From an uncultured Holophagaceae bacterium (GTDB taxonomy: Bacteria > Acidobacteriota > Holophagae > Holophagales > Holophagaceae), in NCBI GenBank assembly GCA_903839205.1, contig CAIMBM010000271.1:1-38542 (forward strand): a stretch of DNA of 38,542 nucleotides. The letters run 5' to 3'. The position numbers were made by a program, and so were the translations under genes. This document shows, piece after piece, positions 1-38,542 of this stretch (positions within the stretch are counted from its first letter, which is position 1; each line of letters starts with the position of its first letter). The notes under the pieces were generated by a model. That model ran no database searches and was not told the DNA's origin. It saw only the letters and a list, made by a program, of their open reading frames with translations.

Positions 1-328
1 AGGCGATGAGCAGGGCCTGGGCGCGGCGGTCCACGGTGAGGTTCGCCATGGCCCCCTGCATCTTGTCCATCCACCCCGTGACCTTCAGCACGTTGTAGAT
101 GACCAGGGCCCCGAAGGGGATGTACATGATCGGAAAGATGCCCGTGAGGCCGCCCTGGGCGGCCGCCAGGAGCGTCACCTTCGCCGGGAAATGGAACACG
201 AAGATGGCCGTGAGCACCGCAGCCAGCCAGGCGACGGGCGCGACCTTGGCCGCCGGCTTCATCATCAGGGGAATGCCGAGGAGCAGCACGAGAAGCGGAA
301 GGGTGGCCGCGAGGGCGAGCATCAACAT
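1..328 (-). CDS. lctP: L-lactate permease, N-terminal part (runs off the window)
   Basis: This gene is not in the ORF track because the window edge truncates it. Reading the minus strand from the ATG at 328 gives about 109 residues. They begin MLMLALAATLPLLVLLLGIPLMM, continue with further hydrophobic helices, and contain DRRAQALLIA. That last segment matches the conserved DRR-x-Q-x-LLI stretch near the N-terminus of LctP/LldP-type lactate permeases, which are multi-spanning inner-membrane proteins importing lactate with protons. A strong ribosome binding site, GGAGG, lies six bases before the ATG. The gene lies downstream of the tricorn-type protease on the same strand, across 83 bp that may hold its own promoter. 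Only the first quarter or less of the usual ~500-550 residues is present, so the family call rests on this N-terminal similarity. Confidence 0.75.
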   Translation of the reverse strand, partial: MLMLALAATLPLLVLLLGIPLMMKPAAKVAPVAWLAAVLTAIFVFHFPAKVTLLAAAQGGLTGIFPIMYIPFGALVIYNVLKVTGWMDKMQGAMANLTVDRRAQALLIA

Positions 329-357
329 TTTCTACCTCCAGATCTTCTACGATGAAC

Positions 358-384
358 CTTATAGAGATGTCGGCAGGACACCAA
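358..384 (-). promoter_or_regulatory. Possible sigma-70 promoter for the lactate permease
   Basis: On the minus strand, TATAAG (-10-like, 363 down to 358) is preceded at 15 bp by TTGGTG (-35-like, 384 down to 379). The site lies in the 83-bp gap between the protease stop and the permease start. The -10 element is good. The -35 element and the short spacer are weak, so this is tentative. Confidence 0.3.
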
Positions 385-411
385 GGAGAATGTAGTTGGT
401 TGTGACCAAAA

Positions 412-3400
412 TTACTTCGACTTCACCGGGTCCGCCGGACGCTTCGGCAGGGTCATGGGATGGTCGGCGATCCGCTTGAGGACTTCGTCGACGCCCCGCT
501 CCAGCTGAAGATCCCGGCCTGCCAGCGTCGAGATTGGATCATCCTCGACCTCGATGTCGGGAGAGACACCCTGGCCTTCGATGATCCACTCCCCCGTGGC
601 CGCGTTCGTCCCGGATTGCGGGACGAAGACCCTGCCCCCGTCGATCAGGGGCGAGTAGTTCCCGCCCACCACGCCGCCCCAGGTGCGCTTGCCGATGAGG
701 GGCCCGAGGCCCGCCAACCGGAAGTAGTAGGGGAAGATGTCGCCGTCGCTGGCACTGGTCTCGCTGATGAGGGCCACCATGGAGCCGTGGAAGACCGTGC
801 TTGGGTAGGTGCCGGGATGGTCGCCCAGGTAGCCGAAGCGGGTGCCCAACAGCTTCTTGCCAAGGCGCTCCAGGACCATCTGGCTGATGTTGCCCCCGCC
901 ATTGGCGCGGACATCCACGACCAGTCCTTCCTTGCGGATCTGGGGGTAGTACCACTTGGTGAATTCGTAGAGTCCGGGGGCCCCCATGTCCGGGATGTGG
1001 AGGTAGCCCACCCTCCCACCACTGAGCTTGTCCACGGTCTCCTTCGAGCGCAGCACGAAGTCGAGGTAGCGCAGGCTGGCATCGCTTTCAATGGGGCGGT
1101 AGGTGACCTGCCGAGCCCCCTCGAGGGTGGGGCTTGCGTTGAGGGTCAGGGTCACCGTGAAGGTCTTGTTCCGGAGCAGCTGGTAGGGGTTGGCCTCGGC
1201 CTTCAAGTCCACCCCGTCGATGGCCAGGATGTAGTCGCCCTCGTGGGCATCCACCCCCACCTCGGTCAGGGGACTGCGGTACTTGGGCTCCTCGTTCTGG
1301 CCCCGGTAGATGCGGGCGAGCCGGTATCTACCCGCGGCCGGGTCAAGCTCGATGCGGGCGCCGGGCAGGCCCACCTTGGCCCGCTCAGGCTGGACGTAGT
1401 CGCCGCCCTCGGTGTAGGTGTGGCCGATGTTCAGTTCCGAGATGAGTTCGGTCAGCAGGTAGGTCAGATCCGAGCGGTGGGTGACATGCTGGAGCCAGGG
1501 ACTGTACTGCTCGCGCAGGGCCTTCCAGTCGTTGCCGTGCATGTTCTTCACGTAGAAGAAGTCCCGGAACCGGCGCCAGGTCTCGTCGTAGACCTCGCGC
1601 CACTCCTCGGCGGGGATGAGGTCCACATAGAGCTCCTTGGTGGACACGGTCTTCTTCTCGGTGGTCTTGGGTTTGGCCTCGATCAGCTGGTAGGAGGCCG
1701 CGGGCCCATGCCCCACATGGGCCAGGACCTTGTTCCCATCCCGGCTGAGGGTCCAGCCTTGAATGTCGGGGAGCAGCTCGCTCTCCTGGCGCTTCTTCAG
1801 GTCGAAGATCCAGAGGCTGCTGCCGCCGCTTCTCCGGCCGTTGGCCTCCCCGTACACGAAGGGCGCGGATTTGGTGTAGAGCAGGTGGCCGCGGGTAGCC
1901 TCGAGGGCGCCCAGGTTGTCGGCGGGAAGGGGCACGCGGGTGCCACGTTGCTCGAAGCCCTCCCAGTCGATGCGGACCACCACGGGCTTGGCGGCCTCGG
2001 CTTTCTTCTCGCCGTCCTCCTTCTTCTCGGCCGCGGCGCCCACCTCATCGCTTTCCGGCGGGAAGGGGTGGGGCACGTCCCGGCGCAGGGCGTAGGCGAT
2101 CACGTCCAGGTTGCGGTTGCCCGCGAAGTCGAATTCCAGGTTGCTGACCTGCGGGGCGTAGTCCCGCCGGCTGAGGGCGTAGAGGTACCGGCCCTCCGGG
2201 TCCCAGGCGGGGTCCGTGACGGGGAAGAGGTCGCCCGTGAGGCGGCGCAGGCGCTGCTCCGCCAGGCTCCAGACATGGAGGCTGCGGATGCCGTTCAGGT
2301 TCGAGAGGGAGAGGGCCAGGAACTGGCCGTCCGGCGACCAGGCCAGGTCCCCGCCCCGCCCCCCGAACTCATCCCTGGCGGCCTGGACCCTCTTGTGGTC
2401 CGACACACCGACCACATAGACGATGCCGTCCTTGTCCCTGAACGCGAGGTGCTTCCCGTCGGGCGCCCAGACGGGCTCGTTGAGCTGGGCCGCCAGTCCG
2501 GTGGTCAGCGCCTCGGGATGCCCCTTCCCATCCTGGTCCACCAGATAGAGCTGATCTTCGCCGCTCAGGTCCGAGATGAAGGCGATCTTCTTCCCGTCCG
2601 GCGACCAGCTGGCCAGCCGGTCATGGGCTCCGGAACTGTTCGTGAGGTTGCGGACGGCCCCCTTCTCGATGGGCACCGTGAACACATCCCCCCGGGCCAC
2701 GAAGAGCGCCCGCTCGCCCTTGGGCGAGAGGCCGAAGCCCTCGATGTTCTTTTCCACGTTGATGCGGGTGGGACGCGAGGCTCCCCCGTCCGTGGGCACC
2801 TGGATGGAGAGGCCGCGATCGCTGCCGTCCTTCAGGTCGAACACGCGCAGTTCGCCGTTCAGCTCGTAGACGATGCGCGACTGGTGGTCGGAGGAGGGCC
2901 AGCGCACGTCCCAGGTCTTCTGGAAGGTCAGCTGCCTCACGGCGTCCGTGGCGGGATCCACCGCATACAGGTTCAGCGTCCCGTCCCGGTCCGAGGCAAA
3001 GCAGACCCGGTCGCCGATCCACATGGGGTCGCGCTCGGTGCGCTTGCTGGCGGCGATCTTCTTCTGCTGGTGGGTGGCCAGGTCGAACACGTAGAGGTGC
3101 TGGGCCCAGCCCCCCTCGTAGCGTTTCCAGTGGCGGAAGTCCCGGAACATGGGCGTGTAGGCGATGCGTGTAGCGTCCGGCGAGAAGGAGCCGGGTCCCG
3201 CCGTGGGCATGGGCAGCTTTACCGGCAGGCCCCCCTTGAGGCTCACGGTGTAGAGCGCCGTGCGGCTGAGCACGCCATCCGCATCCGTGGCGGCCCGGAA
3301 CACCACGCCGGTCCCGTCCGGAGTCCAGCCCACCACCTGGTGGTCGTAGCCGCCCCGCGGGGGCAGCGGGCCCGCGGCCGGATCGAAGGTGAGCTGGCGC

Positions 3401-3699
3401 GGAATGCCCCCCCCGCTGGGCATGACATAGACCTGCTCATCGCCGTCGTACTGGCCCGTGAAGGCGATCCACTGCCCATCGGGACTGAACTTCGCGAACA
3501 GTTCCAGCCCGGGATGAGCGGTCAGGCGCGTGGCGGTCCCGCCGCTGGCCGGGGCCGTCCACAGGTCTCCACCATGGGTGAAGACCACCTTGTCGCCATG
3601 AATATCCGGGAAGCGGAGCAGCTTGGTCTGGGCCTGCGCGGGGCCGGACAGGGCCAGCGCGAGCACCAGGAAGCGGAGGAACAGGGCGCATCCAGACAT
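412..3699 (-). CDS. Secreted tricorn-type protease (TolB-like propeller, PDZ, S41 peptidase core)
   Basis: The 1095-residue protein starts with a signal peptide (MSGCALFLRFLVLALALSGPAQA). Two beta-propeller regions built from WD40-like/TolB repeats follow, with recurring SPDG, APDG and DP(E)GRY units up to about residue 540. A lysine/alanine/glutamate-rich linker comes next, then the tricorn core, a PDZ-like segment (about 840-890) and the S41-type catalytic region. SELNIGHTYTEGG corresponds to the histidine region of tricorn, ETSASDGDIFPYYF carries the nucleophile serine (S-D-G-D), and EGQGVSPDIEVEDDP is the typical S41 tail. Family members degrade peptides released by larger proteases; the signal peptide suggests a periplasmic role here. 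Length matches tricorn homologues (~1050-1100). A good RBS (GAGGTGACGCC-ATG) supports the start, and a TACAAT -10-like hexamer lies at 3724-3729 on the minus strand. A 1111-residue antisense ORF over the gene is a GC-rich shadow. Confidence 0.92.
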   Translation of the reverse strand: MSGCALFLRFLVLALALSGPAQAQTKLLRFPDIHGDKVVFTHGGDLWTAPASGGTATRLTAHPGLELFAKFSPDGQWIAFTGQYDGDEQVYVMPSGGGIPRQLTFDPAAGPLPPRGGYDHQVVGWTPDGTGVVFRAATDADGVLSRTALYTVSLKGGLPVKLPMPTAGPGSFSPDATRIAYTPMFRDFRHWKRYEGGWAQHLYVFDLATHQQKKIAASKRTERDPMWIGDRVCFASDRDGTLNLYAVDPATDAVRQLTFQKTWDVRWPSSDHQSRIVYELNGELRVFDLKDGSDRGLSIQVPTDGGASRPTRINVEKNIEGFGLSPKGERALFVARGDVFTVPIEKGAVRNLTNSSGAHDRLASWSPDGKKIAFISDLSGEDQLYLVDQDGKGHPEALTTGLAAQLNEPVWAPDGKHLAFRDKDGIVYVVGVSDHKRVQAARDEFGGRGGDLAWSPDGQFLALSLSNLNGIRSLHVWSLAEQRLRRLTGDLFPVTDPAWDPEGRYLYALSRRDYAPQVSNLEFDFAGNRNLDVIAYALRRDVPHPFPPESDEVGAAAEKKEDGEKKAEAAKPVVVRIDWEGFEQRGTRVPLPADNLGALEATRGHLLYTKSAPFVYGEANGRRSGGSSLWIFDLKKRQESELLPDIQGWTLSRDGNKVLAHVGHGPAASYQLIEAKPKTTEKKTVSTKELYVDLIPAEEWREVYDETWRRFRDFFYVKNMHGNDWKALREQYSPWLQHVTHRSDLTYLLTELISELNIGHTYTEGGDYVQPERAKVGLPGARIELDPAAGRYRLARIYRGQNEEPKYRSPLTEVGVDAHEGDYILAIDGVDLKAEANPYQLLRNKTFTVTLTLNASPTLEGARQVTYRPIESDASLRYLDFVLRSKETVDKLSGGRVGYLHIPDMGAPGLYEFTKWYYPQIRKEGLVVDVRANGGGNISQMVLERLGKKLLGTRFGYLGDHPGTYPSTVFHGSMVALISETSASDGDIFPYYFRLAGLGPLIGKRTWGGVVGGNYSPLIDGGRVFVPQSGTNAATGEWIIEGQGVSPDIEVEDDPISTLAGRDLQLERGVDEVLKRIADHPMTLPKRPADPVKSK

Positions 3700-3801
3700 G
3701 GCGTCACCTCGGGAAGTTCCACCATTGTATTGCGAGGTAGGACCCTGGGTGCCGGGAAATCGCTCGGATCCCCGGGGACGGATCCGCTAGCCTGAAGGCC
3801 C

Positions 3802-4587
3802 ATGCGCATCCCACTGTCCCTCTGCCTGCTCTTCTCGCTCGCCCTGAGAGCCGAGGATCCCCCCATCGAGGTGAACCCCAACCGGCCCACCTTCGCCACG
3901 CCGGCCCTCACCACCCAGCCGGGGGTGGCGGAGCTGGAGTGGGGGGTGCAGCGCAGCACCTTCCGCGACGACAGCACGAGCTTCGGAACCCCCACCCTCC
4001 TGAAGCTCGGGCTGGAGAAGGATCTCGAGCTCCGCCTGGCCTCGCCCGGCTTCCAGCGTCTGGCGCCGGTCGGGGCGGCGACGGCCTCGGGACCCGGCGA
4101 TTTCAGTCTGGGCGCGCAGTGGTGCTACCTCCACGAGGGGTTGTTCGGCATGGATCATGCCGTCCAGCTGGCCCACACCTTTCCCACGGCACCCTCGGCC
4201 GGGGGCCTCGGCAACGGCGCCCCCGTCGACACCCTCACCCTGCTCTTCAGCCGGGATGCGGGCCCCTACCACATCGACGTGAACGTCCTGGAATCGTGGA
4301 TCGGACTCAGGCCGGACCTGGGCGGGGGGCGGGCCCCCCAGACCGCCGGCACGGTCTCCATCTCGCGCAGCTTAGGGGACACCTGGTCGGTCTCCGGGGA
4401 GCTGTATGCGATCCAGGCCACGCCGGTCAGCGCGCACCTGGTCGACAACCTCTGGGCGGTGGCCTGCAAGGTGTCCAAGCGGCTGGTGCTCGACGCGGGG
4501 GTGGACCTGGGACTGAGCCACGGGGCGCCCCGGTACACGGTCTTCGCGGGTCTCACGGTGGGCCTGGGTTATTTCCGGAAGCCATGA
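3802..4587 (+). CDS. Outer-membrane transporter-like beta-barrel protein (phenol MetA-pathway family resemblance)
   Basis: The 261-residue protein has a short signal peptide (MRIPLSLCLLFSLALRA) followed by PIEVNPNRPTFATPALTTQPGVAELEWGVQ. This opening (D/N-RP-x-F-x-x-P-x-x-x-x-x-G-x-x-x-L/E-x-G) is characteristic of the 'transporter' outer-membrane family described as MetA-pathway of phenol degradation (PF13557). Alternating hydrophobic strands such as LKLGLEKDLELRLASPGF and a C-terminal aromatic-rich strand (TVFAGLTVGLGYFRKP) fit a small barrel. The substrate cannot be told from sequence. Its TGA overlaps the ATG of xseA (ATGA), suggesting translational coupling, although no functional link is obvious. 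It is divergent from the tricorn-type protease across about 100 bp. The barrel inference is firmer than the family name. Confidence 0.65.
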   Translation: MRIPLSLCLLFSLALRAEDPPIEVNPNRPTFATPALTTQPGVAELEWGVQRSTFRDDSTSFGTPTLLKLGLEKDLELRLASPGFQRLAPVGAATASGPGDFSLGAQWCYLHEGLFGMDHAVQLAHTFPTAPSAGGLGNGAPVDTLTLLFSRDAGPYHIDVNVLESWIGLRPDLGGGRAPQTAGTVSISRSLGDTWSVSGELYAIQATPVSAHLVDNLWAVACKVSKRLVLDAGVDLGLSHGAPRYTVFAGLTVGLGYFRKP

Positions 4588-5900
4588 GCGAAGCAGCCCC
4601 CCTTTCCGTCAAGCGCCTGCTGGAACAGGTCAAGGCCCGCCTGGAACCGCCCTTCGCCGCGGTCTGCGTGGTGGGCGAGGTCTCGAATTTCCGGGGGTCC
4701 GGCAGGCACTGGTACTTCACCCTGAAGGAGGAGGGCGCGGCCCTCACCTGCGCCGTGTGGGCCAGCCAGCAGCGCTTCCTGTCCCACCGCCCCGCGGATG
4801 GCCAGCGGGTGGTCCTGAGGGGCAGCCTGAACCTCTACGTGGCGGGGGGAACGATCACCCTGGCCGTGACCCACTGCGAACCGGCCGGGGCCGGCGACCT
4901 CCAGGCGCGGCTGCGGCAGCTGGAAGCGGACCTGCGCACCCGGGGCCTCTTCGACCGGCCCAAGCGGCCCCTGCCCAGCTTCCCCGGGCGGCTGGGCGTG
5001 GTGGCCGCCCTTGGGGGGGCCGCCCTGCGCGACGTGCTGGAGGTGACGGCCCGCCGCTCCCCGGGCATCGATCTGCTCATCGCCCCGGCGGCGGCCCAGG
5101 GGGACCGCTGCGTGCCGGAAACCCTGCTGGCCATCCAGGAGCTCCAGGATCCCCACTGGGGCTGCGAGGCCCTCCTGCTGGTGCGCGGCGGGGGCAGCCT
5201 GGAGGATCTCTGGGCCTTCAACGATCCGGACCTCGTGCGGGCCGTGGCGGAGTGCCGGATCCCGGTCGTCACGGGGGTGGGACACGAGATCGACACGACC
5301 CTGGTGGACCTCGCGGCGGACCGCCGTGCGGCCACCCCCAGCCAGGCCGCGGAGCTGGCCACGCCGGACCGCACGGCCCTGGCCGCCGACCTGCGGAGGC
5401 GCGTGGAGGCCCTGACGGCCAAGACCCTCTGGCGGCTCCGGGGCCTGGAGACCACCCTCAACCTGCTGGTGGACCACGGCCTGAACCGGGCGGACCCGCT
5501 GGCGGCCACCGCGGCCCGGTTCGGATTCCTGTCCCAGCGCCTCGCCCTGGCCCATCCCAGCCGGCGCCTGGACGGCGCGGCGGCCCGGCTGGCCCTGCTC
5601 CGGCAGAGGGTGGCCCAGGCCGCCTCGACCGCGGCGGGGGATCTGGATCTGCCCCGGATCCTGGAGGCCCGGAGGCGCCTGGGCCCCGCGGCCTTGCGGG
5701 CCCTCCAGCGTCGGGACCAGCGGCTGGCGGTGCTGGCTGAACGGCTGCAGGGCCTGGATCCCACCGGACCGCTCCACCGCGGCTTCGTGCTGGCCCTCGG
5801 CCTGGATGGGCGGCCCCTGACCCGGGCCTCGGCCCTCCCCTCCGGGGCCACCTTGCGCCTTCGCTGGCTGGACGGCGAGCGGAGGGCCACCCTCGACTGA
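4584..5900 (+). CDS. xseA: Exodeoxyribonuclease VII large subunit
   Basis: XseA is the catalytic subunit of exonuclease VII, which degrades single-stranded DNA to oligonucleotides. The start is the ATG at 4584, overlapping the previous stop; the ORF track extends it upstream out of frame context to 3939. The 438-residue product has an N-terminal OB-fold (LSVKRLLEQVKARLE, VVGEVSNFRGSGRHWYFTLKEEGAALTCAVW, residues 6-90). The nuclease core follows with LLVRGGGSLEDLWAFNDPDLVRAVAECRIPVVTGVGHEIDTTLVDLAADRRAATPSQAAEL, which is nearly diagnostic, and then an alpha-helical C-terminal region. The usual TS-x-TGAA-x-RD motif reads AALGGAALRD, which is unusual. No xseB small subunit is adjacent. Length is normal (about 400-460). 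Confidence 0.95.
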   Translation: MSEAAPLSVKRLLEQVKARLEPPFAAVCVVGEVSNFRGSGRHWYFTLKEEGAALTCAVWASQQRFLSHRPADGQRVVLRGSLNLYVAGGTITLAVTHCEPAGAGDLQARLRQLEADLRTRGLFDRPKRPLPSFPGRLGVVAALGGAALRDVLEVTARRSPGIDLLIAPAAAQGDRCVPETLLAIQELQDPHWGCEALLLVRGGGSLEDLWAFNDPDLVRAVAECRIPVVTGVGHEIDTTLVDLAADRRAATPSQAAELATPDRTALAADLRRRVEALTAKTLWRLRGLETTLNLLVDHGLNRADPLAATAARFGFLSQRLALAHPSRRLDGAAARLALLRQRVAQAASTAAGDLDLPRILEARRRLGPAALRALQRRDQRLAVLAERLQGLDPTGPLHRGFVLALGLDGRPLTRASALPSGATLRLRWLDGERRATLD

Positions 5901-5909
5901 GAGGATGGC

Positions 5910-5925
5910 CTCAAAAGCGCTTGAG
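5910..5925. repeat. Short inverted repeat upstream of the kinase gene
   Basis: CTCAAAAGCGCTTGAG has 5-bp outer arms (CTCAA/TTGAG) around a GCGC core, in the 74-bp gap between xseA and the kinase. It is followed by a C6G5 block and an A8 tract (5953-5960 region). It could be an operator for the kinase gene, or chance. It is not a terminator for xseA because no T-tract follows on the plus strand. Confidence 0.3.
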
Positions 5926-5974
5926 TCCCAGCCCCCCGGGGGTGTGCTAAGGTAAAAAAAATTCCCGGTGCCGA

Positions 5975-8761
5975 ATGTCCAACGACCCCCAGGAAGTGTC
6001 GGCGCAGCCCCCGGGACGGCAGTTCCTCGAGCCAGGAACCCAGGTCGGCCGCTTCAGGGTGGAAGCCCTGCTGGGCAGCGGCGGGATGGGTGAAGTCTAC
6101 CGGGCATGGGATGCCACCCTGGAGCGCCTTGTGGCCCTCAAGGCCCTGAGGGCGGGGGAGGCCCGGGACACGGGCGCGCCGGAGCGGTTCCGTCGTGAGG
6201 CCCTCGCCCTGGCCCAGCTCAATCACCCGAACATCTGCCAGATCTATGACTGGGTGGACGGGCCCGGCGGCACCTTCATCGCCATGGAACTCGTGGAGGG
6301 CCGACCCCTGGACCAGGCGGCACCGGACCTGCGGGTGCGCGACAGGCTCCAGGTCGTCCGGTCCGTGGCCCTCGCCCTGGAAGCGGCCCACGCCCGGGGG
6401 CTCGTGCACCGCGACCTCAGGCCCGGCAACATCCTGGTCGCCCCCGGGGGCCCCAACCAAGCCCCCAAGGTGAAGGTCCTGGACTTCGGGCTGGCTCGGC
6501 TCATGGATCCCCGGGGCCCCTCGGAGAACCAGATCACCCCGCCGGCAGTGCCGAACCTGGCGCTGCTCCTGTCCCTGGAAGAAGCCGAACTGAGGCGGAA
6601 TCCGGACCGCCAGGACGCGACCGCCACCAGGCCCGAGGACAGCCGGCAGGAAGCCTCGGGCCCCCATCCCTGGTCCCAGACCCCCCAGGCTGGGGCCACC
6701 CAGAACGCCCTGAGCTATGCCTCCCCGGAGCAGATCCAGGGCCAGGCCGCGGGTCCCGCCAGCGACCTTTTCTCCCTAGGCATCGTGGCCTGGGAACTGC
6801 TCGCGGGCGGACATCCCTTCCCCGGAGAAGGCCGCACCCGGATGCGCGCCATCGTGGATGGGCCGCGCCGGGGACTGAAGGGGCGGGGCCTGCCTGCGGG
6901 CACCGCCGAACTGCTGAGGGCCATGCTCGAGGCCCACCCGTTCAAGCGGCCGACCGCGAGCCGCGTCGCCGCCACCCTCGGCGATCTCCTGAAGCCCCGG
7001 AGGCTCCTTCGCTGGACGGCGTTTTCGGTGGCCAGTGCCCTGCTCCTGGCGGTGGCCGTGAACGGGTTCCTGGGCCGCGGCGTCATCGCCGACCTGACCC
7101 GCCAGCGACCGGCCCGGGTGGCCGTGTTCCCCTTCCTCAACCAGACCGGCGAGCCGCGGCTGGATCCCATCGCGGGGGTCCTCGTTCCTGAGCTGCTCGC
7201 GGCGGCCCTTCGCGAACACCCCAGGCTGGCCCCCCTCGACGCGGAGACCCTGACCCGGGCCCGCAGCACCCTGCGCCTGTCGCCGGAGGGTGCGCTCAAT
7301 CCCTCGGACCAGCTGCGACTGGCCTCGGCCCTCGGGACCCAGCTCCTCCTCCGGGGCAAGCTCCGGAAGGGCGAGGACGGGTCGTTCGCCCTCTCCTTCG
7401 AGCTGGTCGACGCCAGCGGGAAGGTGCGGCACGCAGGCGAGGCCCGGGAAAGCCGGGAACACCTGGACATCTCCCTGCCCCTCGCCCGCAGCGCCTCGGG
7501 CGACCTCTTGAGGGCCGTGGATCCCCTCGCGAGCCGCCAGCGGCCGCTCTGGCCCGACCTTCCCGCAGGTGCCATGGCGGCCTACACCCGAGGCTCGGCG
7601 CTCATGGACCGGGGCGATTTCAAGGGGGCTGTTCCGGCTTTCCAGGAGGCCGCCCAGCTGGCGCCTGATTTCGTACCCGCAGTCCTGGCGGAGGCCCGGT
7701 GCCTCAGCCGCCTGGCGGATGCGGCCCCGGAACCGGTCTTCCAGTGGGCCCGCTGGGCCGCGAGGGCCCAGGGCAACCGCTTCGGCGAAATGGCAGCCCT
7801 GCACTTCCTCGCCATCCGCCTGGGGGAGCGGGGACTCTGGGAGGCCTCGGACCAGGCGGCCCGGGCCGCCCTGGACCTGGCCCGGACCCTGGGCGACGCC
7901 TCCTTCGAGGCCAGCGCCCACGCCACCCTCGGGGTCAATCTCCAGGGCCAGCACCGGCCCGCCGAGGCCGAGGCCGAGTGCCAGCAGGCCCTGGCGATCT
8001 TCCGCACGGTGGGTGATCGCCTCAGTGCCAGCCGCACCTTGAAGGACCTCGCGGGGTTGGAGAAGGACCGGGGCCGCCTCAAGGACGCGGAGGCGGACTA
8101 CCTCGGCGCCCTCCAGGCCGTGCAGGCCTTCGGGGACCGGTGGGGCGAATCCTCCCTCACCCACAACCTGGGCGACCTCGCCATGGCCCAGGAGGGGGGC
8201 CTGGACCGGGCCGAAGCCTTCTACAGGAAGGCCCTCGCCCTCCATGAAGCGATCGGCGACCAGGACGGCCTGGCCTCCACGCTGCTGGGCCTGGCCAGCG
8301 TCTTCCAGGCCCGGGGCGACCTGGACCGGGCCGAAGGGATGGTGCGCCAGTGCCTCGAACTGGCCCGCAGGAACAGCCTGCGGCCCGCGGAGGCCCTGGC
8401 CTGCTACCGCCTGGGGGAATTGAGCCGCACCTCCAAGAAGAACGATGCCGCCCGCGGGTACTATCAACAGTCCCTGACCCTCCACCATGAGCTCAGGGAC
8501 CCGGTCATGGAGGCCCGCTGCCTGGCCGGGGAGGCGGAATGCCTGGCGCGGGACGGGCACCGGGGCATGGCCCGGGCCCTGCTGGCCCGCGGCCGGGAAC
8601 TGTCCGCGGTGGAGTCGCCCTACCTCCTCCGCGCCCAGGCCTGGCTGGCCCGGAGCGAAGGTCATGCCGACGAGGCCAGGGCGCTCTTCGGCAGGGCCCT
8701 CCTGATGGCCCCCCTGCGGGCGCCGGAGATCGTCCGGGAACTGAAGGAAGCCGCCGGTTGA
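5975..8761 (+). CDS. Membrane-anchored Ser/Thr protein kinase with TolB/FlgO-like domain and TPR repeats
   Basis: The 928-residue protein has a Hanks-type kinase domain at about 27-335. It has a glycine loop LGSGGMGEVY (33-42), catalytic lysine K56 in VALK, HRDLRPGN (145-152) and DFG (170-172). The lysine usual in HRDLKxxN is arginine here. The stretch from DFG to SPE (250-252) is 83 residues, roughly 50 longer than normal. One membrane helix follows (about 346-366). A TolB/FlgO-like domain (VAVFPFLNQTGEPRLDPI onward, 375-520) comes next, then a long C-terminal TPR array with recurring A-x-A-x-x-x-Y-x-x-A-L units to the end. The kinase is therefore cytoplasmic, with the TPR part probably across the membrane. 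It converges on a SpoIIE-type phosphatase gene 21 bp away, a natural counterpart. The RBS is poor; an A8 tract lies just upstream. Confidence 0.92.
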   Translation: MSNDPQEVSAQPPGRQFLEPGTQVGRFRVEALLGSGGMGEVYRAWDATLERLVALKALRAGEARDTGAPERFRREALALAQLNHPNICQIYDWVDGPGGTFIAMELVEGRPLDQAAPDLRVRDRLQVVRSVALALEAAHARGLVHRDLRPGNILVAPGGPNQAPKVKVLDFGLARLMDPRGPSENQITPPAVPNLALLLSLEEAELRRNPDRQDATATRPEDSRQEASGPHPWSQTPQAGATQNALSYASPEQIQGQAAGPASDLFSLGIVAWELLAGGHPFPGEGRTRMRAIVDGPRRGLKGRGLPAGTAELLRAMLEAHPFKRPTASRVAATLGDLLKPRRLLRWTAFSVASALLLAVAVNGFLGRGVIADLTRQRPARVAVFPFLNQTGEPRLDPIAGVLVPELLAAALREHPRLAPLDAETLTRARSTLRLSPEGALNPSDQLRLASALGTQLLLRGKLRKGEDGSFALSFELVDASGKVRHAGEARESREHLDISLPLARSASGDLLRAVDPLASRQRPLWPDLPAGAMAAYTRGSALMDRGDFKGAVPAFQEAAQLAPDFVPAVLAEARCLSRLADAAPEPVFQWARWAARAQGNRFGEMAALHFLAIRLGERGLWEASDQAARAALDLARTLGDASFEASAHATLGVNLQGQHRPAEAEAECQQALAIFRTVGDRLSASRTLKDLAGLEKDRGRLKDAEADYLGALQAVQAFGDRWGESSLTHNLGDLAMAQEGGLDRAEAFYRKALALHEAIGDQDGLASTLLGLASVFQARGDLDRAEGMVRQCLELARRNSLRPAEALACYRLGELSRTSKKNDAARGYYQQSLTLHHELRDPVMEARCLAGEAECLARDGHRGMARALLARGRELSAVESPYLLRAQAWLARSEGHADEARALFGRALLMAPLRAPEIVRELKEAAG

Positions 8762-8784
8762 TCCGGGCCCCCCCGGACCGGATC
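8760..8784. repeat. Overlapping small hairpins between convergent kinase and phosphatase genes
   Basis: GATCCGG (8760-8766) pairs with CCGGATC (8778-8784), and within it TCCGGG (8762-8767) pairs with CCCGGA (8772-8777). This is the whole 21-bp gap plus the stop codons. There is no T-tract, so if it ends transcription it does so weakly. Confidence 0.35.
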
Positions 8785-10711
8785 AGCGCCTCAGGATGAG
8801 CAGGGTCAGGTCGTCGGCAAAGCTGCGCCCCTGGGCGAAGGCCACCGCGTCCGCGAGGATGGCCGCCTGCAGGTCCTCCGCGGGCTTGCCGAGCAGGCTC
8901 GCCAGGCGTTCCTCCCCGTACAGGCTGCCATCTGGCGCCTGGGCCTCGGTCAGGCCATCGGTGTAGAACACCAGGCTGTCCCCGGGCTCTAGAAGGCCCT
9001 CGCAGGGCTCCAGTGCCTCCTTGAACCGGCTGGCGCTGAGGCCCACGCCCAGGCCCCGGGGGTGCAGGCGGAGGACCGGGCCTCCGGCGCGCCGCAAAAA
9101 GGCCGGCGGGTGCCCGGCCCGCACGAACCGGTAGCGTCCCGTCGCCGGGTGGAAGGTGCCGTAGACCAGGGTGAGGAACAGTCGGCGTCCGTGCCCCTGG
9201 CACCAGATGGTATTCAGGCGGTCGGCCACCTCCAGAGGATCGAGGACCTGCTTGTCCAGGGCGGACAGCACGCCCTTGGTCTCCGCCGCGTAGAAGGCCG
9301 CGCTGGTGCCCTTCCCGCTCACGTCCGCGATGAGGAAGGCCAGGCCCCCGTCCGCCAGGGGGAAGACATCGTAGTAGTCCCCGGCCACCTCCCGGGCCGG
9401 GAGGATGCTGGCTCGCACGCAGGGCACCCCCAGGGCCTCCAGGTCCGGCAGCAGCCGCATCTGCACCTCCCGGGCGACCCGCAACTCCTCTTCCATCCGC
9501 AGGCGTTCCCCCTTCTCCGCATCCGCGGTCTGGAGACGGACGGCCATCTCGTTGAAGGCTTCGGTCAGCTGGGTGACCTGGTCCCGCCCCCGCGGCCGGA
9601 TGCGCGTGTCGAAATCGCCGTGGGTCAGGCGGAGCACCCCCCGGTGCAGTTCGTTCACCGCTCGCCCCAGCGACCAGGCCAGGCTGAGGCCCATCAGGGT
9701 GGCGATCGCCTGGGCCACCAGGAGCCCCATGAGGATCAGGGCCACCACGACGATGGCCTTCACCGCCCCTTCGGACATGGCCTGGCCTTCGGCGGACTTG
9801 TAGCCTGCAAATAGCCAGTAGAGGTTGGTCTCGGGCGTGGCCGTCAGCACCAGGGCACGGCCCGTCTTCCAGTCGAGCAGGGTGAAGGCCTGGGGCGGCA
9901 GGTCGAAGGGGCGGAAGAGGCCGGATCCAGCCAGGGGTTGGCCCTCTGCCCAACGGGCGACCTCCTGCCCAGGCCCCCCAAGGATCGGCGCCTCCCCGAC
10001 GGTGCCTCCTGCGGCCTGGACCCGGATGGTCTCCTTCTCGCCTGCCTTCAACTCCCGCCTGGGAGTGATGCGGAACTGGATCCTGCCGCCGGATCGGCCC
10101 TGGGTACGCTCCCCCAGGGTGCGGAAGGGCAGCGACAGGATCCGGTAGCCCGCAGCCTCCTTCCGCACAGATCTGAGGAACAAAGGACTGACCTGCCCAG
10201 CAGCACCGGCCTCTGGGAGGTCCACCGCCATCCCCAGAAAGGTGGCCGGCACCCCTGCCGGCAGGCTCGGGACGTGCTCCGCCCGGGCAGCCCCATAGGA
10301 CCGGAGGACTTGGAGGGCCCCCGCATCCGAGGGCGCCTGGTTCGCCAGGCTGAGGGCCTCCTGCCAGGCCAAGAGGTTCTGCTGGGTGGCCCGGCTCACC
10401 TGGGCCCCGAGCCCCAGCCAGCTGGTGGCCGTCAGGAGCACGCCGAGACCCAGCACGGGCAGCACCGACATCAGGGCCAGGATCACCCAGAGTCGCCGCG
10501 ACACCCTGAAGAGCAGCTTCCGCCAGACCCACAGGAAGCCCCGCCAGAACAGCACCCAGCCGCCAAGCCAGAGCAGGCCGGTGGCCAGGCATCCACCCCC
10601 GCTGTGAGCCGTCAGCAGCAGGCCACCCAGGAACAGCACCCAGGGCAGGTCGCGGCGGAGCCTGAAGGCGGCCCAGCCTTGACGGAACAGCACCTGCACC
10701 CGGGCGAGCAT
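8783..10711 (-). CDS. Membrane HAMP-domain PP2C/SpoIIE-type serine phosphatase
   Basis: Starting at the ATG at 10711 (MLARVQVLF) gives 642 residues. The ORF track uses a GTG inside the end of fabG (10738), which I consider less likely. Hydrophobic helices occupy the first ~115 residues, followed by a probable extracytoplasmic sensor region of about 190 residues. Another helix (AIVVVALILMGLLVAQAIATLMGL) and a HAMP linker (LTHGDFDTRIRPRGRDQVTQLTEAFNEMA) follow. The C-terminal SpoIIE/RsbU phosphatase has the metal-binding motifs GDYYDVF, IADVSGKGTSAAF, FYTDGLTEA and SFADDLTLL. Such enzymes dephosphorylate STAS anti-sigma antagonists in response to a signal. It starts 7 bp after the fabG stop, so it is probably cotranscribed with fabG, and it converges on the Ser/Thr kinase gene. 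Confidence 0.92.
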   Translation of the reverse strand: MLARVQVLFRQGWAAFRLRRDLPWVLFLGGLLLTAHSGGGCLATGLLWLGGWVLFWRGFLWVWRKLLFRVSRRLWVILALMSVLPVLGLGVLLTATSWLGLGAQVSRATQQNLLAWQEALSLANQAPSDAGALQVLRSYGAARAEHVPSLPAGVPATFLGMAVDLPEAGAAGQVSPLFLRSVRKEAAGYRILSLPFRTLGERTQGRSGGRIQFRITPRRELKAGEKETIRVQAAGGTVGEAPILGGPGQEVARWAEGQPLAGSGLFRPFDLPPQAFTLLDWKTGRALVLTATPETNLYWLFAGYKSAEGQAMSEGAVKAIVVVALILMGLLVAQAIATLMGLSLAWSLGRAVNELHRGVLRLTHGDFDTRIRPRGRDQVTQLTEAFNEMAVRLQTADAEKGERLRMEEELRVAREVQMRLLPDLEALGVPCVRASILPAREVAGDYYDVFPLADGGLAFLIADVSGKGTSAAFYAAETKGVLSALDKQVLDPLEVADRLNTIWCQGHGRRLFLTLVYGTFHPATGRYRFVRAGHPPAFLRRAGGPVLRLHPRGLGVGLSASRFKEALEPCEGLLEPGDSLVFYTDGLTEAQAPDGSLYGEERLASLLGKPAEDLQAAILADAVAFAQGRSFADDLTLLILRR

Positions 10712-10718
10712 GGCAGGC

Positions 10719-11465
10719 TCAGGGCATGAGCAGCCCACCGTTCACGCTGAGCACCTGGCCCGTGACATAGCCCGCCTCCTCGCTGGCCAGGAAGACCACG
10801 GCGGAGGCGATGTCGTCGACGGTGCCCATGCGACCCAGGGGGATCTGTTTGGTGAACTCGGCCTTCACGCCCTCGGGGAGATCCGCCGTCATGGCGGTCT
10901 CGATGTAGCCCGGGGTGACGGCGTTGGCCGTGACGTTGCGGCTGGCCAATTCCCGGGCCACAGACTTGGTGAGGCCGATGAGGCCGGCCTTTGCCGCCAC
11001 GTAGTTCGCCTGGCCCGGGTTGCCCATCTGGCCCACCACGGAGGCGATGTTGATGATCCGCCCCCAGCGCTGCTTCATCATGGGCTTGGTGGCTGCCTGC
11101 ATCGCGGCCCAGGCTCCCTTGAGATTCGTGTTGATCACCGCGTCCCAGTCCTCTTCTTTCATCTGGATGAGCAGCTTGTCGCGGGTGATCCCGGCGTTGT
11201 TCACCAGGATGTGGATGGCGCCGTGGCGCTCCACCGTCGTGGCCACCGCGGCCCTCACCGAGGCGCCGTCCGAGAGGTCGGCCACCGCCACATCCGCCTT
11301 GCCGCCCTCCGCCGCAATGGCGTCCGCCACCTCCTGGAGCTTTCTCAGGGTGCGCGCGGCGCAGACCACGGTGGCTCCCTGGGCCGCGAGCTGCTTCGCG
11401 ATGGCTGCACCGATGCCCTGGCTGGCACCGGTGACGAGAGCGACCTTGCCGTCAAGGCGGAACAT
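10719..11465 (-). CDS. fabG: 3-oxoacyl-[acyl-carrier-protein] reductase
   Basis: The 248-residue short-chain dehydrogenase carries out the NADPH-dependent reduction of 3-ketoacyl-ACP in fatty acid elongation. It has the nucleotide-binding TGASQGIG (12-19), NNAG (89-92) and the catalytic serine (S142), tyrosine (Y155) and lysine (K159) in the SVVGQMGNPGQANYVAAKAG block. That block is typical of FabG, as are the TRDKLLIQMKEEDWDAVINTNLKG segment and the C-terminal GQVLSVNGGLLMP. A GGAGG-type RBS precedes the ATG at 11465. It is unusually far (about 10 kb) from the plsX-fabD cluster in this window and is followed by a signalling phosphatase gene. Other SDR functions cannot be wholly excluded, but the motif set is strongly FabG-like. 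Confidence 0.92.
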   Translation of the reverse strand: MFRLDGKVALVTGASQGIGAAIAKQLAAQGATVVCAARTLRKLQEVADAIAAEGGKADVAVADLSDGASVRAAVATTVERHGAIHILVNNAGITRDKLLIQMKEEDWDAVINTNLKGAWAAMQAATKPMMKQRWGRIINIASVVGQMGNPGQANYVAAKAGLIGLTKSVARELASRNVTANAVTPGYIETAMTADLPEGVKAEFTKQIPLGRMGTVDDIASAVVFLASEEAGYVTGQVLSVNGGLLMP

Positions 11466-11577
11466 GGAACCTCCGGGAGTGTGGAGGGACAGGATAGCAA
11501 GGAGGAGGCGGGTGGACTGGGGGCCTTGTCCAGCCCCGGGATGGACGTACCATGGGGCCCTTCACAAGGGAGGGCTC

Positions 11578-12006
11578 ATGCTGCTCATGGCCTGTCTGCT
11601 CCTGCTCCAGTCTCCCGGGCCCCAGAGCCCGGCCTGGTCCGCCACCACCTACGAGGCCGCCTCCACCGATGCGAACCGGAAAGTCCTCGCCGAGGCCAAG
11701 CCCCTCACCGTCACCGGCGAAGTGGTGGACGTCTCCTGCTACACCCAGCTGGGCAAGCGGGGCGAGGGCCACAGGGCCTGCGGGGCGAAATGCGTGGCGG
11801 CGGGCGCCCCCGCGGGCATCCTCGCGGCCGATGGGACGCTCTACATCCTCATGCCCGAGCCGCACCATCCGAGGCGGGACGGCAAGGCGAGCCTGGCTGC
11901 CTATTTCAGCGAGCACATGGCCCAGACCCTCACCCTGTCGGGCATGGCCTCCACCCATGGCGGCATTCACACGCTGTTTATTCCCGTTCCCGCCGAAGCC
12001 AAATAG
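11578..12006 (+). CDS. Small secreted protein with conserved cysteines, function unknown
   Basis: The real gene is the last 142 codons of a longer ORF in the track. The ATG at 11578 is preceded by AAGGGAGGG and begins a short signal peptide (MLLMACLLLLQSPG). The mature part contains VTGEVVDVSCYTQLGKRGEGHRACGAKCVAAGAPAGILAADGTLYILMPEPHHP. It has three cysteines in a Cys-x(17)-Cys-x3-Cys pattern with nearby histidines, and an overall beta-rich character like a small OB-fold. Proteins with this DVSCY...H..C...C..AG.P.GIL pattern are, as I recall, found widely as hypothetical periplasmic proteins; I do not know a function. Metal or haem binding through the Cys/His set is possible but unproven. 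Its TAG is immediately followed by the reverse-complement stop of the convergent hydrolase. Confidence 0.75.
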   Translation: MLLMACLLLLQSPGPQSPAWSATTYEAASTDANRKVLAEAKPLTVTGEVVDVSCYTQLGKRGEGHRACGAKCVAAGAPAGILAADGTLYILMPEPHHPRRDGKASLAAYFSEHMAQTLTLSGMASTHGGIHTLFIPVPAEAK

Positions 12007-13353
12007 CTACTTCAAGTCCCGGAGCCACGCGGCCACCGGCGATAGGTCCGCCAGGGGCGTGCTGTCGCCGTAGGCGCTCATGGCATCAGCACCGGACAGC
12101 CCGGTCCTGGCGCGAGGCTCCCGCTTGAAGAGGTGGTTCGCCTCTGGAACCTGGATCAGGGTCCCCTTGAAAGCGGGGGGCAGGGTCCCGGGCTCCCAGG
12201 TCTGGATGTCGCGGTCGCCCCAGACCATGGCGCAGGGCACGGCCAGGCGCAGGGCCATGGTCCATGGATCCAGGTCCAGCAGATCCCGGACGAAGCCCCG
12301 GCTTTCCGGGCGGGCCAGACCCTGCGCCAGGGCGGCGATGCCCGGTGCCACGCCCGCTGGCGTTCCGGGCAGGTCCTGGCCCGTGCGGATGGCCCCCAGG
12401 ACCGATTCGAGGTAGGCAAGGTTGAGCCTGGAGACCTCCGCCGGCGCCTTCGCTGCCTCCAGCCTGGCCTGGACCTGGACCGGGATGAGCCGGCCCATGC
12501 TCATGCCTGGCATGGCCAGCAGCAGCAGGGCATTGGCTTCACCGGCCGCCAGCAGCGACAGCAGCGCCCCCTCGCTATGTCCCACGAGCAGCAGCTTCTT
12601 CCCCTTCGCCTCAGGCAGGGCGCGGACAGCCCTCAGGGCCGCCTTGATGTCACCCACCTGAGCGTCCAGCGAGATGTCGAGTCCCGGGTCCCTGGACCCA
12701 ATGAACCGCTTGTCGTAGCGCAGCGAGCCGAGACCCTGCTCCTTCAGCCAAGCAGCCAGGTCCCGCCCTCCATGGCTGGGCATGGGTATGAGGGGGCTGG
12801 ACCAGTCCCGGTCCGTGGGTCCCGAGCCCGCCACCATCACGGCAAAATAGGGATGGGCGCCACCGGCGAGCACCGTCGCGTTCAATGGAAAAGCATTGAA
12901 CCCCGGGAAACGGACCCTTCGCTCGCCTGCACGGAGGGGCTGGGGGCCGCTGGCCTCTTCAGCCTTCAGCGCCTCCACGGGTGCCGGGCCTGTGCGCCGG
13001 AGCGTCAGGGGCAACTGGGCGCTGCCCTGGATGAACGTGCCGCTGGCGGCGATGCCGCCTGGACCGATGGCCCCATCGAAAGCAGGATCGCCAGGAATGC
13101 CCGGCAGGGTGAACTTGAGCCGGCCGGCCCCCGCGCTGATCTTGGTGAGCGCCAGGTTCTTCACGCCTTGCGCAGGGATGGAGATAACGCCCTTCCAGTC
13201 ATCCCCCTTCACCCAAAGGTCCACGAGCAAATCGAGCTTCCCCTTGGGCAGTTGGAGGGAGCCTTCCCAATGACCTGCCTGCGGCACTTCGGGTGGGGAT
13301 TGCGCAAGGCTGGGCGAAAGCAGGCAGGGAAGCAGCAGCAGGAAGCGTTTCAT
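12007..13353 (-). CDS. Secreted alpha/beta hydrolase (serine aminopeptidase/esterase-like)
   Basis: I place the start at the ATG at 13353, where MKRFLLLLPCLLSPSLAQS forms a clear signal peptide and GGAG lies upstream. The ORF track adds 30 unlikely residues. The 448-residue protein has an N-terminal beta-rich region (about 25-130: GHWEGSLQLPKGKLDLLVDLWVKGDDWKGVISIPAQG). The hydrolase domain follows with PYFAVMVAGSGPTDRDWSSP, the nucleophile elbow GHSEGAL, an acid residue in MVWGDRDIQT and the histidine in PEANHLFKRE. This architecture is typical of S33/DUF3887-like periplasmic hydrolases; the substrate is unknown. It converges tail to tail with the small cysteine protein with no gap, and is divergent from the marR operon. 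Confidence 0.85.
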   Translation of the reverse strand: MKRFLLLLPCLLSPSLAQSPPEVPQAGHWEGSLQLPKGKLDLLVDLWVKGDDWKGVISIPAQGVKNLALTKISAGAGRLKFTLPGIPGDPAFDGAIGPGGIAASGTFIQGSAQLPLTLRRTGPAPVEALKAEEASGPQPLRAGERRVRFPGFNAFPLNATVLAGGAHPYFAVMVAGSGPTDRDWSSPLIPMPSHGGRDLAAWLKEQGLGSLRYDKRFIGSRDPGLDISLDAQVGDIKAALRAVRALPEAKGKKLLLVGHSEGALLSLLAAGEANALLLLAMPGMSMGRLIPVQVQARLEAAKAPAEVSRLNLAYLESVLGAIRTGQDLPGTPAGVAPGIAALAQGLARPESRGFVRDLLDLDPWTMALRLAVPCAMVWGDRDIQTWEPGTLPPAFKGTLIQVPEANHLFKREPRARTGLSGADAMSAYGDSTPLADLSPVAAWLRDLK

Positions 13354-13451
13354 CAGGACTCCGGAGGCAGGCGCCGTCCCGGTCCAGATGATGCCCGGTC
13401 CCATGGCAATCGGCCACCGCCACTGCCGAGCGGACAGCCCCACCTGGGCCG

Positions 13452-13480
13452 TTGACGTACCGGGCCGACTGCCCTAACAT
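13452..13480 (+). promoter_or_regulatory. Sigma-70 promoter of the marR-tolC-emrA(-emrB) operon
   Basis: TTGACG (13452-13457) and TAACAT (13475-13480) are separated by 17 bp, a near-consensus housekeeping promoter. It lies upstream of marR and directly before two palindromic operator-like sites, so the transcription start should fall inside the first one. Confidence 0.75.
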
Positions 13481-13481
13481 T

Positions 13482-13510
13482 ACTGCCTTGGCAGTGATTG
13501 CTTAGGCATT
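13482..13510. promoter_or_regulatory. Paired MarR-type operator sites
   Basis: Site 1 is ACTGCCTTGGCAGT (13482-13495), with perfect 6-bp arms around TT. Site 2 is ATTGCTTAGGCATT (13497-13510), an imperfect copy matching site 1 at 10 of 14 positions. They are offset by 15 bp and cover the expected transcription start and early leader of the marR operon. Binding by the adjacent MarR protein, giving autorepression, is inferred from position and symmetry. Confidence 0.65.
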
Positions 13511-13528
13511 AAATGCGAGGATGAGGTC

Positions 13529-14056
13529 GTGGGCACCGATTCAAGGGGGACAGAGCCGCTGTACACCCCCGAAAACTACAATCCGGAGGAGAGCATCGGG
13601 CGCCTCATCGCCGATGTCTCCGGGCGGCTGTTGTCCGCCTTTGACGATGAGATGACCGGCATGGGCATTACCGGCGCGCAGTGGGTGATCCTCATGCGCA
13701 TCGCCAATGGCTGCGGTTCCACGGCCGCCGAGCTCTGCCGCTTCAGCCGCTACGACACCGGCTCGATGACCCGCATGCTGGATCGCCTGGAGGAAAAGGG
13801 GCTGATCCGGCGCGCCCGGAGCGACAAGGACCGCCGGGTCATGTGCCTGGAACTCACCGAAACGGGCCGGGGCTTGTACCCCCTCATGCCGCCCGTGGCC
13901 ATGAAGGTGCTCAACGCGCACCTCCGGGGTTTCACGCGGGAGGAACTGGACCTGTTCAAGGGCTTCCTGAACCGCATGCGGATCAACAGCGAGCAGGCCG
14001 CCCTGGATCCCGCCAGCCCCGTCCAAAACCCGTCGAGATCCGGCGCCGCCGTATGA
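13529..14056 (+). CDS. MarR-family transcriptional repressor of the efflux operon
   Basis: The 175-residue protein starts at GTG 13529; the nearby upstream ATGs are out of frame or stop at once. It is a winged helix-turn-helix regulator. ITGAQWVILMRIANGCGSTAAELCRFSRYDTGSMTRMLDRLEEKGLIRRARSDKDRRVMCLELTETG covers the helix-turn-helix and wing (about residues 48-115), including the DxRxxxLxLT-type wing. MarR repressors act as dimers on palindromes and release DNA when they bind small aromatic or toxic compounds. It is the first gene of a tolC-emrA-emrB operon, overlapping the next reading frame at ATGA, and palindromes lie at its promoter. It therefore probably controls the pump and itself. The C-terminal tail (ALDPASPVQNPSRSGAAV) looks disordered. 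Confidence 0.9.
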   Translation: MGTDSRGTEPLYTPENYNPEESIGRLIADVSGRLLSAFDDEMTGMGITGAQWVILMRIANGCGSTAAELCRFSRYDTGSMTRMLDRLEEKGLIRRARSDKDRRVMCLELTETGRGLYPLMPPVAMKVLNAHLRGFTREELDLFKGFLNRMRINSEQAALDPASPVQNPSRSGAAV

Positions 14057-14094
14057 CTCGACCAGAAGCTGCTTCAAAACGGATGGAGGATTTC

Positions 14095-15474
14095 ATGTCC
14101 CGCCTCACCCCCCGGGCACCAGGCACCACCCGCGTTCCCTGCGGGGTTCTTGTGCTCTGCCTGACCCTGCTGGGATCGACGGCGGCCTGGTCCCAGGTGC
14201 CTTCAGCGCCTGGCGAAAGGCCCTCCACGGTGGTCCGGCTCACCCTTGCGCAGGCGATCCGGACGGCCCTCGGCGAGAACCCCCGGGTGCACCAGTCCCT
14301 GCTGGCCATCGCCGAAAGCGGGGATGACCGCCGGGCCGCCGCCGCGGCGCTCCTGCCCACGGTGGCGGCCCAGGCCTATGGCCAGCGCAACAAGTACAAC
14401 CTGGAAGCCCAGATGGGGATGTCCGTGCCCGGCTTCCCGTCCGTGGTGGGGCCCTTCAACTGGAGCACGGCGGGATTCGAGGCACAGGTCTCCCTCTTCG
14501 ACCTGAGCCTCTGGAAGAAGTGGCGCGCCTCCCAGAACGCCGAGGACTCGGCCCGCGCCCAGGGCCGGGCCGTGCGCGAGGAGATCACCGCCCTGGTCGT
14601 GGGGCAGTACTTCCACGCCCTCCGCGCCATCGCGTCGGTCAAGGCCGGCGAGTCGCGGGTGGACCTGGCGGAGGCCCTGGCCAAGCTGGCGGAGAACCAG
14701 CAGAAGCAGGGGGTGGGCACCAGGCTCGACACCCTGCGCTCCCAGCTCCAGCTCCAGACCGAGCGCCAGCGCCTCATCCAGGCCCAGACCCAGCGGACCA
14801 CGGCCTTTGCGGGCCTCGTCCGCCTGCTGGACCTGCAGCCCGGCACCGCCGTCGAGCTGACGGATTCCCTGGCCACGCCTGCGCTCCCGGTCGACACCTT
14901 CCAGGAGGCCTACCGGTCCGGACTCGCCCAGCGCCCCGAGCTCGCGGCGCTGGATGCCCGGGAGAAGGCCGCCGTGAACCTGCGCGAGGCCGCCCAGGGC
15001 CTGCGCCTGCCCACGCTCGTCGCCACGGGCAGCTACGGTTCCACGGCCCTCCAGTCCATGTCCGGGACCAACACCTACCAGGTCTCCCTGGGCCTCCGCG
15101 TGCCGCTGTTCACGGGCGGCCTCATCTCCTCCCAGGTCGCGCGCGCCACGGCCGAGCAGAGCCGGGTGCAGGAGGCCCGGCGGGAGGTCCGCGCCCAGGT
15201 CGGCTACGAGGTCCAGGTGGCCCAGGCGGAGCTGGAGGCCGCCGTCCACGAGGTGGAAGTGTCGAACCTCGCCGTGGCGCTTTCGACGGAGGCCCTCACG
15301 CAGTCCCAGCACCGTTTCGAAGCCGGCGTGAGCAACAACATCGAACTGATCAATGCCCAGGATGAACTGGCCCGGGCCAATGACAACCAGATCAGCGCCC
15401 TCTACCGTCTGAACCAGTCCCGTGCGGACCTGGCCCGGGCCACGGGGCAGCTCGAATCCTACTTTGCACGCTGA
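14095..15474 (+). CDS. TolC-family outer-membrane efflux channel
   Basis: I choose the ATG at 14095 because GGAGGA sits four bases upstream and the product then starts with a signal peptide (MSRLTPRAPGTTRVPCGVLVLCLTLLGSTAAWSQ). An in-frame ATG at 14053 overlapping the marR stop is an alternative. The 459-residue protein has the duplicated OEP architecture. LTLAQAIRTALGENPRVHQSLLAI opens repeat one, and long helical coils carry A-x-x-x-L-x-x-N/Q spacing (EALAKLAENQQKQGVGTRLDTLRSQLQLQTERQRL). The second repeat closes with ALTQSQHRFEAGVSNNIELINAQDELARANDNQISALYRLNQSRADLARATGQL. Such proteins form trimeric channels through the outer membrane and periplasm. It is encoded between its repressor and the membrane fusion protein, and is the exit duct for the EmrAB-like pump. 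Confidence 0.93.
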   Translation: MSRLTPRAPGTTRVPCGVLVLCLTLLGSTAAWSQVPSAPGERPSTVVRLTLAQAIRTALGENPRVHQSLLAIAESGDDRRAAAAALLPTVAAQAYGQRNKYNLEAQMGMSVPGFPSVVGPFNWSTAGFEAQVSLFDLSLWKKWRASQNAEDSARAQGRAVREEITALVVGQYFHALRAIASVKAGESRVDLAEALAKLAENQQKQGVGTRLDTLRSQLQLQTERQRLIQAQTQRTTAFAGLVRLLDLQPGTAVELTDSLATPALPVDTFQEAYRSGLAQRPELAALDAREKAAVNLREAAQGLRLPTLVATGSYGSTALQSMSGTNTYQVSLGLRVPLFTGGLISSQVARATAEQSRVQEARREVRAQVGYEVQVAQAELEAAVHEVEVSNLAVALSTEALTQSQHRFEAGVSNNIELINAQDELARANDNQISALYRLNQSRADLARATGQLESYFAR

Positions 15475-15485
15475 TGGAGACCCCG

Positions 15486-16601
15486 ATGACTGAAGAAGCT
15501 TCCAACCCGTCAGCCCCTTCCGCCTCGGGGGCGCCCGAGGCCAACGGGTCCCGGGCCATGCTCGTCCTGAAGATCGGCATGCCCCTCGTGCTGCTCCTCG
15601 CCGCCGGGATGTGGTTCTACTCCCGCAACCGCGTGAGCACCGACGACGCCCAGGTGGACGGCCACCTCGTGCCCGTCTCCTGCCGGGTCTACGGCACCGT
15701 GGACAAGGTGCTGGTGGAGGACAACCAGGCCGTGAAGACCGGGGATCCCCTCGTCGTGGTGGATCCCCGCGACATCCAGGCCCGGCTCGATCAGGCCAGG
15801 GGCGCCCTGGCCCAGGCCCGCGCCCAGGTCGAAGGCGCCAAGGCCGACCTGGAACGGGCCCAGGTGGCCTACCAGCAGGCCCGCAGCTCGGATCTGGACA
15901 CCGCCAAGGCCCGGCTCGACGCCAAGAAGGCCAGCCTGGACAAGGCGACCTCCGACCTCCAGCGCATGAAGCCCCTGGCAGCCCGCGAGGAGATCTCGGC
16001 CCAGCAGTTCGACGGCTTCAAGACCCAGGCCGAGGTCGCCGACGGCGAATGGCGGGAGGCCCAGCAGCACCTGGCCTCGCTGCAGCGCGAAGCCGACATC
16101 CGCAAGGTGGCCGTGGGGATCGCCGAGGCCCGGCTGGCCTCGGCCCAGGCCCAGGTGGACCAGGCCCGCGCCACCCAGGAAGGCTTCGACCTCCAGCTGG
16201 GCTACACCAGGATCCTCGCGCCCGTGGACGGCGTCGTGACCCGCAAGTTCGTCGAGGCGGGCCAGACCATCCAGCCCGGCCAGGGGCTGCTCACCTTGAT
16301 CCCACTTCACCAGAGCTGGGTCACCGCCAACTTCAAGGAGACCCAGCTCGCCCGCATGAAGCCCGGCCAGGAGGCGGAGATCAAGGTGGACATGAACGGC
16401 GTCGTGCTGAAGGGCCACGTGGATTCCATCGCCGGCTCCACAGGCTCCCGCATGAGCCTGCTGCCGCCTGAGAACGCCGTGGGCAACTTCGTGAAGGTCG
16501 TCCAGCGCATCCCCGTGAAGATCCGCATCGATGAGGAGGAATCCAGGAAGGTGGTCCTGCGGCCCGGCATGAACGTCGAGGCCACGGTTCTCCTGCAATG
16601 A
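15486..16601 (+). CDS. emrA: EmrA/HlyD-type membrane fusion protein
   Basis: The preferred start is ATG 15486, six bases after GGAG; METP at 15474, overlapping the tolC stop, lacks an RBS. The 371-residue protein has a short cytoplasmic tail, one membrane helix (about 26-44, VLKIGMPLVLLLAAGMWFY) and RVSTDDAQVDGHLVPVSCRVYGTVDKVLVEDNQAVKTGDPLVVVDP, the typical first biotinyl-lipoyl half. A coiled-coil hairpin spans about 80-220, rich in alanine and glutamine. The second half has GYTRILAPVDGVVTRKFVEAGQTIQPGQGLLTLIPL and a beta-barrel with TQLARMKPGQEAEIKVD. It links the inner-membrane MFS pump to the TolC channel. Its length and layout match EmrA (~390). Confidence 0.93.
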   Translation: MTEEASNPSAPSASGAPEANGSRAMLVLKIGMPLVLLLAAGMWFYSRNRVSTDDAQVDGHLVPVSCRVYGTVDKVLVEDNQAVKTGDPLVVVDPRDIQARLDQARGALAQARAQVEGAKADLERAQVAYQQARSSDLDTAKARLDAKKASLDKATSDLQRMKPLAAREEISAQQFDGFKTQAEVADGEWREAQQHLASLQREADIRKVAVGIAEARLASAQAQVDQARATQEGFDLQLGYTRILAPVDGVVTRKFVEAGQTIQPGQGLLTLIPLHQSWVTANFKETQLARMKPGQEAEIKVDMNGVVLKGHVDSIAGSTGSRMSLLPPENAVGNFVKVVQRIPVKIRIDEEESRKVVLRPGMNVEATVLLQ

Positions 16602-16609
16602 AACTGACC

Positions 16610-16750
16610 AACCACAAAGGTATTTCGACCACATAGAACACGAAGGGCGCGAAGAAAGGTACGAGGTCAGGCGTTGGAACTTCAGCAGCAGGAGTGGAAG
16701 GCATATCACCTTTTGTGTTCTTTGTGCTCTTTGAGGCTACAAAGCTTTTT
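16610..16750. repeat. Degenerate repeat element between emrA and emrB
   Basis: The 204-bp gap 16602-16805 contains no gene I can support. ACCACAAAGG and ACCACATAGAACACGAAGGGCGCGAAGAAAGG on the left face CCTTTTGTGTTCTTTGTGCTCTTTGAGGCTACAAAG on the right, an imperfect inverted repeat built of CACAAAGAACAC-like units. The stretch is much richer in A+T than its surroundings. Similar low-complexity intergenic units occur in many bacterial genomes. It may form a transcript hairpin that changes expression of emrB relative to emrA. Confidence 0.55.
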
Positions 16751-16805
16751 CTCCCCTTGCGGTGAAGAGCAAGTGCCCATTGACCTCTTCGGTCGTATGT
16801 CCTAG

Positions 16806-18368
16806 ATGAACACCCACCGCCACATCAGCCCCTGGATCATCGCGCTCACCGTGATGATCGCGACCTTCATGGAGGTCCTCGACACCAGCGTGGCGAACGT
16901 GGCCCTGCCCCACATCGCCGGCAACCTCTCGGCGACGGTGGAGGAGACCACCTGGGTGCTGACCTCGTACCTGGTGGCCAACGCCATCGTGCTGCCCCTG
17001 GGCGGCTACTTCTCCAGCCTCATCGGTCGCAAGCGCTTCTACCTCACCTGCGTGTCCATCTTCACCATCGCCTCCCTGCTCTGCGGCATCGCGCCGTCCT
17101 TGGGCTGGCTCATCTTCTTCCGGGTGCTCCAGGGCCTCGGCGGCGGCGGCCTCCAGCCCATTTCCCAGGCCATCCTGGTGGAGACCTTCCCCCACGAGAA
17201 GCGCGGCGCGGCCATGGCCGTCTATGGCATGGGCGTGGTGCTGGCGCCCATCATCGGCCCGGTGCTGGGGGGATGGATCACCGACAATTTCAGCTGGCAC
17301 TGGATCTTCCTCATCAACATCCCGGTGGGATTCCTCTCCTTCGCGCTCACCAGCGCCCTGGTCCACGATCCGCCGTCCTTCCACCGGATCTCCCTCAAGG
17401 AGGGCGCCCGCTTCGACTACCTGGGCATCGGCGTCATCACCCTGGGGCTGGCCTCCCTGGAGATCGTGCTGGACGAAGGCCAGCGCAGGGACTGGTTCAG
17501 CTCGAACCTAATCGTCTTCTTCGCCATCGCCGCGGTGGTGGCTCTGGTCTACGCCGTCTATCACGAGCTCCGGAAGGACCGGCCCATCGTGGACCTGAGG
17601 CTGCTGAAGGACCGGACTTTCGCGGTCTCCATCCTCATGCTCTTCGTCCTGGGCTTCGTGCTCTACGGCAGCCTGGCCCTCCTGCCCATCTTCCTCCAGA
17701 CCATGCTGGGCTACACGGCCCTCCTGAGCGGCTGGGTGCTCAGCCCAGGCGGCCTAGCCGTGATGGTGATGATGCCGGTGGTGGCGGGGTTGCTGAAACG
17801 GACAGATGCCCGCTGGCTCATCGGCATCGGGTTCTTCACCTGCGGCCTGGGCCTCATCCAGATGTCAGGCTTCAACCTGCAGGTGGACTTCCAGACGGCC
17901 ATGGTCTCCCGCGTGGTGCAGAGCCTGGGCTTCGCCTTCCTGTTCATTCCCATCAACGTGTCTGCATTCCAGCACATCCCGCACGAGAAGACGGCCTATG
18001 CCACGGGTCTCATGAACCTGGTCCGCAACATCGGGGGCAGCACGGGCATCGCCCTCGCCACCACCATGCTCTCCCGCCGCTCCCAGTTTCATCAGAACAA
18101 CCTCATCGGCCACCTCTCTCCGGGCGATCCCGCCTACCAGGGCTTCCTGGACCGGGCGACCCAGCTGGGTGTGCTCCGCGGGGGGCTCTCGCCGGCGGAC
18201 GCCGCCCATGTGGCCCAGGGGGTCGCCTACGGCACCGTGATCCGGCAGTCGAGCATGATGGCCTTCTCTGACACCTTCTGGTTCATGGGTGTGCTCTGCT
18301 TTGTGCTCTTCCCCCTGCTCTTCCTCATGCGGCAGAGCCGGGCCACGGAACCGGTCGCGATGGAGTGA
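16806..18368 (+). CDS. emrB: EmrB/QacA-family MFS multidrug transporter (DHA2, 14 helices)
   Basis: The 520-residue protein begins with SPWIIALTVMIATFMEVLDTSVANVALPHIAGNLSATVEETTWVLTSYLVANAIVLPLGGYFSSLIGRKRFYL. This contains the LDTSVANVALPHI signature of the DHA2 drug/H+ antiporters and the GRKR loop after helix 2. Glycine-rich GLGGGGLQPISQAIL and GPVLGGWITDNFSWHWIFLINIPVG (motif C-like) follow, and about 14 hydrophobic segments continue to MRQSRATEP. It would export toxic compounds using the proton gradient through EmrA and TolC. No ribosome binding site is evident before the ATG, and a 204-bp repeat-bearing gap separates it from emrA, unlike the tight spacing of the preceding genes. Confidence 0.93.
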   Translation: MNTHRHISPWIIALTVMIATFMEVLDTSVANVALPHIAGNLSATVEETTWVLTSYLVANAIVLPLGGYFSSLIGRKRFYLTCVSIFTIASLLCGIAPSLGWLIFFRVLQGLGGGGLQPISQAILVETFPHEKRGAAMAVYGMGVVLAPIIGPVLGGWITDNFSWHWIFLINIPVGFLSFALTSALVHDPPSFHRISLKEGARFDYLGIGVITLGLASLEIVLDEGQRRDWFSSNLIVFFAIAAVVALVYAVYHELRKDRPIVDLRLLKDRTFAVSILMLFVLGFVLYGSLALLPIFLQTMLGYTALLSGWVLSPGGLAVMVMMPVVAGLLKRTDARWLIGIGFFTCGLGLIQMSGFNLQVDFQTAMVSRVVQSLGFAFLFIPINVSAFQHIPHEKTAYATGLMNLVRNIGGSTGIALATTMLSRRSQFHQNNLIGHLSPGDPAYQGFLDRATQLGVLRGGLSPADAAHVAQGVAYGTVIRQSSMMAFSDTFWFMGVLCFVLFPLLFLMRQSRATEPVAME

Positions 18369-18393
18369 AGCCGCGCCCCAGGGCGCGCCAAGC

Positions 18394-18442
18394 ACCAGGA
18401 CCACCAAGGGCTGCCGTAAAGGCGGCACCTGGTGGTCCTGGT
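18394..18442. repeat. Inverted repeat between convergent emrB and ferritin-like genes
   Basis: ACCAGGACCACCA (18394-18406) and TGGTGGTCCTGGT (18430-18442) are perfect 13-bp complementary arms. An inner near-complementary pair, GCTGCC/GGCGGC, surrounds GTAAA. It fills the ~106-bp gap between emrB and the convergent ferritin-like gene. It could serve as a two-way terminator, or be a dispersed repetitive palindrome. There is no T-tract on either side. Confidence 0.7.
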
Positions 18443-18474
18443 ATTGGTCTCGCGGTCTGGTGCGGCGGCCGGGG

Positions 18475-18999
18475 CTACTGCGCCGCCGGCTCGTCCACGA
18501 AGTCCTCGTCGGACAGGCCGCTGTCGGGCGGCAGCTTGGCCAGTTCCTTCTTGACCAGGTCCTGGTGCTCGACTTCCTCGTCCCGCAGTTCCTCGAAGAG
18601 GGCCCGGACGTCGGCATCCTTCAGCGCGGGCAGGGCCGACACGAAGAAATCGTGGGCCTTCACCTCGGAGGCCAGGGCGGCCTTCATGGCGTTGCGCGGC
18701 GTCATGAAGGCGCGGGCGGCATCGTAGTCCGGCGCCTCGATGTCGAAGATCATGGCCCGGGTGACGGAGCGGGGCGCGTCGCCGAACAGCTTGATGCGGC
18801 GGGCCAGCAGCTCCCGGCCGTGCTTGGCCTCGTTCTCGACCATGTACCGGAAGAACTTGGCGGCCTCCGGCGTGCGGTGCTGGTCCATCTGCGCCGCAAA
18901 CTCCTCGTAGCGCTCCTGGGCCTCGTCCTCGACCAGGATGGCCAGGTCGAGGGCATCCTTCAGGGACAGGTTGGCGAAATCGATGCCTTGGATGGCCAT
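18475..18999 (-). CDS. Ferritin-like/rubrerythrin-type diiron protein
   Basis: The 174-residue protein is a four-helix bundle with the spaced carboxylates of a diiron site. These are LVEDEAQERYEEF (helix 1), ENEAKHGRELL with an ExxH, ASEVKAHDFF, and LRDEEVEHQDLVKK with a second ExxH. There is no C-terminal CxxC rubredoxin domain, so it is a rubrerythrin-like (erythrin-type) ferritin-like protein rather than a full rubrerythrin. Such proteins commonly remove peroxide or handle iron. It lies 12 bp downstream of korB in the same orientation with a good RBS (AGGAGGTCCC-ATG). That placement suggests it protects the oxygen-sensitive ferredoxin oxidoreductase. The tail (PPDSGLSDEDFVDEPAAQ) is acidic and probably flexible. 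Confidence 0.85.
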   Translation of the reverse strand: MAIQGIDFANLSLKDALDLAILVEDEAQERYEEFAAQMDQHRTPEAAKFFRYMVENEAKHGRELLARRIKLFGDAPRSVTRAMIFDIEAPDYDAARAFMTPRNAMKAALASEVKAHDFFVSALPALKDADVRALFEELRDEEVEHQDLVKKELAKLPPDSGLSDEDFVDEPAAQ

Positions 19000-19011
19000 G
19001 GGACCTCCTAA

Positions 19012-19893
19012 TTACTTCTTGATGAAGAGGTCGAGGATGCGTTCCTTGGGCTGGGCATCCTTGGACAGAAGCGCCTGCCGTTCCTTGACCAGGTCGCCGT
19101 AGGTCGGCGGGGGCTCGGGATTGCGGTAGAACACGCCGAGGTGCATCTTCTGCCCGTACTGCTGGGCGAGGTCCATGGCGGCGAGGCGGTCCGCCGGGTT
19201 GTGCCCCATGCTCGCCAGGCTTTCACTGATGGACTTGAGGCCCTTGATCTGCTGGGCTTCCTCGCCGTAGGTGACGCAGGGAGACTGGACGTTCACGAAG
19301 GCGAAGCCGGGGTAGCGGATGGCCTCCTCGATGGTCGCCGCCATTCCCGCCAGGTCCGTCGGCGAGGCCTGGGCCACGAAGCCGGCGCCGTAGGCCAGCA
19401 CGTAGAGCAGGGGATTGACGGGCTCTTCCATGCTGCCGTAGCGGGACGTGCAGGTGACGCGGCCCTTCTGCGACGTGGGTGAGAGCTGGCCCTTGGTGAG
19501 GCCGTAGATCTGGTTGTCCATCACGATGTAGGTGATGTCCATGTTGCGGCGGATCAGGTGGGCGATGTGCCCGCCGCCGATGGAGAAGCCGTCGCCGTCG
19601 CCACCGGCGGCCAGCACCGTCAGATCCGGGTTGGCCATCTTGATGCCCTGGGCGATGGGCAGGGCCCGGCCATGGACGCTGTTGAACCCGTAGGCGGTGG
19701 TGTAGCCCGGGATGCGGCTGGAGCAGCCGATGCCCGAGACGAAGGCGATCTCGTGGGGCGGGCGGCCGATTGCGGCCAGGGCGCGGTAGATGCCCTGGAC
19801 CACGGAGAAGTCGCCGCATCCGGGACACCAGATGGGCTTGAGGTCGCTCTTGTAGTCCTTGGGCTGGTATTCGCAGGTGCCGGTTGCGCTCAT
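19012..19893 (-). CDS. korB: 2-oxoacid:ferredoxin oxidoreductase, beta (TPP-binding) subunit
   Basis: I choose ATG 19893 (MSATGTCEYQ) because GTGAGG sits six bases upstream; the track's start overlaps the korA stop. The 293-residue protein has the KOR/POR beta hallmarks. KPIWCPGCGDFSVVQGIYRALA carries cluster- and TPP-associated cysteines. GIGCSSRIPGY, the Mg/TPP motif AAGGDGDGFSIGGGHIAHLIRRNMDITYIVMDNQIYGLTKGQ, and SPCVTYG near the C-terminal part follow. With KorA it oxidatively decarboxylates a 2-oxoacid with CoA, passing electrons to ferredoxin. The two-subunit form (no separate gamma or delta gene) is typical of 2-oxoglutarate:ferredoxin oxidoreductases. The precise substrate, 2-oxoglutarate or another 2-oxoacid, cannot be assigned by eye. 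Confidence 0.92.
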   Translation of the reverse strand: MSATGTCEYQPKDYKSDLKPIWCPGCGDFSVVQGIYRALAAIGRPPHEIAFVSGIGCSSRIPGYTTAYGFNSVHGRALPIAQGIKMANPDLTVLAAGGDGDGFSIGGGHIAHLIRRNMDITYIVMDNQIYGLTKGQLSPTSQKGRVTCTSRYGSMEEPVNPLLYVLAYGAGFVAQASPTDLAGMAATIEEAIRYPGFAFVNVQSPCVTYGEEAQQIKGLKSISESLASMGHNPADRLAAMDLAQQYGQKMHLGVFYRNPEPPPTYGDLVKERQALLSKDAQPKERILDLFIKK

Positions 19894-19901
19894 GGTCGAC
19901 C

Positions 19902-21692
19902 TCACTCCTGGGGCTGAAGTTCGCCCTCGTGGCTGCGCTGCAGCTCCGAGAGGAGATGGTGGAGGGCCGCGACGATATCGCCGGGCAGGAAGGGGTTCGC
20001 GCCGCTGCGGGACAGGGGCTGCACACCCTTCGGCAGGTCGATGTGCATCCGCAGCAGCTTGAAGGTCTGCGCCAGGTGGGTCTGGTCGATGATCAGGCCC
20101 TTCTGGACCGAGGCGAAGAAGTCGTTGTAGACCCCCTCGGCCACTGGGTAGAGCAGGTAGGGCACCAGCAGCTTCACGTTCATCCCCTCGGCCTGGGCCA
20201 TGGCCAGGGCCTCTCGGCAGATGCCGGCCACACTGCCCCAGGCCACCATGGCCAGGGGGGCATCCGGATTCCCGGTGATCTCGAAGAGGTCCTTGCGGTT
20301 CTTCAGGGGATCGAACTTCTTGGTCCGCTTGTCGCTCATGCGCTGGTGGACGGAGCCGCTGTTGGTCGGCGCCCCGGATTCGGAGTGCTCGATGCCCGAG
20401 GCCAGGTAGGTGCCGCCGAGCATGCCCGGGTGGCTGATGGGGCTGATGTGGTTCTCGGTCTGCTTGAACCGGGTGTAGCCCTGCAGCTCCGCACCGGTGG
20501 GGCGGAGGCGGTCGATGATCTTGAACTGGCTGGTATCGATGGGATCCAGGGTCTCCTTGCGGGCGGCGATCTCCTGGTCGGAGAGGACGATCACGGGCGT
20601 CTGGTAGTACTCGGCGATGTTGAAGGCCTCGATGGTGGTGCGGAAGGTGTCGGCCACGGAGGTGGGCGCCAACACCGGGCGGATCACGTCGCCATGGGCG
20701 GAGAAGGCCGCGGCAAAGAGGTCGGACTGCTCGGTCTTGGTGGGCAGGCCCGTGGAGGGACCGCCCCGCTGGACGTCGATGATCACCAGGGGCAGCTCGG
20801 CGATGCTGGCCAGGCCCATCATTTCGGACTTGAGGGAGAGCCCCGGGCCGCTGGTGGCGGTCATGGACTTCTTGCCGGCGAAGGAGGCGCCCACGGCGGC
20901 CCCGATGCCCGCGATCTCGTCCTCGGCCTGCAGCACGGACCCGCCGTACCTCCAGACATGGTCCGTGAAGAACTGCATGACCTCGGTCGAGGGCGTGATG
21001 GGGTAGCCGCCGAAGAACTGGCAGCCCGCGAAGATGGCAGCGGCGGCGCTCATGTCGTTGCCGTCGGTGATGAGCTTGACGTTGCCCTTGGTCTCGGAGG
21101 CCACGATGTTCATGCTGGCCTTGAGCGGGTGGGCCAGGGCGAAGGCACGGCCCGCGTCGAAGGCGCGCTGGTTGGCTTCGACCAGTTCCTCGCCCTTCTT
21201 CGCCAGCTTCTTGCGGATGCCCTTCATCACGGCCACGGCGCCGATGCCGAACCAGCCCGCGATGAGCCCCAGCACGACGGTGTTCTTGGCACGCTCGGTG
21301 CCGGCCGTCTCCTTGGCCATGCCCGCGATGGGCACCGCGATCACCTGCAGGGGCGTCACGCCCACCAGGGGGATCTGGTCCTCGGGGATGTTCGTGGCGG
21401 CCTCGTAGATCACCACCGTGGTGCCGCTGACGGGCAGCTCGGCGCCGAACTTGAGGAAGTCGTCCCAGTTCAGGGCCACGGCCACGTCGAGGTTGCCGCC
21501 GGGATTGAGCACGGGCGTGGTGCTGATGCGAACGCGGCAGGAGGACTCGCCGCCGCGGATCTGCGATCCGAAGCTCTTGGTCATCACGCCGTGATAGCCC
21601 TCAGCCGCGGCGGCCTGGAGGAGTGAATCGCCAGCGGAAACGATGCCATCCCCCCCTGACCCGGCCATTCCGAAGACAAGATCCTTGCGCAT
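19902..21692 (-). CDS. korA: 2-oxoacid:ferredoxin oxidoreductase, fused gamma-alpha subunit
   Basis: ATG 21692 (MRKDLVFGMAGSGGDG) is preceded by GGAGGTGCTC, a strong RBS; the track extends 26 residues too far. The 596-residue product joins a gamma domain (1-~190: GMAGSGGDGIVSAGDSLLQAAA, TKSFGSQIRGGESSCRVRIS) to an alpha domain. The alpha part carries DGNDMSAAAAIFAGCQFFGGYPITPSTEVMQF, QAEDEIAGIGAAVGASFAGKKSMTATSGPGLSLKSEMMGLA and DVQRGGPSTGLPTKTEQSDL. The YPITPSTE and GP-STG-P blocks are family signatures. It forms the oxidoreductase with korB, whose gene starts 9 bp after the korA stop. The 161-bp upstream region separates it from fabD and probably holds the operon promoter, which I could not pin down. 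Confidence 0.93.
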   Translation of the reverse strand: MRKDLVFGMAGSGGDGIVSAGDSLLQAAAAEGYHGVMTKSFGSQIRGGESSCRVRISTTPVLNPGGNLDVAVALNWDDFLKFGAELPVSGTTVVIYEAATNIPEDQIPLVGVTPLQVIAVPIAGMAKETAGTERAKNTVVLGLIAGWFGIGAVAVMKGIRKKLAKKGEELVEANQRAFDAGRAFALAHPLKASMNIVASETKGNVKLITDGNDMSAAAAIFAGCQFFGGYPITPSTEVMQFFTDHVWRYGGSVLQAEDEIAGIGAAVGASFAGKKSMTATSGPGLSLKSEMMGLASIAELPLVIIDVQRGGPSTGLPTKTEQSDLFAAAFSAHGDVIRPVLAPTSVADTFRTTIEAFNIAEYYQTPVIVLSDQEIAARKETLDPIDTSQFKIIDRLRPTGAELQGYTRFKQTENHISPISHPGMLGGTYLASGIEHSESGAPTNSGSVHQRMSDKRTKKFDPLKNRKDLFEITGNPDAPLAMVAWGSVAGICREALAMAQAEGMNVKLLVPYLLYPVAEGVYNDFFASVQKGLIIDQTHLAQTFKLLRMHIDLPKGVQPLSRSGANPFLPGDIVAALHHLLSELQRSHEGELQPQE

Positions 21693-21853
21693 GAGCACCT
21701 CCGGGAAGGGTTGTGACTGGGGAGGGCCAGGCGTGCGGTCGCGGCCCATCACCCCACACACGAAATACATAGTCGTGGCGTTCCCATTACCCTAGCCGCA
21801 AAGGCCATTGCTTTTCATCACACCTTCCCGGGGAGTGGACTGCCAGCCGGGTG

Positions 21854-22792
21854 TCAGCCCAGCTGCACGAGATCCTCAGGGGCCCCCAGGCTGAGGGCGG
21901 AGACTTCCAGCCCCTGGTCCTTGGCCTGGCGCTTCACCAGCCCGGCCAGCACCTTCCCAGGACCGAGCTCGACGAAGGTGGTGACCCCCCGGCCCAGGAG
22001 CAGGTCCAGGGTCGCCTGCCACCGCACGGCGCCTGGGATCTGGCGGACCAGGCCATCCCGGAGCGCAGCCGGCTCGGATACGGCCGCCGCATCGACATTG
22101 TTCACCAGGGGGCAGACGGGTTCCCGGAAGTCCAGGCCGCTCAGGATGGGCTCCATGCGGGCCTTGGCGGGTTCCATGAGGGGGGAATGGAAGGGCGCGC
22201 TCACCGGCAGCCTCATGGCCCTGCGTCCGCCCCGGGCCTTGGCGGCCTCCAGCGCCGCCTCCACGGCTTCCACGTGGCCGGCGATGACGATCTGGCCGGG
22301 CCCGTTGAAGTTGGCTGGAACCACGATCTTGCCTGTGGCCTGGGCGGCCTCGGCGCAGCTGGCTTCCACGTCCTCCAGGCTCATGCCCAGCAGCGCCGCC
22401 ATGGCGCCCACGCCCACGGGCACGGCCTCCTGCATGGCGCGGCCCCGTTCCCGGACCGTGCGCACCGCGTCCTCGAACCTGAGGGCGCCCAGCGCCACCA
22501 GGGCGCTGTACTCCCCAAGGGAGTGGCCGGCGGCGAAGTCGGGCTTAGGGAGACGATGGGCCCAGGCCCGGACCACCATGAGGCTGTGGGTGAGGATGGC
22601 GGGCTGGGTGTGCTCCGTGAGCCGCAGGGTCTCCTCGGGCCCCTCGGCCATCAGCCTCGACAGGGGGAACCCCAGCGCCGCATCGGCCTCCTGGAGCACG
22701 GTCCGGGCCGCGGGCTCGGCCTCGGCAAGCGCCACGCCCATGCCCACGGCCTGGGAGCCCTGCCCCGGAAACAGCCAAGCCACCTTGCTCAT
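21854..22792 (-). CDS. fabD: Malonyl-CoA:ACP transacylase
   Basis: FabD transfers malonyl from CoA to acyl carrier protein, supplying extender units for fatty acid synthesis. The 312-residue protein begins MSKVAWLFPGQGSQAVGMG with the canonical PGQGSQ (9-14). It has the nucleophile S91 in GHSLGEYSALVA, a conserved arginine region (VRTVRERGRAMQEAVP), GQIVIAGH, the histidine in VSAPFHSPLME, and ends with FVELGPGKVLAGLVKR, all FabD landmarks. Length matches the family (~310). It follows plsX on the same strand, but a 90-bp gap with a long inverted repeat lies between them, and fabH is missing at the place where it usually stands. Confidence 0.95.
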   Translation of the reverse strand: MSKVAWLFPGQGSQAVGMGVALAEAEPAARTVLQEADAALGFPLSRLMAEGPEETLRLTEHTQPAILTHSLMVVRAWAHRLPKPDFAAGHSLGEYSALVALGALRFEDAVRTVRERGRAMQEAVPVGVGAMAALLGMSLEDVEASCAEAAQATGKIVVPANFNGPGQIVIAGHVEAVEAALEAAKARGGRRAMRLPVSAPFHSPLMEPAKARMEPILSGLDFREPVCPLVNNVDAAAVSEPAALRDGLVRQIPGAVRWQATLDLLLGRGVTTFVELGPGKVLAGLVKRQAKDQGLEVSALSLGAPEDLVQLG

Positions 22793-22807
22793 GGGAACCT
22801 CGAAGAA

Positions 22808-22879
22808 TTAGCCACGGATGAACACAGATGAACTCAGATGAAAGGAAATCCGTGTTTATCCGCGTTCATCCGTGGCTGA
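22808..22879. repeat. Long imperfect inverted repeat between plsX and fabD
   Basis: AGCCACGGATGAAC (22810-22823) and GTTCATCCGTGGCT (22864-22877) are perfect 14-bp complementary arms. The inner ACAGATGAACTCAGAT and CCGTGTTTATCCGC also pair with several mismatches, giving arms near 30 bp. The unit GATGAACACAGATGAAC is internally repetitive and A+T-rich against the local GC-rich background. It fills the gap between plsX and fabD. Similar 'ccacggatgaacacagat' elements occur between genes of many unrelated bacteria (recollection). A transcript hairpin could attenuate or stabilise the message. Confidence 0.75.
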
Positions 22880-22882
22880 AGA

Positions 22883-23911
22883 TTAATCCTGGGGCAGCAG
22901 CAGGGCCACGCGCTCCTGGATGCGCTCGTGGAGCCGGTGTTCTACGGCCCGCAGGGCGGCCCGGATGGCGTTGCGCACGGCCTTGGCATCGCTGCGGCCA
23001 TGGCCGATGATGCTCACGCCCTTCACGCCCAGCAGCGGGGCGCCTCCATACTCCGCGTAGTCGAGCTTGTTCTTGAACCGCCTCAGGGCGGGTCTGGCCA
23101 GCAGGCCGGCGAACTGGGTGAGGGCGCTCTCCATGAAGCTGTCCCTGAGGCCACCGATGATGCCCTCGGCCAGGGCCTCGCTGGACTTCAGCACCACGTT
23201 GCCCACGAACCCGTCACAGGCGATGACGTCGAAGTCCCCGTTCCAGATGTCGCGGCCCTCGGCGTTGCCCTCGAAGCGGATGTCCAGCTCGCGCAGCATG
23301 GCGGCAGCGTCCTTGGTCACGTCCGTGCCCTTGCCGTCCTCCTCGCCGACGCTGAGGATGCCCACCCTGGGCCGCGCCACCCCGAGGACTTCCTCGGCGT
23401 ACACGGACCCCATCACCGCGAACTGGGCGATGTGCTCGGCGCGGGAGCCCACATTGGCCCCCACATCGAGCAGGACCGTGGGGGCGCCTTTCATGTTGGG
23501 CAGGACGCTGGCCAGGGCCGGCCGGTCCACGCCCTCGAGCTTCCCGATGACGAGGCTGGAGGCCACCATGGCGGCACCCGTATGCCCCATGGACACCACC
23601 CCGTGGGCCCGTCCCTCGCGCACCAGCTGGGCCGCCACCCGGATGGAGCTGTCCTTCTTTTCCTTCAGGATACTGGTGGCCTTGTCCTCCATGACCACGG
23701 TCTGCGGGGCGTGGACAATCTCGGTTCGGTCGAGCAGCTCCGGGGTGAAACCGTACCTGCCCAGCGCGGGCCGGAGCACGGCTTCATCCCCGACCAGGAA
23801 CAGGAAGAGCCCGGGCCAGGCCTCGAGGGCCTCCCGGGCGCCCTGCAATGTGGCATGGGGAGCGTGGTCGCCCCCCATGACATCGAGCGCAATCCGATGG
23901 TGGATGTCCAC
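22883..23911 (-). CDS. plsX: Phosphate acyltransferase
   Basis: PlsX makes acyl-phosphate from acyl-ACP for phospholipid synthesis. The ORF track starts far upstream over rpmF. The family begins with (M)RIALDxMGGDxAP, and here VDIHHRIALDVMGGDHAPHATLQGAREAL fits a GTG start at 23911, 11 bp after the rpmF stop, giving 342 residues as expected. Conserved blocks include DKATSILKEKKDSSIRVAAQLVREGRAHGVVSMGHTGAAM, LPNMKGAPTVLLDVGANV, LSVGEEDGKGTDVTKDAAAML, GNAEGRDIWNGDFDVIACDGFVGNVVLKSSEALA and YAEYGGAPLLGVKGVSIIGHGRSDAKAVRNAI. The RBS is weak, so coupling to rpmF translation is likely. The yceD-rpmF-plsX order is widespread. Confidence 0.93.
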   Translation of the reverse strand: MDIHHRIALDVMGGDHAPHATLQGAREALEAWPGLFLFLVGDEAVLRPALGRYGFTPELLDRTEIVHAPQTVVMEDKATSILKEKKDSSIRVAAQLVREGRAHGVVSMGHTGAAMVASSLVIGKLEGVDRPALASVLPNMKGAPTVLLDVGANVGSRAEHIAQFAVMGSVYAEEVLGVARPRVGILSVGEEDGKGTDVTKDAAAMLRELDIRFEGNAEGRDIWNGDFDVIACDGFVGNVVLKSSEALAEGIIGGLRDSFMESALTQFAGLLARPALRRFKNKLDYAEYGGAPLLGVKGVSIIGHGRSDAKAVRNAIRAALRAVEHRLHERIQERVALLLPQD

Positions 23912-23922
23912 CCGCGAATGCT

Positions 23923-24108
23923 CTAGGCAGTCGCGGAAACGCGGACGGCCAGCTTGCCGCGGTAGAAACCGCAGCTGGGGCAGACGCGATGCGGCAGCTT
24001 GGGCGTCTGGCAATTCGGGCAGGTGCTGGCGCTCATGACTTCCAGCGCGTCGTGGGTGCGCCGGCGGTCGCGGCGGGCCTTGGAATGGCGGCGCTTGGGA
24101 TTCGGCAT
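23923..24108 (-). CDS. rpmF: Ribosomal protein bL32
   Basis: The 61-residue basic protein MPNPKRRHSKARRDRRRTHDALEVMSASTCPNCQTPKLPHRVCPSCGFYRGKLAV is a clear large-subunit bL32. The N-terminal PNPKRRHSKARRDRRRTHD segment is canonical. The four cysteines (CPNC...CPSC) form the zinc-binding C+ version, as opposed to the cysteine-free paralogues of some bacteria. It sits between yceD and plsX, the common order. An AGGAGC-type RBS (CCTAGGAGCAAGCC-ATG) supports the start. Confidence 0.97.
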   Translation of the reverse strand: MPNPKRRHSKARRDRRRTHDALEVMSASTCPNCQTPKLPHRVCPSCGFYRGKLAVRVSATA

Positions 24109-24152
24109 GGCTTGCTCCTAGGGATAGAACACAAAGTTCCAGGTTAAGGGTA

Positions 24153-24686
24153 TTAGGATTCCGGGTCCAGCTTGATTCCCGCCAGCGCCTTCGCCAGGGC
24201 CTTGTTCAAGGCCGAGGGCACCCGGTCGGCCTCGGGCTGGCATTGACAGGATCCTTTGTTCCAATTCTTACCGCAACTGGGACAGAGCCCCTTGCAGTCC
24301 TCGACGCAGAGGGGGTGCATGGGGGCCTGGAGCTCGAATTGCTCCCGCACCAGCTCCGCCTCGTCCAGGTTGTCCTCCGGCAGGAAGACCACGTCCAGGT
24401 CCTGGGACCCCAGGGTGTGGGCCCCACGGCCCACCAGGTCCGCATCTCGGCTGCCGAGGAACTGGCTCTCGACCACCAGGGGCCGATCCAGGGGCGCCAG
24501 GCATCGGCTGCAGGCACCCTGCCACAGGGCCTGACCCTTGACCTCCAGGAACACATCGCCGTCCGAAGCCAGGGCGAACACCGACCAGGTCAGGTCGTGC
24601 AGGGACACGTCCCCTTCCAGCGCCACGCGCTCGGTGGTGCCGTTCAGGCGCAGGCCCTCGGGGGGCAGTTTGTAGGGATTGATCAC
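24153..24686 (-). CDS. yceD: YceD/DUF177 family protein with extra zinc-ribbon-like cysteines
   Basis: The start is GTG 24686, overlapping the pseudopilin stop (GTGA), with GGAG seven bases upstream; the track's 225-residue version is extended into the pseudopilin gene. The 177-residue protein begins VINPYKLPPEGLRLNGTTERVALEGDV. It contains the DUF177 core: GQALWQGACSRCLAPLDRPLVVESQF, DLDVVFLPEDNLDEAELVREQFELQAPMHPLCVEDCKGLCPSCGKNWNKGSCQC. The last block (P-x-CxxxCxGLCxxCG) is the signature. YceD-type proteins are linked to 23S rRNA maturation and almost always precede rpmF, as here. Nine or so cysteines point to a bound metal. Confidence 0.9.
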   Translation of the reverse strand: MINPYKLPPEGLRLNGTTERVALEGDVSLHDLTWSVFALASDGDVFLEVKGQALWQGACSRCLAPLDRPLVVESQFLGSRDADLVGRGAHTLGSQDLDVVFLPEDNLDEAELVREQFELQAPMHPLCVEDCKGLCPSCGKNWNKGSCQCQPEADRVPSALNKALAKALAGIKLDPES

Positions 24687-25198
24687 TTCTGGACTCCGGC
24701 GTCCGCCGGGGCCGCGGGGCTGGGACCCGCACCGCTCCTGGGCGCGCTCACCGGGGAGGAGCCGGTCACCTGGCCGGGCGTACGCAGGATGGGGCCGGAA
24801 TCTTCCTGGTTGGCAGGGTCGCCGGCGCACTTCAATTCGTAGGTACCGGAGGCCCGCGAGGACTTGCCCTCATAGGGCTGGCCAAAGGGATCCTGGGCGG
24901 ACATGCCCACCTTGATGAGGCTTTCCTTCACCAGGGAGGAATTGCCATCCACCATCGCGTCAAAACTGCCGAAATCCGGGAAAAAACCGTGCTTTAGGAA
25001 GTACTGGTCGAGGCCCTCGGCCACGATCTTGAGGTCATCCTGGGCCTTGAGGTACCGGGCCTGGGCGGAGTGCTTCCGGTACTGGGAGAAGCCCAGGGTG
25101 CCCAGCACGGCGATGATCATCATCGCCACCAGCAGTTCCAGCAGGGAGAAGCCCCGGGTCCCGGGGCGGGCCTGGATGAGGGCAGGGGTGGAGGTCAT
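24683..25198 (-). CDS. Type IV pilin-like/pseudopilin (GspG/PulG-type)
   Basis: From ATG 25198 the 171-residue product starts MTSTPALIQARPGTRGFSLLELLVAMMIIAVLGTLGFSQYRKH. This is a class III leader with the prepilin peptidase site after G (TRG^FSLLE), the essential glutamate at +5, and the hydrophobic assembly helix. The body (KAQDDLKIVAEGLDQYFLKHGFFPDFGSFDAMVDG ... SAQDPFGQPYEGKSS) resembles GspG major pseudopilins: the L-x-x-Y-x-x-x-x-G-x-x-P pattern, and D-P-(W/F)-G-x-P-Y near the end. The last ~45 residues are low-complexity Pro/Ala/Ser. An alternative ATG at 25234 would add 12 residues. It stands alone among housekeeping genes, downstream of a PilR-like regulator, with no secretion or pilus genes in the window. 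Confidence 0.82.
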   Translation of the reverse strand: MTSTPALIQARPGTRGFSLLELLVAMMIIAVLGTLGFSQYRKHSAQARYLKAQDDLKIVAEGLDQYFLKHGFFPDFGSFDAMVDGNSSLVKESLIKVGMSAQDPFGQPYEGKSSRASGTYELKCAGDPANQEDSGPILRTPGQVTGSSPVSAPRSGAGPSPAAPADAGVQK

Positions 25199-25277
25199 AG
25201 GTCGGATCCGGTGAGAGGGCCGGATGGGTCGCATCCGAGCGTTCCAGTGTGCCAGGGATGGCTGAAAAAGCAAGCAT

Positions 25278-26738
25278 TCATGGGCTTCCTGCCTCCTTGG
25301 GACCCTCGGTTCCGCCCCCCTCGTCCACCGGGGGCGGAGGGAAGTCCACGGGCCAGGGGAAGTCCTTCGGCAGGGCCTCCAGCCCGCCCAGTTCCGCCAG
25401 CCAGTAGCGGTAGGCCCGGAAGCTCATGCCCAGCCGCTTGCCGGCCTTGGTCTTGACGCCGCCGACGTCATCGAGGGCCCGGCGGAGGAAATGGCCCTTC
25501 AGGGCCTGGATCCAGGCCTCGAGATCAAACCCCTCGGCGGGAATGACCAGGGGAGCGGGGCGCTCTGCCTCGGTCTGGACGGACAGGCCGAACTTCTCGG
25601 GCAGCAGTTCCCGGGTGATGGGTCCCCCGGGGTTGAGGGCCACGCAGCGCTCCATGAGGTTCTCCAGTTCGCGCACGTTGCCCGGGAACCGGTAGGTGAG
25701 CAGCTGGGACATGGTCTCGGCGTGGAGCTGCATGGGGGGTTTGCCCAGTTTCAGGCAGGAGCGGCGGATGAAGTGCTCCGCCAGCACGGGCAGGTCCTCG
25801 GGTCGCTCCCGGAGCGGGGGCATTTCGATCTGGAGGATGTTCAGGCGGTAGTAGAGGTCCTCCCGGAAGGCCCCGGATCCGGCCCGGGTCCGCAGGTCGC
25901 GATTGGTGGCGGCGATGATGCGGACATCCACGGCCCGCTCCTCGGTGGCACCCAGGCGGCGGAACCGGCGCTCCTGGAGCACCCGCAGCAGCTTCACCTG
26001 CAGGGACAGTGGCATTTCGCCGATCTCGTCGAGAAAGAGGATGCCGCCCCCGGCTTCCTCGAAGAGGCCCCGCTTCAGGGCCCCGGCCCCGGTGAAGGCC
26101 CCCTTCTCGAAGCCGAACAGCTCGCTTTCCAGGAGGGCCTCGGGGAGGGCGCCGCAGTTCACGGCCACGAAGGGACCCTTGGCCCGGTCTGAATAGCGAT
26201 GGATGAGGCGGGCCACCACCTCTTTCCCGGTGCCGCTTTCGCCCGTCAGCAGGACCGTGGTGTCGGCGCGCGAGACCTTGCCGATGAGGGCATTGATCTT
26301 GCGCATGGTGGGTCCCACCCCCACCAGTTCGCCCAGGTCCGCGGGGGGTTCCGATTCGGGCTCCGCGGCCGCAAGCAGGCCCTTGAGCGAGGCGATGAGC
26401 TCCTCGTGCTTGAAGGGCTTGGTGATGAAGTCCACGGCCCCCTGGTTCAGGGCCTGGACCGTGGTCTCCGTGGTGGCGTAGGCGGTCATGATCACCACGG
26501 GCGTCCCCAGGCCCTGCTCCTTCATCCAGGAGAGCAGCTCGATGCCGGAGCCATCCTTGAGCTTGAGGTCCGAGAGCACCCCGTCGAAGGTGGTCTCCCG
26601 GAGGGCCCGCTGGCTCTCCCCGATGCCCGACACCGCCTCGCAGCGGAATCCCGCCCCTTCCAGGGCCAGGGTCAGCACCTCCCGGAGGCCGGGTTCATCC
26701 TCCACAAGCAGGATCCGTTGGGTCGAGGCGAGGGACAT
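25278..26738 (-). CDS. Sigma-54-dependent response regulator, PilR/NtrC type
   Basis: The 486-residue protein has a receiver domain (1-~120; phospho-acceptor D57 in LSDLKL, T-A at MTAYAT and K108 in TKPFK). An AAA+ sigma-54 activation domain has Walker A GESGTGKE (165-172), the sigma-54 contact loop GAFTGA (213-218), [12 protein letters not shown] as Walker B, and [23 protein letters not shown] Fis-type helix-turn-helix lies near 430-465. The recognition segment [27 protein letters not shown] resembles the PilR subgroup (K-T-K-A-x-x-x-L-G-x-S-F-R-x-x-R-Y). It is followed by a pseudopilin gene, which fits a pilus/secretion role. No partner histidine kinase is in the window. It is divergent from the GT4 gene across 67 bp. 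Confidence 0.92.
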
Positions 26739-26805
26739 GGCAACCTGTGCATATGACGCGTTGGGTCAGTCATCCTATCCTGAACCCATTCCTGGCTGGA
26801 GTCCC

Positions 26806-27924
26806 GTGAAGCATGTCGTGTTCGCCCATCGGAAGCTGTCCTTCGGGGGGGGCGAGCGGGTGCTACTGGAACAGGTGGCCGCCCTGGCGGACCTGCCCGT
26901 GAGGGTGACCGTGCTGTTCCGGAAGGAACCGGGGAAACGCGACATCGAACTCGAGCTGCGCGAACGCAATCCTAATGTGACGGAGGTGATCCACCTGCCC
27001 GGAGCGGTCGGCGCCTTCCGCTGGCTCTGGCAGACGCGGCCCGACCTGCTGGTCCTCTGCAACCACAAGGGCGTCCAGCGCGCCCTGCCCTGGCTGGCCC
27101 GCTGCGGGCTCCGGGTGCCCTGCGTCCTCACCCTCCACGAGCACTACGAACGCCACCTGCGCAAGTACCGGGGGGTCCGGAACCTCGTGGACCGCTGGCT
27201 CTGCACCTACGACTTCACGGCCGCCGTGCGGGCCCACCTCGGCGACGCGCCCTGCAGCATCATCCATCCCCTCTATCCCAGGGCCGAGGTGGCGAGGGTG
27301 GATGACGAGGCGCGACACGCGGCTCGGCGCGCGCTGGGCGTGCCCGAAGGTCCCTTGGTCGTGGGGTACGCGGGGCAGATGGACGCCCGGAAGGCGACCG
27401 TCGACGTGATCCGGTTCGCGGTCCGACTCCAAAAGGAGCTCACCGCTCCGCTCCACCTGCTCCTGGCTGGCCGCGAGGATCCGGCTCATGCCCGGGAGAT
27501 CCAGGCCGCCCTCGAAGACGAGCACCTGCTGGACCGCTGCACCCGCACAGGCCCGCTGAAGGACCTGGCCCCGGCCTTCGCCGCCCTCGACCTCTACGTC
27601 ATGACCAGCCGGAACGAGGGCTTCTTCCCCATCGCCCTCATCGAGGCCCTCGAACGCGGAGTGCCCGTGCTGGCCCCGACGGTGGGGGGCATCGGGACCG
27701 TCCTGGAGGATGGCGAGGGCGGCTTTCTCCTGCGGAAGGCGGATGACCGGGGCCCTGTCCCGGAGCCCCTGCTGGCGGCGGCGGCGGCCCGGCTCGCCCC
27801 CCTGCTGGCCGACGCCGAGACCTGGGAAGCCCAGCGCGCGAAGGCCCGTGCCTTCGGAACCGCGCTGACCCGGGACTACGACGCCGCGGCCAGGTTCCGC
27901 GAGGCGGTGGCGGAATGGCTGTGA
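26806..27924 (+). CDS. GT4-family glycosyltransferase (envelope glycan or LPS)
   Basis: The start is GTG 26806, four bases after GGAG; the track's longer ORF runs back over the divergent regulator. The 372-residue GT-B protein opens KHVVFAHRKLSFGGGERVLLEQVAAL, where GGGERV is a GT4 N-terminal glycine loop. The C-terminal nucleotide-sugar domain has VVGYAGQMDARKATVDVIRFAVRL, HLLLAGREDP and YVMTSRNEGFFPIALIEALERGVPVLAPTVGGIGTVLEDGEGGFLL. The paired glutamates are spaced E-x8-E rather than the usual E-x7-E. It overlaps the following heptosyltransferase-like gene by 10 bp and is part of a lipopolysaccharide-type cluster that includes hldD. Donor and acceptor sugars cannot be read from sequence. 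Confidence 0.87.
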   Translation: MKHVVFAHRKLSFGGGERVLLEQVAALADLPVRVTVLFRKEPGKRDIELELRERNPNVTEVIHLPGAVGAFRWLWQTRPDLLVLCNHKGVQRALPWLARCGLRVPCVLTLHEHYERHLRKYRGVRNLVDRWLCTYDFTAAVRAHLGDAPCSIIHPLYPRAEVARVDDEARHAARRALGVPEGPLVVGYAGQMDARKATVDVIRFAVRLQKELTAPLHLLLAGREDPAHAREIQAALEDEHLLDRCTRTGPLKDLAPAFAALDLYVMTSRNEGFFPIALIEALERGVPVLAPTVGGIGTVLEDGEGGFLLRKADDRGPVPEPLLAAAAARLAPLLADAETWEAQRAKARAFGTALTRDYDAAARFREAVAEWL

Positions 27925-28880
27925 TCCCGGACCACGCCACGTGGGTGCGCTTCCCGCGCTTCGTGGGTGACGCCGCCATGCAGCTGCCGGTGCTGCGCCT
28001 GCTGAAGGAGATCAATGTCGGGCCCCTCGTGGTGTGGGGGCCCAGGCTCACCGTGGGCCTCGTGGAAGGCACCTGGTTCTGTGAGGCGACCCTGCCGGAC
28101 GAGGGCAAGCCCGGCCCCCTCGTCATGGCCCGGATCCTGAGGAAGTACCAGGCCGCCCGGAGCATCCATTTCACGAAATCCCTGCGCCCCGCCCTGGCCG
28201 CCTGGCTGGCCCGGGTGCCCGAACGCATCGGCGTGGACGAGAGCCTGGCGGGCCTCTTCAACACCCACAGCGGCCCCTTCTGGGAGGCGGAAGGCCCCTT
28301 CCTCCTCCGCTACCACGCCGTGCTGGCGCGGCGCTGGCCGGACCTGCCGGCCATGCCCTACGCGGATTTCGACCCAGGCATCGCCATTCCGGGGCCCCGG
28401 ACACCGTATCTCTGCCTCATGCCCGGCTCCACCTGGCCCTCCAAAGCCTGGCCCCTCGAACACTACCGGGCGCTGCTCCTCAGGGCGAGGGCCGAGGGCT
28501 TCGCCGTGGCGGTGCTGGGCTCCCCCGACGAGGCCGCGACCTGCGCCGCCGTGGCCGGCCCGGAGGGCATCGACCTCTGCGGCAGGACCACCCTCAAGGA
28601 GGCGGCGGCCTGGATGCGCGGGGCCGCGGCGGTGCTCGGCAACGACTCAGGCCTGAGCCACCTGGCTGCGGCCTGCGGAGCCCCCGTCCTGGCGATCTAC
28701 GGGGCCACAGATCCCGGCGGCTCCACGCCCTGGGGTCCCCACAGCCGAGGCCTCCGGAACGAAGGCATCCCTTGTGCCCCCTGCTTCAAACCGGACTGCT
28801 TCACCCAGGGCCATCCCTGCCTGGCCGGGATCGGGCCGGACCAGGTCTGGACTGAGCTGACCCGTCTCATCTCCGTATAG
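27915..28880 (+). CDS. GT9-family heptosyltransferase-like protein (ADP-heptose:LPS)
   Basis: The 321-residue protein belongs to the GT9 (WaaC/WaaF/WaaQ) family, which adds heptose from ADP-heptose to the LPS inner core. The N-terminal RFPRFVGDAAMQLPVLRLLKE is the GDxxxxxPxLRxLK block. CLMPGSTWPSKAWPLEHYRALLLRA is the G-S/A-x-W-xx-K-x-WP donor-site motif. GNDSGLSHLAAACGAPVLAIYGATDPGGSTPWGP is the (N)DSGxxHLAAAxGxPxxxxxGxTxP signature. The C-terminal CAPCFKPDCFTQGHPCL matches the CxPCxxxxCxxxHxC motif of WaaF-type enzymes. It starts inside the end of the GT4 gene (10-bp overlap), suggesting coupled translation. With hldD three genes downstream, it indicates a heptose-containing core. Confidence 0.9.
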   Translation: MAVIPDHATWVRFPRFVGDAAMQLPVLRLLKEINVGPLVVWGPRLTVGLVEGTWFCEATLPDEGKPGPLVMARILRKYQAARSIHFTKSLRPALAAWLARVPERIGVDESLAGLFNTHSGPFWEAEGPFLLRYHAVLARRWPDLPAMPYADFDPGIAIPGPRTPYLCLMPGSTWPSKAWPLEHYRALLLRARAEGFAVAVLGSPDEAATCAAVAGPEGIDLCGRTTLKEAAAWMRGAAAVLGNDSGLSHLAAACGAPVLAIYGATDPGGSTPWGPHSRGLRNEGIPCAPCFKPDCFTQGHPCLAGIGPDQVWTELTRLISV

Positions 28881-28912
28881 AATCAAGGCTCCCACTGCCG
28901 CAGAGGTCCCGC

Positions 28913-29875
28913 ATGTTCCGCCGTCTCATCTTCGCCTGCGCCGCCGCGACCCTGATGGCCCAGGCCCCGGTCATCTCCTTCGACAGGGTGCACCACGATT
29001 TCGGCCGGATCGGGCCGGACCGCAAGGTCGCCGCCAAGTACCGGGTGACCAACACGGGCAACGCCTACCTGAACATCACCCAGGTGAGGCCCAGCTGCGG
29101 ATGCACCTACACCGTGCTCGGGAAGTGGTCCCTGGCACCCGGGGAGGCCACGGAGATCGAGGCCACCTTCGATCCAAGGGGGGTGAAGGGCCTCGTGCGC
29201 AAGTCCATCGAGGTGGTGTCCAACGACCCGAAGACGCCCGCGATCACCCTCAGCCTCGAGGCGGAGGTGGTCCAGGAGATCATGCCCTCGGTGGACTCGG
29301 TGTATTTTCATCAGGCCCCGAAGTCCCTCACCAGCCGCAGCCAAGTTCGCTACGCCAGCGGGAACGGGGAGCCAGTGCAGATCGTGGACGTGAAGGCGCC
29401 GGGCGCCCCCTTCCTCACCTTCGCCTACCGGCCCGAGGGCAAGGACCTCCTGCTGGACGTGGCCTTCGACGGCCGCAAGGTCCCGGAGGGTCAGCTGCGC
29501 GGGGTGGAGATCGCCACCGTGCGCTTCACCAACCCGCGGATGAATCAGCTTTCCCTGAACGTCCAGTGGGACCTCAAGCCCGTCATCCAGGCCAGCCCCC
29601 TGGAACTGGTCTTCCAGGACACCGCGGGCAAGGAACTGCGCCAGAAGCTGACCCTCAAACAGGCGGACGGCAGGCCCTTCCGCGTCACCAAGGTGCGCCC
29701 CTCCATCCCGGGCCTGCGGGCGGAGGGCCTGAACCAGAGGGCCGCCACCGTGGAACTGACGGTCATCCTGCCGGCCACGGTGAAGGCAGGCCATGCCACC
29801 GAAGTGCTCGCCCTCAGCACGGATGATCCCGACCAGCCGGAGTTGACGGTTCGCGTGGTGACCCTGCTGAAATAA
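28913..29875 (+). CDS. Secreted DUF1573-containing protein
   Basis: The 320-residue protein has a short signal peptide (MFRRLIFACAAATLMAQA). A DUF1573 domain (residues ~20-125) follows: ISFDRVHHDFGRIGPDRKVAAKYRVTNTGNAYLNITQVRPSCGCTYTVLGKWSLAPGEATEIEATFDPRGVKGLVRKSIEVVSNDP. The F-D/H-x-HDFG-x-I opening, V-x-x-SCGCT, L-x-PGE and S-N-D-P are the signature of this immunoglobulin-like, ASH/MSP-related fold. A second similar half (about 200-320), ending VLALSTDDPDQPELTVRVVTLLK, carries no cysteine pair. The protein is probably periplasmic or cell-surface and its function is unknown. It lies 32 bp after the heptosyltransferase gene; a TATAGA hexamer over that stop may be a -10 element, but its -35 is poor. 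Confidence 0.88.
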   Translation: MFRRLIFACAAATLMAQAPVISFDRVHHDFGRIGPDRKVAAKYRVTNTGNAYLNITQVRPSCGCTYTVLGKWSLAPGEATEIEATFDPRGVKGLVRKSIEVVSNDPKTPAITLSLEAEVVQEIMPSVDSVYFHQAPKSLTSRSQVRYASGNGEPVQIVDVKAPGAPFLTFAYRPEGKDLLLDVAFDGRKVPEGQLRGVEIATVRFTNPRMNQLSLNVQWDLKPVIQASPLELVFQDTAGKELRQKLTLKQADGRPFRVTKVRPSIPGLRAEGLNQRAATVELTVILPATVKAGHATEVLALSTDDPDQPELTVRVVTLLK

Positions 29876-29940
29876 CGGTGCTCCCCGCCTCGGATGGAAT
29901 TCTTCCTGGAACGTCCCCTTCTGGGCGATAGCCTGGGGGG

Positions 29941-30891
29941 ATGCCCGAATCGCGTCCTTCCCATCTGTCCGCCGTCCTCGCCCTGGCCGCCATCGCCTTC
30001 GTCTGGGCCGGCGGCTTCCCGGCCACCAAGTACTGCATCAATGCAGGCCTCTCCGTGGGCGCGCTGCTGAGCATCCGCTTCGCCATCGGGACCGCCGGGC
30101 TCGGCCTCATGCTGATGCTCCTGGGGGTGCCGGTCCGCCGACGGGAAGTCCTGGACGGCCTCTGGCTGGGCCTGGTCCTGGCCACCCTGTTCTGGCTGCA
30201 GACCGACGGGCTGCGCTTCACCACCACCTCGAAGTCCGGCTTCATCACGGGCCTCTACGTGATCTTCACGCCCATGGTGGCCCTGCTGGTGGGCGACCGC
30301 CTGCGGCCCTCCCACGGGCTCGGGGCCATGGTGGCCCTGCTGGGTCTGGCCCTGCTGGTGCGCGAGCCAGGCTCGGCCTGGGGCGGCTGGAACCGGGGCG
30401 ACACGGAGACCTTCCTCGCGGCGGTCCTCTGCGGCTTCCACATCGTCATGACCTCGCACTTCTCCCGCCGCTCTTCGGGCTGGGTTCTGGCCTTCATGCA
30501 GGTGGCGGTCACCGGCGCCATTTCGATCCTGATCACCCTGGCCCTTCCGGCCCCCTTCGGCTTCCAGGGCGCGGGTCCGGCCCTCGCCCGGGGTGGCACC
30601 TGGGCCGCCCTGGTCTTCATGGGCCTGCTGGCAACCACCCTGGCCTTCTATGTCCAGAGCACTTTCCAGGCCCGGCTGGGGGCTACGGAAAGCGCCGTGA
30701 TCTTTTCCTCGGAACCCGTCTGGACCGCAGCCCTGGCGGTAAGCGGCTGGGTTCCTGGGATCCGGGAGCACCTCAGCCCGCTCCAACTGGCTGGCGGCGG
30801 GCTCATCCTCGCCGCCAACCTCGTCGCCGAACTCGGCCCCAGGCTCCTGCGACGCATATCCCGGCTGGAGACGGAAGAAACCATCGGATAG
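29941..30891 (+). CDS. EamA/DMT-superfamily transporter
   Basis: The 316-residue integral membrane protein has about ten hydrophobic helices in two EamA repeats. The first begins LAALALAAIAFVWAGGFPATKYCINAG-like (VLALAAIAFVWAGGFPATKYCI) and contains FTTTSKSGFITGLYVIFTPMVALLVGDRLRPSHGLGAMVALLGLALLV. The second ends LLATTLAFYVQSTFQARLGATESAVIFSSEPVWTAALAVSGWVPGIREHLSPLQLAGGGLILAANLVAEL. The two repeats each show the family's A-x-x-x-x-x-x-P-x-x-x-x-x-x-x-G pattern before a last helix. Family members export or import amino acids, nucleosides or other metabolites. The substrate is unknown. It stands between the DUF1573 gene and hldD in the same orientation with about 65 and 28 bp gaps. Confidence 0.9.
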   Translation: MPESRPSHLSAVLALAAIAFVWAGGFPATKYCINAGLSVGALLSIRFAIGTAGLGLMLMLLGVPVRRREVLDGLWLGLVLATLFWLQTDGLRFTTTSKSGFITGLYVIFTPMVALLVGDRLRPSHGLGAMVALLGLALLVREPGSAWGGWNRGDTETFLAAVLCGFHIVMTSHFSRRSSGWVLAFMQVAVTGAISILITLALPAPFGFQGAGPALARGGTWAALVFMGLLATTLAFYVQSTFQARLGATESAVIFSSEPVWTAALAVSGWVPGIREHLSPLQLAGGGLILAANLVAELGPRLLRRISRLETEETIG

Positions 30892-30919
30892 CCGTTATTC
30901 TTGGGGCGAGGAGTGGGAC

Positions 30920-31855
30920 ATGTTCATCGTCACCGGGGGTGCGGGATTCGTGGGAAGCAACCTGGTGCGGGAGCTGAACCGGCGTGGCCACACAGATATC
31001 CTCGTGGTGGACAACCTCACCCACCCGGAAAAGGCCCGCAACCTGGCGGACCTCGTCCTATCGGACTACATGGACAAGCGGGAATTCAGGACCAGGCTCG
31101 ACGCCGGAACCCTGGATCTGCGCCCCGAGGCGGTGTTCCACAACGGCGCCTGCTCCGACACCATGGAAGCGGATGGGCGGTACATGATGGAGAACAACTA
31201 CGGGGACTCGAAGGCCCTCCTCCACTGGTGTCTCGCGCGGAAGACCCCCCTCGTCTATGCCAGCAGTGCCGCCACCTACGGAACCAGCGCCTCCTTCGAG
31301 CCCGTGCCCGAGAACGAAAGACCCCTGAACGTCTACGGCTACTCCAAGCTGGCCTTCGACCAGCATGTGCGCAGCCTCCTGCCCGCCATCCAGAGCCCCG
31401 TGGTGGGCCTGCGCTACTTCAACGTCTTCGGTCCCCGGGAACACCACAAGGGCCGCATGATGTCCGTGCTGCACCGGCTCCTGCGCCAGCTGAGGGAGGC
31501 GGGTGTGTGCCGGCTGTTCCGCGGCACCGACGGCTTCGGCGATGGTGAACAGCAGCGTGATTTCATCTACGTGGGCGACATCGTGGCCATCAACCTCCAC
31601 TTCAGTGGCGGCACCATGGTGAAGGGCATCCTGAACGCCGGGACGGGCCGCGCCCGCAGCTTCAACGACATCGCGAAGACCCTCATCGCCCACCTCGGGC
31701 AGGGGCGCATCGACTACATCCCCTTCCCCGATGACCTGCGCGGCAAGTACCAGAGCTTCACCCAGGCCGACGTGCGCAGCCTTCGCGCCGCGGGCTACGG
31801 GGCGCCGTTCACTCCGCTGGAGGCCGGCATCGCCGCGACCCTGGCTGACCTCTAG
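30920..31855 (+). CDS. hldD: ADP-L-glycero-D-manno-heptose 6-epimerase
   Basis: HldD converts ADP-D-glycero- to ADP-L-glycero-D-manno-heptose, the heptose donor for the LPS core. The 311-residue SDR enzyme begins MFIVTGGAGFVGSNLVRELNRRGHTDILVVDNLT, with TGGAGFVG (5-12) for NADP. It has VFHNGACSDT (72-81), the epimerase-specific substrate block, VYASSAATYG and the YxxxK pair Y139/K143 in NVYGYSKLAFDQHV. VGLRYFNVFGPREHHKGRMMSVLHRL and GEQQRDFIYVGDIV are also characteristic. A GAGGAG RBS precedes the ATG. Its TAG stop shares bases with the stop of the convergent phosphatase gene (CTAG). Together with the GT9 gene it shows that this organism makes heptose LPS. Confidence 0.95.
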   Translation: MFIVTGGAGFVGSNLVRELNRRGHTDILVVDNLTHPEKARNLADLVLSDYMDKREFRTRLDAGTLDLRPEAVFHNGACSDTMEADGRYMMENNYGDSKALLHWCLARKTPLVYASSAATYGTSASFEPVPENERPLNVYGYSKLAFDQHVRSLLPAIQSPVVGLRYFNVFGPREHHKGRMMSVLHRLLRQLREAGVCRLFRGTDGFGDGEQQRDFIYVGDIVAINLHFSGGTMVKGILNAGTGRARSFNDIAKTLIAHLGQGRIDYIPFPDDLRGKYQSFTQADVRSLRAAGYGAPFTPLEAGIAATLADL

Positions 31856-33018
31856 GCGTTTCGGTCCAGGATCACCAGGGTCACGTCGTCCATGAACTGC
31901 GCCGGATGATTGTAGGCCCGGGCCTGGGTGATGACGGCGTCCGCCGCCTCTTCGGCTCCTCCGGGCAATTCCGCGCAGATGCGCCGCAGGCCTGCCTCCT
32001 CCAGCATGCTGCGGTCCTCCCGTTCCACCTCGACCAGGCCATCGGTGTAGAGGACCAGGCGATCCTCCGGCAGGAACTCGGCCTCGTAGTCCGCGAAGGG
32101 AAGCTGCCCGTCCAGCCCCAGCATGAATCCCTTGCCGCGCAGCACTTCAGAGCGCTGCAGACCTCCCCGGGTGCCGCCCACGATCCGCAGGGGGGCGCAA
32201 TGCCCGGCCACCACGTACCGGAGGCAGTTGGAGGCAGGTTCGAGATGGCCCAGCCAGGCCGTGGCGAACTGCTCAGGAAGCGTGGACCTGCAGAGGTCCT
32301 CGTTCATGCCGTAGGCCCAGGCGAGGGGATCGCCTCCGAGCCGGACCTGGTTCTCGAAGGAGGTCTTCACCATGGCCGATATGAGGGCCGCGGTGACGCC
32401 GTGGCCGCTCACGTCCGCGATCATCAGGGCCGTGCAGCCATCCGGCAGCGGGAGGACCGAGTAGATGTCTCCGCCGATGCCCGCGGCCGGAAGGTAGCGG
32501 TGGGTGTACCTGGAGCCCGGAGCCTTCCCCGGAAGCTTGGGCAGAAGGCCCATCTGGAGGGCCGCCGCCAGTTCCATCTCCTCCCTCACCCGGGTCTGGA
32601 AGGTGGTGAGCTCCCTGTTCTGGCGCTTGATCTCATTCTGCATCTCGATGAGCCGGAAGGATGAATCCACCTTGGCCAGGACTTCCTGGGCATGGAAGGG
32701 CTTGGGGATCATGTCGTCCGCGCCCAGGGACAGGCCTCCGATGCGCGAGGCCGTCCCGTCCAGGGTGGACAGGATGATGAAGTAGATGTCGCGGGTGGCG
32801 GCTTCGCTCTTGACGCGCTTGCACAGCTCATCCCCCGTCATCCCGGGCATGCGCAGGTCCGAAATGATGAGGTCGGGCCTGGAGCGACCCATTTCTTCCA
32901 GGGCTTCCAGGCCATCGCCGGCGGTTAGAACTTGGTAGCCCGCTCGCTTGAGATAGAAGCTGAGAATATCCCGGATGGGTGCTTCATCGTCCACCACCAG
33001 GACCGTGCCCTTGGCCAT
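31852..33018 (-). CDS. Response regulator with PP2C/SpoIIE-type phosphatase output
   Basis: I place the start at ATG 33018 (MAKGTVLVVDDEAPIRD); the track's upstream 134 residues read the STAS gene in the wrong frame. The 388-residue protein has a receiver (1-~125) with D10/D11, phospho-acceptor D54 in IISDLRMPGM and K106 in IPKPF. A coiled linker (MQNEIKRQNRELTTFQTRVREEMELAAALQMGLLP) follows, then a SpoIIE/RsbU phosphatase with GGDIYSVLPL, IADVSGHGVTAALISAM, VLYTDGLVEVERED and FMDDVTLVIL. Phosphorylation of the receiver should control dephosphorylation of a STAS protein, and the STAS gene is 17 bp upstream. No good RBS is visible, so translation may be coupled. Confidence 0.93.
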   Translation of the reverse strand: MAKGTVLVVDDEAPIRDILSFYLKRAGYQVLTAGDGLEALEEMGRSRPDLIISDLRMPGMTGDELCKRVKSEAATRDIYFIILSTLDGTASRIGGLSLGADDMIPKPFHAQEVLAKVDSSFRLIEMQNEIKRQNRELTTFQTRVREEMELAAALQMGLLPKLPGKAPGSRYTHRYLPAAGIGGDIYSVLPLPDGCTALMIADVSGHGVTAALISAMVKTSFENQVRLGGDPLAWAYGMNEDLCRSTLPEQFATAWLGHLEPASNCLRYVVAGHCAPLRIVGGTRGGLQRSEVLRGKGFMLGLDGQLPFADYEAEFLPEDRLVLYTDGLVEVEREDRSMLEEAGLRRICAELPGGAEEAADAVITQARAYNHPAQFMDDVTLVILDRNA

Positions 33019-33035
33019 GTGCCGAGACGGGCCGG

Positions 33036-33374
33036 TCAGGCGCCGCGGAGAGCGTCCTGCTCCGTGGCGAAGATGGAGAAGTAGTTGGTGAGATTGGTCT
33101 GGTCGAAGGACTTCTTCACCGTGGCGGGCAGGCAGCACAGGTGCAGCTTCCCGCCGGACTTGTCCACGCTGTTGCGGGCGGCGACCAGGAGGCCGAGCCC
33201 GGAAGAATCGATGAAGCTCACACCCTCGAGGTTGATGGCGAGGAGCTTCGGCTGCGCGGTGGCCACCGTCTCGCGGATCACGTCGCGCAGCTGGGCGGTC
33301 ACCTCGAAATTGACCTTGCCCTGGATGGACACCACCGAGGCGCTGCCTGATTGGCGGGTCTGGATGTTCAACAT
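33036..33374 (-). CDS. STAS-domain anti-sigma factor antagonist
   Basis: The 112-residue protein is a single STAS domain: MLNIQTRQSGSASVVSIQGKVNFEVTAQLRDVIRETV, then NLEGVSFIDSSGLGLLVAARNSVDKSGGKLHLCCL. The D-S-S-G-L-G motif (56-61) contains the serine that partner kinases phosphorylate in SpoIIAA/RsbV proteins. Its ATG lies inside the stop of the RelA/SpoT-like gene (ATGTTGA). A near-perfect Shine-Dalgarno (AGGAGGAAGC-ATG) is encoded in that gene's last codons, so coupling is very likely. The neighbouring receiver-SpoIIE protein is the expected phosphatase. An anti-sigma kinase and sigma factor are not in this window. Confidence 0.93.
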   Translation of the reverse strand: MLNIQTRQSGSASVVSIQGKVNFEVTAQLRDVIRETVATAQPKLLAINLEGVSFIDSSGLGLLVAARNSVDKSGGKLHLCCLPATVKKSFDQTNLTNYFSIFATEQDALRGA

Positions 33375-34537
33375 GCTTCCTCCTGAAGGATTCCCTGAAG
33401 CACTCTCCGCCGGGCGGCATCCCGCTGGCGCTGTTTGTATTCTGAATGCGATGCCGGACCCGATCGTGAGCTTTGAAACCCCGATTGTTCCATTACTTGG
33501 ACTTCGTGTGCGAAGAAGAAAGTAAACTCCTCCTGATCCTGGAGCAACTCTGGAATGCGGACAAGGTCCGACAACTCAGAGTCTCCCATAGTCTGAAGCC
33601 GTTCCTGGAGGGTTTCCAGGGCCCTGGTGGCGGGACTCGGCAGCCGGACCAGCGTGCGGGCCGTGAACTGGATGGCGGAGTAATCGTTGCTGGAGAATGG
33701 GTTCTGGTCCTTCGACGGGGACTTCAGGGCCAGGGTACGGCTCAGCGCCTTCCGTTCCTCCGGTCCCAGGTCCTGGATCCGGAAGTAAGGGGGCATGGTC
33801 TCGCTCCAGGCAGCCAGGGCCTCCATATCGATCATCAGGTTCCGGCTCCGGCTCGGCTTGATGTGGGTGGGCATCAGGACGTGGTGGTCCAGGAGGAACC
33901 GGATGACCATGAGGACCCCGAGCTGATCTTCGGCCACGAACCGGATGCCGATCTGGTCGTAGATGGTCTCGGCCACATTCTCGGGCTTGTGGAGCATCTT
34001 CAGGAGCATGGAGACGCGGTCCTTGTTCTCCTTCCGTTCCACAGCCAGCAGGGGCACCTCGTAGGCCCCCCGCAGGCACCAGCGATCCTCCTCACAGACC
34101 AGGTACTGGTCATAGCGGCCGAAGACCTGAGCCTGGATTTCCGGCAGGAAGCGGAGGTTCACGTTGTGATCCACGTGAAAGAGGGTGTGCATCACCCGCA
34201 GGACCGCGCAGGACCACCTGGCCCGGTTGTCCCGGGGACGGTCCGAAGCCCAGACCAGCAGCTCAAGAGGGTCCTGCAGGTCGCGCACTTCCAGGGGTAC
34301 GTGGAGGCTGGTGCCCTCCAGCACCACCGCCTCCAGGAAGTCCACCGCATCCTCGTAGATCCGCATCACGGCAGTGCGCTGGACCGGAACGCCCATGTCG
34401 TAGCCGTAGTTGAGGGCGAAGTTCCAGGCCTCCCCCGGGGAATGGATCCGCAGGGAGTCCAGGTCGATGGGAGAACCGCCCCCCAGGATCACCTGCGTGA
34501 CTTCGGGTGGCATCGGGAACATGGAATGGGGAGTCAT
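33368..34537 (-). CDS. Divergent RelA/SpoT synthetase-like protein (possible nucleotide pyrophosphotransferase)
   Basis: The likely start is ATG 34537 (MTPHSMFPMPPEV), giving 389 residues; the track's extra 168 residues overlap atpE in another frame. The N-terminal part is helical, with RARWSCAVLRVMHTLFHVDHN (105-125). A segment then matches landmarks of the RelA/SpoT synthetase fold: NKDRVSMLLKM (K172-x3-S176-x3-K180-M), NVAETIYDQIGIRFVAEDQLGVLMVIRFLL (D194-x4-R199), SAIQFTARTLV (287-297), and FFFAHEVQVME with E345-x-Q347. These correspond in order to K-x3-S-x3-KM, IYD-x-x-x-R-x-x-V, the H/Y-x-S-x-H/AIH strand and EVQIRT of RelA. From memory it also resembles uncharacterised deltaproteobacterial families TIGR04552/TIGR04562; I could not verify this. 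No HD hydrolase, TGS or ACT domain is present. Activity is unproven. Confidence 0.6.
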   Translation of the reverse strand: MTPHSMFPMPPEVTQVILGGGSPIDLDSLRIHSPGEAWNFALNYGYDMGVPVQRTAVMRIYEDAVDFLEAVVLEGTSLHVPLEVRDLQDPLELLVWASDRPRDNRARWSCAVLRVMHTLFHVDHNVNLRFLPEIQAQVFGRYDQYLVCEEDRWCLRGAYEVPLLAVERKENKDRVSMLLKMLHKPENVAETIYDQIGIRFVAEDQLGVLMVIRFLLDHHVLMPTHIKPSRSRNLMIDMEALAAWSETMPPYFRIQDLGPEERKALSRTLALKSPSKDQNPFSSNDYSAIQFTARTLVRLPSPATRALETLQERLQTMGDSELSDLVRIPELLQDQEEFTFFFAHEVQVMEQSGFQSSRSGPASHSEYKQRQRDAARRRVLQGILQEEAC

Positions 34538-34575
34538 GGTGTCCAAGTATGGGCATAGGTTCGCTGGGAGGTCAC

Positions 34576-34609
34576 AAAGAAACGGGGCGCCCAGATCCTG
34601 GACGCCCCG
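34576..34609 (-). terminator. Rho-independent terminator after atpE
   Basis: On the minus strand CGGGGCG and CGCCCCG (34609-34603 and 34589-34583) pair. The inner CCAG/CTGG pair extends the stem around GAT, and TTTCTTT follows. It ends the atpZIBE transcript and insulates the RelA/SpoT-like operon from it. Confidence 0.8.
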
Positions 34610-34626
34610 CATGGACCCGGAGGGAC

Positions 34627-34923
34627 CTACTTGATGGCGAAGGCAGCCACCAGCACGTAGATCACGAGCGCCTCGATGAGGGCCAGGCCGATGATCATGG
34701 TGGTGCGAATGTTGCCGGCGGCCTGGGGATTGCGGGCCACGCCCTCGACGGCGGCGGCCACGGCCTTGCCCTGTCCCAGACCGCAACCGGCGGCGGCGAT
34801 GGCAAGGGCGATGTGGGCCGTGAACTGGCCCTCGAAGAGGCCCTTGGCAGCGACAGGGGCGCCCTGGGCGAAGGCGGCGACGGCCAGGGTGAAGAGGAAG
34901 GCGGTGGTGAGGAACTTCTTCAT
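34627..34923 (-). CDS. atpE: ATP synthase F0 subunit c
   Basis: The 98-residue proteolipid (ATG 34923, RBS AAGGAGCACCACC) forms the rotating c-ring. Residues 1-20 ([20 protein letters not shown]) look like a signal sequence, so the protein is longer than the usual ~80 residues. Two transmembrane helices flank the polar loop ARNPQAAG. The ion-binding glutamate is E84 in [12 protein letters not shown]51 in GLGQG corresponds to a residue of sodium-binding rings, but alanine follows the glutamate where Na+ enzymes have Ser/Thr. I therefore infer proton coupling. It is the last gene before a terminator; atpF, atpH and the F1 genes are not here. Confidence 0.96.
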
Positions 34924-35018
34924 GGTGGTGCTCCTTGAGTGTCGTCCGGGGGGTTCGGAATCCCCAGGGCGGGTGAATGGTTTGTTCTGGCGGAACTCGC
35001 GCGGCGATTTCCGAAGGC

Positions 35019-35750
35019 TCAATGCTCGTGTGAAACGGCACCGCTGAGGTAGATGACGGTGAGCATGGTGAACACGAAGGTCTGGATCAGGCCGAAGAAG
35101 AGTCCCAGGAACATCATGGGCAGCGGCAGGAGGATCGGCATGAGCCCGAAGAAGATCCCGCCCACCAGATGCTCGCCGGCGATGTTGCCGAAGAGGCGCA
35201 GGGAATGGCTGAGGATGCGGCTCAGCAGGCCGAGGATCTCCAGGGGGAACATGAGGGGCGCCAGCCACCAGATCGGGCCCGCGAAGTGGGCCCAGTACTT
35301 CACGAAGCCCTGCTCCTTCATGCCATGGAAGTTGTAGTAGGCGAATACCACCAGCGCCGAGCCCAGGGTCACGTTCCAGTTGCTGGTGCCGGGGCTGAGG
35401 GCGGGAATGAGGCCGAACAGGTTGTTGAAGAACACGAACAGGGCGATGGTTCCCACGAAGGGCAGGTACTTCTCGCCGTGGTGGGCGATGTTCTCGCTGA
35501 TCATGTCCTTGAGGCCTCCGACCACTCCCTCGAAGACCTGCTGCAGGGGGCCGGGGATGCGGGCCAGGTTCTTTCGCACCAGGGTAGTGATGGCCATGGT
35601 CGTCAGGGCCGCCAGGGCTGCATTCAGCAGGTGGTCATAGCGCTCGAGGATGGACAGGTGGGCCCCATGGGCGAAGCCCGGCCACGGGTGCTGGGCCAGA
35701 TGCAGCACATGGGTGAGCCACTGAGCGAGCATCGATGCGTGGTGTTCCAT
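35019..35750 (-). CDS. atpB: ATP synthase F0 subunit a
   Basis: I choose ATG 35750 ([10 protein letters not shown]), giving 243 residues; the track starts at a TTG three codons earlier. The protein is a five- to six-helix membrane subunit forming the proton half-channels next to the c-ring. The essential arginine is R185 in [20 protein letters not shown], the key family block. [37 protein letters not shown] contains the conserved NLxGLxP region. The C-terminus ([21 protein letters not shown]) matches the Q-x-x-V-F-x-x-L-x-x-x-Y-L end motif. It stands 95 bp before atpE and 12 bp after atpI. Confidence 0.96.
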
Positions 35751-35762
35751 CTCGGTCAAACC

Positions 35763-36161
35763 TCAATCGGGCGGTGTGGGGTCGGGTTTCTGAAAGGCCA
35801 GGCGCAGGGCTTCCAGGAGGATGCCGGCCACAAAGAGGAGCACTCCCGTGGCCAGCGGCAGGGCTTCCGCCGGGTATCTTCCCATCATCCCACGCAGCAC
35901 CAGTGCGATCAATGCCAGTTTGCCTAGAGACAGGACCGCGGACACCCAGCGGCCGCGCCGGGAGGGGGTGAGCATCCAGGCGGTCAGGGCCTTGTGGAGG
36001 AGCCAGAAGGCCAGGCTGGTCAGGGCCCCCGTCCCGAAGACCAGCGCCGCGGTCCAGGAGCGCAGGAGCCCCCACAGGACCGTGCCCAGACACGCCAGGA
36101 CCACCATGGACCGGGTGACTCGCCGAAGGTGGCCCTCGCCCGGATCCCCGCCCTCAATCAT
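35763..36161 (-). CDS. atpI: ATP synthase subunit I-like membrane protein
   Basis: The 132-residue protein has four hydrophobic helices (about 18-35, 37-56, 70-90, 100-122), without strong sequence signature, as is usual for AtpI. Position (after atpZ, before atpB) and topology fit the ATP synthase I chain, which helps c-ring assembly and Mg2+ supply. Its start overlaps the atpZ stop by 8 bp, indicating coupled expression. The end (EALRLAFQKPDPTPPD) is a hydrophilic tail. The assignment rests mainly on context. Confidence 0.75.
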   Translation of the reverse strand: MIEGGDPGEGHLRRVTRSMVVLACLGTVLWGLLRSWTAALVFGTGALTSLAFWLLHKALTAWMLTPSRRGRWVSAVLSLGKLALIALVLRGMMGRYPAEALPLATGVLLFVAGILLEALRLAFQKPDPTPPD

Positions 36162-36435
36162 GGGGGCCCTTGCCTTGCTGGAGGCGCCTCAGTTCCGCCT
36201 CATCCCGCCGGGCCATGCGCCGGTTGACCTTGTAGAGCTCCCAGAAGGCCGCGAAGATGCCCCAGACGAGGCCCACCCATTGACCCAGTGCGGGATGGCC
36301 GAGCGAGCCCCCCGCCCAGCGGCCGAGGAAGAACCCCAGGGCGATGCAGATCGGGAAGGTGAAGCCCAGGGAGAGCAGGTCGCCCCAGAGGGCCCGCTCG
36401 CCCGGATCCGCATCCACCTTGCGCCTGAAGATCAC
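36154..36435 (-). CDS. atpZ: AtpZ/ATPase-gene-1-type F0 accessory protein
   Basis: The 93-residue protein has two helices: LGFTFPICIALGFFLGRWAGGSLG and QWVGLVWGIFAAFWELYKVNRR. It also has a charged C-terminus (MARRDEAELRRLQQGKGPHD). The G-x-x-x-x-P-I-x-x-x-x-x-G-x-x-x-G-x-x-x-x-x-x-L pattern and F-x-x-x-x-K at the second helix end fit the AtpZ (PF09527-type) family. That family works with AtpI in c-ring assembly or divalent cation transport. It is the first gene of the F0 set. A good terminator for nuoN lies just upstream, so the atp promoter must be between or inside that short stretch. Confidence 0.8.
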   Translation of the reverse strand: MIFRRKVDADPGERALWGDLLSLGFTFPICIALGFFLGRWAGGSLGHPALGQWVGLVWGIFAAFWELYKVNRRMARRDEAELRRLQQGKGPHD

Positions 36436-36451
36436 GGGCCGCCTCTAAATG

Positions 36452-36480
36452 GGAAGGCGCGGGGCCATCCCGCGCCTTCC
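36452..36480 (-). terminator. Hairpin terminator after nuoN
   Basis: GGAAGGCGCGGG (36452-36463) and CCCGCGCCTTCC (36469-36480) form a perfect 12-bp stem with a five-base loop (GCCAT on the plus strand). It sits 16 bp after the nuoN stop on the minus strand. Only ATTTA follows, so the T-tract is short, but the stem is very stable. It separates the nuo operon from atpZ. Confidence 0.72.
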
Positions 36481-36496
36481 AGTGTAGTCCCTAGCC

Positions 36497-37960
36497 CTAA
36501 ACCCAGAAGATCCGGCCGGCCCAGTCCAGCAGCCAGGGGCCGAAGGCCGTGCCCACCAGGACGAGGGCGCAGGCCAGGGTCACGATGAAGACCGGACCGG
36601 CGCCCATGGGGGCCGCCTCGCCCTCGGGCTCCCGGAAGTACATCTGGCTCACCACGCCCAGGTAGTAGTAGGCGCTCACGGCGCTGGTCAGCAAGGCCAG
36701 GACGGTGAGGGTCACGAAGCCCTGCTCGATGGCCAGCTTGAAGAGGTAGAACTTGCCGAAGAAGCCGGCCAGGGGCGGAATTCCCGCGAGGCTGAGCAGG
36801 AAGACCATCATGGCGAAGGCCAGGACGGGGTGCTTGCGCCCGAGGCCCTTGAAGTCCTCGATGCGCTCGCCCTCGCCCTTCCCCTGGAGGTAGATCACCA
36901 CCGCGAAGGCGCCGGTGTTCATCACGATGTAGATGAGCATGTAGAGCCAGACGGCCTGCGCCCCGGCCTTCGGGTCTCCTGACAGCACCCCCAAGAGCAT
37001 GTAGCCCACGTGGGCGATGCTGGAGTAGGCCAGCAGCCGCTTCATGCTCACCTGCTTCACCGCAGCGACATTTCCGAGAATCATGCTGGCCCCGGCGATG
37101 TAGCTGAGGGGCAGCACCCAGTCGCTGGACACGCCGTGGAAGCCCGCCCCGAAGACCCGCAGGAAGGCCGCCATGGCGGCGGCCTTGGGGGCCGTGGCCA
37201 TGAAGGCGGTGATGGGCGTGGGTGCCCCTTCATAGGCGTCCGGCGCCCACATGTGGAAGGGCACCGCGGCCACCTTGAAGGCCATGCCCACGAGCACCAT
37301 GAGGACACCGGTATAGACGAGCAGGTTGCTGGAAGGGGGGGCGAGGGCCAGGGCCTGGTTCAGGTCCGAAAGGTTGGTGGTGACACCCCCGGCGGCGCCG
37401 TAGAGCAGGCTGATGCCGTAGACCAGGATGCCGCTGGAGAAGGCCCCCAGCAGGAAGTACTTCATGCCCGCTTCCACGCTGGTCGCCCGGTCCCGCAGGT
37501 AGGCCACCAGGATGTAGATGCAGATGGCCATGAGCTCGATGCTGAAGTAGACCGAGATCAGGTCCGAGGCCCCGCAGAGGAAGAGCATTCCGGACAGGGA
37601 GAACAGGATCAGGGCGTAGTACTCCACTGTCTGCTGCCTGAGGCTGTCCAGCAGGCGCATGCTCAGGAGCACGGCGCCGGCCGAGGCGATCACGCAGAGC
37701 AGTCCGAATCCCCGGGTGAGGCCGTCCATGCGGTACATGCGCGAGAAGCCTTCGCCATCGGCGACCCCTGTCACCAGGACCGCCGTGACGGCAAGGACCA
37801 CCAGGGTGATGGGCGCCCACCGGTGCTTCTCATTCCGGTTGAAGAAGAGGTCGCCGGGCCAGAGCATGAGCGTGGCCACGGTGATGAGGAAGAGTTGGGG
37901 GGTGACCAGGTGCGTGTCCCGGAGGAGCGCGCCCAGAAGCCCCTGAGCGAAGCCGGTCAT
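36497..37960 (-). CDS. nuoN: NADH-quinone oxidoreductase subunit N
   Basis: The 487-residue subunit is one of the antiporter-like proton channels of respiratory complex I. It has about 14 helices, and conserved sequence includes SIELMAICIYILVAYLRDRATSVEAGMKYFLLGAFSSGILVYGISLLYG, with key lysines and glutamates at mid-helix. FKVAAVPFHMWAPDAYEGAPTPITAFMATAPKAAAM is the classic PFHxWxPDxYEGAPTPxxAF signature. KRLLAYSSIAHVGYMLLG and LAGIPPLAGFFGKFYLF also match. The nuoM stop and nuoN start share a base (TGATG), so the two are co-translated. As last gene of the nuo operon it is followed by a strong hairpin. Confidence 0.97.
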   Translation of the reverse strand: MTGFAQGLLGALLRDTHLVTPQLFLITVATLMLWPGDLFFNRNEKHRWAPITLVVLAVTAVLVTGVADGEGFSRMYRMDGLTRGFGLLCVIASAGAVLLSMRLLDSLRQQTVEYYALILFSLSGMLFLCGASDLISVYFSIELMAICIYILVAYLRDRATSVEAGMKYFLLGAFSSGILVYGISLLYGAAGGVTTNLSDLNQALALAPPSSNLLVYTGVLMVLVGMAFKVAAVPFHMWAPDAYEGAPTPITAFMATAPKAAAMAAFLRVFGAGFHGVSSDWVLPLSYIAGASMILGNVAAVKQVSMKRLLAYSSIAHVGYMLLGVLSGDPKAGAQAVWLYMLIYIVMNTGAFAVVIYLQGKGEGERIEDFKGLGRKHPVLAFAMMVFLLSLAGIPPLAGFFGKFYLFKLAIEQGFVTLTVLALLTSAVSAYYYLGVVSQMYFREPEGEAAPMGAGPVFIVTLACALVLVGTAFGPWLLDWAGRIFWV

Positions 37961-38542
37961 CAGTTGCCTCCGCCCTGGGCAGGAGCTTCATGGGTTGGGG
38001 TTGCGGGAGCCTCGACCGGGGTCGTGCCGGGCTCGGCAGGGTGCTCCTGCTCTCCGTTCGCGCCCTCGGCAGCGGCGCCTTCATGGTGCGGCGCGGCCAT
38101 GCCCTGCATGCCCAGCTTGGCGGCAATGGCCTGCTTGGTGGCCAGGGCCTCGGCGGCGTAGTAGCCGGGGGTCACCTGCTCCACCAGTTTGTGGACCGGA
38201 GCCTCCATCACGTCCATGATCGGCTTGGGGTAGAGGCCGATCCAGAACGCGGCGGCCACCAGCGGGGCGAAATAGAGCACCTCGCGCAGACCCAGGTCGT
38301 CCATCTTCTCGTTCACGGCGCTGATGGGTCCGAACATCACGCGCTGGAACATCCAGAGCATGTAGGCGGCACCCAGGATGATGCCAAGCGTGGCGACCAC
38401 GGCGGCCCAGGGGAAGGCCTGGAAAGAACCCATGAGGATCACGCCCTCACCGATGAAGCCGTTCAGCAGTGGCAGGCCGATGCTGCTCATGGTCATGATC
38501 ATGAAGATGGTGGCGTAGACCGGCATGGACTTCGACAGTCCG
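37960..38542 (-). CDS. nuoM: NADH-quinone oxidoreductase subunit M, C-terminal part
   Basis: The gene enters from beyond the window; reading through the edge gives GLSKSMPVYATIFMIMTMSSIGLPLLNGFIGEGVILMGSF. This is the MP-x-x-x-x-x-F-x-x-x-x-x-x-x-x-GLP-x-x-x-x-FxGE segment of NuoM, so the ATG at 38526 in the track is internal. KPIMDVMEAPVHKLVEQV is the usual end of the last helix region (YPKPxxxxxxxxxxxL). Beyond it lies an added tail of about 75 residues, the last ~46 (APHHEGAAAEG ... THEAPAQGGGN) being Ala/Pro/Glu/His-rich low complexity. It overlaps nuoN by one base. Confidence 0.95.
   Translation of the reverse strand, partial: GLSKSMPVYATIFMIMTMSSIGLPLLNGFIGEGVILMGSFQAFPWAAVVATLGIILGAAYMLWMFQRVMFGPISAVNEKMDDLGLREVLYFAPLVAAAFWIGLYPKPIMDVMEAPVHKLVEQVTPGYYAAEALATKQAIAAKLGMQGMAAPHHEGAAAEGANGEQEHPAEPGTTPVEAPATPTHEAPAQGGGN

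Follow-up and report, generated by a model that had tools for sequence, protein, structure and literature searches.

A predicted double MarR-family operator at the promoter of a marR-tolC-emrA-emrB efflux operon in Geothrix

Layout of the efflux locus and its promoter

In the window, by which we mean the whole 38,542-nucleotide stretch of DNA analyzed here, from an uncultured Holophagaceae bacterium, a gene for a MarR-family regulator is followed by genes for a tolC-like outer membrane protein, an emrA-like adaptor and an emrB-like pump, and a divergent alpha/beta-hydrolase-like gene lies on its other side (Table 1). As the genes for an outer membrane factor, an adaptor and a DHA2-family MFS pump are adjacent, the locus was classified as an EmrAB-TolC-type tripartite MFS efflux operon. 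The marR reading frame begins with GTG 13529 in the window and with ATG at the same place in relatives. The start of the tolC-like gene was placed at ATG 14095, behind a GGAGG at 14085-14089, and ATG 14053, which overlaps the marR stop codon, is also open.

Table 1. Positions of the features of the efflux locus within the window, with the evidence for each.
Feature	Positions	Strand	Basis
Alpha/beta-hydrolase-like gene, divergent, signal-peptide-like start; regulation by the operator not implied	12007..13353	-	neighbour
Sigma-70-type promoter TTGACG-N17-TAACAT	13452..13480	+	sequence, promoter scan, TTGAC-to-site-1 distance in relatives
Operator site 1 ACTGCCTTGGCAGT, over the predicted transcription start (about 13486-13488)	13482..13495	.	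proteobacterial-matrix rank 1 in window
Operator site 2 ATTGCTTAGGCATT, 15 bp from site 1	13497..13510	.	identity 0.86 (31 genomes), rank 2 in window
Likely marR ribosome-binding site GAGG	13517..13520	+	inferred from sequence, 8 nt before GTG 13529
marR, MarR-family winged-helix regulator, 175 aa, GTG start	13529..14056	+	Pfam MarR_2 1e-14; 31 genus orthologues
tolC-like outer membrane efflux protein	14095..15474	+	Pfam OEP 4e-46
emrA-like periplasmic adaptor	15474..16601	+	NCBIfam TIGR00998 3e-72, under its curated cut-off
emrB-like DHA2-family MFS pump	16806..18368	+	NCBIfam TIGR00711 9e-143, over cut-off

Ahead of marR, the sequence TTGACG-N17-TAACAT comprises a -35 element at 13452-13457 and a -10 element at 13475-13480, separated by a 17-nt spacer. 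Scanning 1.8 kb for sigma-70-like sites revealed this as the only match, where 0.2 were expected, with a consensus score of 9/12 (5/6 for the -35 and 4/6 for the -10 element). The original prediction had termed the promoter near-consensus, a description that is generous for the -10 element. One base separates the -10 element from palindromic site 1, and one further base separates site 1 from site 2. The two sites have A.TGC.T.GGCA.T in common, their centres are offset by 15 bp, and 6/7 pairs in site 1 and 5/7 in site 2 are symmetric. The letters, coordinates, shared motif and offset of this promoter with its two tandem palindromes were all confirmed as originally described, and the regulator gene has a palindromic site overlapping its own promoter. 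From the usual distance between a -10 element and the start of transcription, +1 was predicted at 13487.

When all window positions were scored with a matrix trained on proteobacterial boxes alone, sites 1 and 2 ranked first and second. The score of site 1 was reached in none of 200 shuffled windows using a matrix from proteobacterial operators. That of site 2 alone was reached 0.59 times per shuffled window, and the significance of site 2 therefore rests on its conservation and fixed position.

Conservation and joint loss of marR and operator in Geothrix

The genus set consisted of 47 Geothrix genomes, 31 of which carry a close marR orthologue. The promoter, site 1 and site 2 at exactly 15 bp were present in all 31 marR-bearing genomes, a TTGAC begins 29-31 nt ahead of site 1 in 31/31, and the order marR-tolC-emrA-emrB is intact at each of the 23 named Geothrix loci. 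Mean pairwise identity among the 31 genomes was 0.80 at site 1 and reached 0.86 at site 2, compared with 0.30 in the upstream flank, 0.45 across the spacer plus -10 region, and 0.41 in the leader after site 2. Site 2 had been called degenerate in the original prediction; in evolutionary terms this does not hold, as TTGCTTAGGCA within it is nearly invariant across the 31 genomes and its identity exceeds that of site 1. The fully symmetric TTGCCTAGGCAA is found as site 2 in some relatives.

Comparison across the genus revealed that the operator is conserved and lost with the regulator, being present in 31/31 genomes with marR and 0/16 without it. Four of the latter (G003, G023, G030 and G045) keep tolC-emrA-emrB beside the hydrolase gene and have neither marR nor operator. 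Several of the 16 marR-less genomes are incomplete assemblies, in which absence weighs less than in these four, since there the whole intergenic region was read. This natural co-loss of marR and operator with the pump kept is a useful evolutionary control.

A genome-wide search for a regulon, as the original prediction had proposed, was carried out by sequence patterns and found none. Within the genus, the site-2 pattern was confined to 24 genomes, each with a single copy, and the tandem element is present in one copy per genome in the 25 genomes where it was detected. As site-1-like words elsewhere were no commoner than those of a reversed control, no wider regulon is claimed, and from these patterns the operator is predicted to have a single local target.

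In the four marR-less relatives (loci L145-L148 of G045, G023, G003 and G030, respectively), the 121-nt leader upstream of tolC is 93-96% identical among the four. It was absent elsewhere in the 100 genomes searched, gave no Rfam match, folded no better than shuffles and yielded no covariation. Contigs C74 and C201 of G030 carry two emrA-emrB copies, whose EmrB products match that of the window at 87% and 92%. One copy is without marR and the other is cut at the contig end; the pair reflects two separate operons or else a mixed assembly.

The same box before proteobacterial marR homologues

A single scan of named genomes yielded 57 further MarR homologues with 41-55% identity, mostly from Rhodocyclales and Gammaproteobacteria, and the 35 homologues from Beta- and Gammaproteobacteria with emrA and/or emrB downstream were used as a test subset. 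A box resembling CTGCCTAGGCAG, with at least 10/12 matches, precedes the marR homologue in 32/35 of these, versus 1.1% of shuffled sequences; the three emrA/emrB-linked operons without a box at this threshold include that of Chromobacterium subtsugae. The 12-mer had been chosen after reading the proteobacterial sequences, and the test was therefore rerun with site 1 of the window as the query, which removes this bias. This revealed that 83% of the proteobacterial operons reach at least 11/14 matches, versus 0.9% for the null and 2.9% for a reversed control. Conservation of the palindromes in related operons, which the original prediction had made a point on which it could fail, was thus found both within Geothrix and in this proteobacterial subset. 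As the box extends to many Beta- and Gammaproteobacteria, the homologous regulators there could be assigned a target.

The spacing of the elements is also similar in the two phyla. The strongest offset of a second box in the proteobacterial operons is +15 (z 4.1), as in Geothrix, while others have a second box at 20-21 or a single site, and many have only a weak site 2 or lack it. Most Proteobacteria with a TTGAC in this region have it 28-30 nt from site 1, versus the 29-31 nt of Geothrix. Some of the proteobacterial homologues were retrieved through the recognition-helix peptide DTGSMTRM, and the sameness of recognition helices is therefore partly a matter of ascertainment. Inspection of the genes neighbouring three marR homologues without emrAB revealed no common theme.

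Between Geothrix and the Proteobacteria (loci L054-L110), identity is about 50% for MarR and mostly about 31-39% for EmrA and EmrB; TolC of the same loci gave no tblastn match to the window at 1e-8. Judged by sequence, the regulator and its operator look as if they had moved between pumps. A bolder idea, which we consider rather unlikely, is that marR and the 15-bp double operator form a portable cross-phylum cassette placed on dissimilar pumps, in which the 15-bp phase would interleave dimers on opposite faces and give a response beyond that of a single site.

Proposed regulation and alternative readings

The product of marR exceeds the curated cut-offs of two MarR-domain models, PF12802 (54.9 bits, cut-off 27) and PF01047 (53.3 bits, cut-off 24.6). 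It falls under the NCBIfam cut-offs for the EmrR/MprA equivalog (NF008122, 32.5 bits versus 157) and the E. coli MarR equivalog (NF008565, 46.1 bits versus 240), and for this reason is filed as neither, although it is predicted to work like both. Alignment with E. coli MarR pairs its recognition helix, DTGSMTRMLDRL, with DLGALTRMLDRL, and the residues at T72, R73, R77, R86 and R94 are identical.

We consider it very probable that the locus carries an autoregulatory MarR operator, at which dimers on both sites would block the single marR-tolC-emrA-emrB promoter until released by a ligand. One MarR dimer would bind site 1, across the operon's own transcription start, and a second would bind site 2, which lies 15 bp downstream and covers the initial bases of the transcript. 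Given this placement, bound MarR should block the binding or escape of RNA polymerase at the promoter, and a small ligand, probably hydrophobic or phenolic, would release MarR so that pump and repressor are switched on together. Binding itself, repression, ligand release and the occupancy of both sites are what we infer here; autorepression of marR-tolC-emrA-emrB is well supported by inference, and conservation in two phyla together with the co-loss of marR and operator argues for a MarR-type operator recognized by the adjacent MarR, as originally proposed. E. coli MarR has been crystallised on a 21-bp duplex (PMC6837509). With an offset of 15 bp, equal to about 1.4 helical turns, two footprints of 21 bp would overlap each other on nearly opposite faces of the DNA, and simultaneous interleaved binding or mutual exclusion would thus both be possible.

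How the two sites might divide the work is less certain. The original prediction proposed a high- and a low-affinity site giving graded autorepression, with site 1 filled first and site 2 only at high MarR concentration, and we hold this as a tentative reading that falls somewhat short of an even chance. Lower scores for site 2 than for site 1 in 28/31 genomes, obtained with a matrix from another phylum, suggest that site 2 may be the weaker of the two, as does its state in many proteobacterial operons, and its imperfect form is itself conserved, as expected if weakness were selected. Within Geothrix, however, conservation is higher at site 2 than at site 1. Matrix scores derived from homologues of about 50% identity are no sure guide to affinity for the MarR of the window, and the layout is also compatible with cooperative binding or mutual exclusion.

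An autoregulatory operator could also act as a two-way switch controlling the divergent hydrolase gene, which is retained near marR in 21/23 named Geothrix loci. This appears improbable, as the hydrolase gene and marR lie anywhere from about 200 to more than 1000 bases apart and the scan found no minus-strand sigma-70-like promoter. Less probable still is binding by a regulator other than the adjacent MarR: the genome does encode further MarR-family proteins, yet across the 47 genus genomes neither operator nor marR is found without the other, the two are lost jointly while the pump stays, and the same box precedes homologous marR genes in another phylum. The reading of the conserved block as an RNA leader element, a hairpin or attenuator instead of a protein-binding DNA site, was rejected as most unlikely: the block does lie partly inside the predicted 5' untranslated region, but the left half of site 1 precedes the predicted start, most changes in the palindromes affect one side and many break a pair (C-A, G-T, A-C) with no clear compensation, predicted folding is no better than for shuffles (z -0.10), and there is no Rfam match.

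Comparison with known systems places the proposed autoregulatory operator among familiar arrangements. One of these is E. coli marO of the marRAB operon, where a MarR-family autorepressor likewise has two sites near a sigma-70 promoter: the mar promoter holds TTGCCTGGGCAA and TTGCCAGGGCAA, with the core TGCC-NN-GGCA of the window sites, so that the TGCC and GGCA half-sites and the 2-bp centre agree, as do the recognition helices. Unlike the window, marO has TTGCC..GGCAA as its outer bases and sites about 35 bp apart versus 15, and its operon encodes the activator MarA and not a pump. The emrR-emrC-emrA-emrB loci of Chromobacterium violaceum and Stenotrophomonas maltophilia share the gene order of the window, in which a MarR-family gene is followed by those for an outer membrane protein, an EmrA and an EmrB. 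The EmrR of C. violaceum binds the emrR and emrCAB promoter regions directly, and salicylate relieves repression (PMC6249546); a difference is that this EmrR has other direct targets, and the box is missing from a Chromobacterium relative (L098). E. coli EmrR (MprA) is also a MarR-family autorepressor of an EmrAB pump, but it uses a single site, CTGTCGTTACTATATCGGCTG (PMC13053672), which is unrelated in sequence to the window sites, and the emrRAB operon is without tolC. P. aeruginosa MexR, a further MarR-family repressor, has two neighbouring palindromic sites (PI and PII) overlapping efflux-operon promoters, and adjacent double sites have been called common in MarR operators (PMC9892617). 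The mexR-mexAB-oprM system differs from the window in its GTTGA half-sites 5 bp apart, its RND pump and its divergent promoters.

Searching the literature for the exact sequence of the box brought up no paper on a bacterial regulator that deals with it. Efflux operons with double MarR operators are already known (marO, mexR), and the window is an ordinary example of a known switch. To our knowledge, few operators have been worked out in Geothrix (Acidobacteriota), and with the two sites an efflux operon of this genus gains a concrete operator that can be tested.

Further down the operon, the gap between emrA and emrB measures 204 nt in the window (16602-16805), versus about 25 in the closest relative (L031). 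The element in this gap was ruled out as a repeat, being present in a single copy in the genome; within the gap lies an imperfect inverted repeat, CACATAGAACACGAAGG / TTTTGTGTTCTTTGTGC.

Follow-up and report, generated by a model that had tools for sequence, protein, structure and literature searches.

The alarm molecule (p)ppGpp signals starvation, and STAS-type proteins serve as on/off switches that usually control sigma factors. A literature search found no paper covering both alarmone synthetases and STAS domains. In Pseudomonas aeruginosa, the STAS protein HsbA binds a diguanylate cyclase, HsbD, and the c-di-GMP output is set by HsbR phosphorylation of HsbA (PMC6482189). Pseudomonas modules of the RssB-RssC type likewise combine a receiver-PP2C protein with a STAS protein. 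Here a three-gene locus is described on a contig of a Geothrix-like member of the Holophagaceae (Acidobacteriota), whose named relatives are Geothrix and Holophagaceae assemblies of 76–97% identity; the window referred to below is the whole stretch of this DNA that was analysed, 38,542 nucleotides long.

The locus encodes a divergent RelA/SpoT-synthetase-like protein (P0001, the product of gene 1), a STAS protein (P0002) and a receiver-SpoIIE phosphatase (P0003). As in the HsbR-HsbA-HsbD system, a receiver-PP2C protein would set the phosphorylation of a STAS protein that would bind a second-messenger synthase, here an arrangement proposed from the genes. The two systems differ in the synthase, which is a diguanylate cyclase there and RelA/SpoT-like here, and in the kinase, as the receiver protein of Pseudomonas has its own kinase domain, whereas the present unit is kinase-less. 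As to the RssB-RssC-type modules, P0002 is a classical STAS protein and P0003 can be aligned with NF045505 from end to end, at 131 bits, below the 700-bit cut-off of that model, so that by the NCBI cut-off it is not an equivalog; in the present locus, moreover, an enzyme gene precedes the STAS gene. We propose, with a probability of roughly 45%, that P0001 is a pyrophosphokinase-like enzyme and that the co-encoded STAS protein gates it by binding, and it is from homology and gene arrangement that we infer both catalysis and coupling.

Layout of the locus

On the minus strand the order is atpB, atpE, a terminator-like hairpin, gene 1, the STAS gene and the receiver-SpoIIE gene, with the following features:

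33368..34537, minus strand: gene 1, encoding P0001, a divergent RelA/SpoT-synthetase-like protein of 389 aa, TIGR04562/TIGR04552 (ORF, profile matches and alignment)
33036..33374, minus strand: P0002, STAS-domain protein of SpoIIAA/RsbV type, 112 aa, DSSG at residues 56–59, predicted phospho-Ser57 (ORF and profile matches)
31852..33018, minus strand: P0003, receiver domain and SpoIIE/PP2C phosphatase, 388 aa (ORF and profile matches)
33375..33384, minus strand: Shine-Dalgarno (AGGAGG) of the STAS gene, within the final codons of gene 1 (sequence)
34582..34610, minus strand: terminator-like hairpin and T-run between atpE and gene 1 (sequence; similar hairpin in the relative L164)

Gene 1 and the STAS gene overlap by 7 nt (ATGTTGA), and 17 nt separate the STAS gene from the receiver-SpoIIE gene. 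The sequence-only reading from which this analysis started had described this overlap, with the STAS Shine-Dalgarno inside gene 1, together with a receiver-phosphatase third gene and a 389-residue ORF carrying K172-x3-S176-x3-K180-M181, I192-Y193-D194-x4-R199, SAIQFT and H344-E345-V-Q347, and all of these are present, SAIQFT at residues 287–292. P0003 matches PF07228 (SpoIIE; E 4e-41) and a receiver domain (E 7e-25), and its receiver Asp and PP2C Asp motifs are intact by eye. Its PADLOC matches lie within the receiver region and look like cross-hits. The upstream terminator of the same reading corresponds to a hairpin with a T-run at 34610–34582 (minus strand), between atpE and gene 1. The count of terminator-like sites (one, versus a shuffle expectation of 1.5) is not above chance, but the site lies directly 3′ of atpE, and L164 of the related genome G143 also shows, in the same place, a GC-rich hairpin followed by six T. 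The window contains one more ORF encoding a SpoIIE-type domain, at 8783–10738 (minus strand), with 37% identity to residues 143–386 of P0003.

Kinship of P0001 with RelA/SpoT synthetases

P0001 is a full-length member of the NCBIfam families TIGR04562 and TIGR04552 (415 and 391 bits, near full length, above the curated cut-offs of 140 and 125 bits). Both families are functionless and their descriptions mention neither RelA/SpoT kinship nor STAS linkage; the sole paper that a literature search found naming either of them lists a TIGR04552 gene as one of the genes that acquired mutations when Bdellovibrio was evolved experimentally (PMC9888234). Against Pfam, P0001 gave a match to PF04607 (RelA_SpoT) over residues 172–223, with 13.8 bits (E 0.074), below the gathering cut-off of 27 bits, and no other domain was matched, the HD, TGS and ACT/RRM domains of long RSH proteins included. 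The sequence-only reading placed P0001 outside the known long and short RSH proteins; the protein was, however, already filed under the two NCBIfam families.

PF04607 is also the sole Pfam family that recurs among 12 members of 31–97% identity, being matched by 11 of them, although the best member score (24.0 bits, E 5e-5) still lies under the gathering cut-off. The match of one member, L138, covers model positions 3–111 of 113, and another, L099, weakly matches the spoT_relA model (E 0.004). When 297 Acidobacteriota genomes were searched with the TIGR04552 profile, three weak matches (E 1e-4 to 7e-4) appeared below the true members, all of them at the synthetase domain of Rel proteins of 721–750 aa; profiles from 34 Rel proteins give weak matches to the TIGR04552-type family, as do profiles of that family to Rel proteins. 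When small alignments were compared by hhalign, the three colinear segments came out correctly but at low probability. An ordered three-motif pattern, which matches 28 of the 34 Rel proteins, was absent from 50,000 shuffles of P0001 and was found in only three of 1212 non-family ORFs of at least 200 aa, all three genuine Rel proteins. Since this pattern was composed after both families had been seen, the independent evidence comes from the profile matches and from an off-register control, in which seven near-invariant residues of the last motif block were shared in register, whereas none of 20 shifts gave more than two. Shared invariance gave a weak result when tested (P 0.07); residue identity at Rel-invariant positions did better (P 0.002), with the segments, however, anchored on the motif residues.

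One may ask if the likeness of motifs is coincidental and P0001 has an unrelated fold. A PDB sequence search returned no match, P0001 alone scores below the Pfam cut-off, and structure prediction gave nothing usable: AlphaFold reached a mean pLDDT of 43 for the full-length protein, from a shallow alignment (31 sequences, 76–96% identity), which made Foldseek on the model meaningless, and of 38 for residues 150–389, again from a shallow alignment. With such low-confidence models the fold is read from sequence. Nevertheless, an unrelated fold is very improbable in view of the reciprocal profile matches, the colinearity of four motif blocks and the off-register control, and chance resemblance was rejected. 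The synthetase-domain homology put forward by the sequence-only reading is thereby supported, and TIGR04562/TIGR04552 is, judged by these profiles and motifs, a real, previously unlabelled, divergent branch of the RelA/SpoT synthetases. A functionless annotated family would in this way gain a superfamily and a testable chemistry.

Similarly to the RelA/SpoT synthetase domain (PF04607) of long Rel/RelA/SpoT proteins and small alarmone synthetases, P0001 has, in order, K-S-K, YD-x4-R, RxKD-like, YxSLHT-like and ExQ...GxxxHxxYK blocks, with the metal ligands kept:

33941..34024, minus strand: motif block 1, residues 172–199, with K172/S176/K180 (ATP side), D194 (metal) and R199 (alignment with Rel)
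33839..33850, minus strand: R230-S-R-N233, aligned to RxKD of bifunctional Rel (unforced MAFFT alignment)
33662..33682, minus strand: Y286-S-A-I-Q-F-T292, aligned to YxSLHT, with Q replacing H312 (alignment with Rel)
33434..33505, minus strand: motif block 2, residues 345–368, with E345-V-Q347 (metal), G360, H364, Y367 and K368 (alignment with Rel)

In the unforced MAFFT alignment K172/S176/K180 correspond to K243/S247/K251 of RelSeq, D194 to D264, R199 to R269, Y286 to Y308 and E345/Q347 to E323/Q325, while R230-S-R-N233 falls on RxKD. G360/H364/Y367/K368 align to the GxAAHWxYK block, and EVQIRT...GxAAHWxYK of Rel is matched without gaps over 24 residues. In RelSeq, D264 and E323 are catalytic metal-side residues, and R241 and R269 sandwich the adenine (PMC7983052). 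K172, S176, K180, D194, R199, E345 and Q347 are invariant in 12–13 members of 31–97% identity, and with them all six positions at which the sequence-only reading looked for conservation (K172, S176, K180, R199, E345 and Q347). R230, N233, G360, H364, Y367 and K368 are invariant in the family as well; the middle of RxRN varies and Y286 is F in L099.

In contrast to RelA/SpoT synthetases, P0001 of Geothrix does not keep R241 (E170), H312 (Q290), R327 (M349) and the PKxN loop, has two inserts (at ~234–278 and ~298–340) and begins with an unrelated N-terminal domain, residues 1–165, for which no match to anything was obtained. The R241-equivalent position is R in four distant members, and the H312 equivalent is Q in members except L138. 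Together, the conserved and the lost residues suggest that the ATP/metal side is largely kept and the acceptor side remodelled, so that the acceptor may not be GDP/GTP.

The loss of R241, H312, R327 and PKxN in Geothrix could also mean absence of catalysis. P0001 would then be a pseudo-enzyme, whose domain binds ATP or alarmone without pyrophosphate transfer and which acts as a nucleotide-responsive partner sequestering or releasing the STAS protein. Besides the lost residues and acceptor loop, the two inserts and the extra N-terminal domain speak for it, as does the place of gene 1 beside the STAS gene, where an outgroup has a STAS-binding kinase. Yet across 31–97% identity neither the two metal ligands nor the lysines and serine of the ATP side nor R199 vary, and dead enzymes do not usually show such constancy; we regard a pseudo-enzyme as doubtful, if well worth considering.

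The same genome encodes elsewhere a canonical long Rel of 741 aa (L107 391-2616, minus strand), with GRIKHLYGIWKKM, in which G replaces the usual synthetase serine (S247 position).

Pairing of the enzyme and STAS genes

The neighbourhood survey covered one phylum, Acidobacteriota. All 38 Geothrix-type loci (L032–L069) have the three genes together with the 7-nt overlap, the STAS gene being shortened in L040 and the phosphatase cut by the contig end in L064; the three genes are also together in three further Holophagaceae genera (L104–L106), the overlap being absent in L104. In a relatives search each of the 36 other genomes of the genus gave a match to gene 1 (in one case a fragment, cut by the contig end), and in every searched genome of the genus it is single-copy, at the same atp-operon position. 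These matches, with the mutation in evolved Bdellovibrio, make a physiological role likely.

Five class-mates of another family, at 32–35% identity, all have a same-strand STAS gene directly 3′ of the enzyme gene, and since each genome holds only 7–11 STAS domains, such adjacency in 5/5 by chance is very unlikely. The phosphatase gene does not follow the pair in these genomes, and some of the pairs lie without atp-operon context. The order atpB-atpE-enzyme-STAS of L103 is that of Geothrix, which implies that it arose early in the class. Wherever this class has the enzyme, its pairing with STAS is thus the more deeply rooted association, and the SpoIIE part of the unit is confined to Holophagaceae.

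The complete Holophagaceae genome G143 has no TIGR04552 gene, and at its atpE locus the enzyme gene is cleanly missing: atpE is followed by a hairpin, ~230 bp, STAS and phosphatase (L164 3900-4700). This locus is a natural deletion-like comparison for the synthetase-like gene. Two genomes of a third family, G037 and G039, have an RsbW-like kinase upstream of their best P0003 homologues (41% and 38%). G037 (L165 4705-6783) has a row of kinase (HATPase_c_2), STAS and receiver-SpoIIE genes, in which the kinase occupies the position of the Geothrix enzyme gene and the phosphatase is the closest P0003 homologue within that genome; in G039, 334 nt lie between an upstream kinase and the phosphatase, a gap large enough for a STAS gene. 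The layouts of G143 and the outgroup indicate that switch and enzyme are separable. Of the coupling to partner switching that the sequence-only reading had suggested, the synthetase homology and the STAS linkage, conserved up to the five distant genomes, hold, but the phosphatase is limited to Holophagaceae and G143 lacks the enzyme.

Separability raises the question whether the functions are independent, the enzyme being merely co-transcribed with an ordinary STAS/PP2C switch for an anti-sigma kinase encoded elsewhere. The STAS-phosphatase pair retained in G143 without the enzyme, the order kinase-STAS-phosphatase in outgroup G037 and the RsbW-like proteins elsewhere in the genome are what it would lead one to expect. 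However, enzyme and STAS genes stay adjacent where the phosphatase does not, down to 32% identity in 5/5 genomes, in some outside the atp operon, and four of the five distant STAS partners have no phospho-serine, which makes independence unlikely.

The sole homologue from outside the phylum, the TIGR04562 protein L138 (MW495066.1 113534-134622), has no annotated STAS neighbour, which counts against gating by STAS. MW495066.1 is a 274-kb record labelled Microcystis phage MaAM05; it carries glyS, secD/secF, gatD, mtgA and acpS and is probably bacterial DNA filed as phage. Searches of viral contigs and plasmids gave no further homologues of the gene 1 family besides this doubtful record. An overlapping two-gene layout could also be that of a toxin-antitoxin pair, in which a toxic small-alarmone-synthetase-like enzyme is neutralised by the STAS protein, and the RelA/SpoT superfamily does have toxic members (PMC12691689, PMC8832971). 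Such a pair was rejected as highly improbable: the gene is single-copy in every searched genome of the genus at a constant atp-operon site, PADLOC, PHROGs and plasmids gave no match and phages one doubtful record, and the candidate antitoxin persists alone in G143.

Proposed control of P0001

P0002 keeps the D-S-S-G phosphorylation motif at 56–59. By the D-S motif, S57 corresponds to the position that is phosphorylated in SypA (S56) and its relatives (PMC4517449). The serine aligned with S57 is replaced in four of the five STAS partners of the distant class-mates, which suggests that these are not ordinary phospho-switches. A role of the STAS protein as a binding partner, for which phosphorylation is not always needed, would fit best, and in Geothrix control by phosphorylation would be a further layer, either gained or kept.

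According to the STAS-gated reading, which we prefer, P0001 would possess a pyrophosphokinase-like domain that depends on ATP and has an altered acceptor site, its acceptor perhaps other than GDP/GTP, and the co-encoded STAS protein would gate its activity through direct binding, as the HsbA-HsbD precedent suggests by analogy. In Geothrix, phosphorylation of its receiver would lead the receiver-PP2C protein to dephosphorylate STAS Ser57. A kinase of RsbW type, whose gene lies elsewhere, would restore the phosphate, and P0001 would be bound by either the phosphorylated or the unphosphorylated STAS protein. In this model we infer catalysis, the acceptor, a physical contact with STAS, the direction of control and the kinase involved. 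Synthetase homology, invariant metal- and ATP-side residues, operon layout, translational overlap and the deep enzyme-STAS pairing argue for it; the lack of a confident structure and of a PDB match, the enzyme-less STAS-phosphatase pair of G143 and the kinase-less unit argue against it.

The locus thus points to a control route for RelA/SpoT-type enzymes via a phospho-switchable STAS protein. More tentatively, TIGR04552 may represent a new alarmone-type pyrophosphokinase class with an acceptor other than GDP/GTP, switched by STAS partners and not by ribosomes or its own regulatory domains; it would then be a branch of partner switching that works through nucleotide messengers, as HsbA-HsbD does.

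No RsbW-type kinase was found within or adjoining the three-gene unit, and two small RsbW-like ATPases elsewhere in the genome are candidates for it. A separate cluster of STAS, RsbW-like ATPase and SpoIIE phosphatase is also present elsewhere in the same genome (L166, G000:C278:15000-21500).
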